Part shown: piece by piece, positions 1-64,000 of the stretch | Position numbering within the stretch: the first letter of the stretch is position 1 | Layout of the letters: the number at the start of each line of letters is the position of its first letter | Assembly: GCF_900112595.1 (NCBI RefSeq) | Contig: NZ_FOMI01000003.1 | Coordinates: 248,001 to 312,000, forward strand | Source: Algibacter pectinivorans | GTDB taxonomy: Bacteria; Bacteroidota; Bacteroidia; Flavobacteriales; Flavobacteriaceae | Reading direction: 5' to 3' | Length of the DNA: 64,000 nucleotides | Translations under genes and position numbers: made by a program | The notes under the pieces: generated by a model | Database searches by the model: none | What the model was told of the DNA's origin: nothing | The model's input: only the letters and a program-made list of their open reading frames with translations

Positions 1-1
1 A

Positions 2-2218
2 GATAACTTCAACTTAAGTTTTTACCATACTATAAATGAAGCTAACGAGTCGGTAATTGGTTTTAAACAGTCCGATATAACTATAAAGGATTACAAGTGG
101 TTTATAAACGAAGATCAAGATAAATTTCATAAAATAACATTCGATAAAAAACTATCTAGGTTCGATATCGATAAGTTTAGGGTTAACCATAATAACGAGG
201 AAATTAAGTTTTCTGGTTTTGTTCGCGATTCTACTCAAAAGGATATAAAACTAAATTTTACTAATGTAGATTTAGCTAAAATAACGCCCGATATAGATAG
301 TTTATCCTTGGCAGGAAATGTTAATGGTAAGTTAGATATTTTACAGCAAAACGGTAGCTACCTACCAAATTCTACTATTGTAATAGACGATTTAAAGGTT
401 AACGATTTCTTATTAGGCTCTTTTGATGCTACTATAAAAGGAAACGAGTCGCTTACCAATTATAATGTAGATGCTACTATTAAAAACGATATTACACGCT
501 CGTTTGCAGCAAAAGGAGATATTTCGGTTTCTGGAAAACAATCGGCTATTAATGTAGTATTAGATTTTAATGCCTTTAACTTATCGCCTTTAAATCCGTT
601 GTTAGATGGCGTATTGTCAAATATTAGGGGCGAAGCCAATGGTAGCGTAAATGTTATTGGCGATTTAAAGAAACCCGATTTTAATGGCGATTTAATAGTT
701 AAAAACGGTGGTCTAGGTGTGCCTTATTTAAATGTGGATTACGATTTTAATACCAATGCTTCGGTAACGTTAAAAAATCAAAGTTTTGTGTTTAATAGAA
801 TCATGTTAACCGATACCAAACACAAATCTAAAGGCTTTTTAGATGGTTCAATAAGTCATGCTAATTTTGGTAAATGGAATTTAGGTTTAGATATTACAAC
901 ACCTAGATTGTTAATTTTAGATACTAAAGAAACCGAGGAGTCTTTATATTACGGTACCGGGTTTATTGGCGGTCGTGCTAGTATTTATGGTCCTACCGAG
1001 CAATTGGTAATTAGTGTAATAGGCGAAACTAAAAAAGGAACTGTATTTAAAATTCCACTGAACGATTCAGAATCATTTGGAGACAACTCATATATTCATT
1101 TTATAACAAAAGATGAAAAAGAAGCTCGTAAAATGGGAGAAGAGGTAATTTATGAAGAAATAAAAGGACTAGAGCTCGATTTCGAATTAGATGTTACCCA
1201 AGATGCCGAAGTAGAAATTATTATCGACAAAGAAACGGGGCACTCTTTAAAAGGACGTGGAGTTGGAGGTATTCTGGTAGAAATAAACACCAATGGAAAA
1301 TTTGATATGTGGGGGGATTTTGCTGTATTCGAAGGGGTTTACAATTTTGCTTACGGTGGTATAATTCAAAAGCAATTTATAGTACAACCCGGTGGTACTA
1401 TTGCCTGGAATGGCGATCCGCTTAAAAACACCACTATCGATATGTTGGCTATTTATAAAACCCAAGCAAATCCTTCGCCATTACTAGATAATCCTATTAA
1501 TAGAAGTATTCCGGTAGAGTTAAACATTGCCATTACTGGCGATATCGAGCAACCTGTACCAGAATTTAGTTTTGAGTTTCCTAATGTAACATCAACCATA
1601 AAATCTGAGCTTAATTACCGGTTAGAATCTAAAGATGAGCGCGATACACAAGCCTTATTCTTAGTGTCTACAGGCTCGTTTTCAAGCGGTTTAAACGCAT
1701 TAAATGCCTCTGGAACTATAGCCGAACGATTAAATGGTATTTTAAACAGTATCTTTTCATCGGAAGACGGTAAGGTTAACGTAGGTTTAAATTACGAAGC
1801 CGGACAAAACAGACCAGATTATCAAACCGACGATAGGTTTGGTGTTACACTACAAACCCAAATTAGCGATCGTGTGCTTATAAATGGTAAAGTGGGGGTT
1901 CCTGTTGGTGGAGCAACCAGTACTGTGGTAGCGGGCGATGTAGAAATCGATTTCCTTTTAAATGAAGAAGGTACCCTTACCGCCAATGTATTTAATAGAG
2001 AAAATAGCATCCAGAATTTTGGAGAAGATATTGGTTATACCCAAGGCATAGGATTATCCTATAATGTCGATTTCGATACCTTTAAGGAATTGATTCAAAA
2101 GCTATTTAAAAAATCTAAAGAAGATGAGAATCCTAGTTTAGAAATTCAAGAGGAAACTACCGAAGAAAATCCATTACCAGAATACATTTCCATTCAACCA
2201 TCTGCCAAAAAAGAGTAG
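2..2218 (+). CDS. tamB: TamB-family translocation/assembly protein, C-terminal part (5' truncated by window)
   Basis: The reading frame is open from the first bases of the window, so only the last ~738 residues of a larger protein are seen. The visible part is rich in alternating beta-strand sequence. It ends in the TamB (DUF490) C-terminal region, with stretches such as FDMWGDFAVFEGVYNF, FIVQPGGTIAWNGDP and NVGLNYEAGQNRPDYQ that are typical of Bacteroidota TamB. Family members span the periplasm from the inner membrane to the outer membrane and are implicated in lipid transport and outer-membrane protein assembly. The TTG at 308 is in frame but is not a credible start, because the coding sequence continues upstream without a break. 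The C-terminus is acidic and low-complexity. Identification of the family is confident; the N-terminal anchor lies outside the window. Confidence 0.9.
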   Translation, partial: DNFNLSFYHTINEANESVIGFKQSDITIKDYKWFINEDQDKFHKITFDKKLSRFDIDKFRVNHNNEEIKFSGFVRDSTQKDIKLNFTNVDLAKITPDIDSLSLAGNVNGKLDILQQNGSYLPNSTIVIDDLKVNDFLLGSFDATIKGNESLTNYNVDATIKNDITRSFAAKGDISVSGKQSAINVVLDFNAFNLSPLNPLLDGVLSNIRGEANGSVNVIGDLKKPDFNGDLIVKNGGLGVPYLNVDYDFNTNASVTLKNQSFVFNRIMLTDTKHKSKGFLDGSISHANFGKWNLGLDITTPRLLILDTKETEESLYYGTGFIGGRASIYGPTEQLVISVIGETKKGTVFKIPLNDSESFGDNSYIHFITKDEKEARKMGEEVIYEEIKGLELDFELDVTQDAEVEIIIDKETGHSLKGRGVGGILVEINTNGKFDMWGDFAVFEGVYNFAYGGIIQKQFIVQPGGTIAWNGDPLKNTTIDMLAIYKTQANPSPLLDNPINRSIPVELNIAITGDIEQPVPEFSFEFPNVTSTIKSELNYRLESKDERDTQALFLVSTGSFSSGLNALNASGTIAERLNGILNSIFSSEDGKVNVGLNYEAGQNRPDYQTDDRFGVTLQTQISDRVLINGKVGVPVGGATSTVVAGDVEIDFLLNEEGTLTANVFNRENSIQNFGEDIGYTQGIGLSYNVDFDTFKELIQKLFKKSKEDENPSLEIQEETTEENPLPEYISIQPSAKKE

Positions 2219-2359
2219 TTTTTAAGGTTGGTTTCGTAAATCTTTAGTTTTTTTTATCAACTAAAACGTTATAGTTTTTAAACTGTTGTTAATTTACTGT
2301 AATTGCTATAGATATGTGCATTTTGTTTAGTAATTTTACTTTATTAAAATTGATAATTA

Positions 2360-4371
<2,012 letters not shown>

Positions 4372-4385
4372 TTTATTTATATATT

Positions 4386-4426
4386 TCCACAGTATTACCC
4401 TTTAGGGTAATGCTGTGGATTTTTTT
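4386..4426 (+). terminator. Rho-independent terminator of pfkA-gapA
   Basis: A 15 bp stem (4386-4400 pairing with 4405-4419, one G-U pair) closes a 4-base loop and is followed directly by seven T residues. It sits 14 bp after the gapA stop codon. Confidence 0.92.
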
Positions 4427-4522
4427 ATACCATAAACTTAAAATTGTAATCCATTTACAAACAAACCTTTGTTATTAATTATAATTTCAAAGCGCTCTAT
4501 TTTCTTTTAAAAATTAAAACTT

Positions 4523-5383
4523 ATGATTCTAATTATTGATAGTGGTTCTACAAAATCCGATTGGTTAGCTGTAGATAGTGATGGTAATAAATTAATGGAT
4601 AAAATCCGTACTAAAGGATTAAATCCAGCCATTTTAAACGAAAAAAAGCTTCAGAAAAGAATCTTAAAAAGTAAAGACTTAAAAGCGAATAAAGACAAGG
4701 TAACACACGTTTTTTTCTACGGTGCTGGTTGCGGTACAGATAATGCCAAACAACTATTAAGTACAGTATTAAAAGATATTTTTAGTAATGCACATGTTGA
4801 AGTTAACGAAGATACTTTAGCTGCCGTTTACTCTACTATTAACACGCCAACCGAGGCTGCTGTAGTTTGTATTTTAGGTACAGGATCCAACTGCAGTTAT
4901 TACGATGGCGAAATTTTACACCAACGTGTTATATCGCTTGGTTATACCTTAATGGACGATGCTTCTGGTAATTACTACGGTAAGCAATTAATTAGAGATT
5001 ACTACTATAATCACATGCCAGAAAATGTAAGGATAGCTTTTGGAGCTAAATTTAACATGGAGCCCGATTTTATAAAATACAACCTATACAAGCAACCAAG
5101 TCCTAATGCATACTTAGCAAACTTTGCAGAGTTTATGTTTTTACACAAAGACTCAGAGTACACTATTAACCTAATTAAACAAGGTATTAGAGCTTTCGTT
5201 ACTAATATGATTATGCAGTATAAGGATGAGCTTAAAAACGTACCTGTGCATTTTGCAGGATCTATTGCATTTTTTGCTCAAAAAGAAATTAAAGAAGTGG
5301 CAGTAGAAATGGGCTTTACCGTAGGCAACTTTATTCGTAGACCAATTGATGGTTTAGTGCCGTTTCACACCAAAAACTTATAG
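4523..5383 (+). CDS. BadF/BadG/BcrA/BcrD-type ATPase, N-acetylglucosamine kinase-like
   Basis: Member of the ASKHA (actin-like) sugar kinase superfamily. The N-terminus has the phosphate-1 loop LIIDSGSTKSDW, and residues ~112-125 carry CILGTGSNCSYYDG, the second nucleotide loop. At 286 residues it matches the short Bacteroidota proteins annotated as N-acetylglucosamine kinase or BadF/BadG ATPase. The likely role is phosphorylation of an amino sugar in the cytoplasm, but the substrate cannot be read from the sequence. It is separated from gapA by a terminator, so it is likely transcribed separately. It is followed 11 bp later by a ModF-like ABC gene and may share a transcript with it. Confidence 0.85.
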   Translation: MILIIDSGSTKSDWLAVDSDGNKLMDKIRTKGLNPAILNEKKLQKRILKSKDLKANKDKVTHVFFYGAGCGTDNAKQLLSTVLKDIFSNAHVEVNEDTLAAVYSTINTPTEAAVVCILGTGSNCSYYDGEILHQRVISLGYTLMDDASGNYYGKQLIRDYYYNHMPENVRIAFGAKFNMEPDFIKYNLYKQPSPNAYLANFAEFMFLHKDSEYTINLIKQGIRAFVTNMIMQYKDELKNVPVHFAGSIAFFAQKEIKEVAVEMGFTVGNFIRRPIDGLVPFHTKNL

Positions 5384-5394
5384 GGTTATAGCGT

Positions 5395-6615
5395 GTGCCA
5401 CAACATAAGGCCTTTTACATATCCAATACAGCACGTAAGCCAGAGCTTATAAAAGCCATAACAACAGGCCAGTGGTTTAGTGATTTAAACCATTTAAAAG
5501 GCGCTGTATTTTCGGAGTTTACAATAAATGCGTTTATAGAGCAAGAACTGCGTCATGGACAGTACGATGTAAAAACGGCAAACAAAAACAGCCTTAACAA
5601 TTCATCCGAAGGAGAGCGCAAACGCGCTTTACTTAATCATATTCTAGAATCTAAACCCGATTATATAGTTTTAGATAATGTTTTCGATTGTTTAGATGTA
5701 GCAGCACAATCTAGAATTAAAAACACACTTAGTAATTTAAGTAACGAGGTTATCATTATCCAGCTTTCTACCAGAAAGCGCGATATTTTGGAGTTTATAG
5801 ACAGCGTTTATGTTATAGAAGATGGCGAGCCAAAATTATATGTGCCAACCGCAGAAGCGACGCAAAAAAACTTCACGCAACAATTACCACAACCTTACCA
5901 AACCCAAAGGGAAACGTTTAACCCGTTAATACAACTTAATAAGGTATCGGTTAGTTATGGCGAACGCCCCATACTAAACAACATCTCTTGGCAAATTAAC
6001 CACGGCGAGTTTTGGCAACTTATTGGGCCTAACGGTTCGGGGAAGAGCACCATACTGTCGTTAATATCTGGCGATAACCCCAAAGGCTATATGGTAGATA
6101 TGCGGTTATTTGGCATAAAAAAGGGGAGTGGCGAAACCGTTTGGGATATTAAAAAAAATATAGGCTTTTATACCTCCGAGATGCTACGCGGTTTTAAACG
6201 CAGAGACACCATTGAAAGCATGATAGTTTCTGGTTTTTTAGACTCTGTAGGGCTTTACAAGCGCCCAACCGATACGCAAATTAATATAGCGCACCAATGG
6301 TTAAGCCTGTTAAACATGCTGCACATAAAAGATAAAAGCTTCCAGTTTTTATCCAATGGCCATAAGCGCTTAGTGTTAATAGCTAGAGCCATGGTTAAAC
6401 ACCCACCTTTACTTATTTTAGACGAACCTACTAACGGTTTAGACGATGCCGATGCCAAACTATTCTCAGAGTTGGTAAACAAAATAGCCCAAGAAAGCGA
6501 AACTGCTATTATTTACGTATCGCACAGAAAAGAAGAATTTATTATACCAGATTTTGTTTTTAAACTTACCCCGCATGCAACGGGTTCTGTGGGTCAATAT
6601 TTACTAGGTGGATAG
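5395..6615 (+). CDS. ModF-like tandem ABC ATPase with degenerate first half
   Basis: A 406-residue cytoplasmic protein of two ABC ATPase halves without membrane segments, resembling ModF. The second half (~residues 180-406) is complete: Walker A GPNGSGKST, signature LSNGHKR and Walker B LLILDEPTNGLD. The first half keeps signature-like SSEGERKRALL and Walker B-like YIVLDNVFDCLD but has no Walker A, so it probably cannot bind ATP alone. The start is GTG at 5395, 11 bp after the preceding stop; no ATG fits. ModF proteins are named for molybdate-uptake operons, but no mod genes are nearby, so the physiological role is open. Confidence 0.8.
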   Translation: MPQHKAFYISNTARKPELIKAITTGQWFSDLNHLKGAVFSEFTINAFIEQELRHGQYDVKTANKNSLNNSSEGERKRALLNHILESKPDYIVLDNVFDCLDVAAQSRIKNTLSNLSNEVIIIQLSTRKRDILEFIDSVYVIEDGEPKLYVPTAEATQKNFTQQLPQPYQTQRETFNPLIQLNKVSVSYGERPILNNISWQINHGEFWQLIGPNGSGKSTILSLISGDNPKGYMVDMRLFGIKKGSGETVWDIKKNIGFYTSEMLRGFKRRDTIESMIVSGFLDSVGLYKRPTDTQINIAHQWLSLLNMLHIKDKSFQFLSNGHKRLVLIARAMVKHPPLLILDEPTNGLDDADAKLFSELVNKIAQESETAIIYVSHRKEEFIIPDFVFKLTPHATGSVGQYLLGG

Positions 6616-6988
6616 TTTTGATATTAATCTAATTCGTAAAATTACAACTACTAATTAAGCGTAGTACAAGATATTATCATTTCTTACAGAAAAGTATAAC
6701 TAAACGAGTTATATTAATCATTAAAGTCTAGATTATAAATACTATAATGGTAATACTCTATTTTCTAGTATTAAATATAATTGTAATGAAACTAAGTAGA
6801 TTTGAAAGTAGAAAACGGGTTTTAAGCTATAATTAAAATAATAGAGTAACAGGCGTAATAGAACAAAATTATGACGGTAATAATTTTGTAAATAAAAAAC
6901 AGATTATTATTTATCTATATTGCTAATGGAAATCCAACAGAAGATATTTATCAAAATTGGTAAGGCACTCAAAACGTAAACATATATT
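6616..6988. other. 373 bp AT-rich intergenic region, nothing recognised
   Basis: The gap lies between two convergent genes (ModF-like on + and the glutamine cyclotransferase on -). No open reading frame of note, no strong hairpin with a T-tract and no repeat shared with other parts of the window was seen. Confidence 0.6.
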
Positions 6989-8041
6989 TTATTTAATATA
7001 TGTTATTTGTTTCTCCAAAATCTTAACCTCAAATAGTTTATCCCAACGTTTTCCTGTAACAAAAATGGTTTTTGTTTTTGGGTTATAAGCAATACCGTTT
7101 AAAACATCTAAACCGGCATGTTGGGTAACTAATTTTTTTAATGGTTTAAAATCTACAACGCCAATTACAGCTCCATTTTTAGGGTTAATAATGGCTACAC
7201 CATCTTTTTGGTAACGGTTGGCATATATTTTACCATCTATCCATTCCATTTCATTTATACCAACAATTTTTCCTTTGTTAGTATACACTTGTATGTATTC
7301 TTGTTCTGCTAAAGTTTCAGAATTTAATAACCATATTTTTTCGGTACCATCACTTTTATAAATAGTGTTGTTATAATTACATAAACCCCAACCTTCTTTA
7401 CTATTACCATACTTAAAGCTGCTTAGTTTTTCAAAGGTATTTACATCGTAAACAAAGCCAGTGCCTTTTTGCCATGTTAATTGGTATACTTTATTGTTTA
7501 AAATGGTTAAGCCTTCACCAAAATACTCATCGGCTAAATCAATGTTTTTAATAACGTTTCCTGTTTTGTAGTCTAGCTTTCTAAGTTTCGATTCTTTATG
7601 CTGCCCTGTACTTTCATAAAGGGTGTCGTTATGAAACTCTAAACCTTGGGTGTAAGAAGTAATATCGTGCGGATATTCATTAATTATTTTATACGTATAC
7701 ACTTTTGGTAATTCGCTATTTAAAATGGTAACTGCCGATGTGGTTGTTTGTTTTTCGCCTTCAACATAAACCGTAGCTTCAATGCTGTGTTTTCCTAGTT
7801 TAAAATCTTTTAAATCTGAATTTTCATTAATTCGTTTACCATCTAAATAATAAGTAACCGAGTCGATAGTTAGCGCTTTTTTGTTCTCAAGAGACAATTT
7901 TAGGGTGCTATTATTGGCAATATTTCCTTTTTCGGCATTAGTTTTTATGGAAAAATCACTTTTTTTCTGACCAGAATTAGATCCGCAACCAATTAAAATT
8001 GCGCCTAAAAATATGATAGTGAGATATTTGAATGTTTTCAT
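6989..8041 (-). CDS. Glutaminyl-peptide cyclotransferase (plant/bacterial type) lipoprotein
   Basis: The 350-residue protein begins with a lipoprotein signal (MKTFKYLTIIFLGAILIGC, lipobox IGCG). An Ig-like beta domain (~residues 25-110) follows, then a glutamine cyclotransferase domain (PF05096-type beta-propeller). Recognisable parts are YTQGLEFHNDTLYESTG, YFGEGLTILNNKVYQLTW, MEWIDGKIYANRY and the C-terminal LNGIAYNPKTKTIFVTGKRW. The family cyclises N-terminal glutamine to pyroglutamate on secreted proteins and peptides. The lipid anchor puts the enzyme on a membrane facing the periplasm or cell surface. The N-terminal Ig-like extension is a Bacteroidota feature. It diverges from the SRP RNA gene. 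Confidence 0.88.
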   Translation of the reverse strand: MKTFKYLTIIFLGAILIGCGSNSGQKKSDFSIKTNAEKGNIANNSTLKLSLENKKALTIDSVTYYLDGKRINENSDLKDFKLGKHSIEATVYVEGEKQTTTSAVTILNSELPKVYTYKIINEYPHDITSYTQGLEFHNDTLYESTGQHKESKLRKLDYKTGNVIKNIDLADEYFGEGLTILNNKVYQLTWQKGTGFVYDVNTFEKLSSFKYGNSKEGWGLCNYNNTIYKSDGTEKIWLLNSETLAEQEYIQVYTNKGKIVGINEMEWIDGKIYANRYQKDGVAIINPKNGAVIGVVDFKPLKKLVTQHAGLDVLNGIAYNPKTKTIFVTGKRWDKLFEVKILEKQITYIK

Positions 8042-8095
8042 TTTCGATATATAATTTATAGCAAGATATTTATTTAAAATCGGTTTAAAAAATCA

Positions 8096-8125
8096 TTGGG
8101 AAAATTTTAAAAGTTTGTATCTTTG
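8096..8125 (+). promoter_or_regulatory. Promoter of the SRP RNA gene (TTG-N19-TATCTTTG)
   Basis: A TTG at 8096-8098 and TATCTTTG at 8118-8125 are separated by exactly 19 bp, the Bacteroidetes -33/-7 consensus. The expected start, about 6 bp downstream, coincides with the first paired base of the RNA at 8131. Confidence 0.9.
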
Positions 8126-8130
8126 CAACC

Positions 8131-8224
8131 GGCAAGTCCTACACAACCAGCTCCTGTTGAATCCTCCAGGTCGGGAACGAAGCAAAGGTAAATGGTCGTA
8201 GCGGTGTGATGTAGGTAGCTTGCC
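8131..8224 (+). ncRNA. ffs: Signal recognition particle RNA, small bacterial type
   Basis: The gene encodes the RNA scaffold of the signal recognition particle, which binds Ffh and directs ribosomes making membrane proteins to FtsY. The ends pair (GGCAAG at 8131-8136 with CTTGCC at 8219-8224). The middle holds the conserved apical domain, CCAGGTCGGGAACGAAGCA followed by AAGGTAAATGGTCG, the counterpart of the E. coli 4.5S tetraloop and asymmetric loop. Length is ~94 nt, normal for the short Bacteroidota form lacking the Alu domain. A T-run at 8225-8231 directly after the closing stem serves as terminator. A perfect consensus promoter lies immediately upstream. Confidence 0.95.
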
Positions 8225-8303
8225 TTTTTTTATGCAATAAACTCAAATCTTGAAAGCTTAGGCGAATCAGGATTTTTTAGTTTTATAAACATTCTTGCAA
8301 GGG

Positions 8304-8333
8304 TTGAACCTTATGAGTATTATTGTATTTTTA
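8304..8333 (+). promoter_or_regulatory. Probable promoter of the SDR gene
   Basis: TTG at 8304-8306 and TATTTTTA at 8326-8333 are 19 bp apart, matching the Bacteroidetes promoter except for the last base of the -7 box. The box ends 21 bp before the start codon at 8355. Confidence 0.65.
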
Positions 8334-8354
8334 AAGCATTAAATAACGTTTTTT

Positions 8355-9158
8355 ATGTCTAAAGTGGTATTAATAACTGGTGGTTCTTCTGGTATTGGAA
8401 AATCTATAGGTGAATTTTTAATTGGTAAAGATTTTATAGTATATGGCACCAGTAGAAGCCCAGAGAAGTATAAGGACAGTAAATTTCCTATTTTGGCACT
8501 TGATGTTAAAGAGAATTTAACCATTTCTGAAACCGTGCGTACTATTATTGAAAAGGAAGGCAAATTAGACATTGTTATTAATAATGCTGGTGCAGGAATA
8601 ACGGGACCTATTGAGGAAACGCCCGATGAAGAGATAAAGAATAATTTTGATACTAATTTTTTCGGACCAATACGCGTTATAAAAGCAGTGTTACCGCAAA
8701 TGCGTAAGCAAAACTCGGGGTTAATTATTAATGTTACCTCTATTGCGGGTTATATGGGTTTACCATATCGTGGTGTTTACAGTGCTAGTAAAGGTGCTTT
8801 AGAGCTTTTAACCGAGGCTTTCAGGATGGAAATAAAAGACTTTAATATAAAAATGACCAATGTAGCGCCAGGTGATTTTGCTACCAATATAGCCGCTGGA
8901 AGATATCATGCACCACTACTTGAAAACTCGCCCTACAAAAAACCTTACGGAGATACTTTAAACTTAATGAATACGCATGTTGATAATGGCAGCGATCCTG
9001 ATATTATGGCTAAAGCTATTTATAAAATTATTAATAATCCCAACCTAAAAGTCCATTACAAAGTAGGGGAGTTTTTGCAGAAATTTTCTATTGTACTAAA
9101 ACGTATTTTACCAGACACCGTTTACGAGAAAATGCTAATGAACCATTATAAACTGTAA
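8355..9158 (+). CDS. Short-chain dehydrogenase/reductase
   Basis: A 267-residue classical SDR with an N-terminal Rossmann fold. The cofactor loop is TGGSSGIGKS, the conserved NNAG appears as NNAGAGI, the catalytic serine lies in NVTSIAGYMG, and the catalytic Tyr-Lys pair is in VYSASKGAL. The arginine just after the second strand (GTSRSPEKY) suggests NADP(H) preference, by analogy with other SDRs. The substrate is unknown. It is a single-gene unit with its own likely promoter downstream of the SRP RNA gene. The next gene is on the opposite strand. Confidence 0.93.
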   Translation: MSKVVLITGGSSGIGKSIGEFLIGKDFIVYGTSRSPEKYKDSKFPILALDVKENLTISETVRTIIEKEGKLDIVINNAGAGITGPIEETPDEEIKNNFDTNFFGPIRVIKAVLPQMRKQNSGLIINVTSIAGYMGLPYRGVYSASKGALELLTEAFRMEIKDFNIKMTNVAPGDFATNIAAGRYHAPLLENSPYKKPYGDTLNLMNTHVDNGSDPDIMAKAIYKIINNPNLKVHYKVGEFLQKFSIVLKRILPDTVYEKMLMNHYKL

Positions 9159-9191
9159 CTTTAAGCAAAACCTTAAGTTGGCAGGTGGTTT

Positions 9192-9328
9192 AGCCCTGAT
9201 AGTAGCGGCATCCTTTTTTGTGTTTCTATATTTTTGTTAAATAGACTTAATTATGTTAGTAAACTTAACTGTATTAAATGTAGAAAATATTTAATACAAA
9301 AAAGATATAGCGGATAGCAGGAATAGCT
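9192..9328. repeat. Imperfect inverted-repeat element (variant of the dispersed intergenic repeat)
   Basis: Two arms, 9192-9221 and 9296-9328, are imperfect inverted copies of each other, sharing AGC..CCTG.TA...GCGG.. followed by a C/T-rich run ending TTTTTTGT. About 75 bp of unrelated AT-rich DNA lies between them. The arm text (CCTGATAGTAGCGG and GCGGATAGCAGG) resembles the ends of the repeats at 17866, 27269 and 61988. It fills most of the gap between the SDR and the thioredoxin-like gene. Confidence 0.65.
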
Positions 9329-9371
9329 TCAAATTATTATTATTAAAATTGAGGTGAAATAGGGTAATGTA

Positions 9372-10793
9372 TTACCTATTAATTAAGCCAAGTAATTGTT
9401 CTTCAAAATTAACAGAGAACATATTGGTATTGCTGTTTACAATTTTATTGTTTTTATCTACCAATATGGTTTTGGTCATTGGGTAAATAGCTAAAACATT
9501 CGATGCTACTTCTGGGTTTTTAAACAGGTATTCGTTAGGACTATAAAATCCATTTCCTTTAAGAAGGTTTTTAGACTTTTCTATGTTTTTCCCGTCCATA
9601 TTTATGGAAATAAAATTAATCTCGGGATATTTAACCTTTAACTCTTTTATTTTATAGTGACTTTCCTTAAAATGATCGAAATATTTAAAAGACCAAAAGC
9701 ATAATACCGTTGGCGCATATACTTTTGCGTTAAGTCTATATTCACTATCGTCGTATCCAAAAATTTTAATATTAGGTAATTTATCGCCGTTCTTAAGGTT
9801 GTTAACAGAGCTTGTAAAGCGCAGCATGCGCTCTTTTCCTTTTTCGCTTTTACTTATGCTTAGGTAGGTTTTTAGTAACTCTTTATTATACTCTATGTTT
9901 TTACTTTTAGCTAAGTAGCCAATGGTAAAATGGTAAAGTAAATCGTCTTTAACTTCTGGGTTTATAATTAAACTGTCAATTAGTTTAAGCCTGTCTAAAT
10001 TAAAGCATAAAGACTTTTTATCGAAACAAGCATTCTTTTCGTGGTCGTCGTGCGTTTTAAGGGATAAGTTACTTAAGTTATAGCGCAAAAACTTATTATA
10101 ACCATGGTGGTTAGTTAAAAAGGAATCGTTGTAATTAATTTCTTTTCGGTAGTTATAAAAATTTTTAGGTAAAGATTTTAAAAGTGCTGCTTTGTTTTCG
10201 CCAACATGTACAAAAGGATACACCTCTTTACTTAAGTAATATTTATAATCAATATTGGCATGGGCAATTTTTAAAAATAAATCCGACGGGTCATTTTTTT
10301 CAACAAAACGGTTTAAACGTTCTGCTTTAAAGTCTTTTAAAGAGTCCGCTTTCTTTTGGAAATCTTCGCCATTAAGCTGGCAAATTTTAATGATATATTT
10401 TTCTTCCTTTTCGTTTTCAATATATTCATTAATAAAATAATTATTTTTATCGTCGCCTTTACCACTGTATACAAGCGACTCATCAAAATCTAAAGTATTA
10501 AGTCTAAACAATAAGCTGTCTTCGGGCTCTAGCAAAACTAATTGATATTCGCCTCCATGCCTAAAGGTATAAATCCCTTTGTTTAAATTATCAATTTTAT
10601 AAAGAAATCTATTCTTACCGTCTAAATAAACCGTATCTAAAATAGTCTCGTCTTTAGACAATACAATATAGTTAGTATTGGGGTTAATAATCTCGCCACC
10701 CAAGTACGCAATATTCAATGCGGGTTCCTCGTTGTTTTTTTTACAACTAAATAGTGTAACGGAAATAAATAAAATAGTAAAGTAAAACTTCAT
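9372..10793 (-). CDS. Thioredoxin-fold (TlpA-like) lipoprotein lacking CxxC
   Basis: A 473-residue predicted lipoprotein (signal MKFYFTILFISVTLFSC, lipobox FSCK). Residues ~25-120 form a beta-rich domain like the DUF4369-type N-terminal domain of Bacteroidota TlpA proteins. A long helical middle follows, then a C-terminal thioredoxin-like domain from ~residue 335 (KLPNIKIFGYDDSEY, APTVLCFWSFKYFDHF, INFISINMDG). Where TlpA proteins have WCxxC, this protein reads FWSFKYFDHF, so disulfide exchange by the usual mechanism is unlikely. No partner gene is adjacent; the function may be structural or binding. Family assignment is reasonable; function is unknown. Confidence 0.75.
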   Translation of the reverse strand: MKFYFTILFISVTLFSCKKNNEEPALNIAYLGGEIINPNTNYIVLSKDETILDTVYLDGKNRFLYKIDNLNKGIYTFRHGGEYQLVLLEPEDSLLFRLNTLDFDESLVYSGKGDDKNNYFINEYIENEKEEKYIIKICQLNGEDFQKKADSLKDFKAERLNRFVEKNDPSDLFLKIAHANIDYKYYLSKEVYPFVHVGENKAALLKSLPKNFYNYRKEINYNDSFLTNHHGYNKFLRYNLSNLSLKTHDDHEKNACFDKKSLCFNLDRLKLIDSLIINPEVKDDLLYHFTIGYLAKSKNIEYNKELLKTYLSISKSEKGKERMLRFTSSVNNLKNGDKLPNIKIFGYDDSEYRLNAKVYAPTVLCFWSFKYFDHFKESHYKIKELKVKYPEINFISINMDGKNIEKSKNLLKGNGFYSPNEYLFKNPEVASNVLAIYPMTKTILVDKNNKIVNSNTNMFSVNFEEQLLGLINR

Positions 10794-10940
10794 AGAACGC
10801 TCAAGCGAATTTGTAATAGCAAAAATATAGCTTGAAACGCTAAACTCCTGTTAATGCGTTGTTAAATATTTAGTAAACAAAATGTCCTAAAACGGCCTAA
10901 AATTTGGGTTACTATGTTTCGTCTTACCAATGTAATTTTC

Positions 10941-10948
10941 TACTTTTG
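10941..10948 (+). promoter_or_regulatory. Candidate -7 box of the ABC-F gene
   Basis: TACTTTTG matches TAnnTTTG and lies 21 bp before the start codon at 10970. The expected -33 position holds only the weak TTTCG. Confidence 0.5.
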
Positions 10949-10963
10949 CAAAAAATTAAATAG

Positions 10964-12595
<1,632 letters not shown>

Positions 12596-12613
12596 GCTAA
12601 CACAAAATTAATT

Positions 12614-12710
12614 AGGGCGTTACCCATAAAGGGTCGGGCTTTCCGCTACAAGTTCTCGCACTTCCTAGCGTCAGGCTGTGGGCTTTTCACTGCAATCCCT
12701 AACGCGGGTA
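12614..12710 (-). repeat. Dispersed intergenic repeat, copy B (reverse orientation)
   Basis: A ~97 bp element that, read on the minus strand, contains GGGATTGCAG, AAGCCCACAGCC, GTGCGAGAACTTGTAGCG and AGCCCGACCCTTTATGGG, closely matching the copies at 17866, 27269 and 61988. It fills the gap after the ABC-F gene and carries no open reading frame of its own. Confidence 0.85.
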
Positions 12711-12884
12711 AATCTGGGAGCTAGTTTTAAAACGGTAGGTAACAGGTGTATTTATAAAGGAGTTTACAGTAATTAAATCGCAAACAATTAATAATACAAG
12801 ACGTGTGTAATACCTAAATCTTAATTAAAGGATTTACGTGCATGTATTTTAGTTTGAACAAAATTTTAAACAGATTAGTTTAAA

Positions 12885-13121
12885 TTAATACTCTAACTCT
12901 AATTCCGATAAGAAATTTTCAAAAACAGGTTTTGCTCTTTCAAGTTCATCCTCAAGCACATGTATATGTAATATGCAGTTAAAAGGAGATCCCATACCAC
13001 CCAATCTAGCATATTCAGATTCATCTTTAACTATGGCCGAAATATTTAAGTTTTGTAACTCTTTAAAAATACGTTGTATATCAATAAAATAGCCTGAAAA
13101 TACTTTTATGTAGTTTAACAT
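12885..13121 (-). CDS. DUF2007-type small protein (copy 1)
   Basis: A 78-residue protein starting MLNYIKVFSGYFIDIQRIF. It has the short alpha/beta pattern of DUF2007 (putative signal-transducing or ferredoxin-like small domain): an N-terminal strand, a helix that selects between two states in the family, the middle KDESEYARLGGMG and a final helix DELERAKPVFENFL. It has no signal peptide. Its neighbour at 13370-13609 is a clear paralogue (shared IKVFSG, KDESE, HVxxDELERAKP), so the pair arose by tandem duplication. They lie ~250 bp apart on the same strand, downstream of pheT. The biochemical role is not established. Confidence 0.75.
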   Translation of the reverse strand: MLNYIKVFSGYFIDIQRIFKELQNLNISAIVKDESEYARLGGMGSPFNCILHIHVLEDELERAKPVFENFLSELELEY

Positions 13122-13369
13122 GGTAAATTCTGTATAATGTTTTTAGTATATACGTACCACTAATAGAGTTTAGATGTTCTAATTACAAAATATTGGTAAT
13201 ACTAAATAACATTTTTTATACCCATCATATTAATACTTTTGTAGGTTTAAGCTTTTAATTAGTTTAAATATTACGGCAAATACAAAAAGCTTAAATAAAA
13301 AAGTCAAGGAGGTACAAATGTACCATCGTTTATAAAGCTCTTGTAACATTTAAGAATGTAATGAAATGG

Positions 13370-13609
13370 CTAATCCAGCTCAAATTCCGAAGTCGAAGTC
13401 GAACTTTCAATAATAGGTTTAGCCCGTTCTAGTTCATCCTTATGCACATGGATTTCTTGTAAACCTTGAATGGACGATCCAAAACCAGCTAATCTTCCAG
13501 ATTCAGATTCATCTTTAATAATAGCGCAAATATTTACTTCTTCAAGTAATTTAAACATGCGTTGCACTTCAATAAAATTTCCAGAAAATACTTTTATGTA
13601 GTTAGACAT
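13370..13609 (-). CDS. DUF2007-type small protein (copy 2)
   Basis: A 79-residue paralogue of the protein at 12885-13121. Both share the opening NYIKVFSG, the central KDESE and the segment IHVHKDELERAKP. This copy ends in an acidic/serine tail (STSTSEFELD) instead of the aromatic end of copy 1. It follows pheT on the same strand, but a hairpin terminator at 13661-13693 separates them, so it is probably expressed apart from pheT. Function unknown; the family is thought to bind small ligands or partner proteins. Confidence 0.75.
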   Translation of the reverse strand: MSNYIKVFSGNFIEVQRMFKLLEEVNICAIIKDESESGRLAGFGSSIQGLQEIHVHKDELERAKPIIESSTSTSEFELD

Positions 13610-13660
13610 ATCTTAAAAATTAAAAGGTTACTTTTTAAATATACAACATTTTTAACGTAA

Positions 13661-13693
13661 AAACCTGTTAATTAAATAATAATTAACAGGTTT
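13661..13693 (-). terminator. Terminator between pheT and the DUF2007 gene
   Basis: A perfect 13 bp stem (13661-13673 with 13681-13693, 7-base loop) is flanked by T-runs when read on either strand. It lies 57 bp after the pheT stop in the direction of transcription. Confidence 0.8.
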
Positions 13694-13749
13694 TTTTAAT
13701 AATAATTAGTTGTTATATTTAGTTATGTAGCCACAAGCAAGCGGCTATA

Positions 13750-16176
13750 TTATCTTAATTCTGCACCTAACTGATTTTCAAAATTACTTTGTAATTTTTT
13801 CATAATCTTATCAATTTGCTTGTCGTTAAGCGTTTTGTTTTCATCTTGTAGCGTAAAACTAACCGCGTAACTCTTTTTACCTTTAGGTAAGTTTTTACCT
13901 TGGTAAACATCAAATAAGTTAACAGCAGTAAGCAATTGCTTTTCGGTTTGCTTAGCTATTTTGTAAATAGACTCAAAAGTAACATTATCGTCTAGCAATA
14001 ATGCGAAATCGCGACGTACTCCAGGATATTTAGAAATAGCTTTAAACTTAATCTTGTTATGCTTAACTAAATCTAAAATGCTATCCCATTTAAAATCGGC
14101 ATAAATAACCTCTTGCGCAATATCAAAATGCTTTAAAATTGGTTTTTTTATTAAACCAAATTCTACCAATACATTTTTACCAAGACCAAAGGTTAAACCT
14201 TCGGTAAATAAATCACTTTTAATAGGCGATTCGTTAAACCTAGAAATCCCTAAACGTTCTAAAATAGCAATTATATAACCTTTCATTAAAAAGAAATCGC
14301 TCTTTTTACTCGTGTCTGTCCAGTTTTCTGAATTTTTATCTCCCGTTAAAAATACCGATAAATGCTTGTATTCCTCACGTTTATCACCATAACCATGGTA
14401 GGTTTTTCCAAATTCGAACAATCTTAAATCACCACGTCTTCTATTAATGTTAAACGAAACCGCTTCTAATCCAGAAAACAATAAAGATTGTCTCATTACA
14501 GACAAGTCGTTACTTAAAGGATTTAGTATAGTAATATTGTGTTCTTCCTTTAATTGCTCGCTTAAAGCCACGTAATTTGGTGTGGTAAGCGAGTTGGAAA
14601 GGATTTCAAAAAAGCCTTGCGATGCTAATTGGTTTCCAACAATATTCTGAATTTTATAATCTTCAAAACGCGACGTTGTAGAAATAGATGCGTTAAGTTT
14701 TTCGGTAGTTTTAATATTATTATACCCGTAAACTCTTAAAATTTCTTCAATAACATCGGCTTCTCTTTCAACATCGTTTCTATACGCAGGTACGGTTAAA
14801 CCTAAACCAGCTTCGGTAACATTATTTACTTTAATGTCTAACGAGCTTAATATTTGTTTTATGGTTTCTTTTGGTATTTCTTCTCCAATTAATTTTTCGG
14901 TATTTTCAAAGCTTAAACGCACTTCGAAATCCTTAATTTTTTTAGGGTAGAAATCTAAAATATCGCTAGTAATTTCACCGCCTGCAATTTCTTGAATAAG
15001 TAATGCTGCACGTTTTAAAGCGTACTCGCAGGTATTTGGGTCTATACCACGCTCAAATCTAAAAGAAGCATCGGTATTTAAACCATGACGTTTAGCTGTT
15101 TTTCTTACGCTTACTGGGTTAAAATAAGCACTTTCTAAGAAAATACTTGTAGTATGCTCGGTAACTCCAGAATCTAAACCTCCAAAAACACCAGCAATAC
15201 ACATGGGTTTATCGCCATTGCAAATCATTAAATCATCTTCGTGCAATGTGCGCTCTACACCATCTAAAGTCACAAATTTAGTACCGGCAGGTAAGGTTTT
15301 AACCTCTATTTTATTTTCAGAAATTTTAGCAGCATCAAAAGCATGCAATGGTTGGCCTAAATCGTGTAACACATAATTAGTAGCATCTACAACATTATTT
15401 AAAGGCATTAAACCAATAGCTTTTAAGCGGTGTTGTAACCAAGCAGGAGATTCGGCTACTTTAATACCAGAAATAGAAACGCCACAATAACGTGGTGCTA
15501 ATTCTTTATCCACCACTTCAATATCCATTTTTAAAGTACGGTTCTCCACATGAAACGCACTAATGGAAGGTGTAATTAACTCCAGGTTAATATCCTTTTG
15601 CATCAATCCCGCTTTTAAATCGCGAGCCGTTCCTAAATGGCTCATGGCATCGGCGCGGTTAGGTGTTAATCCAATTTCGAAAACTTGGTCGTTTTCAATG
15701 TCAAAAAGATCGGCAACTAAAGTGCCTACTTTAATATCGTTATCTAAAACTAGAATACCGTCGTGCGATTTTCCCAGGCCTAATTCATCTTCAGCGCAAA
15801 TCATACCATGGCTTTCTTCGCCACGAATTTTACCTTTTTTAATGGTCCACGATTCGCCTTCTGCGGTATATAAAACTGTACCAATAGTAGCAACAGGTAC
15901 TTTTTGTCCTGCATCTACATTAGGTGCGCCACATACAATTTGTAAAGGTGCATCTGTACCAACATCAACCGTGGTAATTTTTAGTTTGTCGGCATTTGGA
16001 TGTTTAACACAAGTTAAAACCTCGCCAACAACAACACCTTCTAATCCTCCTTTTACGGATTGATAGGTTTCAATACCTTCAACTTCAAGTCCTAAATCTG
16101 TAAGTAGTTCGCTAGTTTGTTCTGGTGTCCAATCTGTTTTTAAAAATTGTTTTAACCAGTTGTATGAAATCTTCAT
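13750..16176 (-). CDS. pheT: Phenylalanine--tRNA ligase beta subunit
   Basis: An 808-residue beta chain of the cytoplasmic alpha2-beta2 phenylalanyl-tRNA synthetase. Domains in order: an N-terminal segment with an EMAP/OB-type tRNA-binding domain (~40-150, with HPNADKLKITTVDVG and QIVCGAPN), the B3/B4 editing region (~200-400, HAFDAAKI and the APRYCGVSI block), B5 (~405-480), the catalytic-like core (GYNNIKTTEKLNASIS, NPLSNDLSVMRQSLL) and the C-terminal FDX-ACB anticodon-binding domain (~715-808, YPGVRRDFALLLD). The alpha subunit gene pheS is not nearby, so the subunits are encoded separately, as in many Bacteroidota. It has a perfect promoter at 16201-16230. Confidence 0.97.
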   Translation of the reverse strand: MKISYNWLKQFLKTDWTPEQTSELLTDLGLEVEGIETYQSVKGGLEGVVVGEVLTCVKHPNADKLKITTVDVGTDAPLQIVCGAPNVDAGQKVPVATIGTVLYTAEGESWTIKKGKIRGEESHGMICAEDELGLGKSHDGILVLDNDIKVGTLVADLFDIENDQVFEIGLTPNRADAMSHLGTARDLKAGLMQKDINLELITPSISAFHVENRTLKMDIEVVDKELAPRYCGVSISGIKVAESPAWLQHRLKAIGLMPLNNVVDATNYVLHDLGQPLHAFDAAKISENKIEVKTLPAGTKFVTLDGVERTLHEDDLMICNGDKPMCIAGVFGGLDSGVTEHTTSIFLESAYFNPVSVRKTAKRHGLNTDASFRFERGIDPNTCEYALKRAALLIQEIAGGEITSDILDFYPKKIKDFEVRLSFENTEKLIGEEIPKETIKQILSSLDIKVNNVTEAGLGLTVPAYRNDVEREADVIEEILRVYGYNNIKTTEKLNASISTTSRFEDYKIQNIVGNQLASQGFFEILSNSLTTPNYVALSEQLKEEHNITILNPLSNDLSVMRQSLLFSGLEAVSFNINRRRGDLRLFEFGKTYHGYGDKREEYKHLSVFLTGDKNSENWTDTSKKSDFFLMKGYIIAILERLGISRFNESPIKSDLFTEGLTFGLGKNVLVEFGLIKKPILKHFDIAQEVIYADFKWDSILDLVKHNKIKFKAISKYPGVRRDFALLLDDNVTFESIYKIAKQTEKQLLTAVNLFDVYQGKNLPKGKKSYAVSFTLQDENKTLNDKQIDKIMKKLQSNFENQLGAELR

Positions 16177-16200
16177 AAATCAATGTCCTATTTAAGCGTG

Positions 16201-16230
16201 CAAAGATAAAATATTGAAGTCAGCATTCAA
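16201..16230 (-). promoter_or_regulatory. Promoter of pheT (TTG-N19-TATCTTTG)
   Basis: Read on the minus strand, TTG (16230-16228) is followed after exactly 19 bp by TATCTTTG (16208-16201), a perfect match to the Bacteroidetes promoter. The box ends 24 bp before the pheT start. Confidence 0.9.
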
Positions 16231-16261
16231 ACAAAGGATGGCATTTTGTTAATATGTTAAT

Positions 16262-16446
16262 TTGGGGTTGGGTTTGTGGGGTTTGGGGACGGAAGTTGAA
16301 CAGTTTGGTTTATCGTGTTTGTGTACGATTACGTCGCGTGGTTTGAGCACCTAATGCAGTAAATAAAAACCGAAAATAAAACCCGTGAGGGCTTTTGTTA
16401 GTAGGCTAGAATTAGCAATAAATTATAAATGATGTTGGAAACTGGC
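16262..16446. repeat. Structured non-coding element, cassette-boundary-like
   Basis: A ~185 bp non-coding block next to the toxin gene. It contains GTTGAAC near 16295, a small ATCGT/ACGAT stem, a GTTTGAGCACCTAAT segment, an AAAACCCGTGAGGGCTTTT hairpin near 16378, GTTAGTAGGC and a terminal GATGTTGG. This order resembles a structured repeat often met in flavobacterial genomes beside hypothetical or toxin-antitoxin genes, as I recall it. Similarity to an integron attC-type site is an inference. Confidence 0.5.
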
Positions 16447-16447
16447 T

Positions 16448-16765
16448 TTATTTTGTTCGTTTTATTTTTGGCGGATTTTGTCGTGTATCAAAAACATCAG
16501 CTATTTTAATAAATCCGTTTTCTTTATCCACAGAGTATATCAATTTATAATTTTTAAATACTAAATATCTATAACGAATTTCTCTCTGTTTTAGTAATTC
16601 TTCTTCTTGTCCAATTAAAGGTGTTTTTATCAACTTTTTTGGCTCATTGATAATTCCTTTCACAATTTTTTTGGCTATTCTTGTACTAGCTTCCTTTTTA
16701 TAATAGTCGTAGATTTCGTCAAGTTGAGTTTCAGCAAATTCAGACCAAAGAATTTTCAATGTCAT
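16448..16765 (-). CDS. ParE/RelE-superfamily toxin
   Basis: A 105-residue protein with the ParE/RelE fold pattern: ILWSEFAETQLDEIYDYYKKEAS (N-terminal helix pair), a central LIKTPLIGQEE, the core strands YRYLVFKNYKLIYSVD and the C-terminal strand IADVFDTRQNPPKI. These toxins act on the ribosome/mRNA or on DNA gyrase; which one applies cannot be read here. It overlaps the stop of the upstream antitoxin gene by one base (ATGA-type), so the pair is translationally coupled. The block is flanked by a structured repeat, which suggests it is a mobile or cassette-like acquisition. Confidence 0.85.
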   Translation of the reverse strand: MTLKILWSEFAETQLDEIYDYYKKEASTRIAKKIVKGIINEPKKLIKTPLIGQEEELLKQREIRYRYLVFKNYKLIYSVDKENGFIKIADVFDTRQNPPKIKRTK

Positions 16766-16998
16766 TATTCATATTTTGCCAAAAGTTCAGAACTGCTTTT
16801 AAATCGATTGTTTTGGAAATCAGATTCCGATTGGTCAATTCTTTTATTCAGCTCCTCTTGAGTCATAGGTTCGGATAATCGCTCGTTTGAAGCGTTTTTT
16901 TCCATTCTCAAAATTTTTTCGAGACGTGAAACCGCTTCTTCGCTTTGAAGTTTTAAAAATTCTTGTACAAATTCTATTTTTCGAGCTTCTAAATTCAT
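16765..16998 (-). CDS. Antitoxin of the ParE/RelE-type pair
   Basis: A 77-residue, strongly charged, mostly helical protein (EFVQEFLKLQSEEAVSRLEKIL, then PMTQEELNKRIDQSESDFQNNR) of the length and composition of antitoxins paired with ParE/RelE toxins in Bacteroidota. It lies directly upstream of the toxin and overlaps it by one base. No clear DNA-binding motif is visible, so autoregulation is only presumed from the family. A TATCTTTG box lies 18 bp before its start. Confidence 0.75.
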   Translation of the reverse strand: MNLEARKIEFVQEFLKLQSEEAVSRLEKILRMEKNASNERLSEPMTQEELNKRIDQSESDFQNNRFKSSSELLAKYE

Positions 16999-17015
16999 TT
17001 TATTGAGCTTTTTAT

Positions 17016-17023
17016 CAAAGATA
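17016..17023 (-). promoter_or_regulatory. -7 box of the toxin-antitoxin operon
   Basis: TATCTTTG on the minus strand lies 18 bp before the antitoxin start. No TTG is seen at the ideal -33 spacing, so the promoter is only partly supported. Confidence 0.55.
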
Positions 17024-17198
17024 CAAAATTATCAATTTAATGATCTAAATTTCTTTAATTGAGGAATTTCACAGCTTGTTGTCAACGGTTTTACGTTTAT
17101 AAAATCGTTCTCATGCTTAATAGTCGACGATAAATTAGTTTAGTCAAAAATGATTATAATAAAGGTTTACTTTATCTTTTTGAAGAGTTTTCAACAAT

Positions 17199-17669
17199 CT
17201 ATAACTCCTCCAGCATCAAGTTAAAATCGTACTGTAAATCTTCGTGCAGTTTAGTAATACTTTTTTTGGCTAGAAGTATTTGGCGGTTGTACATGTTTTG
17301 TAGTTGTGTACTACGTTTTATGCTAGGTTTAAAGTCTTTAAGTTTTTGGCAGAAATAGAGTAGGAGTTCTACTTCGGTTTCCTTTTTTTGTGAGTAACGT
17401 ATAAACTTTTTAACGTTACGGAGTATTTTGCGTGCGCTTTTTCTAATATAAAAATAGCTGTTGGTATTAATCAGTTCGAATTCCTCGTCCATATAGCCTT
17501 TAACGGTTTGTATGTAGCCACTTTCGTTGTGCGACTCGAAGAGTAAATAGGTAAGGAGCTCTTTGTTTTCTTTTTTAAATCGGGCTAAACGCAAGCATAG
17601 TTCTTGGGTTTCTTTGTGTGAAAGTGTATTGAGTTCTTTCTTTATTTCTGGTAATGGTACAGCTTTCAT
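17199..17669 (-). CDS. Conserved-type hypothetical protein, all-helical and basic
   Basis: A 156-residue protein that I do not recognise as a named family. It is lysine/glutamate/leucine-rich and predicted almost entirely helical (LNTLSHKETQELCLRLARFKKENKELL, then RKSARKILRNVKKFIRYSQKKETEVELLLYFCQKL). It has no signal peptide or membrane segment. It starts at the only reasonable ATG and ends LMLEEL. It sits alone between the toxin-antitoxin block and a repeat hairpin. Similar small helical orphans are frequent in Flavobacteriaceae, but a function cannot be offered. Confidence 0.65.
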   Translation of the reverse strand: MKAVPLPEIKKELNTLSHKETQELCLRLARFKKENKELLTYLLFESHNESGYIQTVKGYMDEEFELINTNSYFYIRKSARKILRNVKKFIRYSQKKETEVELLLYFCQKLKDFKPSIKRSTQLQNMYNRQILLAKKSITKLHEDLQYDFNLMLEEL

Positions 17670-17737
17670 TTATAAAAGTCGATTTATTATGACCTAAGTG
17701 GTTTGTTGTTAAATACCGATAATGTATTATGTTTTAG

Positions 17738-17775
17738 AGACCTGCGAGGTTTTTAAAACCTTGTAGGTCTTTTTA
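17738..17775 (+). repeat. Hairpin repeat (GACCTGCGAGG type) with T-run
   Basis: A 16 bp stem (17738-17753 with 17755-17770, two G-U pairs) is followed by TTTTT on the plus strand. It lies downstream of the fused E1 gene in that gene's direction, but the T-run is on the wrong strand for terminating it. It therefore looks more like a dispersed palindromic unit than a dedicated terminator. Confidence 0.6.
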
Positions 17776-17865
17776 CCTGATGTTATAAATATAAAAAAAG
17801 GATTGTAAGTACAATGGTTTGCGGGTGTTAAATAAATAATTGTTTTGTACTTAAGTTAGCGGATA

Positions 17866-17955
17866 CCTGCGCTAGGGATAGCAATGGAAAGCCCACAGCC
17901 CGACGTAGGAGGTGCGAGGACTTGTAGTGTATAGCCCGACCCTTGTGGTGGCGCA
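17866..17955 (+). repeat. Dispersed intergenic repeat, copy C
   Basis: A ~90 bp element with AGGGATAGCAATGG, GCCCACAGCCCGACGTAGG, GGTGCGAGGACTTGTAG and ATAGCCCGACCCTTGTGG. It nearly matches the copies at 27269-27360 and 61988-62076. It ends 21 bp before the stop codon of the fused E1 gene (convergent orientation). Confidence 0.88.
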
Positions 17956-17975
17956 CAAATTGTTTAAATAACGTG

Positions 17976-20387
17976 TTACCTTAGTTTAGGGAAATTACTT
18001 GGGTTAAGCTCGTGCATAACATCGTAAATACCTTCAAAAATATCTTCGGCAGATGGTTTTGAGAAGTAATCGCCATCGTTACCATAAGCTGGCCTGTGTG
18101 ACTTGGCTGTAATGGTTTTTGGCGAACTATCTAGATATTGAAATGCGTTTTGCTCGTTTAGAATTTTATCTAAAATATAGGCCGATGCGCCTCCAGGAAC
18201 ATCTTCGTCTATAATAACCACGCGATTTGTTTTTGCGATACTTTTTACGATGTCGTGGTTTAAATCGAAAGGCATTAGAGATTGTACATCTATAACTTCG
18301 GCATCGATACCTATAGCCAATAAATCTTTGGCTGTTTGCTCTACAATGCGTAATGTGGAACCGTAGGATACTAGGGTGATATCTGTACCTTCTTTTACGG
18401 TTTCGACAACGCCAATAGGGGTTTTAAGTGTGCCAAGGTTGTTTGGCATTTTTTCTTTAAGTCTGTAGCCATTTAAACATTCTACCACAATTGCAGGATC
18501 GTCGCCTAGCAATAAGGTGTTGTAAAAACCGGCTGCTTTAGTCATGTTTCTAGGTACCAATAAATTTACACCTTTTACTAAACTAAGTATACCGCCCATT
18601 TGCGAACCAGAATGCCAGATACCTTCTAGACGGTGCCCGCGGGTTCTTATTATTAAAGGTGCTTTTTGCTTGCCTTTTGTACGGTAATGCACGGTAGCTA
18701 AATCGTCGCTAATTATTTGTAAGGCGTATAAAATGTAATCGAGATATTGAATTTCGGCTATTGGACGTAAGCCACGTAGCGCCATACCTATACCTTGACC
18801 TATAATGGTGGCTTCCCGAATTCCAGAATCGGCTACTCGAAGTTCGCCGTATTTTTCTTGTAAGCCTTCTAGACCTTGGTTTACATCGCCAATGTTACCG
18901 GTATCTTCTCCAAAAACTAATACTTCGGGATGGGTAGCAAAAATGGCGTCGAAATTATCGCGAAGAATAATTCTGCCATCTACTTGTTCGGCATCGTCGT
19001 TATATGTGGCCTTTATTTCTTTAATACGTGTATTTCTACCTTGCGTTTCGGAGTATAAATGCGAACTGAATTTAGGTTGTACCTGCTCGAAAATAGAATC
19101 TATCCAATTACGAAGCGTTTTCTTTTCTGGAAACGTTTCTTCTACCGTAAAGCGTAATGCCTTGCGTGCATGAGAAAGGATGTCTTTTCGTGTTGGCTCG
19201 TTAATATTTGCTAAACTTTCTTTTAGTTTAGATATAAATACGCCGTTAATGCTATTGGCTGCAACTTGTTTTAATATAGACAGTAATTCTTGTTGTTCCT
19301 TTTTTATGGGTCTTAAGAAGGTGTTCCACGCCGATTTTTTGGCTTCTCGAACATCTCGTTTTGCTGCTCTTTCAATTTCTATAAGCGCTTCGTTTGTAGC
19401 GATACCGCTTTCTAGAATCCATTCGCGGAATTTAACATTACAATCGTTTTTAGCTTCCCACTCTAAGCGTTCGGCATTTTTGTAACGCTCATGAGAACCC
19501 GAAGTAGAGTGCCCTTGCGGTTGTGTTAATTCTTGTACGTGAATTAAAACGGGTACGTGCTCTTCTCGTGCTATGGCAGATGCTTCTTGATAGGTTTCTA
19601 TTAAGTTGGCATAATCCCAACCTTTTACACGAAGTATGTCGTAGCCATTACTATCTTTATCTCTTTGGAATCCTTTTAGGATTTCCGATATGTTTTCTTT
19701 GGTGGTTTGGTGTTTGGCATGTACAGATATACCATAATCATCGTCCCAAACACTAATTACCATAGGCACTTGTAAAACGCCTGCAGCATTTATGGTTTCG
19801 AAAAATAAACCTTCGCTAGTACTTGCGTTACCAATGGTTCCCCAAGCGACTTCGTTTCCATTTTTAGAAAATTTTGAGGCGTTTATGCCTTTAACATTTC
19901 TGAATATTTTTGAGGCTTGAGCTAACCCTAATAAACGTGGCATTTGTCCTGCAGTAGGAGAGATGTCGGCACTAGAATTATATTGTGCTGTTAAGTCTTT
20001 CCAGCTACCGTTGTTATTAAGACTGTGGGTAACAAAATGCCCACCCATTTGGCGGCCAGCAGACATAGGTTCTAGCTCGATATTGGTGTTGGCGTATAAA
20101 CCTGCAAAAAACTGTTCTGGTGTTAATTCGCCAATAGCCATCATAAAGGTTTGGTCTCTATAATAACCAGATCTCCAATCGCCTTTTTTAAAGGCTTTAG
20201 CCATGGCAAGTTGCGGTACTTCTTTACCATCTCCAAAAATACCAAATTTTGCTTTTCCGGTTAATACCTCTCTTCGTCCAAGCAAACTGCATTCGCGACT
20301 TATCATAGCAGTACGATAGTCGTTTATGACTTCTGCTTTAAAATCATCGAAAGATAAATTGTTTTCCAAGTTGGTTAAGGGTTGCAT
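17976..20387 (-). CDS. Fused 2-oxoacid (branched-chain type) dehydrogenase E1 alpha/beta
   Basis: An 803-residue thiamine-diphosphate enzyme in which the E1 alpha (residues ~1-440) and beta (~465-803) chains, usually separate, are joined. The alpha part has GRREVLTGKAKFGIFGDGKE, QMGGHFVTHS and the ThDP motif region WGTIGNASTSEGLFFETIN..VWDDDYG. The beta part has VLVFGEDTGNIGDVNQGLEG, YGELRVADSGIREATIIGQG and the C-terminal transketolase-type region TDITLVSYGSTLRIVEQTA. It decarboxylates a 2-oxoacid and passes the acyl group to a lipoyl E2. E2 and E3 genes are not nearby, so pyruvate versus branched-chain specificity is uncertain; the fused form is usually annotated as the branched-chain type. 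Confidence 0.9.
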   Translation of the reverse strand: MQPLTNLENNLSFDDFKAEVINDYRTAMISRECSLLGRREVLTGKAKFGIFGDGKEVPQLAMAKAFKKGDWRSGYYRDQTFMMAIGELTPEQFFAGLYANTNIELEPMSAGRQMGGHFVTHSLNNNGSWKDLTAQYNSSADISPTAGQMPRLLGLAQASKIFRNVKGINASKFSKNGNEVAWGTIGNASTSEGLFFETINAAGVLQVPMVISVWDDDYGISVHAKHQTTKENISEILKGFQRDKDSNGYDILRVKGWDYANLIETYQEASAIAREEHVPVLIHVQELTQPQGHSTSGSHERYKNAERLEWEAKNDCNVKFREWILESGIATNEALIEIERAAKRDVREAKKSAWNTFLRPIKKEQQELLSILKQVAANSINGVFISKLKESLANINEPTRKDILSHARKALRFTVEETFPEKKTLRNWIDSIFEQVQPKFSSHLYSETQGRNTRIKEIKATYNDDAEQVDGRIILRDNFDAIFATHPEVLVFGEDTGNIGDVNQGLEGLQEKYGELRVADSGIREATIIGQGIGMALRGLRPIAEIQYLDYILYALQIISDDLATVHYRTKGKQKAPLIIRTRGHRLEGIWHSGSQMGGILSLVKGVNLLVPRNMTKAAGFYNTLLLGDDPAIVVECLNGYRLKEKMPNNLGTLKTPIGVVETVKEGTDITLVSYGSTLRIVEQTAKDLLAIGIDAEVIDVQSLMPFDLNHDIVKSIAKTNRVVIIDEDVPGGASAYILDKILNEQNAFQYLDSSPKTITAKSHRPAYGNDGDYFSKPSAEDIFEGIYDVMHELNPSNFPKLR

Positions 20388-20408
20388 AGGTTCATGCTTT
20401 TAGTTTTG

Positions 20409-20439
20409 CGAAAGTAGTTAAAATTGACCTTTTTTGCAA
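20409..20439 (-). promoter_or_regulatory. Probable promoter of the fused E1 gene
   Basis: On the minus strand TTG (20439-20437) and TACTTTCG (20416-20409) are 20 bp apart. The -7 box deviates at one position from TAnnTTTG and ends 21 bp before the start codon. Confidence 0.6.
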
Positions 20440-20556
20440 TTAATTCCCTTGTTAAAATAATGATAAATTTTTAAAAATGTAATATTTAAAGGCTTTTCTG
20501 TTGATGATTATTGATAGATAGGAGGGTTTTATTGATTATTCAATAAATAAAATGAA

Positions 20557-23388
20557 TTAAAACCATTTCCTTCTAAACAAGCCTAAGAGGGCTTGTGGGT
20601 CGGCTGTAAACTTTATACGTATTTTTTGATCGTAACGTGGCTGACCTATTTCCCAACCCAAATTTGAATATACTGGCAGGTAAACCTCAAAGTAATCGGT
20701 AACTAAATTAATTCGAATACCAGAGTCGTAAACAAAATTAGCGGCGTTAAATTTATTTTTTACTAAACCTATATCGCCGTAAGCTAGGATGTAATTCCAT
20801 AGCGTTGTACTAGCATTTAATGTTGTGATCCATTGGTTAGCGAATGGTGTGGTTAATTTAGATTTAAATCCACCCTCGGCTTCTATGTATTGCTGACTAA
20901 AAATACCGGTGTCTTCAGATCGTCCTAAGTAATTATAATCGAAAAGATAATCGGTTGGACGATCTAATGCAAAACTGAAATAATTAGACCCTAAGTCGCT
21001 ATTATTTGATAGGAAGGCTCCTGCAAACGCTCTAACATTTAGCTGTCTGTTGCTTTCAAAAAGGCGTCTAAACTCGTAGTTAAAAGAGACTTTACTAAAC
21101 TTATCGGCAATTTGAAAATCGGTATTCCACTTACTAAAATTAATAAGGTTATCGTTAGAATTTACGTATCTAATATTAAAAACACTGTAATTAGGCTCGT
21201 TGGAAGAATCTGGGTTATTGAGTTCTTGATCTCTATTAATGTTTACGTGTCTTACATTTAGCAACTGCCTTTTATTGGACCTAAAATCGTTGTTTTCTCT
21301 AAATAGAAATTGTACCGAAGGTGTAATTTGTCTAACAAATAAATCTTCACCATAAGAGCTATATCCTGCGGCAATTCCATAATGAATGGAGTATAAATTT
21401 TTGTTTTGAATATAATGGGTTTTAAAAGCCGAAGCAGAACCTGTTAGCGATCGAGATTTAAACGAATATCTTGGTGCAATTTTATAATTGAATAATTTTC
21501 TTAATACGGTTTTATTGTAAATTTTGGCACCAGCGGTGAAACCATCATAAATATTATTATACTCTACAATGGGCATAAAAAAGACTTGATTGTAGTAGGG
21601 GTCTTCTACATCTTGAAATAACCTAAATTGCAAAGGTTTGTTGTTAAAAAAGAAACCCTTTAAAGATTTCCAGTTGTCTCTTAAGTTAAATTCAGGAATG
21701 GTGTTATTGTAGTTTAAAACTAACTTATTGGCGTCTTCTCTTGGTATGGTAATGGTTTTACTACCTTTTATGTTTTCTACCCAGCGTTTGGCAATTACAC
21801 TATCGTTATACAAGCTATATAATGAAATAGGCATGCTATTATCGCCTTTATTTTTAATGGTTAAGGTAATAGAGTCTTCGGTCTTTTTTAATTTACTTAT
21901 TTTGAAATCTATTTTTTTTCTAGTGCTTAAATAATCATCAAAAAACCAATTAATATCTTTTTTGGTTTTTGATTTTATATAGCTTTCAAAATCTTTTACG
22001 GAGGTTTGTTTAAGTTTATTTTCTTTAACAAAAGTTTCAATACTATGCTCTACAATATCTTGGTTTACAAAATCGTCTAGATATTTTAGTCCTACACCGG
22101 CTTTGTATTTATTGGCTATGTTTTTGTTGAATTTTAATAACGAGTCTTTAGCCATGGTTAATGGTTGGTCTCGATTTGTACGTGCCATAAGCATATAAGA
22201 TAACACGTATTTATCATTAAAACTCATATCGGCAGCATGAAAGGATCTTACACCCCAAAAATTAGCTATGCTACCAAGGAATTTCATGTTAGGGTAGTGC
22301 CTGTCTACATAATTCATTAAATAATAAATTTGAATACCATCTATTAACCATTGTTCCTTTCTAGGATTTAATAGTAAGGTGTTTTCTAAATAATTATGTA
22401 AGGCAATTTTTAAATACTTGAGCTCGTATTGAAAATGATTAGGGTATGTTTTAATAAAACTAGGTAGAAAATTTAAGCCATAAATAGGATCTTTATCATA
22501 ATCGATTTGAGAAAGAAGAAGCTTTTTATGTGGATATTCACCAAAGATTTCGAAGAGAAAGGTTTTTACCTTTTCATTGATTAAAACCTTTTCTACAATA
22601 TCAAGATCTTCGTCATGAATGTTTGAAATTATTGATAATTCGCCATCTTGTAAGGTTTTAAATTCTGAACCTTTAGTTAAAAACAATCGGTTGTTGTTTC
22701 TGTTTGCTCCTTTAAGTGTAATGATTTGTTTTGTAGGTAGTTGTTGTGTGTTACTTACATCTAAATCTGAAGTTATGGCATAGCCATTTGGGTATTCTAT
22801 TTCTAGATTTACCTCTGAAATTGGGATGTATAAATCGTCTAAATTTTTATTGCTATAGTATTGCCATTCTCCATTAAAAACGGCAGGTGTAATGTACCAA
22901 TATCTTAGGTTTATATCGCCGCTATCTGTAACACCGTAGCTAGTAAATTTAGCATTTGGGATTTTAACGGTATACTCTAAATCTAAAGTATAGGTATCAT
23001 TGGCTTTTAGAGGTTCGTTAAGCGCAACCTTAAGAATGTCTATTTGGTTTTTAAGTTGTTTAAACTCTACATCTTTACCATTTTGTTTCATGGAGGTAAT
23101 AACAGAAAATCCTCGATCTTCGTTTTTGGCAAGATGAAAGTTATTATTGTATTCGTCTGCAATACGAATAGCTAAAGGTGTTTTTTTTGTAGAATAGCTA
23201 CTATTCCAATCGTTAAGATAAATGGTATCTAATTGGACGTTAGTAGTGTTTTTATATTGAATGGATTGCGATATTTTTATTTGTTTATTTTCTATATCAA
23301 AAACAGCCTTAACATTGGTTTTGTTTTGAGCAAAACTGCTAAGACAGAAACACAGTAAAATAAAACAATTAAAAAATCTAAATTTCAA
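20557..23388 (-). CDS. M1-peptidase-like protein fused to a C-terminal beta-barrel, catalytic motif lost
   Basis: A 943-residue exported protein (signal peptide ending at ~residue 20, SSFAQ). Residues ~21-560 follow the M1 aminopeptidase pattern: an N-terminal beta domain (LDTIYLNDWN, YTLDLEYTVKIP, YWYITPAVFNGEWQYY) and a thermolysin-like middle. Where HExxH should stand it reads LHNYLENTLL (residues 330-339), and the downstream glutamate site reads WLIDGIQIYY. The zinc ligands and general base are therefore gone. Residues ~590-943 alternate in beta-barrel fashion (PRYSFKSRSLTGSASAFKTH, NKRQLLNVRHVNINRD) and the chain ends in phenylalanine, as in outer-membrane barrels. Probably a surface or outer-membrane pseudo-enzyme; function unknown. 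Confidence 0.75.
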   Translation of the reverse strand: MKFRFFNCFILLCFCLSSFAQNKTNVKAVFDIENKQIKISQSIQYKNTTNVQLDTIYLNDWNSSYSTKKTPLAIRIADEYNNNFHLAKNEDRGFSVITSMKQNGKDVEFKQLKNQIDILKVALNEPLKANDTYTLDLEYTVKIPNAKFTSYGVTDSGDINLRYWYITPAVFNGEWQYYSNKNLDDLYIPISEVNLEIEYPNGYAITSDLDVSNTQQLPTKQIITLKGANRNNNRLFLTKGSEFKTLQDGELSIISNIHDEDLDIVEKVLINEKVKTFLFEIFGEYPHKKLLLSQIDYDKDPIYGLNFLPSFIKTYPNHFQYELKYLKIALHNYLENTLLLNPRKEQWLIDGIQIYYLMNYVDRHYPNMKFLGSIANFWGVRSFHAADMSFNDKYVLSYMLMARTNRDQPLTMAKDSLLKFNKNIANKYKAGVGLKYLDDFVNQDIVEHSIETFVKENKLKQTSVKDFESYIKSKTKKDINWFFDDYLSTRKKIDFKISKLKKTEDSITLTIKNKGDNSMPISLYSLYNDSVIAKRWVENIKGSKTITIPREDANKLVLNYNNTIPEFNLRDNWKSLKGFFFNNKPLQFRLFQDVEDPYYNQVFFMPIVEYNNIYDGFTAGAKIYNKTVLRKLFNYKIAPRYSFKSRSLTGSASAFKTHYIQNKNLYSIHYGIAAGYSSYGEDLFVRQITPSVQFLFRENNDFRSNKRQLLNVRHVNINRDQELNNPDSSNEPNYSVFNIRYVNSNDNLINFSKWNTDFQIADKFSKVSFNYEFRRLFESNRQLNVRAFAGAFLSNNSDLGSNYFSFALDRPTDYLFDYNYLGRSEDTGIFSQQYIEAEGGFKSKLTTPFANQWITTLNASTTLWNYILAYGDIGLVKNKFNAANFVYDSGIRINLVTDYFEVYLPVYSNLGWEIGQPRYDQKIRIKFTADPQALLGLFRRKWF

Positions 23389-23479
23389 ATTTAAAAAACA
23401 TTATTAGGTTAATAGATTTATGTATGGCGTTGCAAGATAGCAAAATAGGATGGCTTAAAACAAGGTGTTTAAGTTAATT

Positions 23480-23506
23480 TATGGGCTGTACAACGTACAG
23501 CCCATA
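23480..23506 (-). terminator. Hairpin after the LOG-family gene
   Basis: A perfect 12 bp stem (23480-23491 with 23495-23506) with a 3-base loop lies 22 bp past the LOG gene stop, before the next gene on the same strand. No T-run follows, so it may be a weak terminator or an RNA-stabilising hairpin. Confidence 0.5.
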
Positions 23507-23527
23507 AATAGCCAATATTTTATTTTT

Positions 23528-24217
23528 TTAGAAATTAGGGCTGTAGCCAGACTCTTTATAAAAGCTATCTAAAATGGTAATAACCTCATCGGCGGTATCT
23601 ACCAAATGAATAAGGTCTAAATCTTTTGCGCTTATGTTTCCAAAACCATCAAGTAACGTCTTTTTTACCCAGTCCATAAGGCCTTCCCAGAAATCTGTTC
23701 CTACAAGAATGATAGGGAATCTTTCACTTTTATTTGTTTGAATAAGCGTAATAGCTTCAAAAAGTTCATCTAGGGTACCAAAACCACCAGGCATTACTAC
23801 AAAGCCTTGTGAGTATTTAACAAACATAACTTTTCTAACAAAAAAGTAATCGAAATCTAAGCTTTTATCGCTGTCTATATACGGATTGTCGTGTTGCTCG
23901 AAAGGTAAATCGATATTTAAACCAACAGAAGTTCCGCCACCTAAATGGGCACCTTTATTACCGGCTTCCATTATACCTGGACCACCACCAGTAATTACAC
24001 CGTAGCCAGCCTCAACTATTTTTGTTGCTACATTTTCGGCTAGCTTATAATATTTATGATCGGGCTTGGTTCTTGCCGAACCAAAAATAGAAACGCAGGG
24101 TCCAATTTTACTCATTTTCTCGAATCCGCTAACAAACTCGCCCATTATTTTAAAAATGGCCCATGAATCGTTTGTTTTTATTTCATTCCAACCCTTGTGA
24201 TGTTTTTCTTTTCTCAT
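23528..24217 (-). CDS. LOG-family protein (TIGR00730-type Rossmann fold)
   Basis: A 229-residue cytoplasmic protein with the family signatures GGGPGIMEAGNKGA and VMPGGFGTLDELFE, and the early SIFGSARTKPDHKYY. Members characterised as LONELY GUY enzymes cleave nucleoside 5'-monophosphates to a free base and ribose 5-phosphate. Bacterial members are often annotated as lysine decarboxylase-like without evidence for that activity. Both phosphate-binding motifs look intact, so phosphoribohydrolase activity is plausible. It lies between uvrA and the M1-like gene on the same strand and is 71 bp from uvrA. Confidence 0.88.
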   Translation of the reverse strand: MRKEKHHKGWNEIKTNDSWAIFKIMGEFVSGFEKMSKIGPCVSIFGSARTKPDHKYYKLAENVATKIVEAGYGVITGGGPGIMEAGNKGAHLGGGTSVGLNIDLPFEQHDNPYIDSDKSLDFDYFFVRKVMFVKYSQGFVVMPGGFGTLDELFEAITLIQTNKSERFPIILVGTDFWEGLMDWVKKTLLDGFGNISAKDLDLIHLVDTADEVITILDSFYKESGYSPNF

Positions 24218-24230
24218 AGTATGTTTTTTA

Positions 24231-24247
24231 TTTCCGCGAAAGCGAAA
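24231..24247. repeat. 17 bp palindromic unit with GCGAAAGC core
   Basis: TTTCCGCGAAAGCGAAA occurs here in the gap before uvrA's end and again, exactly but inverted, inside mutS2 at 41068-41084. The core GCGAAAGC is known to form an unusually stable mini-hairpin. Confidence 0.6.
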
Positions 24248-24288
24248 ATTTTATTGTTTTTATTATTTCTGCTTAATTTTTAGGCACG

Positions 24289-27120
24289 CTAATTTAATTC
24301 TTTTTTAAGGAACTTAGCTGTGTAACTTTTTTTGTGTTTTATAATCTCTTCTGGGGTACCTTCGGCAACCACTTGTCCGCCACCTTTACCGCCTTCGTAG
24401 CCAATATCTATAATATGATCTACGGTTTTAATAACATCTAAGTTATGTTCTATTATTAAAACGGTATTGCCTTTGTCTGCTAATTTATTTAAAACTAACA
24501 TGAGCACTCTTATGTCTTCAAAATGTAAACCTGTTGTGGGCTCGTCTAGAATATAAAATGTGTTTCCGGTGTCGCGTTTTGAGAGTTCGGTTGCTAATTT
24601 AATACGCTGTGCCTCGCCACCAGAAAGTGTTGTACTTTGCTGCCCTAGCGTGATGTAGCCTAAACCAACATCTTTAATAGTTTTTAGCTTTTTGTGTATT
24701 TTAGGGATATGCTCGAAGAAGTCTACAGCTTCGTTCATGGTCATGTTTAATACATCGCTAATGTTTTTGCCTTTGTAACGAATCTCTAAGGTTTCGCGAT
24801 TAAAACGTTTACCTTGGCAAGTTTCGCATTCTACGTAAACATCTGGTAGGAAATTCATTTCGATAACACGTAAACCACCACCTTGACAGGTTTCGCAACG
24901 CCCTCCTTTAACATTAAAACTAAAACGACCCGCTTTGTAGCCTCTAATCATGGCTTCGGGAATTTTAGCAAATAAGGCTCTAATTTCGCCAAAAGTACCC
25001 GTGTATGTTGCAGGATTACTTCGTGGGGTTCTACCTATAGGCGATTGGTTAATATCGATAACTTTATCTATATGCTCTAAACCTTTTATGCTTTTGTAAG
25101 GCATAGGTTTTTTTACACCATTAAAGTAATGAGCGTTTAAAATAGGGTAAAGGGTTTCGTTAATTAATGTGGATTTTCCGCTACCAGAAACCCCTGTAAT
25201 ACCAATCATTTTACCTAATGGTAGTTTTACCGATACATTTTTTAGGTTATTACCCGTGCAGCCTTTAAGTTCTATAAAGTTACCATTGCCTTTACGTCGT
25301 TTTTTAGGAATTTCAATTTCTTTTTTACCGTTTAAATAATCGGCAGTTAGGGTGTTATGCGTTTTAAGTTCGTCTGGTGTGCCAATGCTAATAATTTCGC
25401 CACCGTATTTTCCAGCTTTAGGGCCAATATCAATAACGTAATCGGCACGCTCAATCATATCTTTATCATGCTCTACAACAACAACCGAGTTTCCTATATC
25501 TCTTAGCGAAACAAGGGAGTTTATTAGTTTTTCGTTATCGCGCTGATGTAAACCAATACTAGGTTCGTCTAAAATGTAAAGCACACCAACAAGCTGCGAT
25601 CCTATTTGTGTGGCCAAACGAATACGTTGTGCCTCGCCACCCGATAAGGATTTTGAGCTACGATTTAAGGACAAATAGTCTAAACCAACATCGAGTAAAA
25701 ACTGAATTCTAGATTTTATTTCTTTAATAACCTCTTCGCCAATTTTTAACTGTTTTTCTGAAAGGGTATCGTTTAAAGTACTAAACCAATCGGCAAGCTC
25801 CACCATATCGGTATTAGCAAGTTCGGCAATATTTTTGTTGTTTATTTTAAAGTAAAGCGATTCTTTTTTTAAGCGAGAACCTTCGCAAACAGGACATTCT
25901 ACCTTGTCCATATAATCTTTAGCCCAACGTTTTAAGGTTCTAGATTCGGCTGTGTTATATTGGTTTTCAATAAAATTAGCAACGCCTTCAAAATCTATAT
26001 TGTAATTACGAGTTACACCAAGTGTTTTACTTTCAACTGAAAACTTATCATTTCCGCCATAAAGAATAATATGTTTAGCTTCTTTAGGAATATCTTTATA
26101 AGCATCGGTTAATTTAAAATCGAAACGTTGTGCAATGGTTTCTAATTGCTTAAAAATCCAACTGTTTTTTTGCGGACCATGAGGCGCTAAGGCTCCAGAT
26201 TTAATCGATAATGAATCGTCTGGAATAATTTTAGCCTCGTTAATTTGATACAAAGTACCAATACCGTTACAGTTTGAACAAGCGCCTTTAGGGGAATTGA
26301 ACGAAAAATTATTTGGTTCTGGGTTAGGATAGGAGATTCCTGAAGTAGGACACATTAAACTTCTACTAAAATAGCGTGTTTCGTTGGTGTCTTGATCGAT
26401 AACTAAAAGTACATCTTCACCATGATACATGGCTGTGTTAATGGTTTCGGTAAGGCGTTTATCGTTATCTACGCTATCGTTAATTACGAGTCTGTCTATT
26501 ACAATTTCGATATCGTGATTTTTGTAACGGTCTAATTTCATCCCTTTTACAATATCTCGAATCTCGCCATCGGTTCTTACTTTTACAAAGCCTTGTTTGG
26601 CTATTTGCTCGAATAATTCGCGATAATGCCCTTTTCTAGAACGTACTACAGGCGATAGTACGTTTATGCGTTTACCATTAAAGTCTTTTTTTATAAGCTC
26701 TTTAATTTGCTCGTCGCTGTAGCTTACCATTTTCTTGCCTGTATTATAACTGTAAGCATCACTGGCACGTGCAAAAAGTAGTCTCATAAAATCGTAAATC
26801 TCTGTGATGGTTCCTACTGTGGAACGTGGCGATTTACTAGTTGTTTTTTGCTCGATGGCAATTACCGGAGAAAGCCCATCGATTTTGTCGACATCCGGAC
26901 GTTCTAAGCCGCCTAGAAACTGTCTGGCGTATGCAGAGAATGTTTCGATATAACGGCGTTGTCCTTCGGCATAAATGGTATCGAAGGCTAGTGAGGATTT
27001 TCCACTACCAGATAAGCCTGTAATAACTACAAGCTTTTCGCGTGGTATGGATACATCAATATTTTTAAGATTGTGTACACGTGCTCCTTTAACTTCGATA
27101 AAATCTGTGAATTCACTCAT
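24289..27120 (-). CDS. uvrA: Excinuclease ABC subunit UvrA
   Basis: A 943-residue damage-recognition ATPase of nucleotide excision repair that loads UvrB. The two ABC modules are complete: Walker [10 protein letters not shown] (near residue 35) and GVSGSGKST (near 640), with signatures [12 protein letters not shown] and [12 protein letters not shown]. The zinc modules include [37 protein letters not shown] and [17 protein letters not shown]. Length is normal. A LOG-family gene follows after 71 bp on the same strand. The repeat copy D lies behind its start. Confidence 0.98.
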
Positions 27121-27268
27121 AAAATGGCAAAGTTGCGAAGTTACACTTTTTGCGATTAAAAAAGAAGTGAGTTAGTGTTGTTGTTTATTAAATTTGAGTA
27201 GATTTTTGTGAAGTGATTTAGACAAAGACTCTTAAAAAAAGGTTTGAGAAAGCTAATTTGCAAATGTA

Positions 27269-27360
27269 CCCGCGCAAGGGATAGCAGAGAAAAGCCCACA
27301 GCCCGACGTAGGAGGTGCGAGGACTTGTAGCGTATAGCCCGACCCTTTTGGGTTGCGCCC
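27269..27360 (+). repeat. Dispersed intergenic repeat, copy D
   Basis: A ~92 bp element with GCGCAAGGGATAGCAGAG, GCCCACAGCCCGACGTAGG, GGTGCGAGGACTTGTAGCG and a terminal GACCCTTTTGGGTTGCGCCC. Its end forms a short stem (ACCC..GGGT). It separates the stop of the 240-residue gene from the uvrA upstream region. A minus-strand frame reading through it encodes only translated repeat. Confidence 0.88.
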
Positions 27361-27370
27361 ATAAACTTAA

Positions 27371-28093
27371 TTAATTTGAAGTTTTAATATTTTCATTTTC
27401 CAAGCCAAAAAATAAGAATTTATGAAATGTTGGTAGTTGCGCCCCGGTTTTGGTGGTAGTCCAATCGCTCCATGAAGCTTCTAAACCCTCTATAGGCAGT
27501 ATGGAAACCCACATTTTAAAGGCTGTTGGTTTATAATTTTCATCTAGAATCCAAAGGTAAGAATCGCCTGGAGTTGAACCACCCGAGTTGTATGTTACAA
27601 GCAATGCCTCGGTATTTGTTTCTGTTTTTACAAGTTGGCGTTGTACACCAGAATCGAATACTTTATAGGGGCCAACTAGCCAAAACGAATCGTTGTTAAA
27701 GTAGTCTGTTGCTTGTTTAATGAGCTCTTTAGCTAAATCGCTGGTGTTTATAAAGTTATTGATATATACCTTACTTTTTGATGTGTTGTTTAGGTCTAAA
27801 ACAACTTTATTTTGTTTCCAATACACGGTACATTTGTTATTAGCTTTGTCCCATTTGTAATGGTGTCTTTTTTTAAATGTCCACTCAATGTAATTCGTGT
27901 TTTTAAAGGCTTGATAATCTAGAGTATTTAGCATTTTATGTGCTAGAGCATCTGCCTGTTCACCTTGAATTCCTACGGGTAAATCTTCGTTGTATTTTAT
28001 ATGCATATACCCAAAAAGTAGAAGGGTAGGGAGTGTGAAAAATATAAGCACTCCTGCTATTATTTTTAGTACTTTCTTGGGTTTTATAGGCAT
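27371..28093 (-). CDS. Membrane-anchored hypothetical protein
   Basis: A 240-residue protein with a basic N-terminus, one membrane segment (residues ~10-30, IIAGVLIFFTLPTLLLFGYM) and a ~205-residue soluble part presumably facing the periplasm. The soluble part contains NTNYIEWTFKKRHHYKWDKANNKCTVYW-type aromatic strands and SYLWILDENYKPTAFKMWVSILPIEGLEASW. I do not recognise a named domain. It lies 72 bp downstream of ggt on the same strand and could be the last gene of the acpH-ggt unit. Small proteins of this layout recur in Flavobacteriaceae, but no function can be given. Confidence 0.65.
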   Translation of the reverse strand: MPIKPKKVLKIIAGVLIFFTLPTLLLFGYMHIKYNEDLPVGIQGEQADALAHKMLNTLDYQAFKNTNYIEWTFKKRHHYKWDKANNKCTVYWKQNKVVLDLNNTSKSKVYINNFINTSDLAKELIKQATDYFNNDSFWLVGPYKVFDSGVQRQLVKTETNTEALLVTYNSGGSTPGDSYLWILDENYKPTAFKMWVSILPIEGLEASWSDWTTTKTGAQLPTFHKFLFFGLENENIKTSN

Positions 28094-28165
28094 ATAAAAG
28101 AGGGTTGTTTTTGTGGGTTTGTTTATAAAATTATAAAAGTACTACGGTTAATTAAAGTAAAACCT

Positions 28166-29863
28166 TTAAAAACCGACAGCCGTATCATCTCCTCGATAAT
28201 CGGCACCTCCTTCGTACGAGTTATCATCCAAAACAAGAATACCATCTACAATTCCAATTATTGGAGAGTCCTCTTCGTTAATGGAATATCCTAAGTTTTC
28301 GAGATTGTTTATAAGTTTGCTATTAAATTTGTTCGGTTCCATACGGATTTCGTCTGGCAACCATTGGTGATGAAAACGAGGTGCATTTACCGCATCTTGC
28401 ATGGTCATACCAAACTCATGAACATTTAATATAGTTTGTAAAACGGACGTAATAATGGTTGATCCGCCTGGTGTACCAAGGGTCATGTATAACTTGCCGT
28501 TTTTTTCGATTATAGTTGGCGTCATAGAACTTAGCATCCGTTTTTCGGGTTCAATTTTATTAGCTTCTGCACCAATAAGGCCAAACATATTTGGGGTTCC
28601 GGGTTTGCTGCTAAAATCGTCCATTTCGTTGTTTAAAAAGAAACCTAATTCTGAACAATACAGTTTAGAACCATAGGCACCGTTTAGGGTTGTTGTTACT
28701 GCAATGGCATTTCCAAATTGATCGACAATAGAGTAGTGTGTGGTTTCGTCGCTTTCAACAACTTGAATGTTACCATGAGAAACTTGGCTTGATGGTGTTG
28801 CTTTTTCAAAAGAAAAATCTGCCATTCTATGGTTTAAATAGTCTGCTTTAATTAGGGGTTGCACAGGTACATTTGCGAAATCTGGATCGCCTAAATAATA
28901 ACTTCTATCGGCATAAGCGCGACGTTCTGCCTCGGTGATAACTTGTATGGTTTTTAAGGTGTTATGCCCGTATGTTTCTAAATTAAAAGGCTCTAGCATT
29001 TTCATTATTTGCGCTAAACATACGCCACCACTAGAAGGCGGAGCCATGGATATTACTTTTAAATCGTCGTAACTAAAGGTAATAGGTTTGCGCCATTTTG
29101 CTTGGTAATTTGCTAAATCTTCTTCGGTAATAATGCCACCATTATCCTGAATAAACTTAGCTAGTATTTTGGCTGTTTCACCTTTGTAAAATTCATCCTT
29201 ACCATGCTTTAAAATACGTTGTAAGGTATTGGCTAATTTTGGGTATTTAATCGTGTCTTTGGCTTTCCAGGGTAAATCAAATAATATAGAATCTTTATTA
29301 GCTTTTAAAAATAGCGGTTGGTACTTTTTAAATTTGGCTTCTTGTTTTTTGGTTACCACAACACCTTTTTTAGCCAATTCAATAACTGGGGTAATGATGG
29401 CTTCTATGGGTAATGAACCTAATTTTTCATGAACTTCAAAAACGCCAGCAACGCTTCCTGGAACACCGACAGCCATAGCGCCTAAGGTACTTTTTTCGGG
29501 TATTACATCGCCGTTTTCGTCTAAATACATGTCTTTTGTAGCTGCCATTGGTGCTTTTTCTCTAAAATCTATAGAGCCTATATCGCCATTAGCTTTACGG
29601 TATACCATAAAACCGCCACCACCTAAATTACCTGCATAAGGATAAGCAACAGCTAAAGCCAATTGGGTGGCGCACATGGCATCAAAGGCATTTCCACCTT
29701 GTTTTAGTATGTCGTTTCCTATTTTAGATGCTTCGGCTCGAGCCGAAACTACCATGGCATTTTTTGTAATGAGGCCGCGTGTTGCTTCAGTTTTATTATT
29801 TGCCTTTTTACATGAAAAGAAAAGGCACAGTATTAAAGCGATTTTAAAACTATGTTTAATCAT
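28166..29863 (-). CDS. ggt: Gamma-glutamyltransferase
   Basis: A 565-residue N-terminal nucleophile hydrolase that transfers or hydrolyses the gamma-glutamyl group of glutathione and related peptides. It has a lipoprotein-type signal (ALILCLFFSC, lipobox FSCK). The large subunit contains GGNAFDAMCATQLALAVAYPYAGNLGGGGFMVYR in conserved form. The autoprocessing site is ESDETTHYSIVDQFGNAIAVTTTLN, with threonine of TTHYS expected to become the nucleophile. The later SMTPTIIEKNGKLYMTLGTPGGSTIIT is the family's substrate loop. It overlaps the end of the acpH gene by 8 bp, so the two are co-transcribed. Confidence 0.95.
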   Translation of the reverse strand: MIKHSFKIALILCLFFSCKKANNKTEATRGLITKNAMVVSARAEASKIGNDILKQGGNAFDAMCATQLALAVAYPYAGNLGGGGFMVYRKANGDIGSIDFREKAPMAATKDMYLDENGDVIPEKSTLGAMAVGVPGSVAGVFEVHEKLGSLPIEAIITPVIELAKKGVVVTKKQEAKFKKYQPLFLKANKDSILFDLPWKAKDTIKYPKLANTLQRILKHGKDEFYKGETAKILAKFIQDNGGIITEEDLANYQAKWRKPITFSYDDLKVISMAPPSSGGVCLAQIMKMLEPFNLETYGHNTLKTIQVITEAERRAYADRSYYLGDPDFANVPVQPLIKADYLNHRMADFSFEKATPSSQVSHGNIQVVESDETTHYSIVDQFGNAIAVTTTLNGAYGSKLYCSELGFFLNNEMDDFSSKPGTPNMFGLIGAEANKIEPEKRMLSSMTPTIIEKNGKLYMTLGTPGGSTIITSVLQTILNVHEFGMTMQDAVNAPRFHHQWLPDEIRMEPNKFNSKLINNLENLGYSINEEDSPIIGIVDGILVLDDNSYEGGADYRGDDTAVGF

Positions 29864-30458
29864 TAAGTTCTTGTTTTATGAGTTCTAATTTTTGTTTTGA
29901 TGAGGCAATAACTTCCTCAAAGAAATCTGAAAACTCTTTTTCAAATTCAGAGTAAAAAGCTTCGAGTTCAACAACAGCCTCGTTCATGCTAGCACGGTTT
30001 TTAGTGCGACGATTCATACCATCTAAAACTCTAGAAATCCCATCAATAGACGCGTAACTTAATAGCCAATTATCTGCTAACATATAAGGCATCATTTTTT
30101 GTATTCTTACAGGTAAAATATCAAAATTTGCCTCCAACGAATCGTAGAAGGTTTCTACATATTCATCTAAAGGGACGTTGCAATATTTACTCCAGTTTTT
30201 TGCTAAAAAATGATCGTATAAAATATCGACAATAACTCCAGAATAATGTCCATATTTTTCGTGAAGTCTTTTGGTGCTTAGTCTAAACGTTTTATGAGCG
30301 TCGGTAAAACTATCTATATGTCTATGTAATAGTATGCCAATTTGAATTTCTTTCGGGAAGGTTTTGTATTGTTTACCTTTAATACCATCGGCAATAAAGT
30401 TACCAATAGTTACTAAATCGTTATCACCAGACAAATAAATGTGGGCTAAGTAGTTCAT
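29856..30458 (-). CDS. ACP phosphodiesterase (AcpH-like)
   Basis: A 200-residue protein starting MNYLAHIYLSGDNDLVTIGNF, which matches the N-terminus of the acyl-carrier-protein phosphodiesterase (HD-related DUF479) family. The later HIDSFTDAHKTFR carries the conserved metal-binding HxxxDxxTD-like pattern, and GVIVDILYDHFLAKNW is also conserved. The enzyme removes 4'-phosphopantetheine from acyl carrier protein. I chose the ATG at 30458, because the longer reading from 30515 adds 19 residues unlike the family and would overlap the divergent gene's promoter. The stop overlaps the ggt start by 8 bp. Confidence 0.85.
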   Translation of the reverse strand: MNYLAHIYLSGDNDLVTIGNFIADGIKGKQYKTFPKEIQIGILLHRHIDSFTDAHKTFRLSTKRLHEKYGHYSGVIVDILYDHFLAKNWSKYCNVPLDEYVETFYDSLEANFDILPVRIQKMMPYMLADNWLLSYASIDGISRVLDGMNRRTKNRASMNEAVVELEAFYSEFEKEFSDFFEEVIASSKQKLELIKQELND

Positions 30459-30469
30459 TGAATAAATAT

Positions 30470-31567
30470 ATGTATTTTTGTAAGCTAAACCATGTATTTT
30501 TGAAAAAGCTTCCAAACTTAGATGCTTTACGTTTTTTTTTAGCGTTATTAGTTATTGTATTTCATCTTCCTAATCTATCAAGAAATCAAGGACTTCCATT
30601 TTATAATGATTTACCTATTTTCAATAAAGGTATACAAGCGGTTTATACTTTTTTTATTTTAAGCGGATTTTTAATAGTAAGATTGATATATCTTGAAAAA
30701 GAAACGGGGCGTTTTTCAATTCGTAAATTTTATCTAAGACGAATTTTACGAATTTTTCCGTTATACTATTTAGTATTAATTTTTGGTTTTCTGTTTTATC
30801 ATATGTTTTTACCGTATTTGGGCATTCCTTTTGAAACGAACTATAGCTTAAAAGAAGGACTGTTGCTTAGTGTATTCTTTTTTCCAAATATTTTTGCGTT
30901 TTCACATGACCCAGGAGGAATTTTAAAAATTTTATGGTCCATAGGTATTGAAGAGCAGTTTTATTTTTTAATAGCCCCATTGCTTTATTTTCTAAAAAAA
31001 ACTAAGATATTACAGGTTTTAATTGGCATTGCTATTTTATATTTTATAGTGTTTCATAGCACTAGCAGTGCTTATTTGCGAAATCATTTTTTCGTTTACT
31101 TTTACTTACTTTCAGGAGGAGTTATTGCAATTTTAGAAGTGGAGAAAAAGTTGGAATTTTTAAAAAGATCTATTATAATTCCAATAATAATTCTTAGTGC
31201 TTCATTGTTATTTTTTTTCACGAATGTTTTTCAGTTTAAAGATTTATGGCTTACAAATTTAACAGCCATGGTGTTGTTGTCTTTATTTATACATGTGCTT
31301 AGTTGTAATAATTTTGGGATTGTTATAAAAAATAGAATTATAAATTACTTAGGACAAATATCGTATGGTATATATATGTTACATATAATAGCACTAAATG
31401 CGGTAGTTTTCATATTTATAAAATTTAAAGAATTTGCTTTTTTTAATAATATATTTACCATTATATTAATAAATATTTTAACATTTGCATTAACTATAAT
31501 TTTGGCTCATCTTTCATATAAATATTTTGAAAAACCATTTTTAAAACTTAAAACTAAATTTAGATAA
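30470..31567 (+). CDS. Acyltransferase 3 family membrane protein
   Basis: About 365 residues with ~10 hydrophobic segments and the acyltransferase-3 start KKLPNLDALRFFLALLVIVFHL, the conserved histidine being in VFHL. The internal SIGIEEQFYFLIAPLL is also typical. Members O-acylate sugars of cell-envelope glycans. The start is uncertain: ATG at 30470 is the first ATG, but family alignment and a TATTTTTG box at 30473-30480 favour TTG at 30500. The gene looks more AT-rich than its neighbours acpH and glmM, which hints at acquisition. Its last base overlaps the ATG of glmM (TAATG), suggesting coupled translation. Confidence 0.85.
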   Translation: MYFCKLNHVFLKKLPNLDALRFFLALLVIVFHLPNLSRNQGLPFYNDLPIFNKGIQAVYTFFILSGFLIVRLIYLEKETGRFSIRKFYLRRILRIFPLYYLVLIFGFLFYHMFLPYLGIPFETNYSLKEGLLLSVFFFPNIFAFSHDPGGILKILWSIGIEEQFYFLIAPLLYFLKKTKILQVLIGIAILYFIVFHSTSSAYLRNHFFVYFYLLSGGVIAILEVEKKLEFLKRSIIIPIIILSASLLFFFTNVFQFKDLWLTNLTAMVLLSLFIHVLSCNNFGIVIKNRIINYLGQISYGIYMLHIIALNAVVFIFIKFKEFAFFNNIFTIILINILTFALTIILAHLSYKYFEKPFLKLKTKFR

Positions 31568-32955
31568 TGACACTTATAAAATCAATTTCAGGTATTAGAG
31601 GAACCATAGGCGGACAAGTAGGCGAGAACCTTACTCCAATAGACGCTGTTAAATTTGCATCGGCTTATGGTGTGTGGTTAAAACAACAACGCCAAAAAGA
31701 AAACTACAAAGTTGTAGTTGGAAGAGACGCCCGTATTTCTGGTAAAATGATTCAAAACCTAGTCATGAATACCTTAATAGGTTTAGGTATTGATGTGGTA
31801 GATGTTGGGCTTTCTACAACACCAACCGTAGAAGTGGCGGTGCCTATGGAACATGCCGATGGTGGTATAATTTTAACCGCAAGCCATAACCCAAAGCAAT
31901 GGAATGCCTTAAAATTATTAAACGAAAAAGGGGAGTTTTTAGATGCTGTTGAAGGTGCTAAAATTCTTGACATTGCAGAAAGCGATACTATGGAATTTGC
32001 CGATGTGGATAGCCTAGGAAAAATAACGAAAAACAAAGCATATATAGATTTACATATTATTGAAGTTCTAGATTTAGACCTTGTTAATGTAACAGCCATT
32101 GAAGAAGCTCGTTTTAAAGTGGTTGTAGATGGTGTAAACTCTACAGGCGGTATCGCAATTCCGTTACTTTTAGAACGATTAGGGGTAGAAGTGGTTAAGT
32201 TATATTGCGAACCAAACGGACATTTTCCTCACAACCCAGAACCTTTAAAGGAACACTTAACAGACCTGTCTGCCGAAGTTAAAAAGCATAATGCCGATTT
32301 TGGTATAGTTGTCGATCCAGATGTTGATCGTCTTGCTTTTATGGACGAAAACGGCGATATGTTTGGCGAAGAGTACACACTTGTAGCTTGCGCAGATTAT
32401 GTATTAAGTAAAACACCGGGTAATACGGTAAGTAACATGAGTTCTACAAGGGCCTTACGCGATGTAACCGAGAAACATGGTGGCATGTACGAAGCTAGTG
32501 CTGTTGGCGAGGTAAACGTGGTGAATTTAATGAAGAAAAACAAAGTTGTTATTGGTGGCGAAGGTAACGGAGGTATTATATATCCAGATGCGCATTACGG
32601 ACGTGACGCCTTGGTTGGTGTAGCTTTATTTTTAAGCCTTTTGGCCGACAAAAAAATGAGTGTTAGCGCACTTCGAAAAACCTATCCAAGTTATTTTATG
32701 GGTAAAAAGAAAATACAATTAACACCTGGTTTAGATGTAGATGGCATTCTTAAAGCCATGGAAGCGCGTTACCAAAACGAACAATTAACCACTATCGATG
32801 GGGTTAAAATAGATTTTTCAGAGAGTTGGGTACACCTACGTAAAAGTAACACAGAACCAATTATTAGAATTTATACCGAAGCAAAATCGCAAGAAGAAGC
32901 CGATGCTTTAGGCGATAAATTTATTGCAGAAATAGGTGAAATAGCAGGGGTTTAA
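31567..32955 (+). CDS. glmM: Phosphoglucosamine mutase
   Basis: A 462-residue alpha-D-phosphohexomutase converting glucosamine 6-phosphate to glucosamine 1-phosphate on the way to UDP-GlcNAc. Visible motifs are the phosphoserine loop TASHNPKQWNALK, the metal loop DPDVDRLAFMDENGD, the sugar-binding GEGNGGIIYPD and the phosphate-binding RKSNTEPIIRIYTEA. Length is normal. It overlaps the acyltransferase stop by one base and is followed by a hairpin terminator at 33023-33061. In Bacteroidota this type is annotated as GlmM, although substrate choice within the family is not certain from sequence. Confidence 0.93.
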   Translation: MTLIKSISGIRGTIGGQVGENLTPIDAVKFASAYGVWLKQQRQKENYKVVVGRDARISGKMIQNLVMNTLIGLGIDVVDVGLSTTPTVEVAVPMEHADGGIILTASHNPKQWNALKLLNEKGEFLDAVEGAKILDIAESDTMEFADVDSLGKITKNKAYIDLHIIEVLDLDLVNVTAIEEARFKVVVDGVNSTGGIAIPLLLERLGVEVVKLYCEPNGHFPHNPEPLKEHLTDLSAEVKKHNADFGIVVDPDVDRLAFMDENGDMFGEEYTLVACADYVLSKTPGNTVSNMSSTRALRDVTEKHGGMYEASAVGEVNVVNLMKKNKVVIGGEGNGGIIYPDAHYGRDALVGVALFLSLLADKKMSVSALRKTYPSYFMGKKKIQLTPGLDVDGILKAMEARYQNEQLTTIDGVKIDFSESWVHLRKSNTEPIIRIYTEAKSQEEADALGDKFIAEIGEIAGV

Positions 32956-32979
32956 AATTCTTATTAGAAGCTATTCCCG

Positions 32980-33012
32980 TTTGTAGTTTATCCTGAGCGC
33001 AGTCGAAGGACT
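32980..33012 (+). repeat. Short dispersed motif TCCTGAGCGCAGTCGAAGGA
   Basis: TATCCTGAGCGCAGTCGAAG at ~32989-33009 is a short motif common in flavobacterial intergenic DNA, as I recall it. A diverged copy, GACTTGAGTCCAGTCGAAAG, lies at ~33120-33139 in the same gap. Confidence 0.5.
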
Positions 33013-33022
33013 ATATTTTTTT

Positions 33023-33061
33023 AAACCACGTTATTACAAATTTTAAGTAACGTGGTTTTTT
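33023..33061 (+). terminator. Terminator of glmM
   Basis: An 11 bp perfect stem (33023-33033 with 33048-33058), extendable by two pairs, is followed by a T-run at 33056-33061. It lies ~70 bp after the glmM stop. Confidence 0.85.
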
Positions 33062-33455
33062 ATTTGGTTTAGGTAAATACAAAATTCCTGTTTTTATTAG
33101 GTTTAAAATAGGATTAGATTGACTTGAGTCCAGTCGAAAGTCTTCAATCGGGGCTAACTTTTCCGTTAATGAGATACATAATTGTAAACGCAGGGGCAAC
33201 ACTTAAAGAAGACACTCCTACATATGCATTGGATATTTAAGCCAAATTCCAAAGGCAAAAACATCTTATAATTAAGTCTATAGATTTGTTTTTTATTTAA
33301 TAAAATGTATTGATAACCATTTTTTGGTAAGAATTTATTTGTCAAAAATCCAATTTGCTAGTTTATATTTAAAATAGTTATATTGTGCTATCTTAGAAAT
33401 TGAAAATTTAAAAAAAAATAACACCTTTTTTTATATAGAGGTTACGATAGACTTT
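33062..33455. other. Intergenic region before the symporter gene
   Basis: About 390 bp of AT-rich DNA, holding the diverged AGTCCAGTCGAAAG motif near 33130 and otherwise nothing recognised. A TATCTTAG near 33390 could be a -7 box, but no good -33 partner was found. Confidence 0.4.
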
Positions 33456-34781
33456 ATGAAGAAAATAGCATTGCACTGGAAGATTATTATAGGAATGGTT
33501 TTAGGAATCATTTTTGGGTTTATAATGAATACCGTTGATGGTGGAAAAGGATTTGTAGCCGATTGGGTTGCGCCTTTTGGAACTATTTTTATAAACCTTC
33601 TTAAGTTAATTGCTGTACCTTTAATTCTAGCATCATTAATTAAAGGTATTTCAGATTTAAAAGATATTTCTAAAATAAAATCTATGGGTTTACGTACCAT
33701 AGGCATTTATGTAGCAACAACTTTAGTAGCTATTATTATTGGTTTAAGTATTGTAAATATTGTTAAGCCAGGAAACGGTATGCCTCAAGATACCATCGAA
33801 AAAATTAAGCTTAAGTATGAAAACGATGCAGGTGTAACCGATAAATTAATGAAAGCGTCTGCACAAAAAGAAGCAGGTCCGTTACAAGCCTTAGTAGATA
33901 TTTTTCCAAGCAATATTTTTAAATCCTTTGCCGAAGCCTCTATGCTTCAAGTTATTTTCTTTGCTATTTTTGTTGGTATTTGCTTGCTTTTAATTGGAGA
34001 AAAAAAGGCAAAACCTTTAATAGACTTTTTTGATTCTTTAAATGAAGTAGTCATGAAAATGGTAGATTTAATCATGCTTTTTGCACCATACGCTGTATTT
34101 GCATTATTAGCAAATGTTATTATAGCTTTCGATGATGTTGAAATTTTGATCAAGCTCTTATATTATGCATTCTGCGTAATTGGTGGTTTAATTTTAATGA
34201 TTGGGTTTTACCTAATTTTGGTGAGTGTGTATACTAAAAAGTCGCCCATGTGGTTTTTACAACAAATAAGTCCTGCGCAATTATTAGCGTTTTCTACCAG
34301 TAGTAGTGCGGCAACGCTTCCCGTTACCATGGAGCGTGTTGAGGAACATTTAGGGGTCGATAAAGAAGTTTCTGGTTTTGTATTACCTGTTGGTGCTACT
34401 GTAAATATGGATGGCACTAGTTTGTACCAAGGTATTGCTGCGGTTTTTATTATGCAAGTTATTTGGCCAGAAGGATTAACTTTTACCAATCAATTGGTTA
34501 TTGTACTTACAGCATTATTAGCATCTATTGGAAGTGCTGCAGTACCAAGTGCAGGTATGGTTATGTTGGTAATTGTGTTAGAATCTATAGGGTTTCCGGC
34601 AGAGTTATTGCCAATTGGACTAGCCCTTATTTTTGCTGTAGATAGACCTTTAGATATGTGTAGAACTGTTGTAAACGTTACTGGAGATGCTACAGTGTCT
34701 ATGATTGTGGCTAAGTCTTTAGGTAAATTGCACGATCCAAAACCAAAAGAGTGGGACGATCATTACGAAGAGGTTAAGTAA
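33456..34781 (+). CDS. Dicarboxylate/amino acid:cation symporter (DAACS/SDF family)
   Basis: A 441-residue inner-membrane secondary transporter with eight hydrophobic helices and two re-entrant hairpins. It takes up glutamate/aspartate or C4-dicarboxylates with Na+ or H+. Conserved segments are the serine-rich hairpin AFSTSSSAATLPVTM, the NMDGTSLYQ motif in helix 7, the second hairpin GSAAVPSAGMVML and the substrate-binding helix 8 DRPLDMCRTVVNVTGDA. The conserved arginine in DMCRTVVN, four residues before asparagine, and the NVTGDA block are intact. Substrate cannot be fixed from sequence. It stands alone, 115 bp before the sulfurtransferase. Confidence 0.93.
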   Translation: MKKIALHWKIIIGMVLGIIFGFIMNTVDGGKGFVADWVAPFGTIFINLLKLIAVPLILASLIKGISDLKDISKIKSMGLRTIGIYVATTLVAIIIGLSIVNIVKPGNGMPQDTIEKIKLKYENDAGVTDKLMKASAQKEAGPLQALVDIFPSNIFKSFAEASMLQVIFFAIFVGICLLLIGEKKAKPLIDFFDSLNEVVMKMVDLIMLFAPYAVFALLANVIIAFDDVEILIKLLYYAFCVIGGLILMIGFYLILVSVYTKKSPMWFLQQISPAQLLAFSTSSSAATLPVTMERVEEHLGVDKEVSGFVLPVGATVNMDGTSLYQGIAAVFIMQVIWPEGLTFTNQLVIVLTALLASIGSAAVPSAGMVMLVIVLESIGFPAELLPIGLALIFAVDRPLDMCRTVVNVTGDATVSMIVAKSLGKLHDPKPKEWDDHYEEVK

Positions 34782-34895
34782 GCTATAATGTAAAGCTAAA
34801 ATAACCCAAACTATATTTTGGTGTGTTCTAAAAATCTATTAAATTTATGTCAAGCGAAATATAACTTCTAGTTTCGTATAATAAATACAGTATAA

Positions 34896-35714
34896 ATGAA
34901 TTCCAATGTAGCGTTAATATCGCCAGTAGTTTCTGCCGAATGGCTTTATGAACACAAAAGTGCCAACAATTTAGTTATTCTAGACGGTACAATAAATAAG
35001 GTATTTAATGCAGATTCCCAGCAGATTCCAAATGCGAGATTGTTCGATATTAAAAAGAAGTTTAGTAATCTGGACGATCCATTTCCTAGCGCGTTTCCTG
35101 CTACCGAGCAGTTTGAGAAAGAGGCTAGGGCATTAGGGGTTAATAACGACAGTGCCATTGTTGTTTACGACGATAAGGGTATTTACTCTAGTGCACGTGT
35201 GTGGTGGCTGTTTAAGGCTTTTGGCTTTACAAACGTGGCTGTTTTAAATGGTGGGTTTCCAGCATGGAAAAAAGAGGGTTTCACTACCGAAGTTATGAAG
35301 CATTACACAGGTGAATCAGGTGATTTTACAGCAAATTTGCAACCAAATTATATGAAGTTTTTTGATGATGTAGAACAGGCTTCTAAAAATCAAACACATA
35401 AAATTATAGATGCACGTTCTGTAAGTAGGTTTAGCGGTGAAACGCCAGAACCTAGAGAAGGTTTGCGTTCTGGAACTATTCCAAACTCTGTTAATTTACC
35501 GTTTACAGACCTTTTAGAAGATGGTATATTAAAATCTAAAAAAGAATTAGCCAAGGCTTTTTACATGGTTGCAGAGCAAGACGATCCTATTATATTTTCC
35601 TGTGGTTCAGGAATTACAGCTTGTGTATTGGCATTAGGCGCCGAACTTTCGGGGTATAAAAACATTTCGGTTTACGATGGTTCTTGGACCGAGTATGGTA
35701 GTTTAAAAAAATAA
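34896..35714 (+). CDS. sseA: 3-mercaptopyruvate/thiosulfate sulfurtransferase
   Basis: A 272-residue cytoplasmic protein with two rhodanese domains: an inactive N-terminal one (~10-130, IVVYDDKGIYSSARVWWLFKAFG) and a catalytic C-terminal one (~150-270). The active-site loop is FSCGSGITAC; CGSGITA is the form associated with 3-mercaptopyruvate rather than thiosulfate as donor. The conserved DARSVSRFSGETPEPR segment and PNSVNLPF are present. The stop is 3 bp before the next small gene, so the two are almost certainly co-transcribed. Confidence 0.92.
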   Translation: MNSNVALISPVVSAEWLYEHKSANNLVILDGTINKVFNADSQQIPNARLFDIKKKFSNLDDPFPSAFPATEQFEKEARALGVNNDSAIVVYDDKGIYSSARVWWLFKAFGFTNVAVLNGGFPAWKKEGFTTEVMKHYTGESGDFTANLQPNYMKFFDDVEQASKNQTHKIIDARSVSRFSGETPEPREGLRSGTIPNSVNLPFTDLLEDGILKSKKELAKAFYMVAEQDDPIIFSCGSGITACVLALGAELSGYKNISVYDGSWTEYGSLKK

Positions 35715-35717
35715 ATT

Positions 35718-36056
35718 ATGGAAAACCCAAGTACATGGACTAAGGACGAATTATTAGCCTATATTTTAATTTATATAGCGCATGCCGATTTAGAAGAATC
35801 TAAAAATGAAAAGGAATATATTTTAAGTCGAGTTGATAAAAAAGTTTACAAGCGTGTAAGCGAACAATTTGAAAAGGATAACGATTACCAAAGTATTCAG
35901 AATATAATTGAAGCCGTTAAAACACACGATTATTACCGTAACGATTTAGTCGATTTGTTTGCAGATATAAAGTTAATGGCGTTTGCCGATGGCGATTTTG
36001 ATGTTATGGAACAAATGATTTTTAGTCAACTAAAAAAGATTTTAAAAGAGGCTTAG
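35718..36056 (+). CDS. TerB-like small helical protein
   Basis: A 112-residue all-helical acidic protein. It has the TerB-like pattern of an acidic pair around a helix (LIYIAHADLEESKNEKEYILSRV) and a second repeat (IKLMAFADGDFDVMEQMIFSQLKKIL). The A-D-x-x motif appears twice (HADLEE and FADGDF), as in TerB/DjlA N-terminal domains, which bind metal or partner proteins. It has no signal or membrane segment. It begins 3 bp after the sulfurtransferase stop. Fold assignment is moderate; function is unknown. Confidence 0.7.
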   Translation: MENPSTWTKDELLAYILIYIAHADLEESKNEKEYILSRVDKKVYKRVSEQFEKDNDYQSIQNIIEAVKTHDYYRNDLVDLFADIKLMAFADGDFDVMEQMIFSQLKKILKEA

Positions 36057-36117
36057 TACCTTGTAAGGTATTGTTTAAGTTATTAACTTTTATAGAATTC
36101 TTTTAATGCGCATTTAA

Positions 36118-36160
36118 AATACCGGATATGAAAACAATTTTTTGTTTCATACCCGATATT
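36118..36160. terminator. Imperfect hairpin between convergent genes
   Basis: Arms at 36118-36137 and 36142-36160 pair with one bulge and two mismatches around a T-rich loop. The hairpin lies between the TerB-like gene (+) and the MuiA-like gene (-) and could serve both as terminator. Confidence 0.5.
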
Positions 36161-36212
36161 GGTGTAAGTATTAGGTTTTTTTGTTTAGCCCTAGTTTTTT
36201 AAGTAATCAAGC

Positions 36213-38291
36213 CTACAAACTAATATGCCTATACCGTGGATATTTCAAAGTATATGAAAATTTATAATTCTCAGATTGGTTGGGCGAAATTGTAGTTTTC
36301 CATTTTAAAATGCCTTTTTTGGGGTTATAATCTGAAGTTCCCGTTTCAATATCATCCACTTTTATTTCTTTGTCCTCACTAACAGGAACTCTATCTAGAA
36401 TTACAATATCTATGGCTGTTGGTTTGTTATTTTTTAGTTCTATTTGGTAAGCCTTTTCTATAACTTTATTATGGCCTATAAAGGTGTTTTTCTTGAAATT
36501 ATTAATAGGTTTCCTTTTAATAGCGACATTAGGGTCGATGCCTAAAGATACCGTTAAACTATCGGTTATGGCATACGGATTAATAGTTGTTATTCCAGAA
36601 TAGCTATCTTCAAAATACACATTCACTTCACCTGGTAATAAATTATATTGTTGCCAATCGCCAATTTTTGCTGTTAAAAACACATTTTCGTTAATTACGG
36701 GTGCTGCAAAATATGAAAATGTTGAAGGAACCGTGTATTTATCAATATCGATAACGGTAATATTACCATCACTTTCAACCGAAGTAAGTTTTTGTATTTC
36801 AAAATTTGTGTTGGTAATACCTGCTTTTATAACATCTCCGTTAGAGGTTAAGTTGCCTTTTTTTGTAGTAATTATGATAACACCATCTGATGCTCTACTA
36901 CCATAAATGGCTGTAGCCGCTTCATCTTTTAGTACATCTATGCTAGCAATTCTGTCTTCATCTAATTTTTTAAATGCGTTTTCTGTACTTGTAACACCAT
37001 CTATAACATATAATGGTTTGCTTTTAAACTTAAAAGTACCAGCGCCTCTAATTTTAATATTAGAACTGGTAACGCTTGCTACACTTTCTGTAAGTGCCGA
37101 TGCAGCATTAGAACCATACCCAACTACCACAACTTCTTCTAAACGAGATACATCTTCTTGAAGACTTATATTAATAACACTGGAGTGTATTGGTATAATT
37201 TCTGAAACATAACCTACATAGGAAATCTCTAATTGTTCTGCGCCTTGTGGCTCTATAGAAAAGTTACCATCAAAATCTGTGGAGGTTCCTATACTTGTGC
37301 CTTTTAAGATTATACTTGCTCCGGGTAAAGGCATGCCGCTTTCGTCTGTAATTGTGCCAGTAATAAGTTTAACAAAAGGATTATGTTTAAAGTCGTTTCT
37401 TTTTGTGGCATTTTCTGTGTTGTAATTGTAATTTCGGCTAACAAAATTTAAGTATTTAGGATTCATTTCAGGTTTTAAATTATTAGTGTTCGGGTCGTTT
37501 GTAGAGAGTGTTAAACTAACATTTTCCCAACGAATACCTGTATTTTGATATACATGTGCCTTGTAATGTAAATCTATTGGTTTGTTTATATCTTTTGCTT
37601 TTAAATCGTAAATAGGAAACCATCCTGCGTTTTTAACGTTGTATTTTATAACCAAATTAAGTTGCTTGCTTGCATTGGTATGGAATTTCGCTTTTATTTC
37701 GCCAGATTGTATTTTATCATCTACATGTAAGTCTTGTAGTTGTTTTTTTATGTCGCCGATTTGCTCGTTATAATCCCTGTTGGTTTTTAAAGATTTATTT
37801 ATAAGCGTATTTATCTCGGTAATGCGTGTTCGGTAATAGGCTGCAAATTGTTTTAACTTTTCAAGACTTACTACTTGATTTTCGTTACCCAGTTTTCTGT
37901 TTTCTTTTATAATTTTAAGTTCTTCTTGGTAGCCAGACATAATGTCTTCTTCAGCATTAATAGCGTCCTTTAAACGTTCTATTTCGGCCTTAAGTTGGTT
38001 TATGGTTTCAGATTTATCGAGTTTAGATAAATGGTTTATGGCGTAGTTTATAGATATTATAGAGGCGTTATTTAACCCAGAAATTTGAATACTGTTTTCT
38101 AGAATGTGAGGAGAAAGTTTGGTAAACGAAAATTCGGTTGTTCCTGCCGAAAGTAAAATAGTAGCATGTCGTGTTATTTGCGCGCCATCAACAAAAACGG
38201 TTACATCTTTAATAGCCGAAGGTATTGGTTTAGGGTTGATAGCAAATACAAAAGTGGTAAAGCAAAGAAATAAATAGCATAGTTGTTTCAT
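36213..38291 (-). CDS. MuiA-like (DUF4140/DUF4139) protein with inserted CarboxypepD_reg and TonB-plug domains
   Basis: About 692 residues, started at the ATG at 38291, which gives a signal peptide (MKQLCYLFLCFTTFVFA); a longer reading from 38336 lacks one. The N-terminal DUF4140 part (KDVTVFVDGAQITRHATILL), a coiled coil (~90-190) and DUF4139 (KYNVKNAGWFPIYDLKA, IRWENVSLTLSTNDP) are those of mucoidy-inhibitor-A proteins. DUF4139 is interrupted at ~36852-37370 by a CarboxypepD_reg-like beta-sandwich (ITGTITDESGMPLPGASI) and a SusC-type plug (LYVIDGVTS, IASIDVLKDEAATAIYGSRA). It resumes with APVINENVFLTAKIGDWQQY to the end. No receptor barrel is attached. Exported; role unknown. Confidence 0.85.
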   Translation of the reverse strand: MKQLCYLFLCFTTFVFAINPKPIPSAIKDVTVFVDGAQITRHATILLSAGTTEFSFTKLSPHILENSIQISGLNNASIISINYAINHLSKLDKSETINQLKAEIERLKDAINAEEDIMSGYQEELKIIKENRKLGNENQVVSLEKLKQFAAYYRTRITEINTLINKSLKTNRDYNEQIGDIKKQLQDLHVDDKIQSGEIKAKFHTNASKQLNLVIKYNVKNAGWFPIYDLKAKDINKPIDLHYKAHVYQNTGIRWENVSLTLSTNDPNTNNLKPEMNPKYLNFVSRNYNYNTENATKRNDFKHNPFVKLITGTITDESGMPLPGASIILKGTSIGTSTDFDGNFSIEPQGAEQLEISYVGYVSEIIPIHSSVINISLQEDVSRLEEVVVVGYGSNAASALTESVASVTSSNIKIRGAGTFKFKSKPLYVIDGVTSTENAFKKLDEDRIASIDVLKDEAATAIYGSRASDGVIIITTKKGNLTSNGDVIKAGITNTNFEIQKLTSVESDGNITVIDIDKYTVPSTFSYFAAPVINENVFLTAKIGDWQQYNLLPGEVNVYFEDSYSGITTINPYAITDSLTVSLGIDPNVAIKRKPINNFKKNTFIGHNKVIEKAYQIELKNNKPTAIDIVILDRVPVSEDKEIKVDDIETGTSDYNPKKGILKWKTTISPNQSENYKFSYTLKYPRYRHISL

Positions 38292-38435
38292 GATTAGTGG
38301 TTTTAAGTTTCCAATAAACTTATAACCAATCAACACATTAAAAAACAGACAATGAGTTATCTATATGTATGCTTGAGTTAAATACTAATTTGAGTGAGTT
38401 TATTTTAAAGTCTAAATAATGTAAGACACGTTGTG

Positions 38436-38867
38436 TTAGATATAAATGGAAATTAAATTGTTTTCTACAATATAGGATAAGCCTTCAATGTCTACATTAG
38501 TAAGTATTCCAAAATCACAACACTCATTAGTTTTTGGAGCTGTAGTATCGTATGAGATTGTTGCAACAATTTCAGAATTTATTTGTATTTCTAAAGTGTC
38601 CGATGTGTTTTGTTTTGCTATGTATAAATTGCCGTTGCTTTCGCTAATACTAAAGGGCATAACGTTTTCCGAAGCATTTTTAATCACAATGGATTCTGCT
38701 TCAATATTATCTTGAAGTATTACATTTAGGTAGGTTTCGCTATCAATTAAATTAATATTTAAATTAGGTTCTTCACATAAAACGGCTGAACAATCGGGAG
38801 TAGCATCATCTGTTTTGCAAGAAAAGCATAGGAAAACAATTAAAAGGTAGGTTAGTGTTTGCTTCAT
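38436..38867 (-). CDS. Small lipoprotein of unknown function
   Basis: A 143-residue protein with a lipoprotein signal (MKQTLTYLLIVFLCFSC, lipobox FSCK) and a mature part of beta-strand-like sequence (VILQDNIEAESIVIKN, TLEIQINSEIVATISYD). It has five further cysteines: CSAVLC near the N-terminus and an adjacent pair (ECCDFG) near the C-terminus, which could form disulfides outside the cytoplasm. I do not recognise a family. It lies between the MuiA-like gene and the DCC thiol oxidoreductase on the same strand; the cysteine-rich mature part next to a DCC protein is suggestive but not evidence of partnership. Confidence 0.65.
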   Translation of the reverse strand: MKQTLTYLLIVFLCFSCKTDDATPDCSAVLCEEPNLNINLIDSETYLNVILQDNIEAESIVIKNASENVMPFSISESNGNLYIAKQNTSDTLEIQINSEIVATISYDTTAPKTNECCDFGILTNVDIEGLSYIVENNLISIYI

Positions 38868-38946
38868 GGTTTATAGTTTATTTTAAAGATGAGAAAAAAC
38901 CGTAATGGTTGCGTGTTTATCTATAAATAAATTTAAGACAAATATG

Positions 38947-39369
38947 TTAGTCTAAAAACCGACTTTTCAATTCTGGTGTAGGTATCATGCAAGCGTCTTT
39001 TTTACCATACCATTTATAACGATTTTTAGCAATAAAATCGTAAACCCAATTGCGAATAGAGTTAGGCACAATAAGGAAAATTGCTAATATGTTAGTCGGG
39101 AAACCAAGTTTAGATGCTACTTTTAAGGCTGCAGTGCTTTTGTAATTAATACTGTTTTTTGCTGGATTGTATAAAATTATAGAATCTATTAGAGCGGTGT
39201 CTATATTAAATTTTTCTATAATTTTTTTACCGGTTTCACTTTGTAAAGGCGCAAACATAAATTTGCTCTTTTTATCCCGTTTTATAACGTATAAAACAGA
39301 GCTATTACAAAGGTTGCAAACCCCATCAAACAGGATTAAGTTTGTATCTTTTGGTACTTTAAAATTCAC
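38947..39369 (-). CDS. DCC-family (DUF393) thiol-disulfide oxidoreductase
   Basis: A 140-residue protein with the family's defining N-terminal motif, LILFDGVCNLCNSS (Asp-Gly-Val-Cys-x-x-Cys), a thioredoxin-like fold (FAPLQSETGKKIIEKF, DSIILYNPAKNSINYKSTAALKVASKLG) and the C-terminal IRNWVYDFIAKNRYKWYG. Start codon is GTG; no in-frame ATG precedes the motif. The CxxC is intact, so a redox role is plausible, though physiological substrates of DCC proteins are not well established. No signal peptide is visible. Confidence 0.9.
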   Translation of the reverse strand: MNFKVPKDTNLILFDGVCNLCNSSVLYVIKRDKKSKFMFAPLQSETGKKIIEKFNIDTALIDSIILYNPAKNSINYKSTAALKVASKLGFPTNILAIFLIVPNSIRNWVYDFIAKNRYKWYGKKDACMIPTPELKSRFLD

Positions 39370-39753
39370 GTTGTAAAGATAGTGAATATGTTCTATGAAC
39401 TTATATTAAGTAAAGATTTAGTTTTTTTTAAAAAATCACAAAGGCGTTAAGTCTATATTAATTTGTTGCCTCATTAAATGGTTTTATATTTTTAATTTAA
39501 ACTTTAATTGTGTTGTTGTAATTTAGTTTTAAGGCTTGAGATTTACTTACTCCCAACTAATTAATATTAATTTAATTTATACAACAACTGTAGTTTTAAA
39601 TTAGGTCGTTTTTGTGTATACATTTTCTTATTATATATCTATTGGTATTAATATATCAATATTTAATGCTTGCTATTTTAATCCTCCAGTATGGTGAATT
39701 TGGATGATAGTATACAACTACCGACTTTATTTTTAAGAAATGTGGATGTTAAA
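39370..39753. other. 384 bp AT-rich intergenic region, nothing firm
   Basis: The gap separates the DCC gene from mutS2 (both on the minus strand). A TATCTTTA on the minus strand at 39374-39381 lies only 4 bp before the DCC start, without a -33 partner. No open reading frame, repeat or clear terminator was recognised. Confidence 0.4.
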
Positions 39754-41922
39754 CTATTTTTTAACAGCTTCAACAAGTTCCAATTGATCTAGGCTAACAT
39801 TGGTTGTAAACATCCCGTAATTAACAACGGCCTTGTTTTTTTCTATTTTATCAATAGTACCAATGGCGCGACCATCTTCCATTCTTACGCGGTCTCCAAT
39901 ACGAATAATAGCTTTTGGTTTAGGCGCTTCAATAGCTTTTTCTTTTTCTATTTTTTTCTTTTTCCTAATAACTTCAACTTTCTTTTCGGCTTCTTGTTTT
40001 ACTTGATTCTCTTTAGCTTTTATAGCTTTCTTTTGTTTGGCTGTAACTTTTTTGCGTTTCGAGTTTTCTATCTGTACGACTTTAAAAAGCTCGTCCATTA
40101 AGGCTTTCTTCTGTCTATTGTTAAAATATTTTTCGGCTATATCATTTACTTTTTGTCCTAAGTAAATTAAACGTTGGTTACTATCGTATAACTCTTGATA
40201 GCTTTCTAATTTTTTCTGAATCTTATTATTAATTTCCTCAAGCTTATCGGCTTCTTCTAGCTTCTTTTTCTCGTTTTGTTTTAGGGATTGCCCCGTTTTT
40301 TCAAGTTTAGAACGTTCCTTTTGTAATTTAGCAATAGTAGCATCAAAACGTACTTTGCTGCGCTCAATTTTCTTTTTAGCACGGTTTATTAAACTGTACG
40401 GAATACCGTTTTTTTGTGCAACTTCAAATGTAAAACTACTTCCGGCTTGACCGATAACCAATTTAAAAAGCGGTTCTAAACTACGTTCATCAAAAAGCAT
40501 ATTAGCATTAAGCATAAATGGCAATTCGTTAGCTAATATTTTTAAGTTGGAGTAATGGGTTGTAATAATGCCGTAAGCTTCGCGGTGGTAAAACTCTTCC
40601 AAAAATGTTTCAGCCAAGGCGCCACCAAGTTCAGGGTCACTTCCTGTTCCAAATTCATCAATTAAAAAGAGTGTGTTTTTATTACACTTTCTTAAAAAGT
40701 AATTCATTTGTTTTAATCGATAACTATAGGTACTTAAATGGTTTTCAATAGATTGGTTGTCGCCAATATCACTTAAAATTCTATCAAACAAACAGATTTT
40801 ACTACGCTCATGTACCGGAATAAGCATCCCACTTTGTAGCATAACTTGCAGTAAACCAACAGTTTTTAATGTAATACTTTTTCCGCCGGCATTGGGACCA
40901 GAAATAACAATTATTCGGCTGTCATTTTTTAATTCTATAGTCTGCGGAAATGTTTTTTCTTTCTTCTCTAAATTGTTTAAATAGAGTAGTGGGTGGTATG
41001 CATCGCGTAAAAACATGCTACGGTCTTCCGAGAATTCAGGAAGAATGGCGTTCATAGATTTAGCGTATTTCGCTTTCGCGGAAATAACATCTATAGCAAT
41101 CAAGAAGGTTTGATAGTCTTTTAATAATGGTAAAAACGGACGAATAAAATTGGTGACTTCTTTTAAAATACGAACAACTTCTTCTGATTCTTCATACTCT
41201 AAATTATTAAGTTCTCTACTGTACCTTAAGGTGGTTTCTGGTTCAATGTAAACAATGCTTCCTGTTTTACTACCGCCCATTATGGAGCCTTTAACTTTAC
41301 GTCTATACATCGCTTTTACAGCTAGTACGCGCTTGTTATCTACAACAGATTCTCTAATGTCATCTAAATACTCTAAAGCATGATAAGTGTTTAAAGCACT
41401 AGTAAAACTAGCGTTTATTTTACCTTTTATGTTGTTTATAGATTGTCTTAAATCAAAAAGTAAGCTGGAAGCGTTGTCTTTTATATCTCCAAAACGATCT
41501 ACAATACCATCTACTTTTTCTATTAGAATTTTGGTTACCTCAATATGCGAGGCGTAAGCATTTAAATTAGGGTAATACTCTGCAAACTTTTTTAAGAATA
41601 CTACAATTTCGTTTACCGTAATAGACATGGCCACGATTTTTTTTAAGCCATGTACTTCTAAAAACGTGTTTTCAATATTAAGTAACTTAATTTCTTTGGT
41701 AATGGTATCGAAACCGTGGTTTGGTATGCGGTTATCGTTATAAAATGACGATACGTATTCATTGGTTAAACTTAGTGCTATTTGTAACTCTTCTTTGGTT
41801 TTAAAAGGCAAAATTTCCAATGCTTTTTCGTGACCAAGAGGTGTAATACAAAGTTCGCTAACTTGCTGTAAAACCGTTTGAAATTCTAAATCTTGTAATG
41901 TTTTTTCGTGAATGTGAATCAT
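39754..41922 (-). CDS. mutS2: MutS2-family ATPase, without an Smr nuclease domain
   Basis: A 722-residue MutS2 protein: an N-terminal helical region (HEKTLQDLEFQTVLQQVSELC), the ABC-type ATPase core with Walker A SGPNAGGKSITLKT and Walker B NTLFLIDEFGTGSDPELGGAL, and the MutS-type HYSNLKILA loop. It continues into a long charged coiled coil (~515-640) and a KOW-like barrel (IGDRVRMEDGRAIGTIDKIEKNKAVVNYG). MutS2 acts on branched DNA or collided ribosomes in other bacteria. The usual C-terminal Smr endonuclease domain (~80 residues) is absent, as the chain ends right after the KOW-like segment. Confidence 0.9.
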   Translation of the reverse strand: MIHIHEKTLQDLEFQTVLQQVSELCITPLGHEKALEILPFKTKEELQIALSLTNEYVSSFYNDNRIPNHGFDTITKEIKLLNIENTFLEVHGLKKIVAMSITVNEIVVFLKKFAEYYPNLNAYASHIEVTKILIEKVDGIVDRFGDIKDNASSLLFDLRQSINNIKGKINASFTSALNTYHALEYLDDIRESVVDNKRVLAVKAMYRRKVKGSIMGGSKTGSIVYIEPETTLRYSRELNNLEYEESEEVVRILKEVTNFIRPFLPLLKDYQTFLIAIDVISAKAKYAKSMNAILPEFSEDRSMFLRDAYHPLLYLNNLEKKEKTFPQTIELKNDSRIIVISGPNAGGKSITLKTVGLLQVMLQSGMLIPVHERSKICLFDRILSDIGDNQSIENHLSTYSYRLKQMNYFLRKCNKNTLFLIDEFGTGSDPELGGALAETFLEEFYHREAYGIITTHYSNLKILANELPFMLNANMLFDERSLEPLFKLVIGQAGSSFTFEVAQKNGIPYSLINRAKKKIERSKVRFDATIAKLQKERSKLEKTGQSLKQNEKKKLEEADKLEEINNKIQKKLESYQELYDSNQRLIYLGQKVNDIAEKYFNNRQKKALMDELFKVVQIENSKRKKVTAKQKKAIKAKENQVKQEAEKKVEVIRKKKKIEKEKAIEAPKPKAIIRIGDRVRMEDGRAIGTIDKIEKNKAVVNYGMFTTNVSLDQLELVEAVKK
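41068..41084. repeat. Intragenic copy of the 17 bp GCGAAAGC palindromic unit
   Basis: TTTCGCTTTCGCGGAAA is the exact reverse complement of 24231-24247. Here it lies inside mutS2 and is translated as part of ISAKAKYAK. Confidence 0.6.
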
Positions 41923-42044
41923 TCCTAAATATGTAACTCGTTTTGTTGGTGTAAAAATAGCTTTTTTGAAGCATTTAGTGGCGCACTTCTGGTTGAAACC
42001 TTAATTTGATAAACAGATTATTTATTTAGTGTCGACTATGCTAA

Positions 42045-43055
42045 TTAGGATTCAGAATTTAATTCCTTCATTATTTGAGCAAAATAACGATACGATTTAA
42101 TTCTACTATTAGCATCGTATGTATTAGTTACTGCAATAAGTTCGTCTACTTGTGTTTCGTTTAAAAAGTCTTGAATGTCCTGCTTTACGGTACTTTTACT
42201 ACCTATAAAGGTGTATTTAGTCATTTGTTTAACAGCAGGATGTTTTATGGTTTCTCTTAATTCTGCTGTCATTTCCATAGGTTTTTCTAAATGTTCGCGT
42301 TTCGTACTTGTTAATAGAGCGATTATCATTTTAAAAAAGGAGGTTGCCATAGTTTCGGCTTCTTCGTTAGTATCTGCAATAAAAACATTAATTCCCGCTA
42401 TTACATAAGGTGCTTTAAAGGACTCAGAAGGTTTAAATTCATTTCTGTAAATCGTTATAGCGTTATGTAAGTGTGCGGTTGCAAAATGGCTTGCAAAGGC
42501 GTAAGGCAAGCCTTTTTTAGCGGCTAAATGTGCGCTATCTGTACTAGAACCTAAAATGTAAATAGGTACAGGTACACCTTCGGCAATGGGTACTCTAACT
42601 TTGGATATGCTGTTTTCTTCTAAAAAATAATTCTGAATCTGTTCAATATCTTGAGGAAACGAATGCGTAGCCTGCAAAAAATTAGGACGAATGGCATGCG
42701 CCGTTTCTTGATCGGTACCCGGCGCTCTTCCCAATCCTAAATCTATTCTATTAGGAAATAAAGTTCCTAGAGTTCCAAATTGCTCGGTTATAATAAAAGG
42801 GGAGTGGTTTGGTAACATTATACCGCCAGATCCTACGCGCAGTGTTTTAGTTTCCTGTGCTACCTGGCTAATAATAATTTGAGGCGCATTACTAGCAATA
42901 CCTGCCATATTATGGTGCTCTGCGTACCACACGCGTTTGTAACCAAAGGATTCAGCCTTTTTTGCTAATTCAATGCTGGCCTTTAAAGTTTGTTGGTATG
43001 TTTTCCCTTCAGAAACAATAACAAGATCTAAAATGGAATATGCGGTTTGTTTCAT
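42045..43055 (-). CDS. LLM-class flavin-dependent oxidoreductase (luciferase-like)
   Basis: A 336-residue TIM-barrel protein of the bacterial luciferase-like monooxygenase family. Family landmarks are YSILDLVIVSEGKTYQQTL at the N-terminus, RVWYAEHHNMAGIASNAPQIIIS, LRVGSGGIMLPNHSPFIITEQFGTL, NRIDLGLGRAPGTD and GSSTDSAHLAAKKGLPYAFA. The pattern SVL-like start plus AEHH and GRAPG matches the group annotated as luciferase-like MsnO8/YhbW family. It uses FMNH2 and oxygen on an unknown substrate. It is flanked by miaE and mutS2 on the same strand, with short gaps. Confidence 0.9.
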   Translation of the reverse strand: MKQTAYSILDLVIVSEGKTYQQTLKASIELAKKAESFGYKRVWYAEHHNMAGIASNAPQIIISQVAQETKTLRVGSGGIMLPNHSPFIITEQFGTLGTLFPNRIDLGLGRAPGTDQETAHAIRPNFLQATHSFPQDIEQIQNYFLEENSISKVRVPIAEGVPVPIYILGSSTDSAHLAAKKGLPYAFASHFATAHLHNAITIYRNEFKPSESFKAPYVIAGINVFIADTNEEAETMATSFFKMIIALLTSTKREHLEKPMEMTAELRETIKHPAVKQMTKYTFIGSKSTVKQDIQDFLNETQVDELIAVTNTYDANSRIKSYRYFAQIMKELNSES

Positions 43056-43138
43056 GCAATTGTGGTAAATGAAATGCGAGCTTTAATCGTTAAAAAAGAA
43101 TAGCGATGGTTTTTTTCTAGAAGTATTAAAATTAATGA

Positions 43139-43720
43139 TTAACCGTGTATGGTTTCAGATTTTCCATATTTCTGAATCACTTGGCCTTCAAACTCAATAA
43201 GTTCTTGCCAACGTTTATCAACATCAATGCCCTTTCCGTATTGTCTAGCAAAGCCTATAAACGTGGTATAGTGTCCGGCTTCGCTAATCATTAAATCATG
43301 ATAAAACTTCGATAATTCTGGGTCTTTTATACGTTTAGATAACAGTTTAAAACGTTCGCAACTACGCGCTTCAATCATTGCCGAAAACAGAAGGCGATCT
43401 ACCATACTTTGTTGCCTGTTTCCGCCTTTGTTCATAAACTTATAAAGCTCATTAACATAGTGGTCTTTACGTTCTCTACCTAGTACGTAACCACGTTTTT
43501 TTATAATGTCATGAACCATTTGAAAATGCTCTAACTCCTCTTGAGCCAATTTTATTAACTCGGTAACAAGTTCCTCATGTTCGCTATTATTAGTAATAAT
43601 GGTAATAGCATTAGTGGCTGCTTTTTGCTCGCACCAAGCGTGATCGGTAAGTATTTCTTCAATATTCGATTCTACAATGTTTACCCAACGTGGGTCTGTT
43701 GCTAATTTTAAACCAAGCAT
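43139..43720 (-). CDS. miaE: tRNA-(ms2io6A) hydroxylase
   Basis: A 193-residue non-haem diiron protein of the ferritin-like MiaE family, which hydroxylates the isopentenyl side chain of ms2i6A37 in tRNA. The E and ExxH ligand pattern is visible: HAWCEQKAATNA, LAQEELEHFQMVHDIIKKRGY, SAMIEARSCERFKLL and LMISEAGHYTTFIGFARQYG. The RERKDHYVNELY segment is also typical of the family. Length is normal. A TACTTTTA box lies upstream of the start, but the -33 partner is unclear. Confidence 0.93.
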   Translation of the reverse strand: MLGLKLATDPRWVNIVESNIEEILTDHAWCEQKAATNAITIITNNSEHEELVTELIKLAQEELEHFQMVHDIIKKRGYVLGRERKDHYVNELYKFMNKGGNRQQSMVDRLLFSAMIEARSCERFKLLSKRIKDPELSKFYHDLMISEAGHYTTFIGFARQYGKGIDVDKRWQELIEFEGQVIQKYGKSETIHG

Positions 43721-43779
43721 ATTTTTTTGTTTTTTGTAAAAGTAGGTATAATCATTAAAATTATACGTAATAATTATTT

Positions 43780-43931
43780 GGGCATTCCCTAAAGGTCGGG
43801 CTTTCCACTATATCTTTTTAAAGGAATATTGCAATAAAACGAGGGTTGTGGTAATTTATTAAAATTTAGAAATTACTAAGTGCATTGCTTTCAAAACTTT
43901 AAAAAGGATGCCGTTGCAATCCCTAATGCGA
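43780..43931 (-). repeat. Dispersed intergenic repeat, copy E (variant with a different centre)
   Basis: A ~150 bp element whose ends match copy B (GGTCGGGCTTTCC at one end, TTGCAATCCCTAATGCG at the other). Its middle is unrelated: instead of the GTGCGAGGACTTGTAG segment it holds CACTATATCTTTTTAAAGG and AAAAAGGATGCCGTTG, which pair as inner inverted arms. It fills the gap after recG, before miaE. Confidence 0.7.
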
Positions 43932-43970
43932 GTTACGTAATGTTATAAAGTTAGTAAATTCACCTCAAGT

Positions 43971-44018
43971 TGGTCTCCCGTCTCCCGTCTCCCGTCTTCA
44001 GTCATCAGCCTTCAGTCT
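43971..44018 (+). repeat. Short tandem repeat GTCTCCC touching the recG stop
   Basis: Three exact copies of the 7-mer GTCTCCC are followed by three related GTCTTCA/GTCATCA/CCTTCAGTC units. The array runs into the minus-strand recG stop codon at 44017-44019. Confidence 0.65.
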
Positions 44019-46572
44019 AACTAATATAATTCCAAATATTTTTAAACTTACTAAGTTGCTTATATGTGTTTAAATACACTTGATTTTCAGGAAGCGCCAA
44101 CGAAGGATCTATTTTTAATACCGATTTAGCATGGTGTCTTGCCAACTGTAAAATGTCGTTATCCTTAATAATGTCCGCTATTTTAAGGTTTAAAACGCCA
44201 CTTTGTTGCGTGCCCATAATATCACCAGGGCCACGTAATTTTAAATCCACTTCGGCAATTTCAAAACCATCATTAGTACTAACCATAGTATTTAAACGGG
44301 TTTTACTGTTTTCGCTTAGTTTATGGCTAGTCATTAAAATACAATAACTTTGTTCTGCACCACGACCAACACGACCGCGCAATTGGTGTAATTGCGATAA
44401 GCCAAAGCGTTCGGCGCTTTCAATAATCATTACCGATGCATTAGGCACGTTTACACCAACCTCAATAACCGTTGTAGCTACCATAATTTGTGTTTCTCCT
44501 TTAATAAAGCGTTGCATTTCATAATCTTTATCGGCAGGCTTCATTTTACCATGAACAATAGAGGTTTGATATTTTGGCATTGGGAAGTCTCTAGATATAC
44601 TTTCATAACCATCCATTAAATCTTTATAATCCATTTTTTCGTTCTCCTTTATTAAAGGATAAACAATATAAATTTGACGTCCTTTATCAATTTCATCTCG
44701 AATAAATTTAAAAACATTTAATCGGTTTTTGTCATATCTATGAACCGTTTTTATAGCCTTTCTACCAGGTGGTAATTCATCAATAATCGAGATGTCTAAA
44801 TCGCCATAAACCGACATCGCTAATGTTCTAGGAATTGGGGTTGCAGTCATGACGAGAATATGTGGCGGGATAACCGAAGAAGCCCCTCCAACCTCCCCAG
44901 AGGGGAGGCTTTTCAATAATTTCGTAATGTAACTTAAAACATTATCAATGTCTGCAACAATTTGCTCGTTTGTAAATCGAATAACTTTAAAACCAATTTC
45001 ATTTAAAATTTGTGTTCTTAGGTCATCAGCTTCCTTTTGTTCAATGGTGTTATGGTATCCACCATCAACTTCAATAATTAAATTTTTTTCAAGATTTACA
45101 AAGTCAACTATAAATTCATCAATAATATGTTGTCTTCTAAATTTAAAATCTAGTTTTTTGTTTCTTAAACATTCCCATAAAATAGATTCTGCTTGAGTGC
45201 TATTTTTTTTGTTTTCTATTTGTAGTTCTTTTAATAATTTATAGGTTGATGGACGAGCAGTCATATACTTTTTAATGACTGCTTTTACGTCCTCCCCTTG
45301 GGAGGATTGAGGAGGGCTTTGAGTGCTTCCTTTCTTCCATAATTTTGAACGTTGTTTTACTCCAAATCGATGTTGCTCATCTATTATGGCTAGCCCCAAA
45401 TTTTTGAATTTTACCTTGTCTTCTAGAAGGGCGTGCGTGCCTATTAAAATTTGTAATTCGCCATTTTCTAACGATTCGTGAATTATTTTTCGTTTTGAAG
45501 TTTTAGTTGAGCCTGTTAATATTTCTATTCTGATATTCAGTCTATTACACCATTCAAGTAATCCGTTATAGTGTTGGACTGACAAAATTTCAGTCGGGGC
45601 CATTAAGCAAGCTTGGAAATCGTTGTCAAGTGCCATGAGCATTGACATAAAGGCTACAATGGTCTTGCCAGAACCTACATCGCCCTGTAAAAGTCGATTC
45701 ATTTGTGCATTACTACCTAAATCTGCGCGAATTTCTTTTAAAACACGCTTTTGGGCATTGGTTAATTGGAAGGGTAAATGGTCTTTAAAAAAGGAATTAA
45801 AATAGGTGCCAACTTGATTAAATGGAAAGCCTTTTATTTTCGATTTATGAATTAAATTTTTAATAATTAATTGCAATTGAATATAAAATAATTCTTCAAA
45901 TTTAAGCCGGAATTGTGCCCTTGATAGTAGCTCTTGATTCTTTGGAAAATGTACATTTAAAAGTGCCGATTGTTTACTAATTAATTTTAATTCTGAGCGT
46001 AAATTATCAGAAAGTGTTTCTGTAAATCTTCCCTTGGTTTCCAGAAATAATTGCTGCATGATTTTATTAATCACGCGATTTGTTATGCCTCTATTGTTTA
46101 ATTTTTCGGTTGATGGATATACAGGCTGCATAGCCGAACGCATATTTTTTTCATGGTCTTCTAGCAATTCTAATTCTGGATGCGCCATATTAAACTTACC
46201 GCTAAACCAGTTGGTTTTTCCAAAGGCCACATAGGGTTTATTTAGTATTAAGCTGTCCTTAATCCATTTTTGCCCTCGAAACCAAACCAGTTCCAAAGTT
46301 CCGGTATCATCTCTAAACGTGGCAACTAAACGTTTTCCGCGCTTTTGTGCAACTTCTTTAAGACTTGTTATTTTTCCAATAACCTGTACATCGGCGTTGT
46401 TGCGTTGTAGTTGGTTAATTTTGTAATACTGCGTTCTGTCTATGTATCTATTTGGAAATAAGTTAATTAAATCTTGATAGGTGTGAATACCTAACTCCTT
46501 ACGCAGCAAATCGGCACGACTTGGGCCAACGCCTTTTAAATAATCTATTGGAGTTTGTAGGTTTACAGACAT
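44017..46572 (-). CDS. recG: ATP-dependent DNA helicase RecG with in-frame DUF559 nuclease insertion
   Basis: RecG remodels stalled replication forks and branched DNA. The chain has the N-terminal wedge/OB domain (TPIDYLKGVGPSRADLLRKE, RDDTGTLELVWFRGQKW), helicase motif I LLQGDVGSGKTIVAF, motif II IIDEQHRFGVKQRSK, motif III MTATPIPRTLA, and motifs IV-VI (MVATTVIEVGVNVPNA, QLRGRVGRG). Length is 851 instead of ~700. The excess, residues 416-566 (44875-45327), is a DUF559/VSR-like endonuclease sitting between motifs II and III. Removing those 151 residues restores a normal RecG with every helicase motif intact. The frame is preserved across both junctions. Whether the chimera is an active helicase is not known. 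Confidence 0.95.
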   Translation of the reverse strand: MSVNLQTPIDYLKGVGPSRADLLRKELGIHTYQDLINLFPNRYIDRTQYYKINQLQRNNADVQVIGKITSLKEVAQKRGKRLVATFRDDTGTLELVWFRGQKWIKDSLILNKPYVAFGKTNWFSGKFNMAHPELELLEDHEKNMRSAMQPVYPSTEKLNNRGITNRVINKIMQQLFLETKGRFTETLSDNLRSELKLISKQSALLNVHFPKNQELLSRAQFRLKFEELFYIQLQLIIKNLIHKSKIKGFPFNQVGTYFNSFFKDHLPFQLTNAQKRVLKEIRADLGSNAQMNRLLQGDVGSGKTIVAFMSMLMALDNDFQACLMAPTEILSVQHYNGLLEWCNRLNIRIEILTGSTKTSKRKIIHESLENGELQILIGTHALLEDKVKFKNLGLAIIDEQHRFGVKQRSKLWKKGSTQSPPQSSQGEDVKAVIKKYMTARPSTYKLLKELQIENKKNSTQAESILWECLRNKKLDFKFRRQHIIDEFIVDFVNLEKNLIIEVDGGYHNTIEQKEADDLRTQILNEIGFKVIRFTNEQIVADIDNVLSYITKLLKSLPSGEVGGASSVIPPHILVMTATPIPRTLAMSVYGDLDISIIDELPPGRKAIKTVHRYDKNRLNVFKFIRDEIDKGRQIYIVYPLIKENEKMDYKDLMDGYESISRDFPMPKYQTSIVHGKMKPADKDYEMQRFIKGETQIMVATTVIEVGVNVPNASVMIIESAERFGLSQLHQLRGRVGRGAEQSYCILMTSHKLSENSKTRLNTMVSTNDGFEIAEVDLKLRGPGDIMGTQQSGVLNLKIADIIKDNDILQLARHHAKSVLKIDPSLALPENQVYLNTYKQLSKFKNIWNYIS
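44880..45320 (-). mobile_element. DUF559 insertion element with hairpin-bearing inverted ends, inside recG
   Basis: The inserted DNA begins and ends with inverted copies of one ~29 bp sequence: plus strand 44880-44908 and minus strand 45320-45291. Both read AAGCCC..CTCC..CCTCCC..A..GGGGAGG. Each end also folds on itself (CCTCCCC/GGGGAGG, loop AGA; CCTCCC/GGGAGG, loop CTT). Between them lies a complete DUF559 domain: KNSTQAESILWECLRNKK, FKFRRQHIIDEFIVDF, KNLIIEVDGGYH, IGFKVIRFTNEQI. The E, D, E-V-D and H residues of the VSR-type nuclease fold are present. No transposase is encoded. Confidence 0.85.
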
Positions 46573-46758
46573 AAATGCGAAATTAATTAAAAAATAAGTC
46601 TTATTAAATACTTAGTTTCTTTATGAATTTGTGATGTTTTTAATGGGATTCCTATTTTCTTTCTAAAAAATGCTTGAAAAATATGAAATATAGTATGTAA
46701 TTCTATTTCATTAGTTAAATTTGGTGCTCTTAAAAAACAACTTAACGCATATTGATTG

Positions 46759-48447
46759 ATGAGAAAACTCAACGAATTTATTTGGGAAACACACGGTATT
46801 CATGCAGGAACCGAGCAAGATCACGTAAAACATGGTATTGATAAATTAGAGGATATAGTTGATAAAGCTATTGAAGCCGGAAACCCAAGTATAACGTTTA
46901 TAATTCACTCGCCGCGTTTAACAAGTTTTCGTTATATCGCAGAAACGGATACCAATGTAAAGTTTATTCGTGGTAATAAATCGTATTTAAATTATCCAAA
47001 ACGTATAGCAGGACTTCGCGAAAAATACGACGGACAAATAAACATAAAATATGGTGTTGAGTTAGAGTGGATGGGGCCAGATATTGGTTTACAGTGGAGT
47101 CGTTCTAAGATTTTTCAAGCCGAAGATGCCGATTATGTTATTGGTTCTGTACATTTTGCGCCAGAAGGTTTGCCTTATGATGGGTCTAAGGAAGAAGCTC
47201 AAGAGTTGTTAAAAATGCGTGGTAGTCTGGAAGCTTATTGGGGTGGTTATTTTGATGAAATGACCCAAATGATTGAGTGTTTTGGCGATATGATTCAAAT
47301 TATTGGTCATATCGATTTGCCAAAACTAAATGTAGATATGCCAGAAGCTTTAGTTAATTTTGAAACTAGTGCGCACCCATTAGCTAATAAATTCAGAACC
47401 CTTTTAGAGCTTATAGCCGATAGAAATTTATCGCTAGACGTTAATATGGCTGGTAAATTTAAAGGTGTTGGTGTATATCCTGTGCAAAGTATATTACGAC
47501 GTGCCAACGAACTACAAATTCCTGTTTGTGTAGGTACAGACACGCATCATGTGCGCTATTATGGCTTAAATTATAAAGAGAGTTTAGAGTATATTCAGGA
47601 GGCGGGTTACGAGAGCTATGTAAGCTATTCTAAGCTTATCCCGGAGAATCGTACCATTTATGACGACCATGAATTAAAAGTAAAATACACGGTTTTAAAT
47701 AAGGGTATCGAGTTGTTAAATCAACGTTTAGATGAAACCCAACGCCGTATAATTCCAGATTTTTCGTTTGGAGGTTCGTTTTCAGAGTTTGTAGACATTT
47801 ATAGAAGTGCTACAGGAATGGGCGATTATAACGCTATTAGAATTCGAAAATATGGTAAATCTATTACAGTTACCAACGAAATTCCTAAAAACACACAAAA
47901 TATAGTAAATGGGTTGTTTTCGGAGCATTTAGACGAGCCTGGTGTAATCTCTTCATTATTTAATACTCTGGCATCAGAAGGTATTAATGTGGAAACAGCG
48001 CGTTTAAAATCGAATAACGATGGTACGGCAGTTGCATTTTTGTCTTTAGATAATAAAAATGGAAAAGTTCAAAACGCTATCGATTTTACAAAAGGTACCG
48101 ATGGTGGATTGTTTAAATCCTTAACATATCAAGAACATGCTGCAATGCCTAATTACTATACAGAAGGCGTGTATTTACTTGAAATGGATGGTGTAAAATT
48201 AAATTTAGCCTTAAGGGATAAAGTTATTTTAACCAAGCATATTAATGCGCCTGGGGTTTTATTAATATTATTATCTGCATTAGCATCTAAAAAAATAAAT
48301 ATTATTGATTTACGTTTAGGTAAATTAAATAATGTTGGGTACTCAGCACTTGCTGTAGATGGCGATAGCGATGTAATAAGAGCGCTACTATCAAAACTTG
48401 GCGATCAATATTACGAAGCTAATTTAATTGAGTTTCATAGTTTTTAA
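46759..48447 (+). CDS. PHP-domain phosphoesterase fused to C-terminal ACT domains
   Basis: A 562-residue protein started at ATG 46759 (a TTG one codon earlier is less likely). Residues ~1-280 are a PHP metallo-phosphoesterase of the HisK/HisJ histidinol-phosphatase type: ETHGIHAGTEQDH at the N-terminus, KYGVELEWMGP, YVIGSVHFAPEGLPYD, IIGHIDLPKLN and VCVGTDTHHV near the metal-binding end. Residues ~390-560 form two ACT-type ligand-binding modules (LDEPGVISSLFNTLASEGINVETARL and NAPGVLLILLSALASKKINIIDLRL). ACT domains usually sense amino acids, so feedback control of the phosphatase is plausible. No his genes are adjacent; substrate is uncertain. Confidence 0.82.
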   Translation: MRKLNEFIWETHGIHAGTEQDHVKHGIDKLEDIVDKAIEAGNPSITFIIHSPRLTSFRYIAETDTNVKFIRGNKSYLNYPKRIAGLREKYDGQINIKYGVELEWMGPDIGLQWSRSKIFQAEDADYVIGSVHFAPEGLPYDGSKEEAQELLKMRGSLEAYWGGYFDEMTQMIECFGDMIQIIGHIDLPKLNVDMPEALVNFETSAHPLANKFRTLLELIADRNLSLDVNMAGKFKGVGVYPVQSILRRANELQIPVCVGTDTHHVRYYGLNYKESLEYIQEAGYESYVSYSKLIPENRTIYDDHELKVKYTVLNKGIELLNQRLDETQRRIIPDFSFGGSFSEFVDIYRSATGMGDYNAIRIRKYGKSITVTNEIPKNTQNIVNGLFSEHLDEPGVISSLFNTLASEGINVETARLKSNNDGTAVAFLSLDNKNGKVQNAIDFTKGTDGGLFKSLTYQEHAAMPNYYTEGVYLLEMDGVKLNLALRDKVILTKHINAPGVLLILLSALASKKINIIDLRLGKLNNVGYSALAVDGDSDVIRALLSKLGDQYYEANLIEFHSF

Positions 48448-48492
48448 TATGGTTTTTATGATTTTGGGCTAATCTTTGATATCTTTAAAATC

Positions 48493-50496
48493 ATGAAAAA
48501 TATAGTATTCCTTTTATGCTGTTGTGCAAACCTTTTTTATGCGCAACAAACGGATTATGTAGATTTTACAGAAGTAAAAGCGGTATTGGCTTTTAGTCAA
48601 ATGAAAGTAGATAGTACTGTTTTTAATTCTTACCAGATAAAATTCGAAGTTTTAAAACAGACGGATTCGGTGTATTTGGATGCTATAAACATGAAATTCA
48701 GTAATGTATCGTTAAATAAAAGCAAAGTAAAATTTAAAAACGATGGTAAAAAGCTAATCATTTACCATGGGTTTAAGGCTTCAAAAACGTACACGCTTAA
48801 TTTTCTGTTTTTTACTTCACCTAAAAAAGCCATGTATTTTATTGATTGGAATAATGAGGATGCTGTTACTTCAAGTTATTCTGATACGTTTAGAAATAGT
48901 CCAGAGAAGAAGCAAATTTGGACACAAGGTCAAGGGAAGTACACAAGCCATTGGTTGCCTTCCATTGACGATATGAATGATAAAATTGAGTTTGATATTA
49001 GTTGCGTTGCTCCAAAAGGTTACGAGGTTATTTCAAACGGAAAAATGGTTTCTAAAAGAGAAACCCCTACTTATAATTTGTGGGAGTTCGACATGGAAAA
49101 GCCCATGTCCAGTTATCTTGTAGCTTTAGTTATTGGTAAATACAGTAAAAATGTAGAATATTCCAAAAGTGGTATTCCGTTAGAAATGTATTATTACCCA
49201 GAAGATTCGCTAAAATTCGAACCAACATACCGCTATACAAAACAGATGTTCGATTTTCTTGAAGCTGAAATAGGCGTGCCATATCCGTGGCAAAACTACA
49301 AGCAAGTACCTGTAAAAGACTTTTTATACGCAGGTATGGAAAACACAAGTGCTACAATATTTGCTGATAGTTTTGTAATTGATTCTATTGCATTTGCAGA
49401 TAAAAATTATGTTAATGTTAACGCACACGAGTTGGCACACCAATGGTTTGGCGATTTGGTAACCGAAACTTCGGGTACACACCATTGGCTGCAAGAAGGT
49501 TTTGCAACGTATTATGCCTTATTAGCCGAACGCGATATTTTTGGAGAGCACTATTACTATTGGCAATTGTATGAATACGCACAGGAGTTGCTTAACCAAG
49601 ATAGAGCGGGCGGAAGTACCTCCTTGTTAGATCCGAAATCGAGTAGTACAACATTTTATAAAAAAGGGGCTTGGGTATTGCATTTGCTTAGGGAACGAGT
49701 GGGCGAAAAGGCTTTTAAAGCGGCCGTTAAAAACTATTTAAAAAAGTACGCCTTTAAAAATGTTGAAACTGAGAATTTTATAACTGAAGTTGAAAAGGTA
49801 AGCGGTGAAGATTTGACTGATTTTGTAAAATTATGGTTGAAAAATAAAGTGTTTAATTATGATGAAGTTTTAAATAGTTTGAAAAAATCAGCATATATGC
49901 AGGAGTATTTAATGGTTGATTGCGAAGTGTATACCTCGAAATGTAGTGACTATTTAACCTCTGGAATTTCTGATGAAGCTAAAATAAAAGTGATTTCTCA
50001 AATACCTAATCAGATAAGAAAAGAAGATTTTAAAAACAGTTTAAAAGTGCGACAAGCCATTGCTCGTAATGTTTCTAAAATCCCTTTACAATTAAAAACC
50101 GAATACGAGTCGTTACTTAATGATGAGTCTTATGTTACTATTGAAACAGCCTTATTTAACCTGTGGCAGAACTTTCCGCAAGAGCGACAAAAATATTTTG
50201 AAAAAACTAAAGACATTCAAGGGTTTAGCGATAAGAATGTAAGAATGCTTTGGTTGGCATTGCAGTTAGTATCTCCCGATTTTGAAGATAAAAACAAGCG
50301 AGAGTATTTCAATGCGCTTACTCGTTATACTAGCCCGCAGTACGGATTTGAGGTGCGCCAAAATGCATTTCAGTATTTGCATCAAATTCAAGCGTGTAAA
50401 GATGTTTGTAAAAAACATTTAAAACAAGCTACTAAGCATCATAATTGGCGATTTCAGAAATTTGCAAAAGCTTTAATTGAAAAGGAAACACCTTAA
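48493..50496 (+). CDS. M1 family metallopeptidase (aminopeptidase N-like)
   Basis: A 667-residue exported zinc aminopeptidase. Signal peptide MKNIVFLLCCCANLFYAQQ, then the N-terminal beta domain, the substrate motif GMENTSAT (GAMEN equivalent) and the zinc site HELAHQWFGDLVTE followed 18 residues on by WLQEGFATYY. The catalytic tyrosine region and the C-terminal HEAT-like helices follow. Unlike the peptidase-like protein at 20557-23388, all zinc ligands and the catalytic glutamate are intact. Length is within the family range. Its stop lies in the left arm of a terminator shared with the convergent T9SS gene. Confidence 0.93.
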   Translation: MKNIVFLLCCCANLFYAQQTDYVDFTEVKAVLAFSQMKVDSTVFNSYQIKFEVLKQTDSVYLDAINMKFSNVSLNKSKVKFKNDGKKLIIYHGFKASKTYTLNFLFFTSPKKAMYFIDWNNEDAVTSSYSDTFRNSPEKKQIWTQGQGKYTSHWLPSIDDMNDKIEFDISCVAPKGYEVISNGKMVSKRETPTYNLWEFDMEKPMSSYLVALVIGKYSKNVEYSKSGIPLEMYYYPEDSLKFEPTYRYTKQMFDFLEAEIGVPYPWQNYKQVPVKDFLYAGMENTSATIFADSFVIDSIAFADKNYVNVNAHELAHQWFGDLVTETSGTHHWLQEGFATYYALLAERDIFGEHYYYWQLYEYAQELLNQDRAGGSTSLLDPKSSSTTFYKKGAWVLHLLRERVGEKAFKAAVKNYLKKYAFKNVETENFITEVEKVSGEDLTDFVKLWLKNKVFNYDEVLNSLKKSAYMQEYLMVDCEVYTSKCSDYLTSGISDEAKIKVISQIPNQIRKEDFKNSLKVRQAIARNVSKIPLQLKTEYESLLNDESYVTIETALFNLWQNFPQERQKYFEKTKDIQGFSDKNVRMLWLALQLVSPDFEDKNKREYFNALTRYTSPQYGFEVRQNAFQYLHQIQACKDVCKKHLKQATKHHNWRFQKFAKALIEKETP

Positions 50497-50526
50497 AGAT
50501 TAAAGTATAAGCTTTAAGGTGTTTTT
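50486..50526 (+). terminator. Terminator of the M1 peptidase gene
   Basis: A 13 bp perfect stem (50486-50498 with 50512-50524) is followed by a T-run. The stop codon is inside its left arm. Confidence 0.85.
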
Positions 50527-50542
50527 GTTTTGTAGGCAAGTG

Positions 50543-52093
50543 TTATAATTTGTTGATTTTAAACGTTTCTACTTTATTTCCAGAAAAAGCCTTAACAATG
50601 TAAAGGCCAGCCTTAAGTAAAGAAACATCGGCTAAATTTGTGTTTAAATATTGGTTGTAAACCAATTTACCATCCATTTGATAAATTTGTAGATGGTTTA
50701 TAGCTTGTGTTGATTTTATGTTAATCTCGTTTCTTACAGGATTTGGATATAGAGCAACGGTATTTAGTGCTTTATCAGATACGTTTAGTTGGTTTTCCTT
50801 GAAGAATCTTCCTAAAATATAACCGTTATTATCATTATTAAAACCTGAAACTAAAATTTTTCCATCTGCTAGTTCTTCACCGTTAGTAATATATTCAATT
50901 TCATCATAATCAGGAAAATCGAGGGATAAAATTCCGTTTTCGCCAAATGTATTGTCTATAATGCCATTTTCATTAACTTTTAGTATTAAGATGTGCCAAT
51001 TATTGTTTTCGTCATTACCATCTCCTAATATGAATATGTCATCGTCTAAATTTGAATCAAATAAGTCTAAAATATAGAAGTTCTCGTTGTAAATGGTTAA
51101 AAGTCCGTTTGAGCCAAATGTATTATCTATACTGCCATCTGAATTTAAGCGTAACAAACCCTGAATAGGTTCTCCGGTAAAACCGCTGTCATCAAAACCG
51201 TCTATAGTAATCAGTATTTTATTGTTGGATAATATATAGGAATCAAAAATGTTTGCACTTCTTGCTGTTAAGTCATAATATATAGAGAATCCATTACTGC
51301 CAAAAGAAGTATCTAGCACGCCATTTGAATTGGCTTTAAGTGCAAACTCATTGTACTCATATTCCCCTGTTGGTGTGCCATTTTCAGGAGTGTAAACTGT
51401 GCCAGTAACTAGTAAACTGTTATTATCAAATAACTCAAGATTTATGTCGTATAACTCTTCATTATCCACAACATCACTAATATTAACTTGTAATGCGCCA
51501 TTGGTTCCAAAAGCGTTGTCAATAGTACCATTACTGTTAAAGCGGGTCATTAAAAGCTGTTCTTCTTCGGTATCAATATTTATGTGTCGACCAGCTACAA
51601 TAAATTTTCCGTTGGAATCTATTTTTATTGTCATTCCTAAAGCAAATTTATCAATAAGGGCAACGCCGTTATTGCCAAAACTAGAAACTTTATTTCCGGC
51701 AGAGTCTAATTTTAATATTCCAATATTACCGTTTATTGTTGATGTTCCAGAAATATAAATGTCATTGTTTTTACTAATTATATCGTACCCAATAAAGTCA
51801 TTAAGCTCCAAAATCCCATTGTTACCAAAATTTAGGTCCAACGCTCCATTGCTATTAAACTGATTAATGATGTTAAGAGATTCGTCATTTTCATTGGATG
51901 CCAATCCAATTTTTAAAATTTTACCAGAATCGGTAATATCCATGTTTAAAGGTCCGTCTGCTTCAAGATATTCTGCAATTTTATAGTTACTCACACCATC
52001 AACACCAAACGAAGTGTCGATGTAAGAAGATTGAGCAAATACTATAGATAAAGTGCATAATAGAGAAACAAAAAATGAGGTAATTTTTTTCAT
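50543..52093 (-). CDS. Delta-60 repeat protein with type IX secretion (type A) sorting domain
   Basis: A 516-residue secreted protein: a signal peptide (ITSFFVSLLCTLSIVFAQ), then seven or so delta-60 repeats of ~55-70 residues (LDLNFGNNGIL, VSSFGNNGVALI, IDNAFGTNGALQV, LDTSFGSNGFSIYY, IDNTFGSNGLLTI, IDNTFGENGILSL) and a C-terminal T9SS type A sorting domain (ALYPNPVRNEINIKSTQ, LLKAGLYIVKAFSGNKVETF). The sorting domain directs export through the type IX machinery and attachment at the cell surface. Ligand or activity of the delta-60 repeats is unknown; they form beta-propeller-like arrays. Convergent to the M1 gene. Confidence 0.9.
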   Translation of the reverse strand: MKKITSFFVSLLCTLSIVFAQSSYIDTSFGVDGVSNYKIAEYLEADGPLNMDITDSGKILKIGLASNENDESLNIINQFNSNGALDLNFGNNGILELNDFIGYDIISKNNDIYISGTSTINGNIGILKLDSAGNKVSSFGNNGVALIDKFALGMTIKIDSNGKFIVAGRHINIDTEEEQLLMTRFNSNGTIDNAFGTNGALQVNISDVVDNEELYDINLELFDNNSLLVTGTVYTPENGTPTGEYEYNEFALKANSNGVLDTSFGSNGFSIYYDLTARSANIFDSYILSNNKILITIDGFDDSGFTGEPIQGLLRLNSDGSIDNTFGSNGLLTIYNENFYILDLFDSNLDDDIFILGDGNDENNNWHILILKVNENGIIDNTFGENGILSLDFPDYDEIEYITNGEELADGKILVSGFNNDNNGYILGRFFKENQLNVSDKALNTVALYPNPVRNEINIKSTQAINHLQIYQMDGKLVYNQYLNTNLADVSLLKAGLYIVKAFSGNKVETFKINKL

Positions 52094-52427
52094 AATGTTT
52101 AAGGATTAATTGGTTTGTTAGTTAAATATATGATAATCAATCAAGTAGGGTGGTATTTTTATCGTAATTATTTGATGTTTAATTGGTTGTGAATTATTAA
52201 TTTCCTAAATATTTGCTATTGAAATTAAAATGTTTCTATTTCTTACTTATTTTGTAAGATTTATTGTTGTTTAATGCGTCTGTATTGCTATGTTAAATAG
52301 TGGTTTTTAAAAAATAAATAATTGAATTTTAATGTGTTATATTTTGTGTTGGCAGGTTTGAGTAAATTTAAAATTGCTATGCAGGCCTTTTGGTGTAGTT
52401 TTAGTTTGCTTAACTTTCAAGGCAATA
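52094..52427. other. Intergenic region between two gene units
   Basis: About 330 bp of AT-rich DNA without a convincing gene. A small frame at 52322-52549 runs into the decayed patatin copy and is not credible. Confidence 0.4.
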
Positions 52428-52458
52428 TTGAAAAACATTTTACTTCTTGGTATATTTA
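52428..52458 (+). promoter_or_regulatory. Promoter of the decayed patatin copy
   Basis: TTG at 52428-52430 and TATATTTA at 52451-52458 are 20 bp apart. The whole stretch to the start codon nearly matches the intact copy's promoter at 60375-60405. Confidence 0.6.
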
Positions 52459-52475
52459 CTCCCATAAGATAAAAA

Positions 52476-53098
52476 ATGAAAGCCTTAGTAATTCCTGGGG
52501 GAGGAAGCAATGGAGCCTTTGCTGGTGGTGTGGCGCAATATCTTATTGAGAATTTAAAGCGAGATTATCAATTTTTTTTATTTGTGCTTCTACCGGAAGT
52601 TTGTTAGTATCTCATTTGGCTTTAAATAAATTTGCAAAAATAAAATTGGTTTATACTAATATTACCAATGAAAGCAGTTTTATTGTCTGTCCTTTTAATA
52701 TAATTGAAAAATATGGTGCACAAAATACAAGAATTAGCCATTTTAAGGCTGCACGGGTAATATTGTGCCAATTGAGGAGGCCATAATAAGAATTGCTACT
52801 AAGATAGATGCCATTATTTTAGAAACAGAAGTGAATCAATTTAATAGAATGCCATCTAAAAATCCGTTCTATTTATAGACTAGTATGTTTAGTTTCGTGC
52901 TAGATCGCATAGAGTCTCAAAACATTAAAATTTGAAAATTTGTTACATCTAATCAAAATGTTATTATCAATTTTATTATACCCGTGGTGTTAACAACAAA
53001 TTCATTAATTTTTAACAAAGCAAAAATGACTTCTTGTTGGGAAGATGGTTATAACTTTGCGAACTTTAAAAATCAAGAACTTAGTCCTTTGGAAAATT
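52476..53098 (+). pseudogene. Decayed patatin-like phospholipase (relic of the gene at 60423)
   Basis: The first ~30 codons (MKALVIPGGGSNGAFAGGVAQ) follow the intact patatin at 60423. A frameshift at ~52575, in a T-run, then shifts the reading; in the next frame STGSLLVSHLALNKF aligns with STGSLLIPHLAAGKI. Roughly 80 codons of the middle are missing, and the later part (PIEEAIIRIATKIDAIILETE, then LTTNSLIFNKAKM) aligns with PIREAILRGATEIDAIILESE and LTENSLVFNKKLM. Stop codons occur in all frames. The upstream ~50 bp are as conserved as the start, so the copy arose by duplication of the gene with its promoter, followed by decay. Confidence 0.9.
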
Positions 53099-53116
53099 TT
53101 TTTTTTTTGTATCAAT

Positions 53117-54112
53117 CTACTTTCTACGTTCCGTATTTGCTGGGTTTTTACATATTAAACATTTAGCTAAATAGGTTATAGATAATTCGTAAACACCATC
53201 TGTTCTCCCAATATTTGTCGTATTCACATCATACGAAAAACCAAACCTTAATTGTTCGAATTCTAAACCAACAAAAGCGTTTACCGAAGTTAGTAAATGA
53301 CTGTTAGAGTTGTTTTTGGCTGGATTTGTTACAGCTGTAGCACCTAACATTAGTTTTTCTAACCACACGGTTGCGCCAAGGTCCAATCGATTATATTCGC
53401 CTTGTTGCATATAATTTGCTGAGAGGAACAAATCATTGTAATCAAAATAAGGGAATTTATAACCAGCGTGTAATGAGTAAAAGATATCTAAGGGCACGTT
53501 ACCATTTTCAACAAATGAAATGTTTGGTTTGTTTAAGTGTTTTACCGATGCTCCTAACCATAAATCGGTATCATTTCTTGTGTTTTTTTTATCGAATACA
53601 AAGCCCGCTGAAAAATCGAAAAAACTTATGTTTCTGTTGGCATTCATGGCGAACGGGTCGTTCGATGTGGGATTTATTGTTCCTGAATTTATGTTAATTT
53701 GATCGGACAAAACTAAACCGCTAAAGTTAAATGATTTGGTTCCGAAACCAACCTCTATAGCTGGTCTAAAAAACCATTCATTGGCTAATCTTACATGGTA
53801 GGAAAAATTGACATTTCCCTGTAAATGGTTGTATTTGGTATTATTTTCATGCTGATTTATAATGCTGAAACCAATACCGCCAACATCTTCAATCCAAGAA
53901 TTAAAGAATGCGTATTCAGTATCAACTCTCAAGTCTAAACTTGGCCATTGTGTTCTATGGATTAAACCAAAATAAGAAGCATCTTCAAAACCTGAAAAAC
54001 CTGGGTTTAAGGTTTCGGGAACTAAAAAGTATTGCGAAAAAACAGGGTCTTGTGCTTGCACGTTAAGCGATAAGCAGCACAAAATTAATAGTATAGATAG
54101 TTTTATTTTCAT
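53117..54112 (-). CDS. PorP/SprF family type IX secretion membrane protein
   Basis: A 331-residue outer-membrane beta-barrel protein with a signal peptide (ILLILCCLSLNVQAQDP) and the family opening DPVFSQYFLVPETLNPGFSGF. Alternating strands follow (LQGNVNFSYHVRLANEWFF, GAKNLFLSANYMQQGEYNRLDLGATVWLEKLMLG-like pattern), and the chain ends in an R/K-rich tail. PorP/SprF proteins accompany SprB-type surface adhesins and help their secretion or attachment. It lies 12 bp after the 2030-residue gene's stop on the same strand, so both are one operon. The pair matches the known sprB-sprF arrangement. Confidence 0.92.
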   Translation of the reverse strand: MKIKLSILLILCCLSLNVQAQDPVFSQYFLVPETLNPGFSGFEDASYFGLIHRTQWPSLDLRVDTEYAFFNSWIEDVGGIGFSIINQHENNTKYNHLQGNVNFSYHVRLANEWFFRPAIEVGFGTKSFNFSGLVLSDQININSGTINPTSNDPFAMNANRNISFFDFSAGFVFDKKNTRNDTDLWLGASVKHLNKPNISFVENGNVPLDIFYSLHAGYKFPYFDYNDLFLSANYMQQGEYNRLDLGATVWLEKLMLGATAVTNPAKNNSNSHLLTSVNAFVGLEFEQLRFGFSYDVNTTNIGRTDGVYELSITYLAKCLICKNPANTERRK

Positions 54113-54124
54113 TGTGTTACTTGC

Positions 54125-57100
54125 TTATTTAATAGATACAAAAGCGCCTTTTTGTGTAATAGTTTTGCCGTAGAATGTTTTCGCGGAAAAGGTGAAATAA
54201 TAATTGCCGTTTTCTGCTTCTGCATCGTTTATTTTTCCGTCCCATCCCTTTATTGTATCACCTTCTTCAGAATAAATTAAACTACCCCAAGTATCGTAAA
54301 TATTAAATACTATAGTGTTTAATGCGATGGATTCTGGTACAAAATAAGCATTCATACCATCGCCATTTGGTGTGAATGCATTTGGCATAATTATCTTATA
54401 TCCTTTTTCTACAACCAAAGTAAATTGTTTTGTGTAAACGCATCCAAAAGGATAGGAAACGGTCTGAATAATTGAATAGGAGCCTTCATTATTATAAATG
54501 TGGGTTGGGTTTTCGTCTGAAGAAAAATTACCATCTCCAAAATCCCATGAAATCGATTCGTAATCTCCTGTGGCTAAATTTGTAAACTCAATAGGGTCTT
54601 CAATGGAATAAAACCCGTAGGTAGAAATAGCGCTTGAGGTTACAGAGAAATCGGGGTCGCCAAACATAGGAATGTCTACATTATATGAAAAACTCGTGCT
54701 GCAATTTATATTATCAGTAACACTAATAATTACCAAACCATTTTGCGTGGTATTCATAAATTCACCATTGGTGCCGCTAACCGTTCCGTTAGACCAATTA
54801 ATGTTATAAGGTGGAACGCCGCCGGATACCATTGCTACAAAAGTTTGATTTATAGTTTTTGTATCGCAATCATAAATAGTATTAGTATCAACGCTAACTT
54901 CTAATGGTTCAAATCTATTAATTTGCCAGGTGCCAGATGTTTCGCAATTATTAGCATCGGTGACATTAACAGCATAATTTCCTGGAGGAATATTAGTTAA
55001 GTCTTCGGTTGTGTCTCCATTGGACCATGAATATGTAAATGGAGGTGTGCCTCCTGTTACAATTAAATTTATAGAACCACTATTGGCGTCATCGCAATTT
55101 AAAGCATCACTAGTGTTAGCAGAAAGTGATAAGGCGTTAGGTTCTGTTATTGTAAATGTTTCAGTAATAACACATGGTTTGCTATCGGTAATGGTTACGG
55201 TGTAGGTACCTGGGCCTATATTGTTTCGTTCTACGCCAGCGGTTGGGTCATCATCCCAAACTAAATTAACGGGAGTTATACCACCTACTAAATTTAAAAT
55301 AATACGACCATCACTTTCTCCAAAACAAGATACATTATTTGTTGTCGGGTTTATGGTGAAAATAGGAGGTTCAACAATTGTTATGGTTACAGCCTTTTCG
55401 CAATTGGTGTTGTCTGTAACCGTAATAGTATAATCGCCAGGAGATAAGTTAGATTGCGACATGCCCGAGCCTAAGTTACTCCAAGCAACGGTGTAGGGCG
55501 AGTTTCCTCCAGAAATATTAGTGATGTTTATTGTTGCATCGTTATCGTTATAACATTCAATTTCGGTAGCTGTGTATTCGATAATGATTTCATCCGTTTC
55601 GGTTAAAACAAGCTCTAAAGTATCGGTGCAATTTGACCTGTCGGTAACGGTAACAGTATAGGTTCCTGCTATTAAATTAATTAAATTTTGTTGATTACTT
55701 GTAAATCCATTAGGACCAGTCCAAGAATAGCTGTAATCGAATACATCTGGAGAGGTTTCTATAGTTCTTCCTCCAACGGTATTAATATTTATTTCTCCAG
55801 TGGCATCTCCAAAGCAAATAACGTTAACTTGGTTTACTAGACCTACTACTAATTCCTCAGGTTCAACCACTGAAAAACTTCTGCTTATAGTGGGACAATT
55901 ACTAGCATCAGTAACCGTTACTTCATATTCACCAGGACTAAGATTAGTTAAATCTTCAGTTGTGGCATATAGAATATTGTTTCTAGTCCAACTATAGGTG
56001 TAAGGCGCTGTACCTCCTGAAATTTCAATACTTATAGAACCGTTGTCTGCATTAAAACAAGATATGGTTTCAGGATTAAAATCAATGGTCGAAAATACAA
56101 GTTCATTGGGTTCAGTAATTGTAAAGTTTTCGGTGAAAGGGCAACCTCCATCATCTAAAATAGCGACAGTATAATCACCAGGTTCTAAATTAGAAATGTC
56201 TTCATTTGTACTAGTAAAACCATTAGGTCCTGTCCATGAAATTTGATACGGGTTTCCTATTGAAAAAGGCACGCCACCAACAATTTCAATATCTAAATCT
56301 CCCGTATTAGCCGAATAACAATTGCTGTTGGTTTGACTGCTTGTTATGCTGATGGATGGATTTACAGTAATTTCAACTTCAAACGTGTTACCAACGCAAG
56401 TTCCAGAAGTAGGAGTAACGCTATAAGTAACAGTTGAAGGGCTTGTAGTTGTATTGGTTAATGTTTGGCTAATGTTTGTTTTTGGTGAGTTTTCACTGGA
56501 GGCACCAGTAATGGTACCGGCAGGGTTAATTGTTGGTGTCGCCCAAACGTACGTGGTTCCCGTTGGTGCAATGTCTCCACTAGTACTATCTGGTGTTATG
56601 GTAAATGTATTGCCGCTGCAAATAATATCAGATTTATTGCTGATGTTTGGGGTTTGGTTAATAGTTATTTCTGCTACATTAGAGGTAATTTGTGTGCAGC
56701 CACCAGAAGAAAAAGTGATTACAGCATAGTAATATACGTTGCCAACAGTTGCAGATGGTGGATTAAAATTTGAATTGGTTTCTCCTGAAATTGCTGAACC
56801 TGTAGAAGTGTTATTTACCGTATTTGAGTACCATTGATAGGTTGGTGTTCCTACCCCGTTTTCGTAGTTTACAGATAGTTGGTTTAAAGTATCTCCTAAA
56901 CAATAGGTGTTTGATGCGGGTTGGGTTGTAAAATTTGGTGCAGGGTTTACAGTTACTTCAGCAGGATTACTAACCACGCTACAATCAATTCCAGGTTGTG
57001 AAATAACGGCGTAGTAATAAAGCGTACCAACGGTAACTGTAGCAGGTGTGTAACTAGTGTTAGTTGCACCTGAGATAATATTACCTCCTGTATTGGAATT

Positions 57101-60100
57101 GGTTGAATTGCTATACCATTGGTATGTGTACGTTGTTCCTAAGCCTCCAGAAACTGTTACCTCTAAATCTTGAGGAGTAATACCTTGGCAGAGGGTTTGC
57201 GAAACCTGAGGTTGAGAGGTGATTGTGGGATCCTCAGCAACTATAATTTCTGCAACATCGCTAGAAATTGGACTACATCCGCTACCATTAAGCGTAATCA
57301 TAACATAGTAATAATACGTACCTGCTGCATTGAATGCTGGAGGTGTGTAGGTTGAATTAGTAGCGCTAGAAATGCTTGTGCCTCCAGTATTGGAATTGGT
57401 TGTATTGCTAAACCATTGATATGAAATTGTTCCTGTTCCGCCTGAATGTGTAACAGTTAAAGCAGAAGGTAAGGTTCCACCAACGCATAAGCTTTGTGTG
57501 GAAGTTGGATTGGTGTCTATTTGAATACCATCTACAATTTCAATAGTGGCAATATCAGAAATAATTTCATTACAACCTGCGCCTGATGAAAATGATACCA
57601 CGCAGTAATAATAAAAAGTGCCAACAGGGTTATTTGGTGGCGTGTAAGTTGAAGCCGTTTCTCCTGTAAGTTCATTTCCTCCAGAATTAGAATTTGTCGT
57701 ATTACTATACCATTGGTACGTTGGTGTTCCTGGTCCATTAACAGAAACAGATAATTGCGATATGCTACCATTTAAACATAAGGATTCCGAATCGGGTTGA
57801 TTTGTAAATGCCGGAGCTGGGTCTACAGTAATAATTAAATTTACGGGTGTTCCATCACAACCATCTACGGATGGCGTTATAACGAAAGTAACGTCTTCTG
57901 AAGTGGTATTCGTATTAAAAATAGTTTGAGTAGGAATAGCGTCTGTATTTCCTGAAGCCGTAAAACCTGTAACTCCGTTAGGAGCTGTTGCTATCCAATT
58001 AAAAGTAGTGCTTGCTATATCGGAGGTTAGTAGTATTTCTGTGGTATCGGTTCCGGAACAAATAGTTTGAGTGAGGTCTGTATTAGTAACGGTAGGAATG
58101 GGGTTAACGCTAAAGTCCTCAGTGTCTGTTGTGGTTCCGCAACCATTAGTTATACTAAATGTAATTTGATAATCGGCAGGTGTTGCATACACTATGGTTC
58201 CTGGGTCTAAAGTATTAGCGGATGATGGTGTTCCTCCTGGGAAACTCCAATTATAAGTTACCGTTTCCGAGTTTGGTGCACAGGCATCAATATTTGCAAC
58301 AGGAGAAATTGAGGCCGAACCACAAGCATTGCTAATACTATTTATAGTTGCTGTTGGAGGTCTTTTAACTTCGATAGTTTCGGAAGTACTATTAGTTCCA
58401 CAAGAATTTTCGGTTGTTAAAGTTAAGGTGTATGTTCCTGCGTTTAAAAAATTAAATGCTGGTGATGCGGAGTTTTCATCAGTTCCACTTGTAAAATTCC
58501 AGCTTTCTGAAGTTCCACAAAACCCAGAAGCATAATTAACTTCCCAGAGGTAGGTTTCGCCACCACAACTTTCGCTTAAATCGGTTGTGTTTGTTGTTTG
58601 AATAGCTAGAGGCGTACAGCCGTTGTTTGTGTTTAATGTAAATGCAGCGGCTAGTTCTGGTTCTATACAGATGGTTTTGGTTACGGTATTGGTTACACCA
58701 CAAGAGTTTTCGCCGTATAAAGAAACGGTATAAGTTCCTGGAGCTGTATAAACATGACTTGGATTTCGCACAGTTGACGTTGAGCCATCTCCAAAATCCC
58801 AATAATAACCATCATTAATACTACAATTATTGCTATATCCATCTAATGAGGTGTTTTCAAATTGAACGCTTGTATTTACGCAACTTATAGGCAAATCTTC
58901 AAAATCAATTTCAGGCTTTCTTAAAATTATTATTGGACCAGCAGTTAAATTGGTTTGTCCGCAGGATGTTATAATAGTTAAAACAACAGTATAGGAATCT
59001 GGACAACTCGTTTCTGTATAGGTGTGCGGAATTGGAAAGTTTTGCGAATTAGCGGGGTTTGTCGAATTAAAGTATGTGGAAGCTTCTAATTGGTCTTGAG
59101 TGTAGTTTTCTATTGTTCCATCTCCAAAATCAATATTATAGTTGGTGTCCGGTGGATTTGTGGCCCATGAGCCTATGGCGAAGTCTATAGCGGGTATAGG
59201 TGTGCAAAGATTAACCGTATTTCCAGGGTTTACAATAGAGCCTGTGGGGTTGCTTGAGTTTTTTATTAAATAAGTAACCGTGTTATCGCAATTATTTCCA
59301 ATTCCCGTTATGTTCATATTGAAAGAGCCTAATTGCGTATAGGTATGTGTGGCAGGAAAAGTAACCCCTGTTTCTATTGGGCTATCATCTCCCCAGTTTA
59401 CATTATAAGAGTTAACGCAAGGTGATGAATTTTCTAAACCAACATTAATCGTGTATGATGGGTCTGTTGTATTATTTCCACAATTATTAAAAGGGTCAAA
59501 TCTATTATCATTATCTATAAATTGAATTAGCGGTTTTTCTAAAACATTAATAGATTTTGTAATGGTAGTAGTACATCCATTTGAGTCTGTAACCGTCAAT
59601 TCAACATTAAAACTTTCTGTGCCACAACCAAGAGCTTCAAAAATATGAGATGGATTAGCGTTGGTACTTGTTTCTCCATCTCCAAAGTCCCAATTGTATG
59701 TAAAGGGATTATTTCCACTGGCGTTGGAGGTAAAACTAATAGGGGTGCCAGAGCAAGCTCCTACGTTATTAAAGTTAAAATCCACCATTGGAGGCTCAGT
59801 TACCTCAACCGTTGCATTACCATTTATAGCGCTAGTATTATTATTTCCATCGGTTATAGATACTAACCGGTAAACAAACGTTCCAGCTTCATTGGTGCTG
59901 GCCGAAACTGTTGTGCTATTTCCAGTTGAAGTTATTGTTTGTGTTGTACCATTTAATGTGTAATTAATTGTGTAAGGAGCTGTTCCTCCCATGCTTGTAA
60001 AGGTTATTTCTGGCTGTGTGCTGTTTTGGCAAACAGTTGTAGTACCTGAAATACCTGCGGAAGGCGGTAGTAACTCATCCAAATTTAGTGTTTCGGTATT

Positions 60101-60217
60101 AAAAGATGATTTTATGTTTTTTAATACCGCTTCTTTAAAATTTATTTTATTTAAAGCAAAAATAGAAACGCTAATTACAAGCAATAAAATTGCTGTAAGA
60201 AAGTAGTGTTTTCTCAT
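54125..60217 (-). CDS. Giant SprB-like surface protein with type IX (type B) C-terminal domain
   Basis: A 2030-residue secreted protein. After an N-terminal signal (FLTAILLLVISVSIFAL) come several PKD modules (YNWDFGDGETSTNANPSHIF, YYWDFGDGSTSTVRNPSHVY), PKD-like modules and four tandem Ig-like modules sharing TYQWYSNTTNSN-type text (~820-1190). Seven SprB repeats follow (each C..G.ISI.I.GG..PYTYSW..G..LSPGEYTVTVTD..NC). A further PKD module (SISWDFGDGNFSSDENPTHIY) precedes the CHU_C type B sorting domain (MPNAFTPNGDGMNAYF, NGNYYFTFSAKTFYGK). Such proteins are adhesins moved over the cell surface in gliding. It is the first gene of an operon with PorP/SprF. No catalytic domain was seen. Confidence 0.92.
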   Translation of the reverse strand: MRKHYFLTAILLLVISVSIFALNKINFKEAVLKNIKSSFNTETLNLDELLPPSAGISGTTTVCQNSTQPEITFTSMGGTAPYTINYTLNGTTQTITSTGNSTTVSASTNEAGTFVYRLVSITDGNNNTSAINGNATVEVTEPPMVDFNFNNVGACSGTPISFTSNASGNNPFTYNWDFGDGETSTNANPSHIFEALGCGTESFNVELTVTDSNGCTTTITKSINVLEKPLIQFIDNDNRFDPFNNCGNNTTDPSYTINVGLENSSPCVNSYNVNWGDDSPIETGVTFPATHTYTQLGSFNMNITGIGNNCDNTVTYLIKNSSNPTGSIVNPGNTVNLCTPIPAIDFAIGSWATNPPDTNYNIDFGDGTIENYTQDQLEASTYFNSTNPANSQNFPIPHTYTETSCPDSYTVVLTIITSCGQTNLTAGPIIILRKPEIDFEDLPISCVNTSVQFENTSLDGYSNNCSINDGYYWDFGDGSTSTVRNPSHVYTAPGTYTVSLYGENSCGVTNTVTKTICIEPELAAAFTLNTNNGCTPLAIQTTNTTDLSESCGGETYLWEVNYASGFCGTSESWNFTSGTDENSASPAFNFLNAGTYTLTLTTENSCGTNSTSETIEVKRPPTATINSISNACGSASISPVANIDACAPNSETVTYNWSFPGGTPSSANTLDPGTIVYATPADYQITFSITNGCGTTTDTEDFSVNPIPTVTNTDLTQTICSGTDTTEILLTSDIASTTFNWIATAPNGVTGFTASGNTDAIPTQTIFNTNTTSEDVTFVITPSVDGCDGTPVNLIITVDPAPAFTNQPDSESLCLNGSISQLSVSVNGPGTPTYQWYSNTTNSNSGGNELTGETASTYTPPNNPVGTFYYYCVVSFSSGAGCNEIISDIATIEIVDGIQIDTNPTSTQSLCVGGTLPSALTVTHSGGTGTISYQWFSNTTNSNTGGTSISSATNSTYTPPAFNAAGTYYYYVMITLNGSGCSPISSDVAEIIVAEDPTITSQPQVSQTLCQGITPQDLEVTVSGGLGTTYTYQWYSNSTNSNTGGNIISGATNTSYTPATVTVGTLYYYAVISQPGIDCSVVSNPAEVTVNPAPNFTTQPASNTYCLGDTLNQLSVNYENGVGTPTYQWYSNTVNNTSTGSAISGETNSNFNPPSATVGNVYYYAVITFSSGGCTQITSNVAEITINQTPNISNKSDIICSGNTFTITPDSTSGDIAPTGTTYVWATPTINPAGTITGASSENSPKTNISQTLTNTTTSPSTVTYSVTPTSGTCVGNTFEVEITVNPSISITSSQTNSNCYSANTGDLDIEIVGGVPFSIGNPYQISWTGPNGFTSTNEDISNLEPGDYTVAILDDGGCPFTENFTITEPNELVFSTIDFNPETISCFNADNGSISIEISGGTAPYTYSWTRNNILYATTEDLTNLSPGEYEVTVTDASNCPTISRSFSVVEPEELVVGLVNQVNVICFGDATGEININTVGGRTIETSPDVFDYSYSWTGPNGFTSNQQNLINLIAGTYTVTVTDRSNCTDTLELVLTETDEIIIEYTATEIECYNDNDATINITNISGGNSPYTVAWSNLGSGMSQSNLSPGDYTITVTDNTNCEKAVTITIVEPPIFTINPTTNNVSCFGESDGRIILNLVGGITPVNLVWDDDPTAGVERNNIGPGTYTVTITDSKPCVITETFTITEPNALSLSANTSDALNCDDANSGSINLIVTGGTPPFTYSWSNGDTTEDLTNIPPGNYAVNVTDANNCETSGTWQINRFEPLEVSVDTNTIYDCDTKTINQTFVAMVSGGVPPYNINWSNGTVSGTNGEFMNTTQNGLVIISVTDNINCSTSFSYNVDIPMFGDPDFSVTSSAISTYGFYSIEDPIEFTNLATGDYESISWDFGDGNFSSDENPTHIYNNEGSYSIIQTVSYPFGCVYTKQFTLVVEKGYKIIMPNAFTPNGDGMNAYFVPESIALNTIVFNIYDTWGSLIYSEEGDTIKGWDGKINDAEAENGNYYFTFSAKTFYGKTITQKGAFVSIK

Positions 60218-60374
60218 GTATGGGTGTTTGGTTGTTAATAGCTGGTACTAAAATAATTAATCTTTTTTATGCAAGCCTATTAATAGTGTTTTTTTGTTGA
60301 ATTTTTCTATAAAATGCTTATTGTAGGAAGTAATAGTTGTTTAAATTTAATTGTGTATTAGTTTATTGTGGATA

Positions 60375-60405
60375 TTGAAAAATATTGTACTTCTTAGTAT
60401 ATTTA
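60375..60405 (+). promoter_or_regulatory. Promoter of the patatin gene
   Basis: TTG at 60375-60377 and TATATTTA at 60398-60405 are 20 bp apart. The same text, spacing included, stands before the decayed copy at 52428, which supports its role. Confidence 0.7.
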
Positions 60406-60422
60406 CTCCCATAAGATAAAAA

Positions 60423-61349
60423 ATGAAGGCATTAGTAATTTCGGGAGGTGGTAGTAAAGGCGCATACGCAGGTGGTGTTGCTGAGTATTTAATTAAGGAA
60501 GAAGGCAGACATTACGATATGTTTTTAGGAACATCGACAGGTAGTTTGTTAATTCCGCATTTGGCAGCAGGAAAGATTGATAAGATCCACAAGGTATTTA
60601 CCAATGTTAATCAAAAAAATATTTTTAGTGTTAGTCCTTTTATAGTACGTAGAAAAGGGGATAGGGAGTATGTTTCAATTGATTTTATAAACTCCTTGTG
60701 GCAGTTTGTTAAAAGAAAACGAACCTTTGGAGAAAGTAAGGCTTTGAAACGTTACTTAAAAAAACACTTTACTTATGAGGAATTTAAATTTATTAAAGAA
60801 ACTAAGCAAGATGTGGTAGTAACGGTCTCTAACCTTTCTAAAAACATTGTGGAATATAAATCTATAAAAGATTTTAGTTACGATGAGTTTTGCGATTGGA
60901 TTTGGATTTCGTGTAACTATATTCCGTTTATGTCTTTAGTTAAAAAAGACGGGTTTGAGTATGCCGATGGCGCTTTTGGTTGTGTGGTTCCTATTCGGGA
61001 AGCTATTTTAAGAGGCGCTACCGAAATTGATGCTATTATTTTAGAGTCTGAAAGTATGGCTTATAATAAGGTGTTGGGTAAAAATCCGTTTTCTTTAATG
61101 CTAAATCTTTTTGGGCATCTTTTAGACCAGGTGGAAAGAAGCGATATTTTAATTGGCAAGTTAGCTGCTAAAAATAAGCACGTTAAACTAAACTTGTATT
61201 ACACACCGTCTAAACTTACCGAAAACTCGTTGGTTTTTAATAAAAAATTAATGACCAAATGGTGGCAACAAGGCTATTATTACGCAAAAAATAAATTTGA
61301 GCAAGCGCAGTCTAACGAGTTACGCGAAAAAGATTTACCACAAACTTGA
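60423..61349 (+). CDS. Patatin-like phospholipase
   Basis: A 308-residue protein of the patatin family (bacterial lipid acyl hydrolases with a Ser-Asp dyad). Catalytic parts are complete: the oxyanion loop ISGGGSKGAYAGG, the nucleophile elbow GTSTGSLL (serine near residue 40) and the dyad aspartate in YADGAFG. The central region carries charged surface helices (KRKRTFGESKALKRYLKKHF). No signal peptide is visible, so it is probably cytoplasmic or peripheral. It overlaps the convergent hypothetical gene by 15 bp. It is the intact counterpart of the decayed copy at 52476. Confidence 0.9.
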   Translation: MKALVISGGGSKGAYAGGVAEYLIKEEGRHYDMFLGTSTGSLLIPHLAAGKIDKIHKVFTNVNQKNIFSVSPFIVRRKGDREYVSIDFINSLWQFVKRKRTFGESKALKRYLKKHFTYEEFKFIKETKQDVVVTVSNLSKNIVEYKSIKDFSYDEFCDWIWISCNYIPFMSLVKKDGFEYADGAFGCVVPIREAILRGATEIDAIILESESMAYNKVLGKNPFSLMLNLFGHLLDQVERSDILIGKLAAKNKHVKLNLYYTPSKLTENSLVFNKKLMTKWWQQGYYYAKNKFEQAQSNELREKDLPQT

Positions 61350-61856
61350 TACTTCTTCTTTAATAAATGCCAATGCAGTATCGCTTGGTGAGCGTCGTTC
61401 CATCATTTCGGTTAAAACAACTTCTCGAAGTTTATTAGCAGAGTCTGTTTTTTCGGACATGCTTGCTTTTCTAATAAGTTGAATTGTGGCGTTTTTTGAT
61501 GTGGTTACAATGCTCCAACATTTATCGGTAATGTAAATTTGTTGCGACAAATTGTGTTCGAATTCCTGCTCAATACTTTGTATAAGTAAAGTTTCGTAAT
61601 CGTCTTTATCTGAAGATGTTGGTATTATTCTAATAAGTAATTTTGATGGTGAAATGCGTTCTAGAAAAAGCGCCATACGCTCGTAAGCTTGTAGGCGTAA
61701 TGGCATAGCGTTAACTTGCATGTCTTTTTTTAATAAATAACGACGACGCCCATCTTCATTTCTAGTGTGTTCTCTAAAAAAATAGAAGGCAATAAAGCCG
61801 GTAATTATTGTGGGTATTGCAAATAAAAAAACATCGATAATGCGGCTGGTATCCAT
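61335..61856 (-). CDS. Membrane-anchored hypothetical protein
   Basis: A 173-residue protein with one N-terminal membrane segment (residues ~8-27, VFLFAIPTIITGFIAFYFF), a basic RRRYLLKKD turn on its cytoplasmic side and a mostly helical, charged soluble part (LIQSIEQEFEHNLSQQIYITDKCW, AFIKEEVSSLW at the end). Proteins of this layout are widespread in Flavobacteriaceae without known function. It overlaps the 3' end of the patatin gene (convergent) by 15 bp, which may affect termination of both. Behind its start lies repeat copy F. Confidence 0.7.
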   Translation of the reverse strand: MDTSRIIDVFLFAIPTIITGFIAFYFFREHTRNEDGRRRYLLKKDMQVNAMPLRLQAYERMALFLERISPSKLLIRIIPTSSDKDDYETLLIQSIEQEFEHNLSQQIYITDKCWSIVTTSKNATIQLIRKASMSEKTDSANKLREVVLTEMMERRSPSDTALAFIKEEVSSLW

Positions 61857-61987
61857 AAAATAAGTTAATTATTTACAAACATAAGTGGTTTGTGTTTATT
61901 GGACAAAATTTATTTAAAACTATTATATTTAATGTGGGTTTAAAAACGTTTTATTGTTTTGAAAACGATAAGTTTCTACTTTAGTCT

Positions 61988-62076
61988 GCGCAAGGGATAG
62001 TAGCGGATAGCCCACAGCCCGACGCAGGAGGTGCGAGGACTTGTAGCGTATAGCCCGACCGCTTGTGGTTGCGCCC
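61988..62076 (+). repeat. Dispersed intergenic repeat, copy F
   Basis: A ~89 bp element reading GCGCAAGGGATAGTAGCGG, AGCCCACAGCCCGACGCAGG, AGGTGCGAGGACTTGTAGCG and TAGCCCGACCGCTTGTGG, almost identical to copies C and D. It sits between a hypothetical gene's start and the glutamate synthase-family gene's end, both on the minus strand. Confidence 0.88.
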
Positions 62077-62152
62077 TAAAAAAACAATCGAAAAGACAGT
62101 TTAAGCTTGGGGTTAATAGTTTTAATTTAGCCTGTAAACTGTAATTGTAACC

Positions 62153-63709
62153 TTATTTTGCTCCTCCTAAATGCATGCAATCCTTTAGGTGTTGAACACC
62201 TTGAAAAGGCACAGGTGTTTTCTCGTACATGTAGGTGCCGCTTAGTTGTTTTGAAAGGTTGTGGTCGTCTACATTTATTTCGATATCGCTCATTTTAAAC
62301 TGGCAGGGGTGTTCGTAGCCAGCGGCATGTGTAATTTCGATAAATTCTTTTCTGAAAGTCTTAAAATATTGGGCCAAACGCTCGGATTTTAAAGGTATAT
62401 TAATACCGTTTTGTGTCCATTTTTTCTGTGTGGCAATGCCTGCAGGACAACGGTTGGTATGGCAAATTTGAGCCTGAATACAGCCTATACTCATCATAGC
62501 TTCTCTGGCCACGTTTAAACAATCTGCACCCATAGCAAAAGCCATAGCGGCCTTAGCAGGAAACCCTAGTTTACCGCTACCAATAAATACAATACGCTCT
62601 GATAATCCTTCGTCTTTAAATAACCTATACAAATCGCTAAATCCATAAACCCATGGCAGTGACACGTGATCTGCAAAACTTGGTGGTGCTGCACCAGTTC
62701 CGCCTTCGCCACCATCTACGGTAATAAAATCGGGGCCTTTTCCGGTTTTTTTCATAATTTGGGCTAGCTCTTTCCATTGTTCTAGTTTTCCAATGGCTGC
62801 CTTAATTCCTACCGGCAATCCTGTGGCTTCGGCAATTTGCTCTATAAAATCGACCATTTCTGGAACGTTAGAGAATGCTTTATGGTTGGGTGGCGATAGT
62901 ACATCTTTACCAACTTCTACGCCTCTAATAGCAGCAATTTCTTCGGTTATTTTGGCGCCTGGTAAAACACCACCTTTTCCTGGTTTTGCACCTTGAGACA
63001 GTTTTATTTCAATGGCGCGTATAAAAGGATTGTCGTTTACAAGTTTTACCATTTTTTCCATAGAGAATCTGCCATCTTTATCGCGAACCCCAAAATATCC
63101 GGTACCGAAATGAAAAACCACATCGCCACCATGACTGTGGTGAGGCGATAAACCGCCCTCGCCGGTATTGTGATATGCTCCGGCTATTTTTACACCTTTG
63201 TTTAAGGATTCTACAGCTTTTGCTGATAAGGATCCAAAACTCATTGCCGAAACGTTAATTACAGATGCTGGCCTGTAAGGGCGTTTACGCTTGTTAAATG
63301 CTCCCATAACTTTGGCGCAGGGTAAAAAGGAATTATCCTCTTTATTAGGATGATTTTCTGGCAACTCGTAAGGCATCATCGCATTATTAATAAAAATATG
63401 CTGGTGTGCGTAAATATCTCTATCGGTTCCAAATCCTTCGTAATTGTTTTCTTTTTTTGCAGAGGCGTATATCCAGCCACGTTCAATTCTATTAAACGGT
63501 AATTCTTCTCTGTTATTTGCTACAAAATATTGACGCATTTCTGGCCCAATACTTTCTAGCCAATAGCGTAAATGGCCCACAATAGGGAAGTTATGACTAA
63601 TGGTATGCGACTTTTGAAAGAATATATCGCGAATAGCTACAATTAATAACACTATTAAAACCCAGCCCCACCAAGCTATGTTTGATAAAAAAACGAGTAT
63701 TGTATCCAT
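62153..63709 (-). CDS. FMN-binding glutamate synthase family protein
   Basis: A 518-residue protein with an N-terminal membrane segment (residues ~3-26, ILVFLSNIAWWGWVLIVLLIVAI) and a glutamate-synthase-type FMN barrel: RPASVINVSAMSFGSLSAKAVESLNKG, NTGEGGLSPHHSHGGDVVFHFGTGYFGVR, KPGKGGVLPGAKI, the glycine-rich VDGGEGGTGAAPPSFADHV and the Fe-S cysteine cluster CIQAQICHTNRCPAG. It lacks the N-terminal glutaminase and the GltB C-terminal domain, so it is not a full glutamate synthase. Members of this stand-alone group are of uncertain activity; an alternative electron-transfer or methylamine-glutamate role is known for relatives. Single-gene unit; repeat copy F lies just past its stop. Confidence 0.88.
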   Translation of the reverse strand: MDTILVFLSNIAWWGWVLIVLLIVAIRDIFFQKSHTISHNFPIVGHLRYWLESIGPEMRQYFVANNREELPFNRIERGWIYASAKKENNYEGFGTDRDIYAHQHIFINNAMMPYELPENHPNKEDNSFLPCAKVMGAFNKRKRPYRPASVINVSAMSFGSLSAKAVESLNKGVKIAGAYHNTGEGGLSPHHSHGGDVVFHFGTGYFGVRDKDGRFSMEKMVKLVNDNPFIRAIEIKLSQGAKPGKGGVLPGAKITEEIAAIRGVEVGKDVLSPPNHKAFSNVPEMVDFIEQIAEATGLPVGIKAAIGKLEQWKELAQIMKKTGKGPDFITVDGGEGGTGAAPPSFADHVSLPWVYGFSDLYRLFKDEGLSERIVFIGSGKLGFPAKAAMAFAMGADCLNVAREAMMSIGCIQAQICHTNRCPAGIATQKKWTQNGINIPLKSERLAQYFKTFRKEFIEITHAAGYEHPCQFKMSDIEINVDDHNLSKQLSGTYMYEKTPVPFQGVQHLKDCMHLGGAK

Positions 63710-63818
63710 ATTAAATTTTTAAGATATATATAAACCGTCAACCAAATGAGTTAACATTTTAATCAATAAAGATATTTAAAAATATGGTATAAAAATATTG
63801 AATGAATATCTTTATGAC

Positions 63819-64000
63819 ATGAATTCTAAGTTAAAAAAGCGATTAATCTGGTTTGCAGGGGTTTTAGTTTTACTAATAGCGCTTTTATTTGGTGTTAATT
63901 TTAAACTAAAAAGTAAACTTAAAGCAGGTTTGCAAAACCTTTCTGACAGTATTAAGGTAGATTATAAGGATGTTAGCTTAAATATTTTAACAGGACATTT
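63819..64000 (+). CDS. Start of a membrane-anchored protein (3' truncated by window)
   Basis: The frame opens at ATG 63819 and stays open to the window end (60 codons). The start MNSKLKKRLIWFAGVLVLLI shows a basic N-terminus and one membrane segment, followed by KLKSKLKAGLQNLSDSIKVDYKDVSLNILTGH, a layout like AsmA-type or other inner-membrane-anchored periplasmic proteins. A TATCTTTA box at 63807-63814 ends only 4 bp before the ATG, so either the message is nearly leaderless or the true start is further on. Family unknown from this fragment. Confidence 0.55.
   Translation, partial: MNSKLKKRLIWFAGVLVLLIALLFGVNFKLKSKLKAGLQNLSDSIKVDYKDVSLNILTGH

What the first reader, a model, noticed from the sequence alone, without database searches (positions are those of the whole stretch)
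44875..45327. An in-frame DUF559 nuclease module inserted between helicase motifs II and III of RecG
Seen: RecG is 851 residues, and a 151-residue block (416-566) carries VSR/DUF559 motifs (FRRQHIIDEFIVDF, LIIEVDGGYH, KVIRFTNEQI). It sits between an intact DEQH motif and an intact MTATPIPRTLA motif, so the frame is kept and the remaining ~700 residues make a normal RecG. Established: DUF559 is a restriction-like endonuclease fold related to Vsr. Inference: this is a domesticated or tolerated mobile protein insertion, which could give RecG a nuclease that acts on the branched DNA it unwinds, or be a selfish element living at a permissive surface loop. Insertion into an essential-type genome-maintenance helicase without breaking it is unusual.
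Basis: partly seen in the sequence, partly recalled or inferred. Interest (0 to 1): 0.85.

Follow-up and report, generated by a model that had tools for sequence, protein, structure and literature searches.

The report
Hairpin-bounded nuclease module inside RecG
A small predicted DNA-cutting module, bounded by DNA hairpins, sits in frame inside the repair helicase RecG of a marine flavobacterium, and related modules sit inside many unrelated genes of the same phylum, so it looks like a mobile element translated as part of its host protein rather than a special RecG feature.

Summary
In detail: RecG (851 aa, minus strand 46572-44017) carries 453 extra in-frame bases holding an intact DUF559 nuclease between motifs II and III. 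It is not common to RecG: of 58 genomes with a RecG match, 3 (own included) have it, and the closest RecG found (97.6% identical flanks) lacks it. It is not RecG-specific: DUF559 modules sit in frame in LeuRS, IleRS, ValRS, MetH, HsdR, HsdM and other genes of Bacteroidota, and at the ends of HemD and HisD. Their tree follows host site (8 changes for 8 groups; shuffled mean 64). One MetH holds two gapless 418-bp copies whose likeness ends at inverted AGCCCC termini, so the module moves as a unit. In RecG the nuclease is under purifying selection (median dN/dS 0.11) and the left terminal hairpin keeps compensatory changes. The closest solved relatives are 3hrl and the catalytic domain of homing endonuclease I-Bth0305I; no intein or intron parts were found. 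Best reading: a mobile nuclease element translated with its host, persisting in homing-like fashion. Nuclease kinship and movement are read from sequence; homing is inferred. A RecG-specific role is unlikely. I found no description in print (open-licence papers only).

The parts
44017..46572 (-). recG ORF, 851 codons, uninterrupted
44869..45330 (-). whole stretch between the conserved codons LWKK and PPH that stands in place of 3 codons (Nxx) of the empty gene; net gain 453 nt
45290..45318 (-). left terminal repeat AGCCCTCCTCAATCCTCCCAAGGGGAGGA; contains hairpin TCCTCCC-AAG-GGGAGGA (45290-45306); read through as PPQSSQGE
   Evidence: 1 of 200 shuffles folds as well; compensatory changes across species
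44914..45210 (-). DUF559 nuclease domain (RecG residues 455-553) with intact E...D...ExD...H motif
44881..44908 (-). right terminal repeat CCTCCCCTCTGGGGAGGTTGGAGGGGCT; contains hairpin CCTCCCC-TCT-GGGGAGG (44892-44908); inverted relative to the left end; read through as LPSGEVGGA
   Evidence: folding alone is not remarkable (15 of 200 shuffles as good); the exact pattern searched occurs once in the genome

Best explanation
The block is the RecG-site copy of a family of mobile nuclease modules: terminal inverted repeats, each with a hairpin, around one DUF559 nuclease domain, with no stop codon, so that the module is translated as a loop domain of its host protein instead of being spliced out. 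It entered this RecG position probably once and now occurs patchily in Flavobacteriaceae. Most likely mechanism: the nuclease, kin to the homing endonuclease I-Bth0305I, acts on module-free alleles of its own site so that repair copies the module in, and the terminal hairpins are recognised by the nuclease or by a host factor in rare moves to new sites. Read directly from sequence: insertion, open frame through host and module, movement as a unit in MetH, lineages that follow host site, purifying selection, conserved hairpins. Inferred: cleavage, copying into empty alleles, who recognises the hairpins, and that the fused chain is what the cell makes.
For: Patchy presence: 3 of 58 genomes with a RecG match, own included; at least 9 of 299 family genomes, own included (a cut listing; RecG identity checked); filled and empty RecG interleave on a quick RecG tree without the insert (72 filled, 27 empty: 16 changes, at least 11 forced by starred branches). 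Other hosts: of 42 long-ORF loci fetched, 17 LeuRS, 7 MetH, 7 RecG, 9 HemD, 1 IleRS, 1 HisD; 8 IleRS and 3 ValRS among 80 loci of named genomes; HsdR, HsdM, Eco57I-type, type ISP, other methylases, GATase_5, M23, HemF. DUF559 tree by host: 8 changes for 8 groups, least possible 7, shuffled mean 64.4. Movement: two 418-nt copies in one MetH, gapless, 345 of 418 identical, 11 of 30 and 3 of 30 just outside. Selection: dN/dS median 0.109, range 0.049-0.305, over the 46 pairs with dS 0.1-1; E-D-ExD-H motif in 69 of 72 RecG, 17 of 17 LeuRS, 8 of 8 MetH, 9 of 9 IleRS, 3 of 3 ValRS, 1 of 1 HisD, 8 of 9 HemD. Hairpins: codon identity at shared residues 0.73 and 0.71 in the termini, 0.525 in the nuclease; left hairpin with 20 two-sided compensatory cells against a shuffled mean of 2.5, maximum 8 in 2000; hairpins beyond the 95th control percentile upstream in 103 and downstream in 78 of 155 copies. 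Homing kinship: 3r3p (I-Bth0305I) by profile E 7.6e-6 and by fold E 3.5e-4.
Against: Homing itself is untested. The RecG inserts mostly follow genus lines and their likeness tracks that of the flanks (Spearman 0.69), so recent long-range spread is not visible. Flank divergence near the junction is not clearly raised in filled-empty pairs (at 10-15% divergence the near/far ratio is 1.16 for 18 such pairs, 0.93 for 23 filled-filled and 1.07 for 12 empty-empty pairs; above that no difference); the closest pair shows a peak (12.8% near, 3.8% elsewhere), yet another window of the gene reaches 19 mismatches against its 20. The insert shows no DNA-binding region like that of known EDxHD homing enzymes. 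Plain homing does not need hairpins. Right-hairpin evidence is weaker than left, and few MetH copies pass the hairpin threshold (1 of 8 at each end). The clade of embedded modules has SH-aLRT 91 and the RecG group 94 on a quick tree, neither starred.
Confidence: 0.5

Rival explanations
1. Transposon-like element: the DUF559 nuclease works like the transposase of a REPtron or IS200/IS605 element, recognising the terminal hairpins as single strands and moving the module between genes; site lineages arise because only rare in-frame insertions in permissive loops survive.
For: Inverted hairpin termini, compensatory changes in the left hairpin, movement within one MetH, many unrelated host genes, a lone palindrome at the second MetH site of another genome (L072).
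Against: The tree follows host site closely, so moves must be rare; the two exact terminus patterns searched in the window's genome occur only at the elements themselves; no target duplication was recognised; the domain is not of the HUH type.
Confidence: 0.22
2. Domesticated repair domain: the nuclease is kept because it helps RecG process branched DNA.
For: Mostly vertical inheritance within genera, low dN/dS, open fused frame in all 69 RecG loci among the 80.
Against: The same nuclease clade is kept in tRNA synthetases and methionine synthase with its motif intact; 55 of 58 genomes searched lack it in RecG; compensatory hairpin changes are not expected for a mere protein domain; three RecG copies have a changed catalytic residue.
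Confidence: 0.15
3. Ancestral insertion in the common ancestor of these Flavobacteriaceae, followed only by many losses; now a tolerated relic.
For: Insert tree broadly matches genus; one module-free RecG with 30 extra bases at the site (L023) lies inside a filled group.
Against: 26 of 27 empty RecG have the clean Nxx-PP junction and no scar, which simple deletion would not restore; a relic would not keep dN/dS near 0.1 and its hairpins.
Confidence: 0.1
4. Addiction or protection: placing a nuclease inside an important gene makes the module hard to delete, and hairpins act in mRNA to keep the fusion folding or expressed.
For: Several host genes are essential-type; hairpins occur at both ends.
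Against: Hosts such as MetH, HisD and HsdR are not generally essential (recalled); clean empties exist; nothing here separates DNA from RNA roles of the hairpins.
Confidence: 0.03

Closest known systems
EDxHD (Vsr-like) homing endonucleases, I-Bth0305I
   Same: Catalytic domain related by profile (E 7.6e-6) and fold (3r3p, E 3.5e-4). PMC9403480 (passages seen) already files a DUF559 gene with the EDxHD family.
   Different: No self-splicing intron or intein around it, no separate DNA-binding region seen in the insert, frame continuous with the host protein; cleavage not tested.
Rickettsia palindromic elements (RPE)
   Same: Palindromic DNA inserted in frame into unrelated protein genes and tolerated (PMC10969869, passages seen).
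   Different: RPEs are given there as about 150 bp and integrated 44 times in one genome; this is 453 bp, encodes a nuclease, and its lineages follow host site.
REPtrons and TIRtrons (RAYT/TIRYT transposases with REP or TIR palindromes)
   Same: A nuclease gene between inverted palindromic repeats; REPs inside genes are known (PMC3733652, passages seen).
   Different: RAYTs are HUH tyrosine transposases; here the enzyme is DUF559; the exact termini searched are not dispersed in this genome.
Inteins
   Same: In-frame nuclease element in conserved genes with a patchy distribution.
   Different: No Hint splicing domain found and little room for one; the residue after the insert is Pro, not Cys/Ser/Thr.
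Free-standing DUF559 genes (Caulobacter VsrA; 3hrl)
   Same: Same nuclease domain; Caulobacter VsrA is linked to DNA damage (PMC12907096, passages seen).
   Different: Separate proteins; in the quick tree none of the 43 free-standing sequences sampled falls in the clade of the 63 modules from RecG, LeuRS, IleRS, ValRS, MetH and HisD.

Membership tests
DUF559 (PF04480) | Match over the curated cut-off | tested here: met
   105.1 bits against 20.6
EDxHD homing endonuclease | Related catalytic domain | tested here: met
EDxHD homing endonuclease | Extended DNA-binding region next to the catalytic domain | tested here: not met
   By Pfam and model the 154-residue insert holds the nuclease, two N-terminal helices and the termini only; whether RecG itself could stand in was not tested
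EDxHD homing endonuclease | Cleaves the uninvaded allele and is copied into it | not testable with these tools
   Patchy distribution is compatible; needs bench work
Intein | Hint splicing domain and Cys/Ser/Thr at the junctions | tested here: not met
   No such Pfam domain at E 0.001; junction residues in the window are Gly and Pro
Group I or II intron | Intron RNA structure around the nuclease ORF | tested here: not met
   No intron family in Rfam over the gene up to E 1 (one hit only, an sRNA family at 27 bits against a gathering score of 196, outside the insert and on the other strand); frame open throughout
Rickettsia palindromic element | Palindromic element inserted in frame in coding genes | tested here: met
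Rickettsia palindromic element | Short, multi-copy within a genome | tested here: not met
   453 nt; the exact right-terminus pattern occurs once in the genome; variants not searched
REPtron | Gene flanked by inverted palindromes | tested here: met
REPtron | HUH tyrosine (Y1) transposase encoded inside | tested here: not met
   The element encodes DUF559; the genome's 2 Y1_Tnp hits lie elsewhere, in ORFs of 1287 and 542 aa
RecG | Wedge, DEAD, Helicase_C and RecG C-terminal domains, motifs II and III intact | tested here: met

The most novel reading that the evidence does not exclude
A new class of selfish element: splice-free, translated-in-frame homing modules with hairpin termini that live inside housekeeping genes (helicase, tRNA synthetases, methionine synthase, restriction-modification genes) across the phylum Bacteroidota, with nuclease lineages that keep to their host site.
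Probability: 0.4. Interest if true: 0.87.

Novelty: new variant of a known kind. Interest (0 to 1): 0.74.

Why it matters
Homing nucleases usually enter conserved genes by riding in self-splicing introns or inteins (PMC3943268, passages seen). Here a related nuclease sits in conserved proteins without any sign of splicing, in many genes and species, so the question of how a mobile element can enter such genes unspliced becomes testable. It also explains odd DUF559 domains in tRNA synthetases, MetH, RecG and restriction enzymes of Bacteroidota, and points to natural permissive insertion sites in important enzymes.

Tried and rejected
RecG-only nuclease function: rejected as the main account because the same clade sits in unrelated enzymes. 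Dispersed REP family mobilised by a RAYT: no further exact copies of the two terminus patterns searched (the left RecG terminus and variants were not searched), 2 Y1_Tnp hits only, in large ORFs. Intein or intron: no such domain or RNA. Co-conversion around the junction: no clear class-wide signal, one suggestive pair. End-to-end inverted-repeat test against mismatched partners (rank 0-3 of 60): free-standing 18 of 43, LeuRS 5 of 17, MetH 3 of 8, IleRS 3 of 8, HemD 4 of 8, other 2 of 2, ValRS 0 of 3, HisD 0 of 1, RecG only 7 of 72, probably because the null draws on other RecG copies with the same ends. First hairpin scan (up 44, down 53, both 17 of 163) misplaced its windows for embedded copies; replaced, whose 95th control percentile is 9.0 and 99th is 15.0; none of the group means (7.2 to 10.3) reaches the second. 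DNA folding of the window's ends: left z -2.59, right z -1.40. The catalytic-motif count for free-standing copies (23 of 44) is a failing of my pattern: the 12 misses printed of 21 keep the acidic residues and His. VIA-align was not available.

Rows dropped before counts: 7 of 69 RecG loci (five repeats of genomes already held, one partial, one near-copy); duplicates, HMM scores under 60, and all but 25 of 72 RecG, while the free-standing copies there come from the upper part of the cut listing (40 stretches) plus three of this genome; 18 of 72 rows whose hairpin lies in another register or differs in the loop; 8 rows; one search used 2423 of 2556 pairs. Host names come from sequence motifs that I recalled; Pfam was run on 7 and 9 representatives. 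The listings are cut by the tool. In one search, 59 of 60 genomes have a match, but that of G037 is at the level of another helicase (E 3.9e-35), so I count 58 with RecG.

Full report
Observation. The recG gene at window 44017-46572 (minus strand) is one open frame of 851 codons. Pfam shows the normal RecG domains around a DUF559 domain at residues 455-553. Compared with 26 of 27 module-free RecG genes, this gene has exactly 453 extra bases between motifs II and III. The filled allele reads LWKK-G...-PPH where those 26 read KNxx-PP, so the insert stands in place of three codons (44869-45330).

Distribution at this site. Of 60 genomes searched (the window's own included), 58 have a RecG-level match and 3 align over all 851 residues: the window's genome, one congener (G001) and Wocania arenilitoris (G015, identified by its contig length), which is in another genus; in the other 55 the match breaks at residues 413-419. 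Of the 27 module-free loci fetched, 26 have the clean junction and one (L023) carries 30 extra bases that look like a scar. The closest RecG found (G004) is 97.6% identical in the flanks and empty. In a family sample of 299 genomes, 143 have some DUF559 and at least 9, own included, have it inside RecG (checked). A scan of named species genomes gave 80 loci: 69 RecG, 8 IleRS, 3 ValRS, each at one position of its host gene, and in all 80 the host frame runs through the module. On a quick RecG tree built without the insert (72 filled, 27 empty) the state changes 16 times, at least 11 of them forced by starred branches. The insert tree itself mostly follows genus. So the block probably entered this position once, is inherited, and has also been exchanged or lost many times. 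Near the junction the closest filled-empty pair shows the highest local divergence in the gene (20 mismatches; 19 in another window), but such pairs show no clear general excess, so the route of exchange is open.

The module is not a RecG matter. All four DUF559 copies of this genome, as I read their flanks, have palindromic repeats on either side, each with its own sequence. Across the family, DUF559 is embedded in frame in LeuRS (17 loci), MetH (7), RecG (7) and IleRS (1), and is fused to the C-terminus of HisD (1) and the N-terminus of HemD (9), among the 42 long-ORF loci fetched. Across the phylum (170 of 296 genomes with DUF559) I fetched 20 further loci. Pfam on nine of them shows HsdR, HsdM, an Eco57I-type enzyme, a type ISP enzyme, an N6/N4 methylase, a protein with a weak MmeI-methylase match, a GATase_5 protein, an M23 peptidase and HemF; nine more resemble HsdR (4), MetH (3), HsdM (1) and the Eco57I type (1) by sequence; two were not assigned. 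Hairpins were not measured at these 20. In a quick tree of 115 DUF559 domains the host label changes 8 times for 8 groups (7 is the least possible; shuffled mean 64.4): RecG, MetH and ValRS are each one group, LeuRS needs 2 changes, IleRS 3 (ValRS lies within it), HemD 2. Copies inside RecG, LeuRS, IleRS, ValRS, MetH and HisD form one clade (SH-aLRT 91) without any of the 43 free-standing ones sampled.

It moves as a unit. In the MetH of genome G246 two copies lie 0.8 kb apart in one ORF. They are 418 bases each, align without a gap (345 of 418 identical), and the likeness stops at the termini AGCCCCCC and GGGGGGGGCT (11 of 30 and 3 of 30 identical outside). They are each other's nearest kin in the tree (SH-aLRT 89). 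At the second site another MetH (L072) holds what I read as a lone palindrome.

The termini matter as DNA or RNA. In the window the ends are AGCCCTCCTCAATCCTCCCAAGGGGAGGA and, inverted, AGCCCCTCCAACCTCCCCAGAGGGGAGG (18 of 29 aligned columns identical). Across 72 RecG inserts, codons at shared residues are identical in 0.73 (right end) and 0.71 (left end) of cases, against 0.525 in the nuclease and 0.64 in its best 10-codon window; the ends use codons uncommon elsewhere in the insert (GGG in 65 and GAG in 67 of 72 rows). In the left hairpin 20 cells show changes on both sides that keep the pair, against 2.5 on average and 8 at most in 2000 shuffles (54 of 72 rows; relatedness is not removed by this control). 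The right hairpin is weaker: 386 of 432 cells paired, shuffled mean 371.9, maximum 383, and in the window its end does not fold remarkably (15 of 200 shuffles as good; left 1 of 200). Hairpins beyond the 95th percentile of control windows lie upstream in 103 and downstream in 78 of 155 copies (both ends 62); by host the upstream counts are RecG 46 of 67, LeuRS 12 of 17, IleRS 6 of 9, ValRS 3 of 3, HemD 5 of 9, MetH 1 of 8, free-standing 30 of 42.

The nuclease looks alive. Over the 46 RecG pairs with dS between 0.1 and 1 the median dN/dS is 0.109. The motif E, D, ExD, H is intact in 69 of 72 RecG copies, in the 17 LeuRS, 8 MetH, 9 IleRS, 3 ValRS and 1 HisD copies examined, and in 8 of 9 HemD copies. 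Three RecG copies have one of these residues changed. The insert model (pLDDT 79.5) matches 3hrl, a putative endonuclease, and the catalytic domain of the homing endonuclease I-Bth0305I best; a profile search finds the same two and no other at E 0.1. The full-length model is mediocre (pLDDT 69.8, pTM 0.38), but shows the same run of helices and strands for the nuclease between low-confidence joints at 416-426 and 559-603.

Mechanism. The evidence supports a mobile nuclease module that is tolerated because it is translated as a loop domain. Homing, in which the nuclease opens module-free alleles and is copied in, best joins the kinship to I-Bth0305I, the tree that follows host site, the clean empty alleles and the lasting selection on the catalytic residues. 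The conserved hairpins are better explained by a transposition step, so both may apply: homing at a site, rare hairpin-guided moves to new sites. Neither has been seen at work. A RecG-specific role is disfavoured by the other hosts.

Literature. Fourteen papers in the held library mention DUF559 (listing). Passages that I saw treat it as Vsr-like (PMC12907096) or as an EDxHD homing-type gene (PMC9403480). Passages on palindromic elements describe in-frame RPEs (PMC10969869) and REPs inside genes with RAYT transposases (PMC3733652). A review states that self-splicing frees homing enzymes to invade conserved genes (PMC3943268, passages). My searches listed no paper that I could recognise as describing DUF559 modules with hairpin ends inside these genes; subscription papers are not held, so this is not proof of novelty.

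Noticed in passing
L067 (G246 MetH ORF): One MetH chain carries two DUF559 modules; the second interrupts the activation domain.
   Followed up: yes
L003 (G000:C9, around 596469-596789): A free-standing DUF559 gene lies among several near-identical 50-60 bp palindromic direct repeats of two kinds.
   Followed up: no
L001 (G000:C12): A free-standing DUF559 gene is flanked by two identical 69-bp direct repeats that hold a palindrome.
   Followed up: no
L232-L236, L238, L240-L242, L247, L249, L251: Outside the family many embedded modules sit in restriction-modification or methylase genes; four of five HsdR copies seem to share one position.
   Followed up: partly
L096 (G024 MetH): The second MetH site carries a different in-frame insert of about 50 residues, so this loop may be a hot spot.
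   Followed up: no
L231 (G104:C2 233500-237300): Two DUF559 genes with the same score and frame length lie 1.4 kb apart on the same strand.
   Followed up: no
G010:C6:602654-603121: A second, degenerate RecG C-terminal fragment with three stops exists beside an intact recG elsewhere in that genome.
   Followed up: no
L110, L111 (G000 C17 and C12): Two Y1_Tnp matches inside ORFs of 1287 and 542 aa, nature unknown.
   Followed up: no
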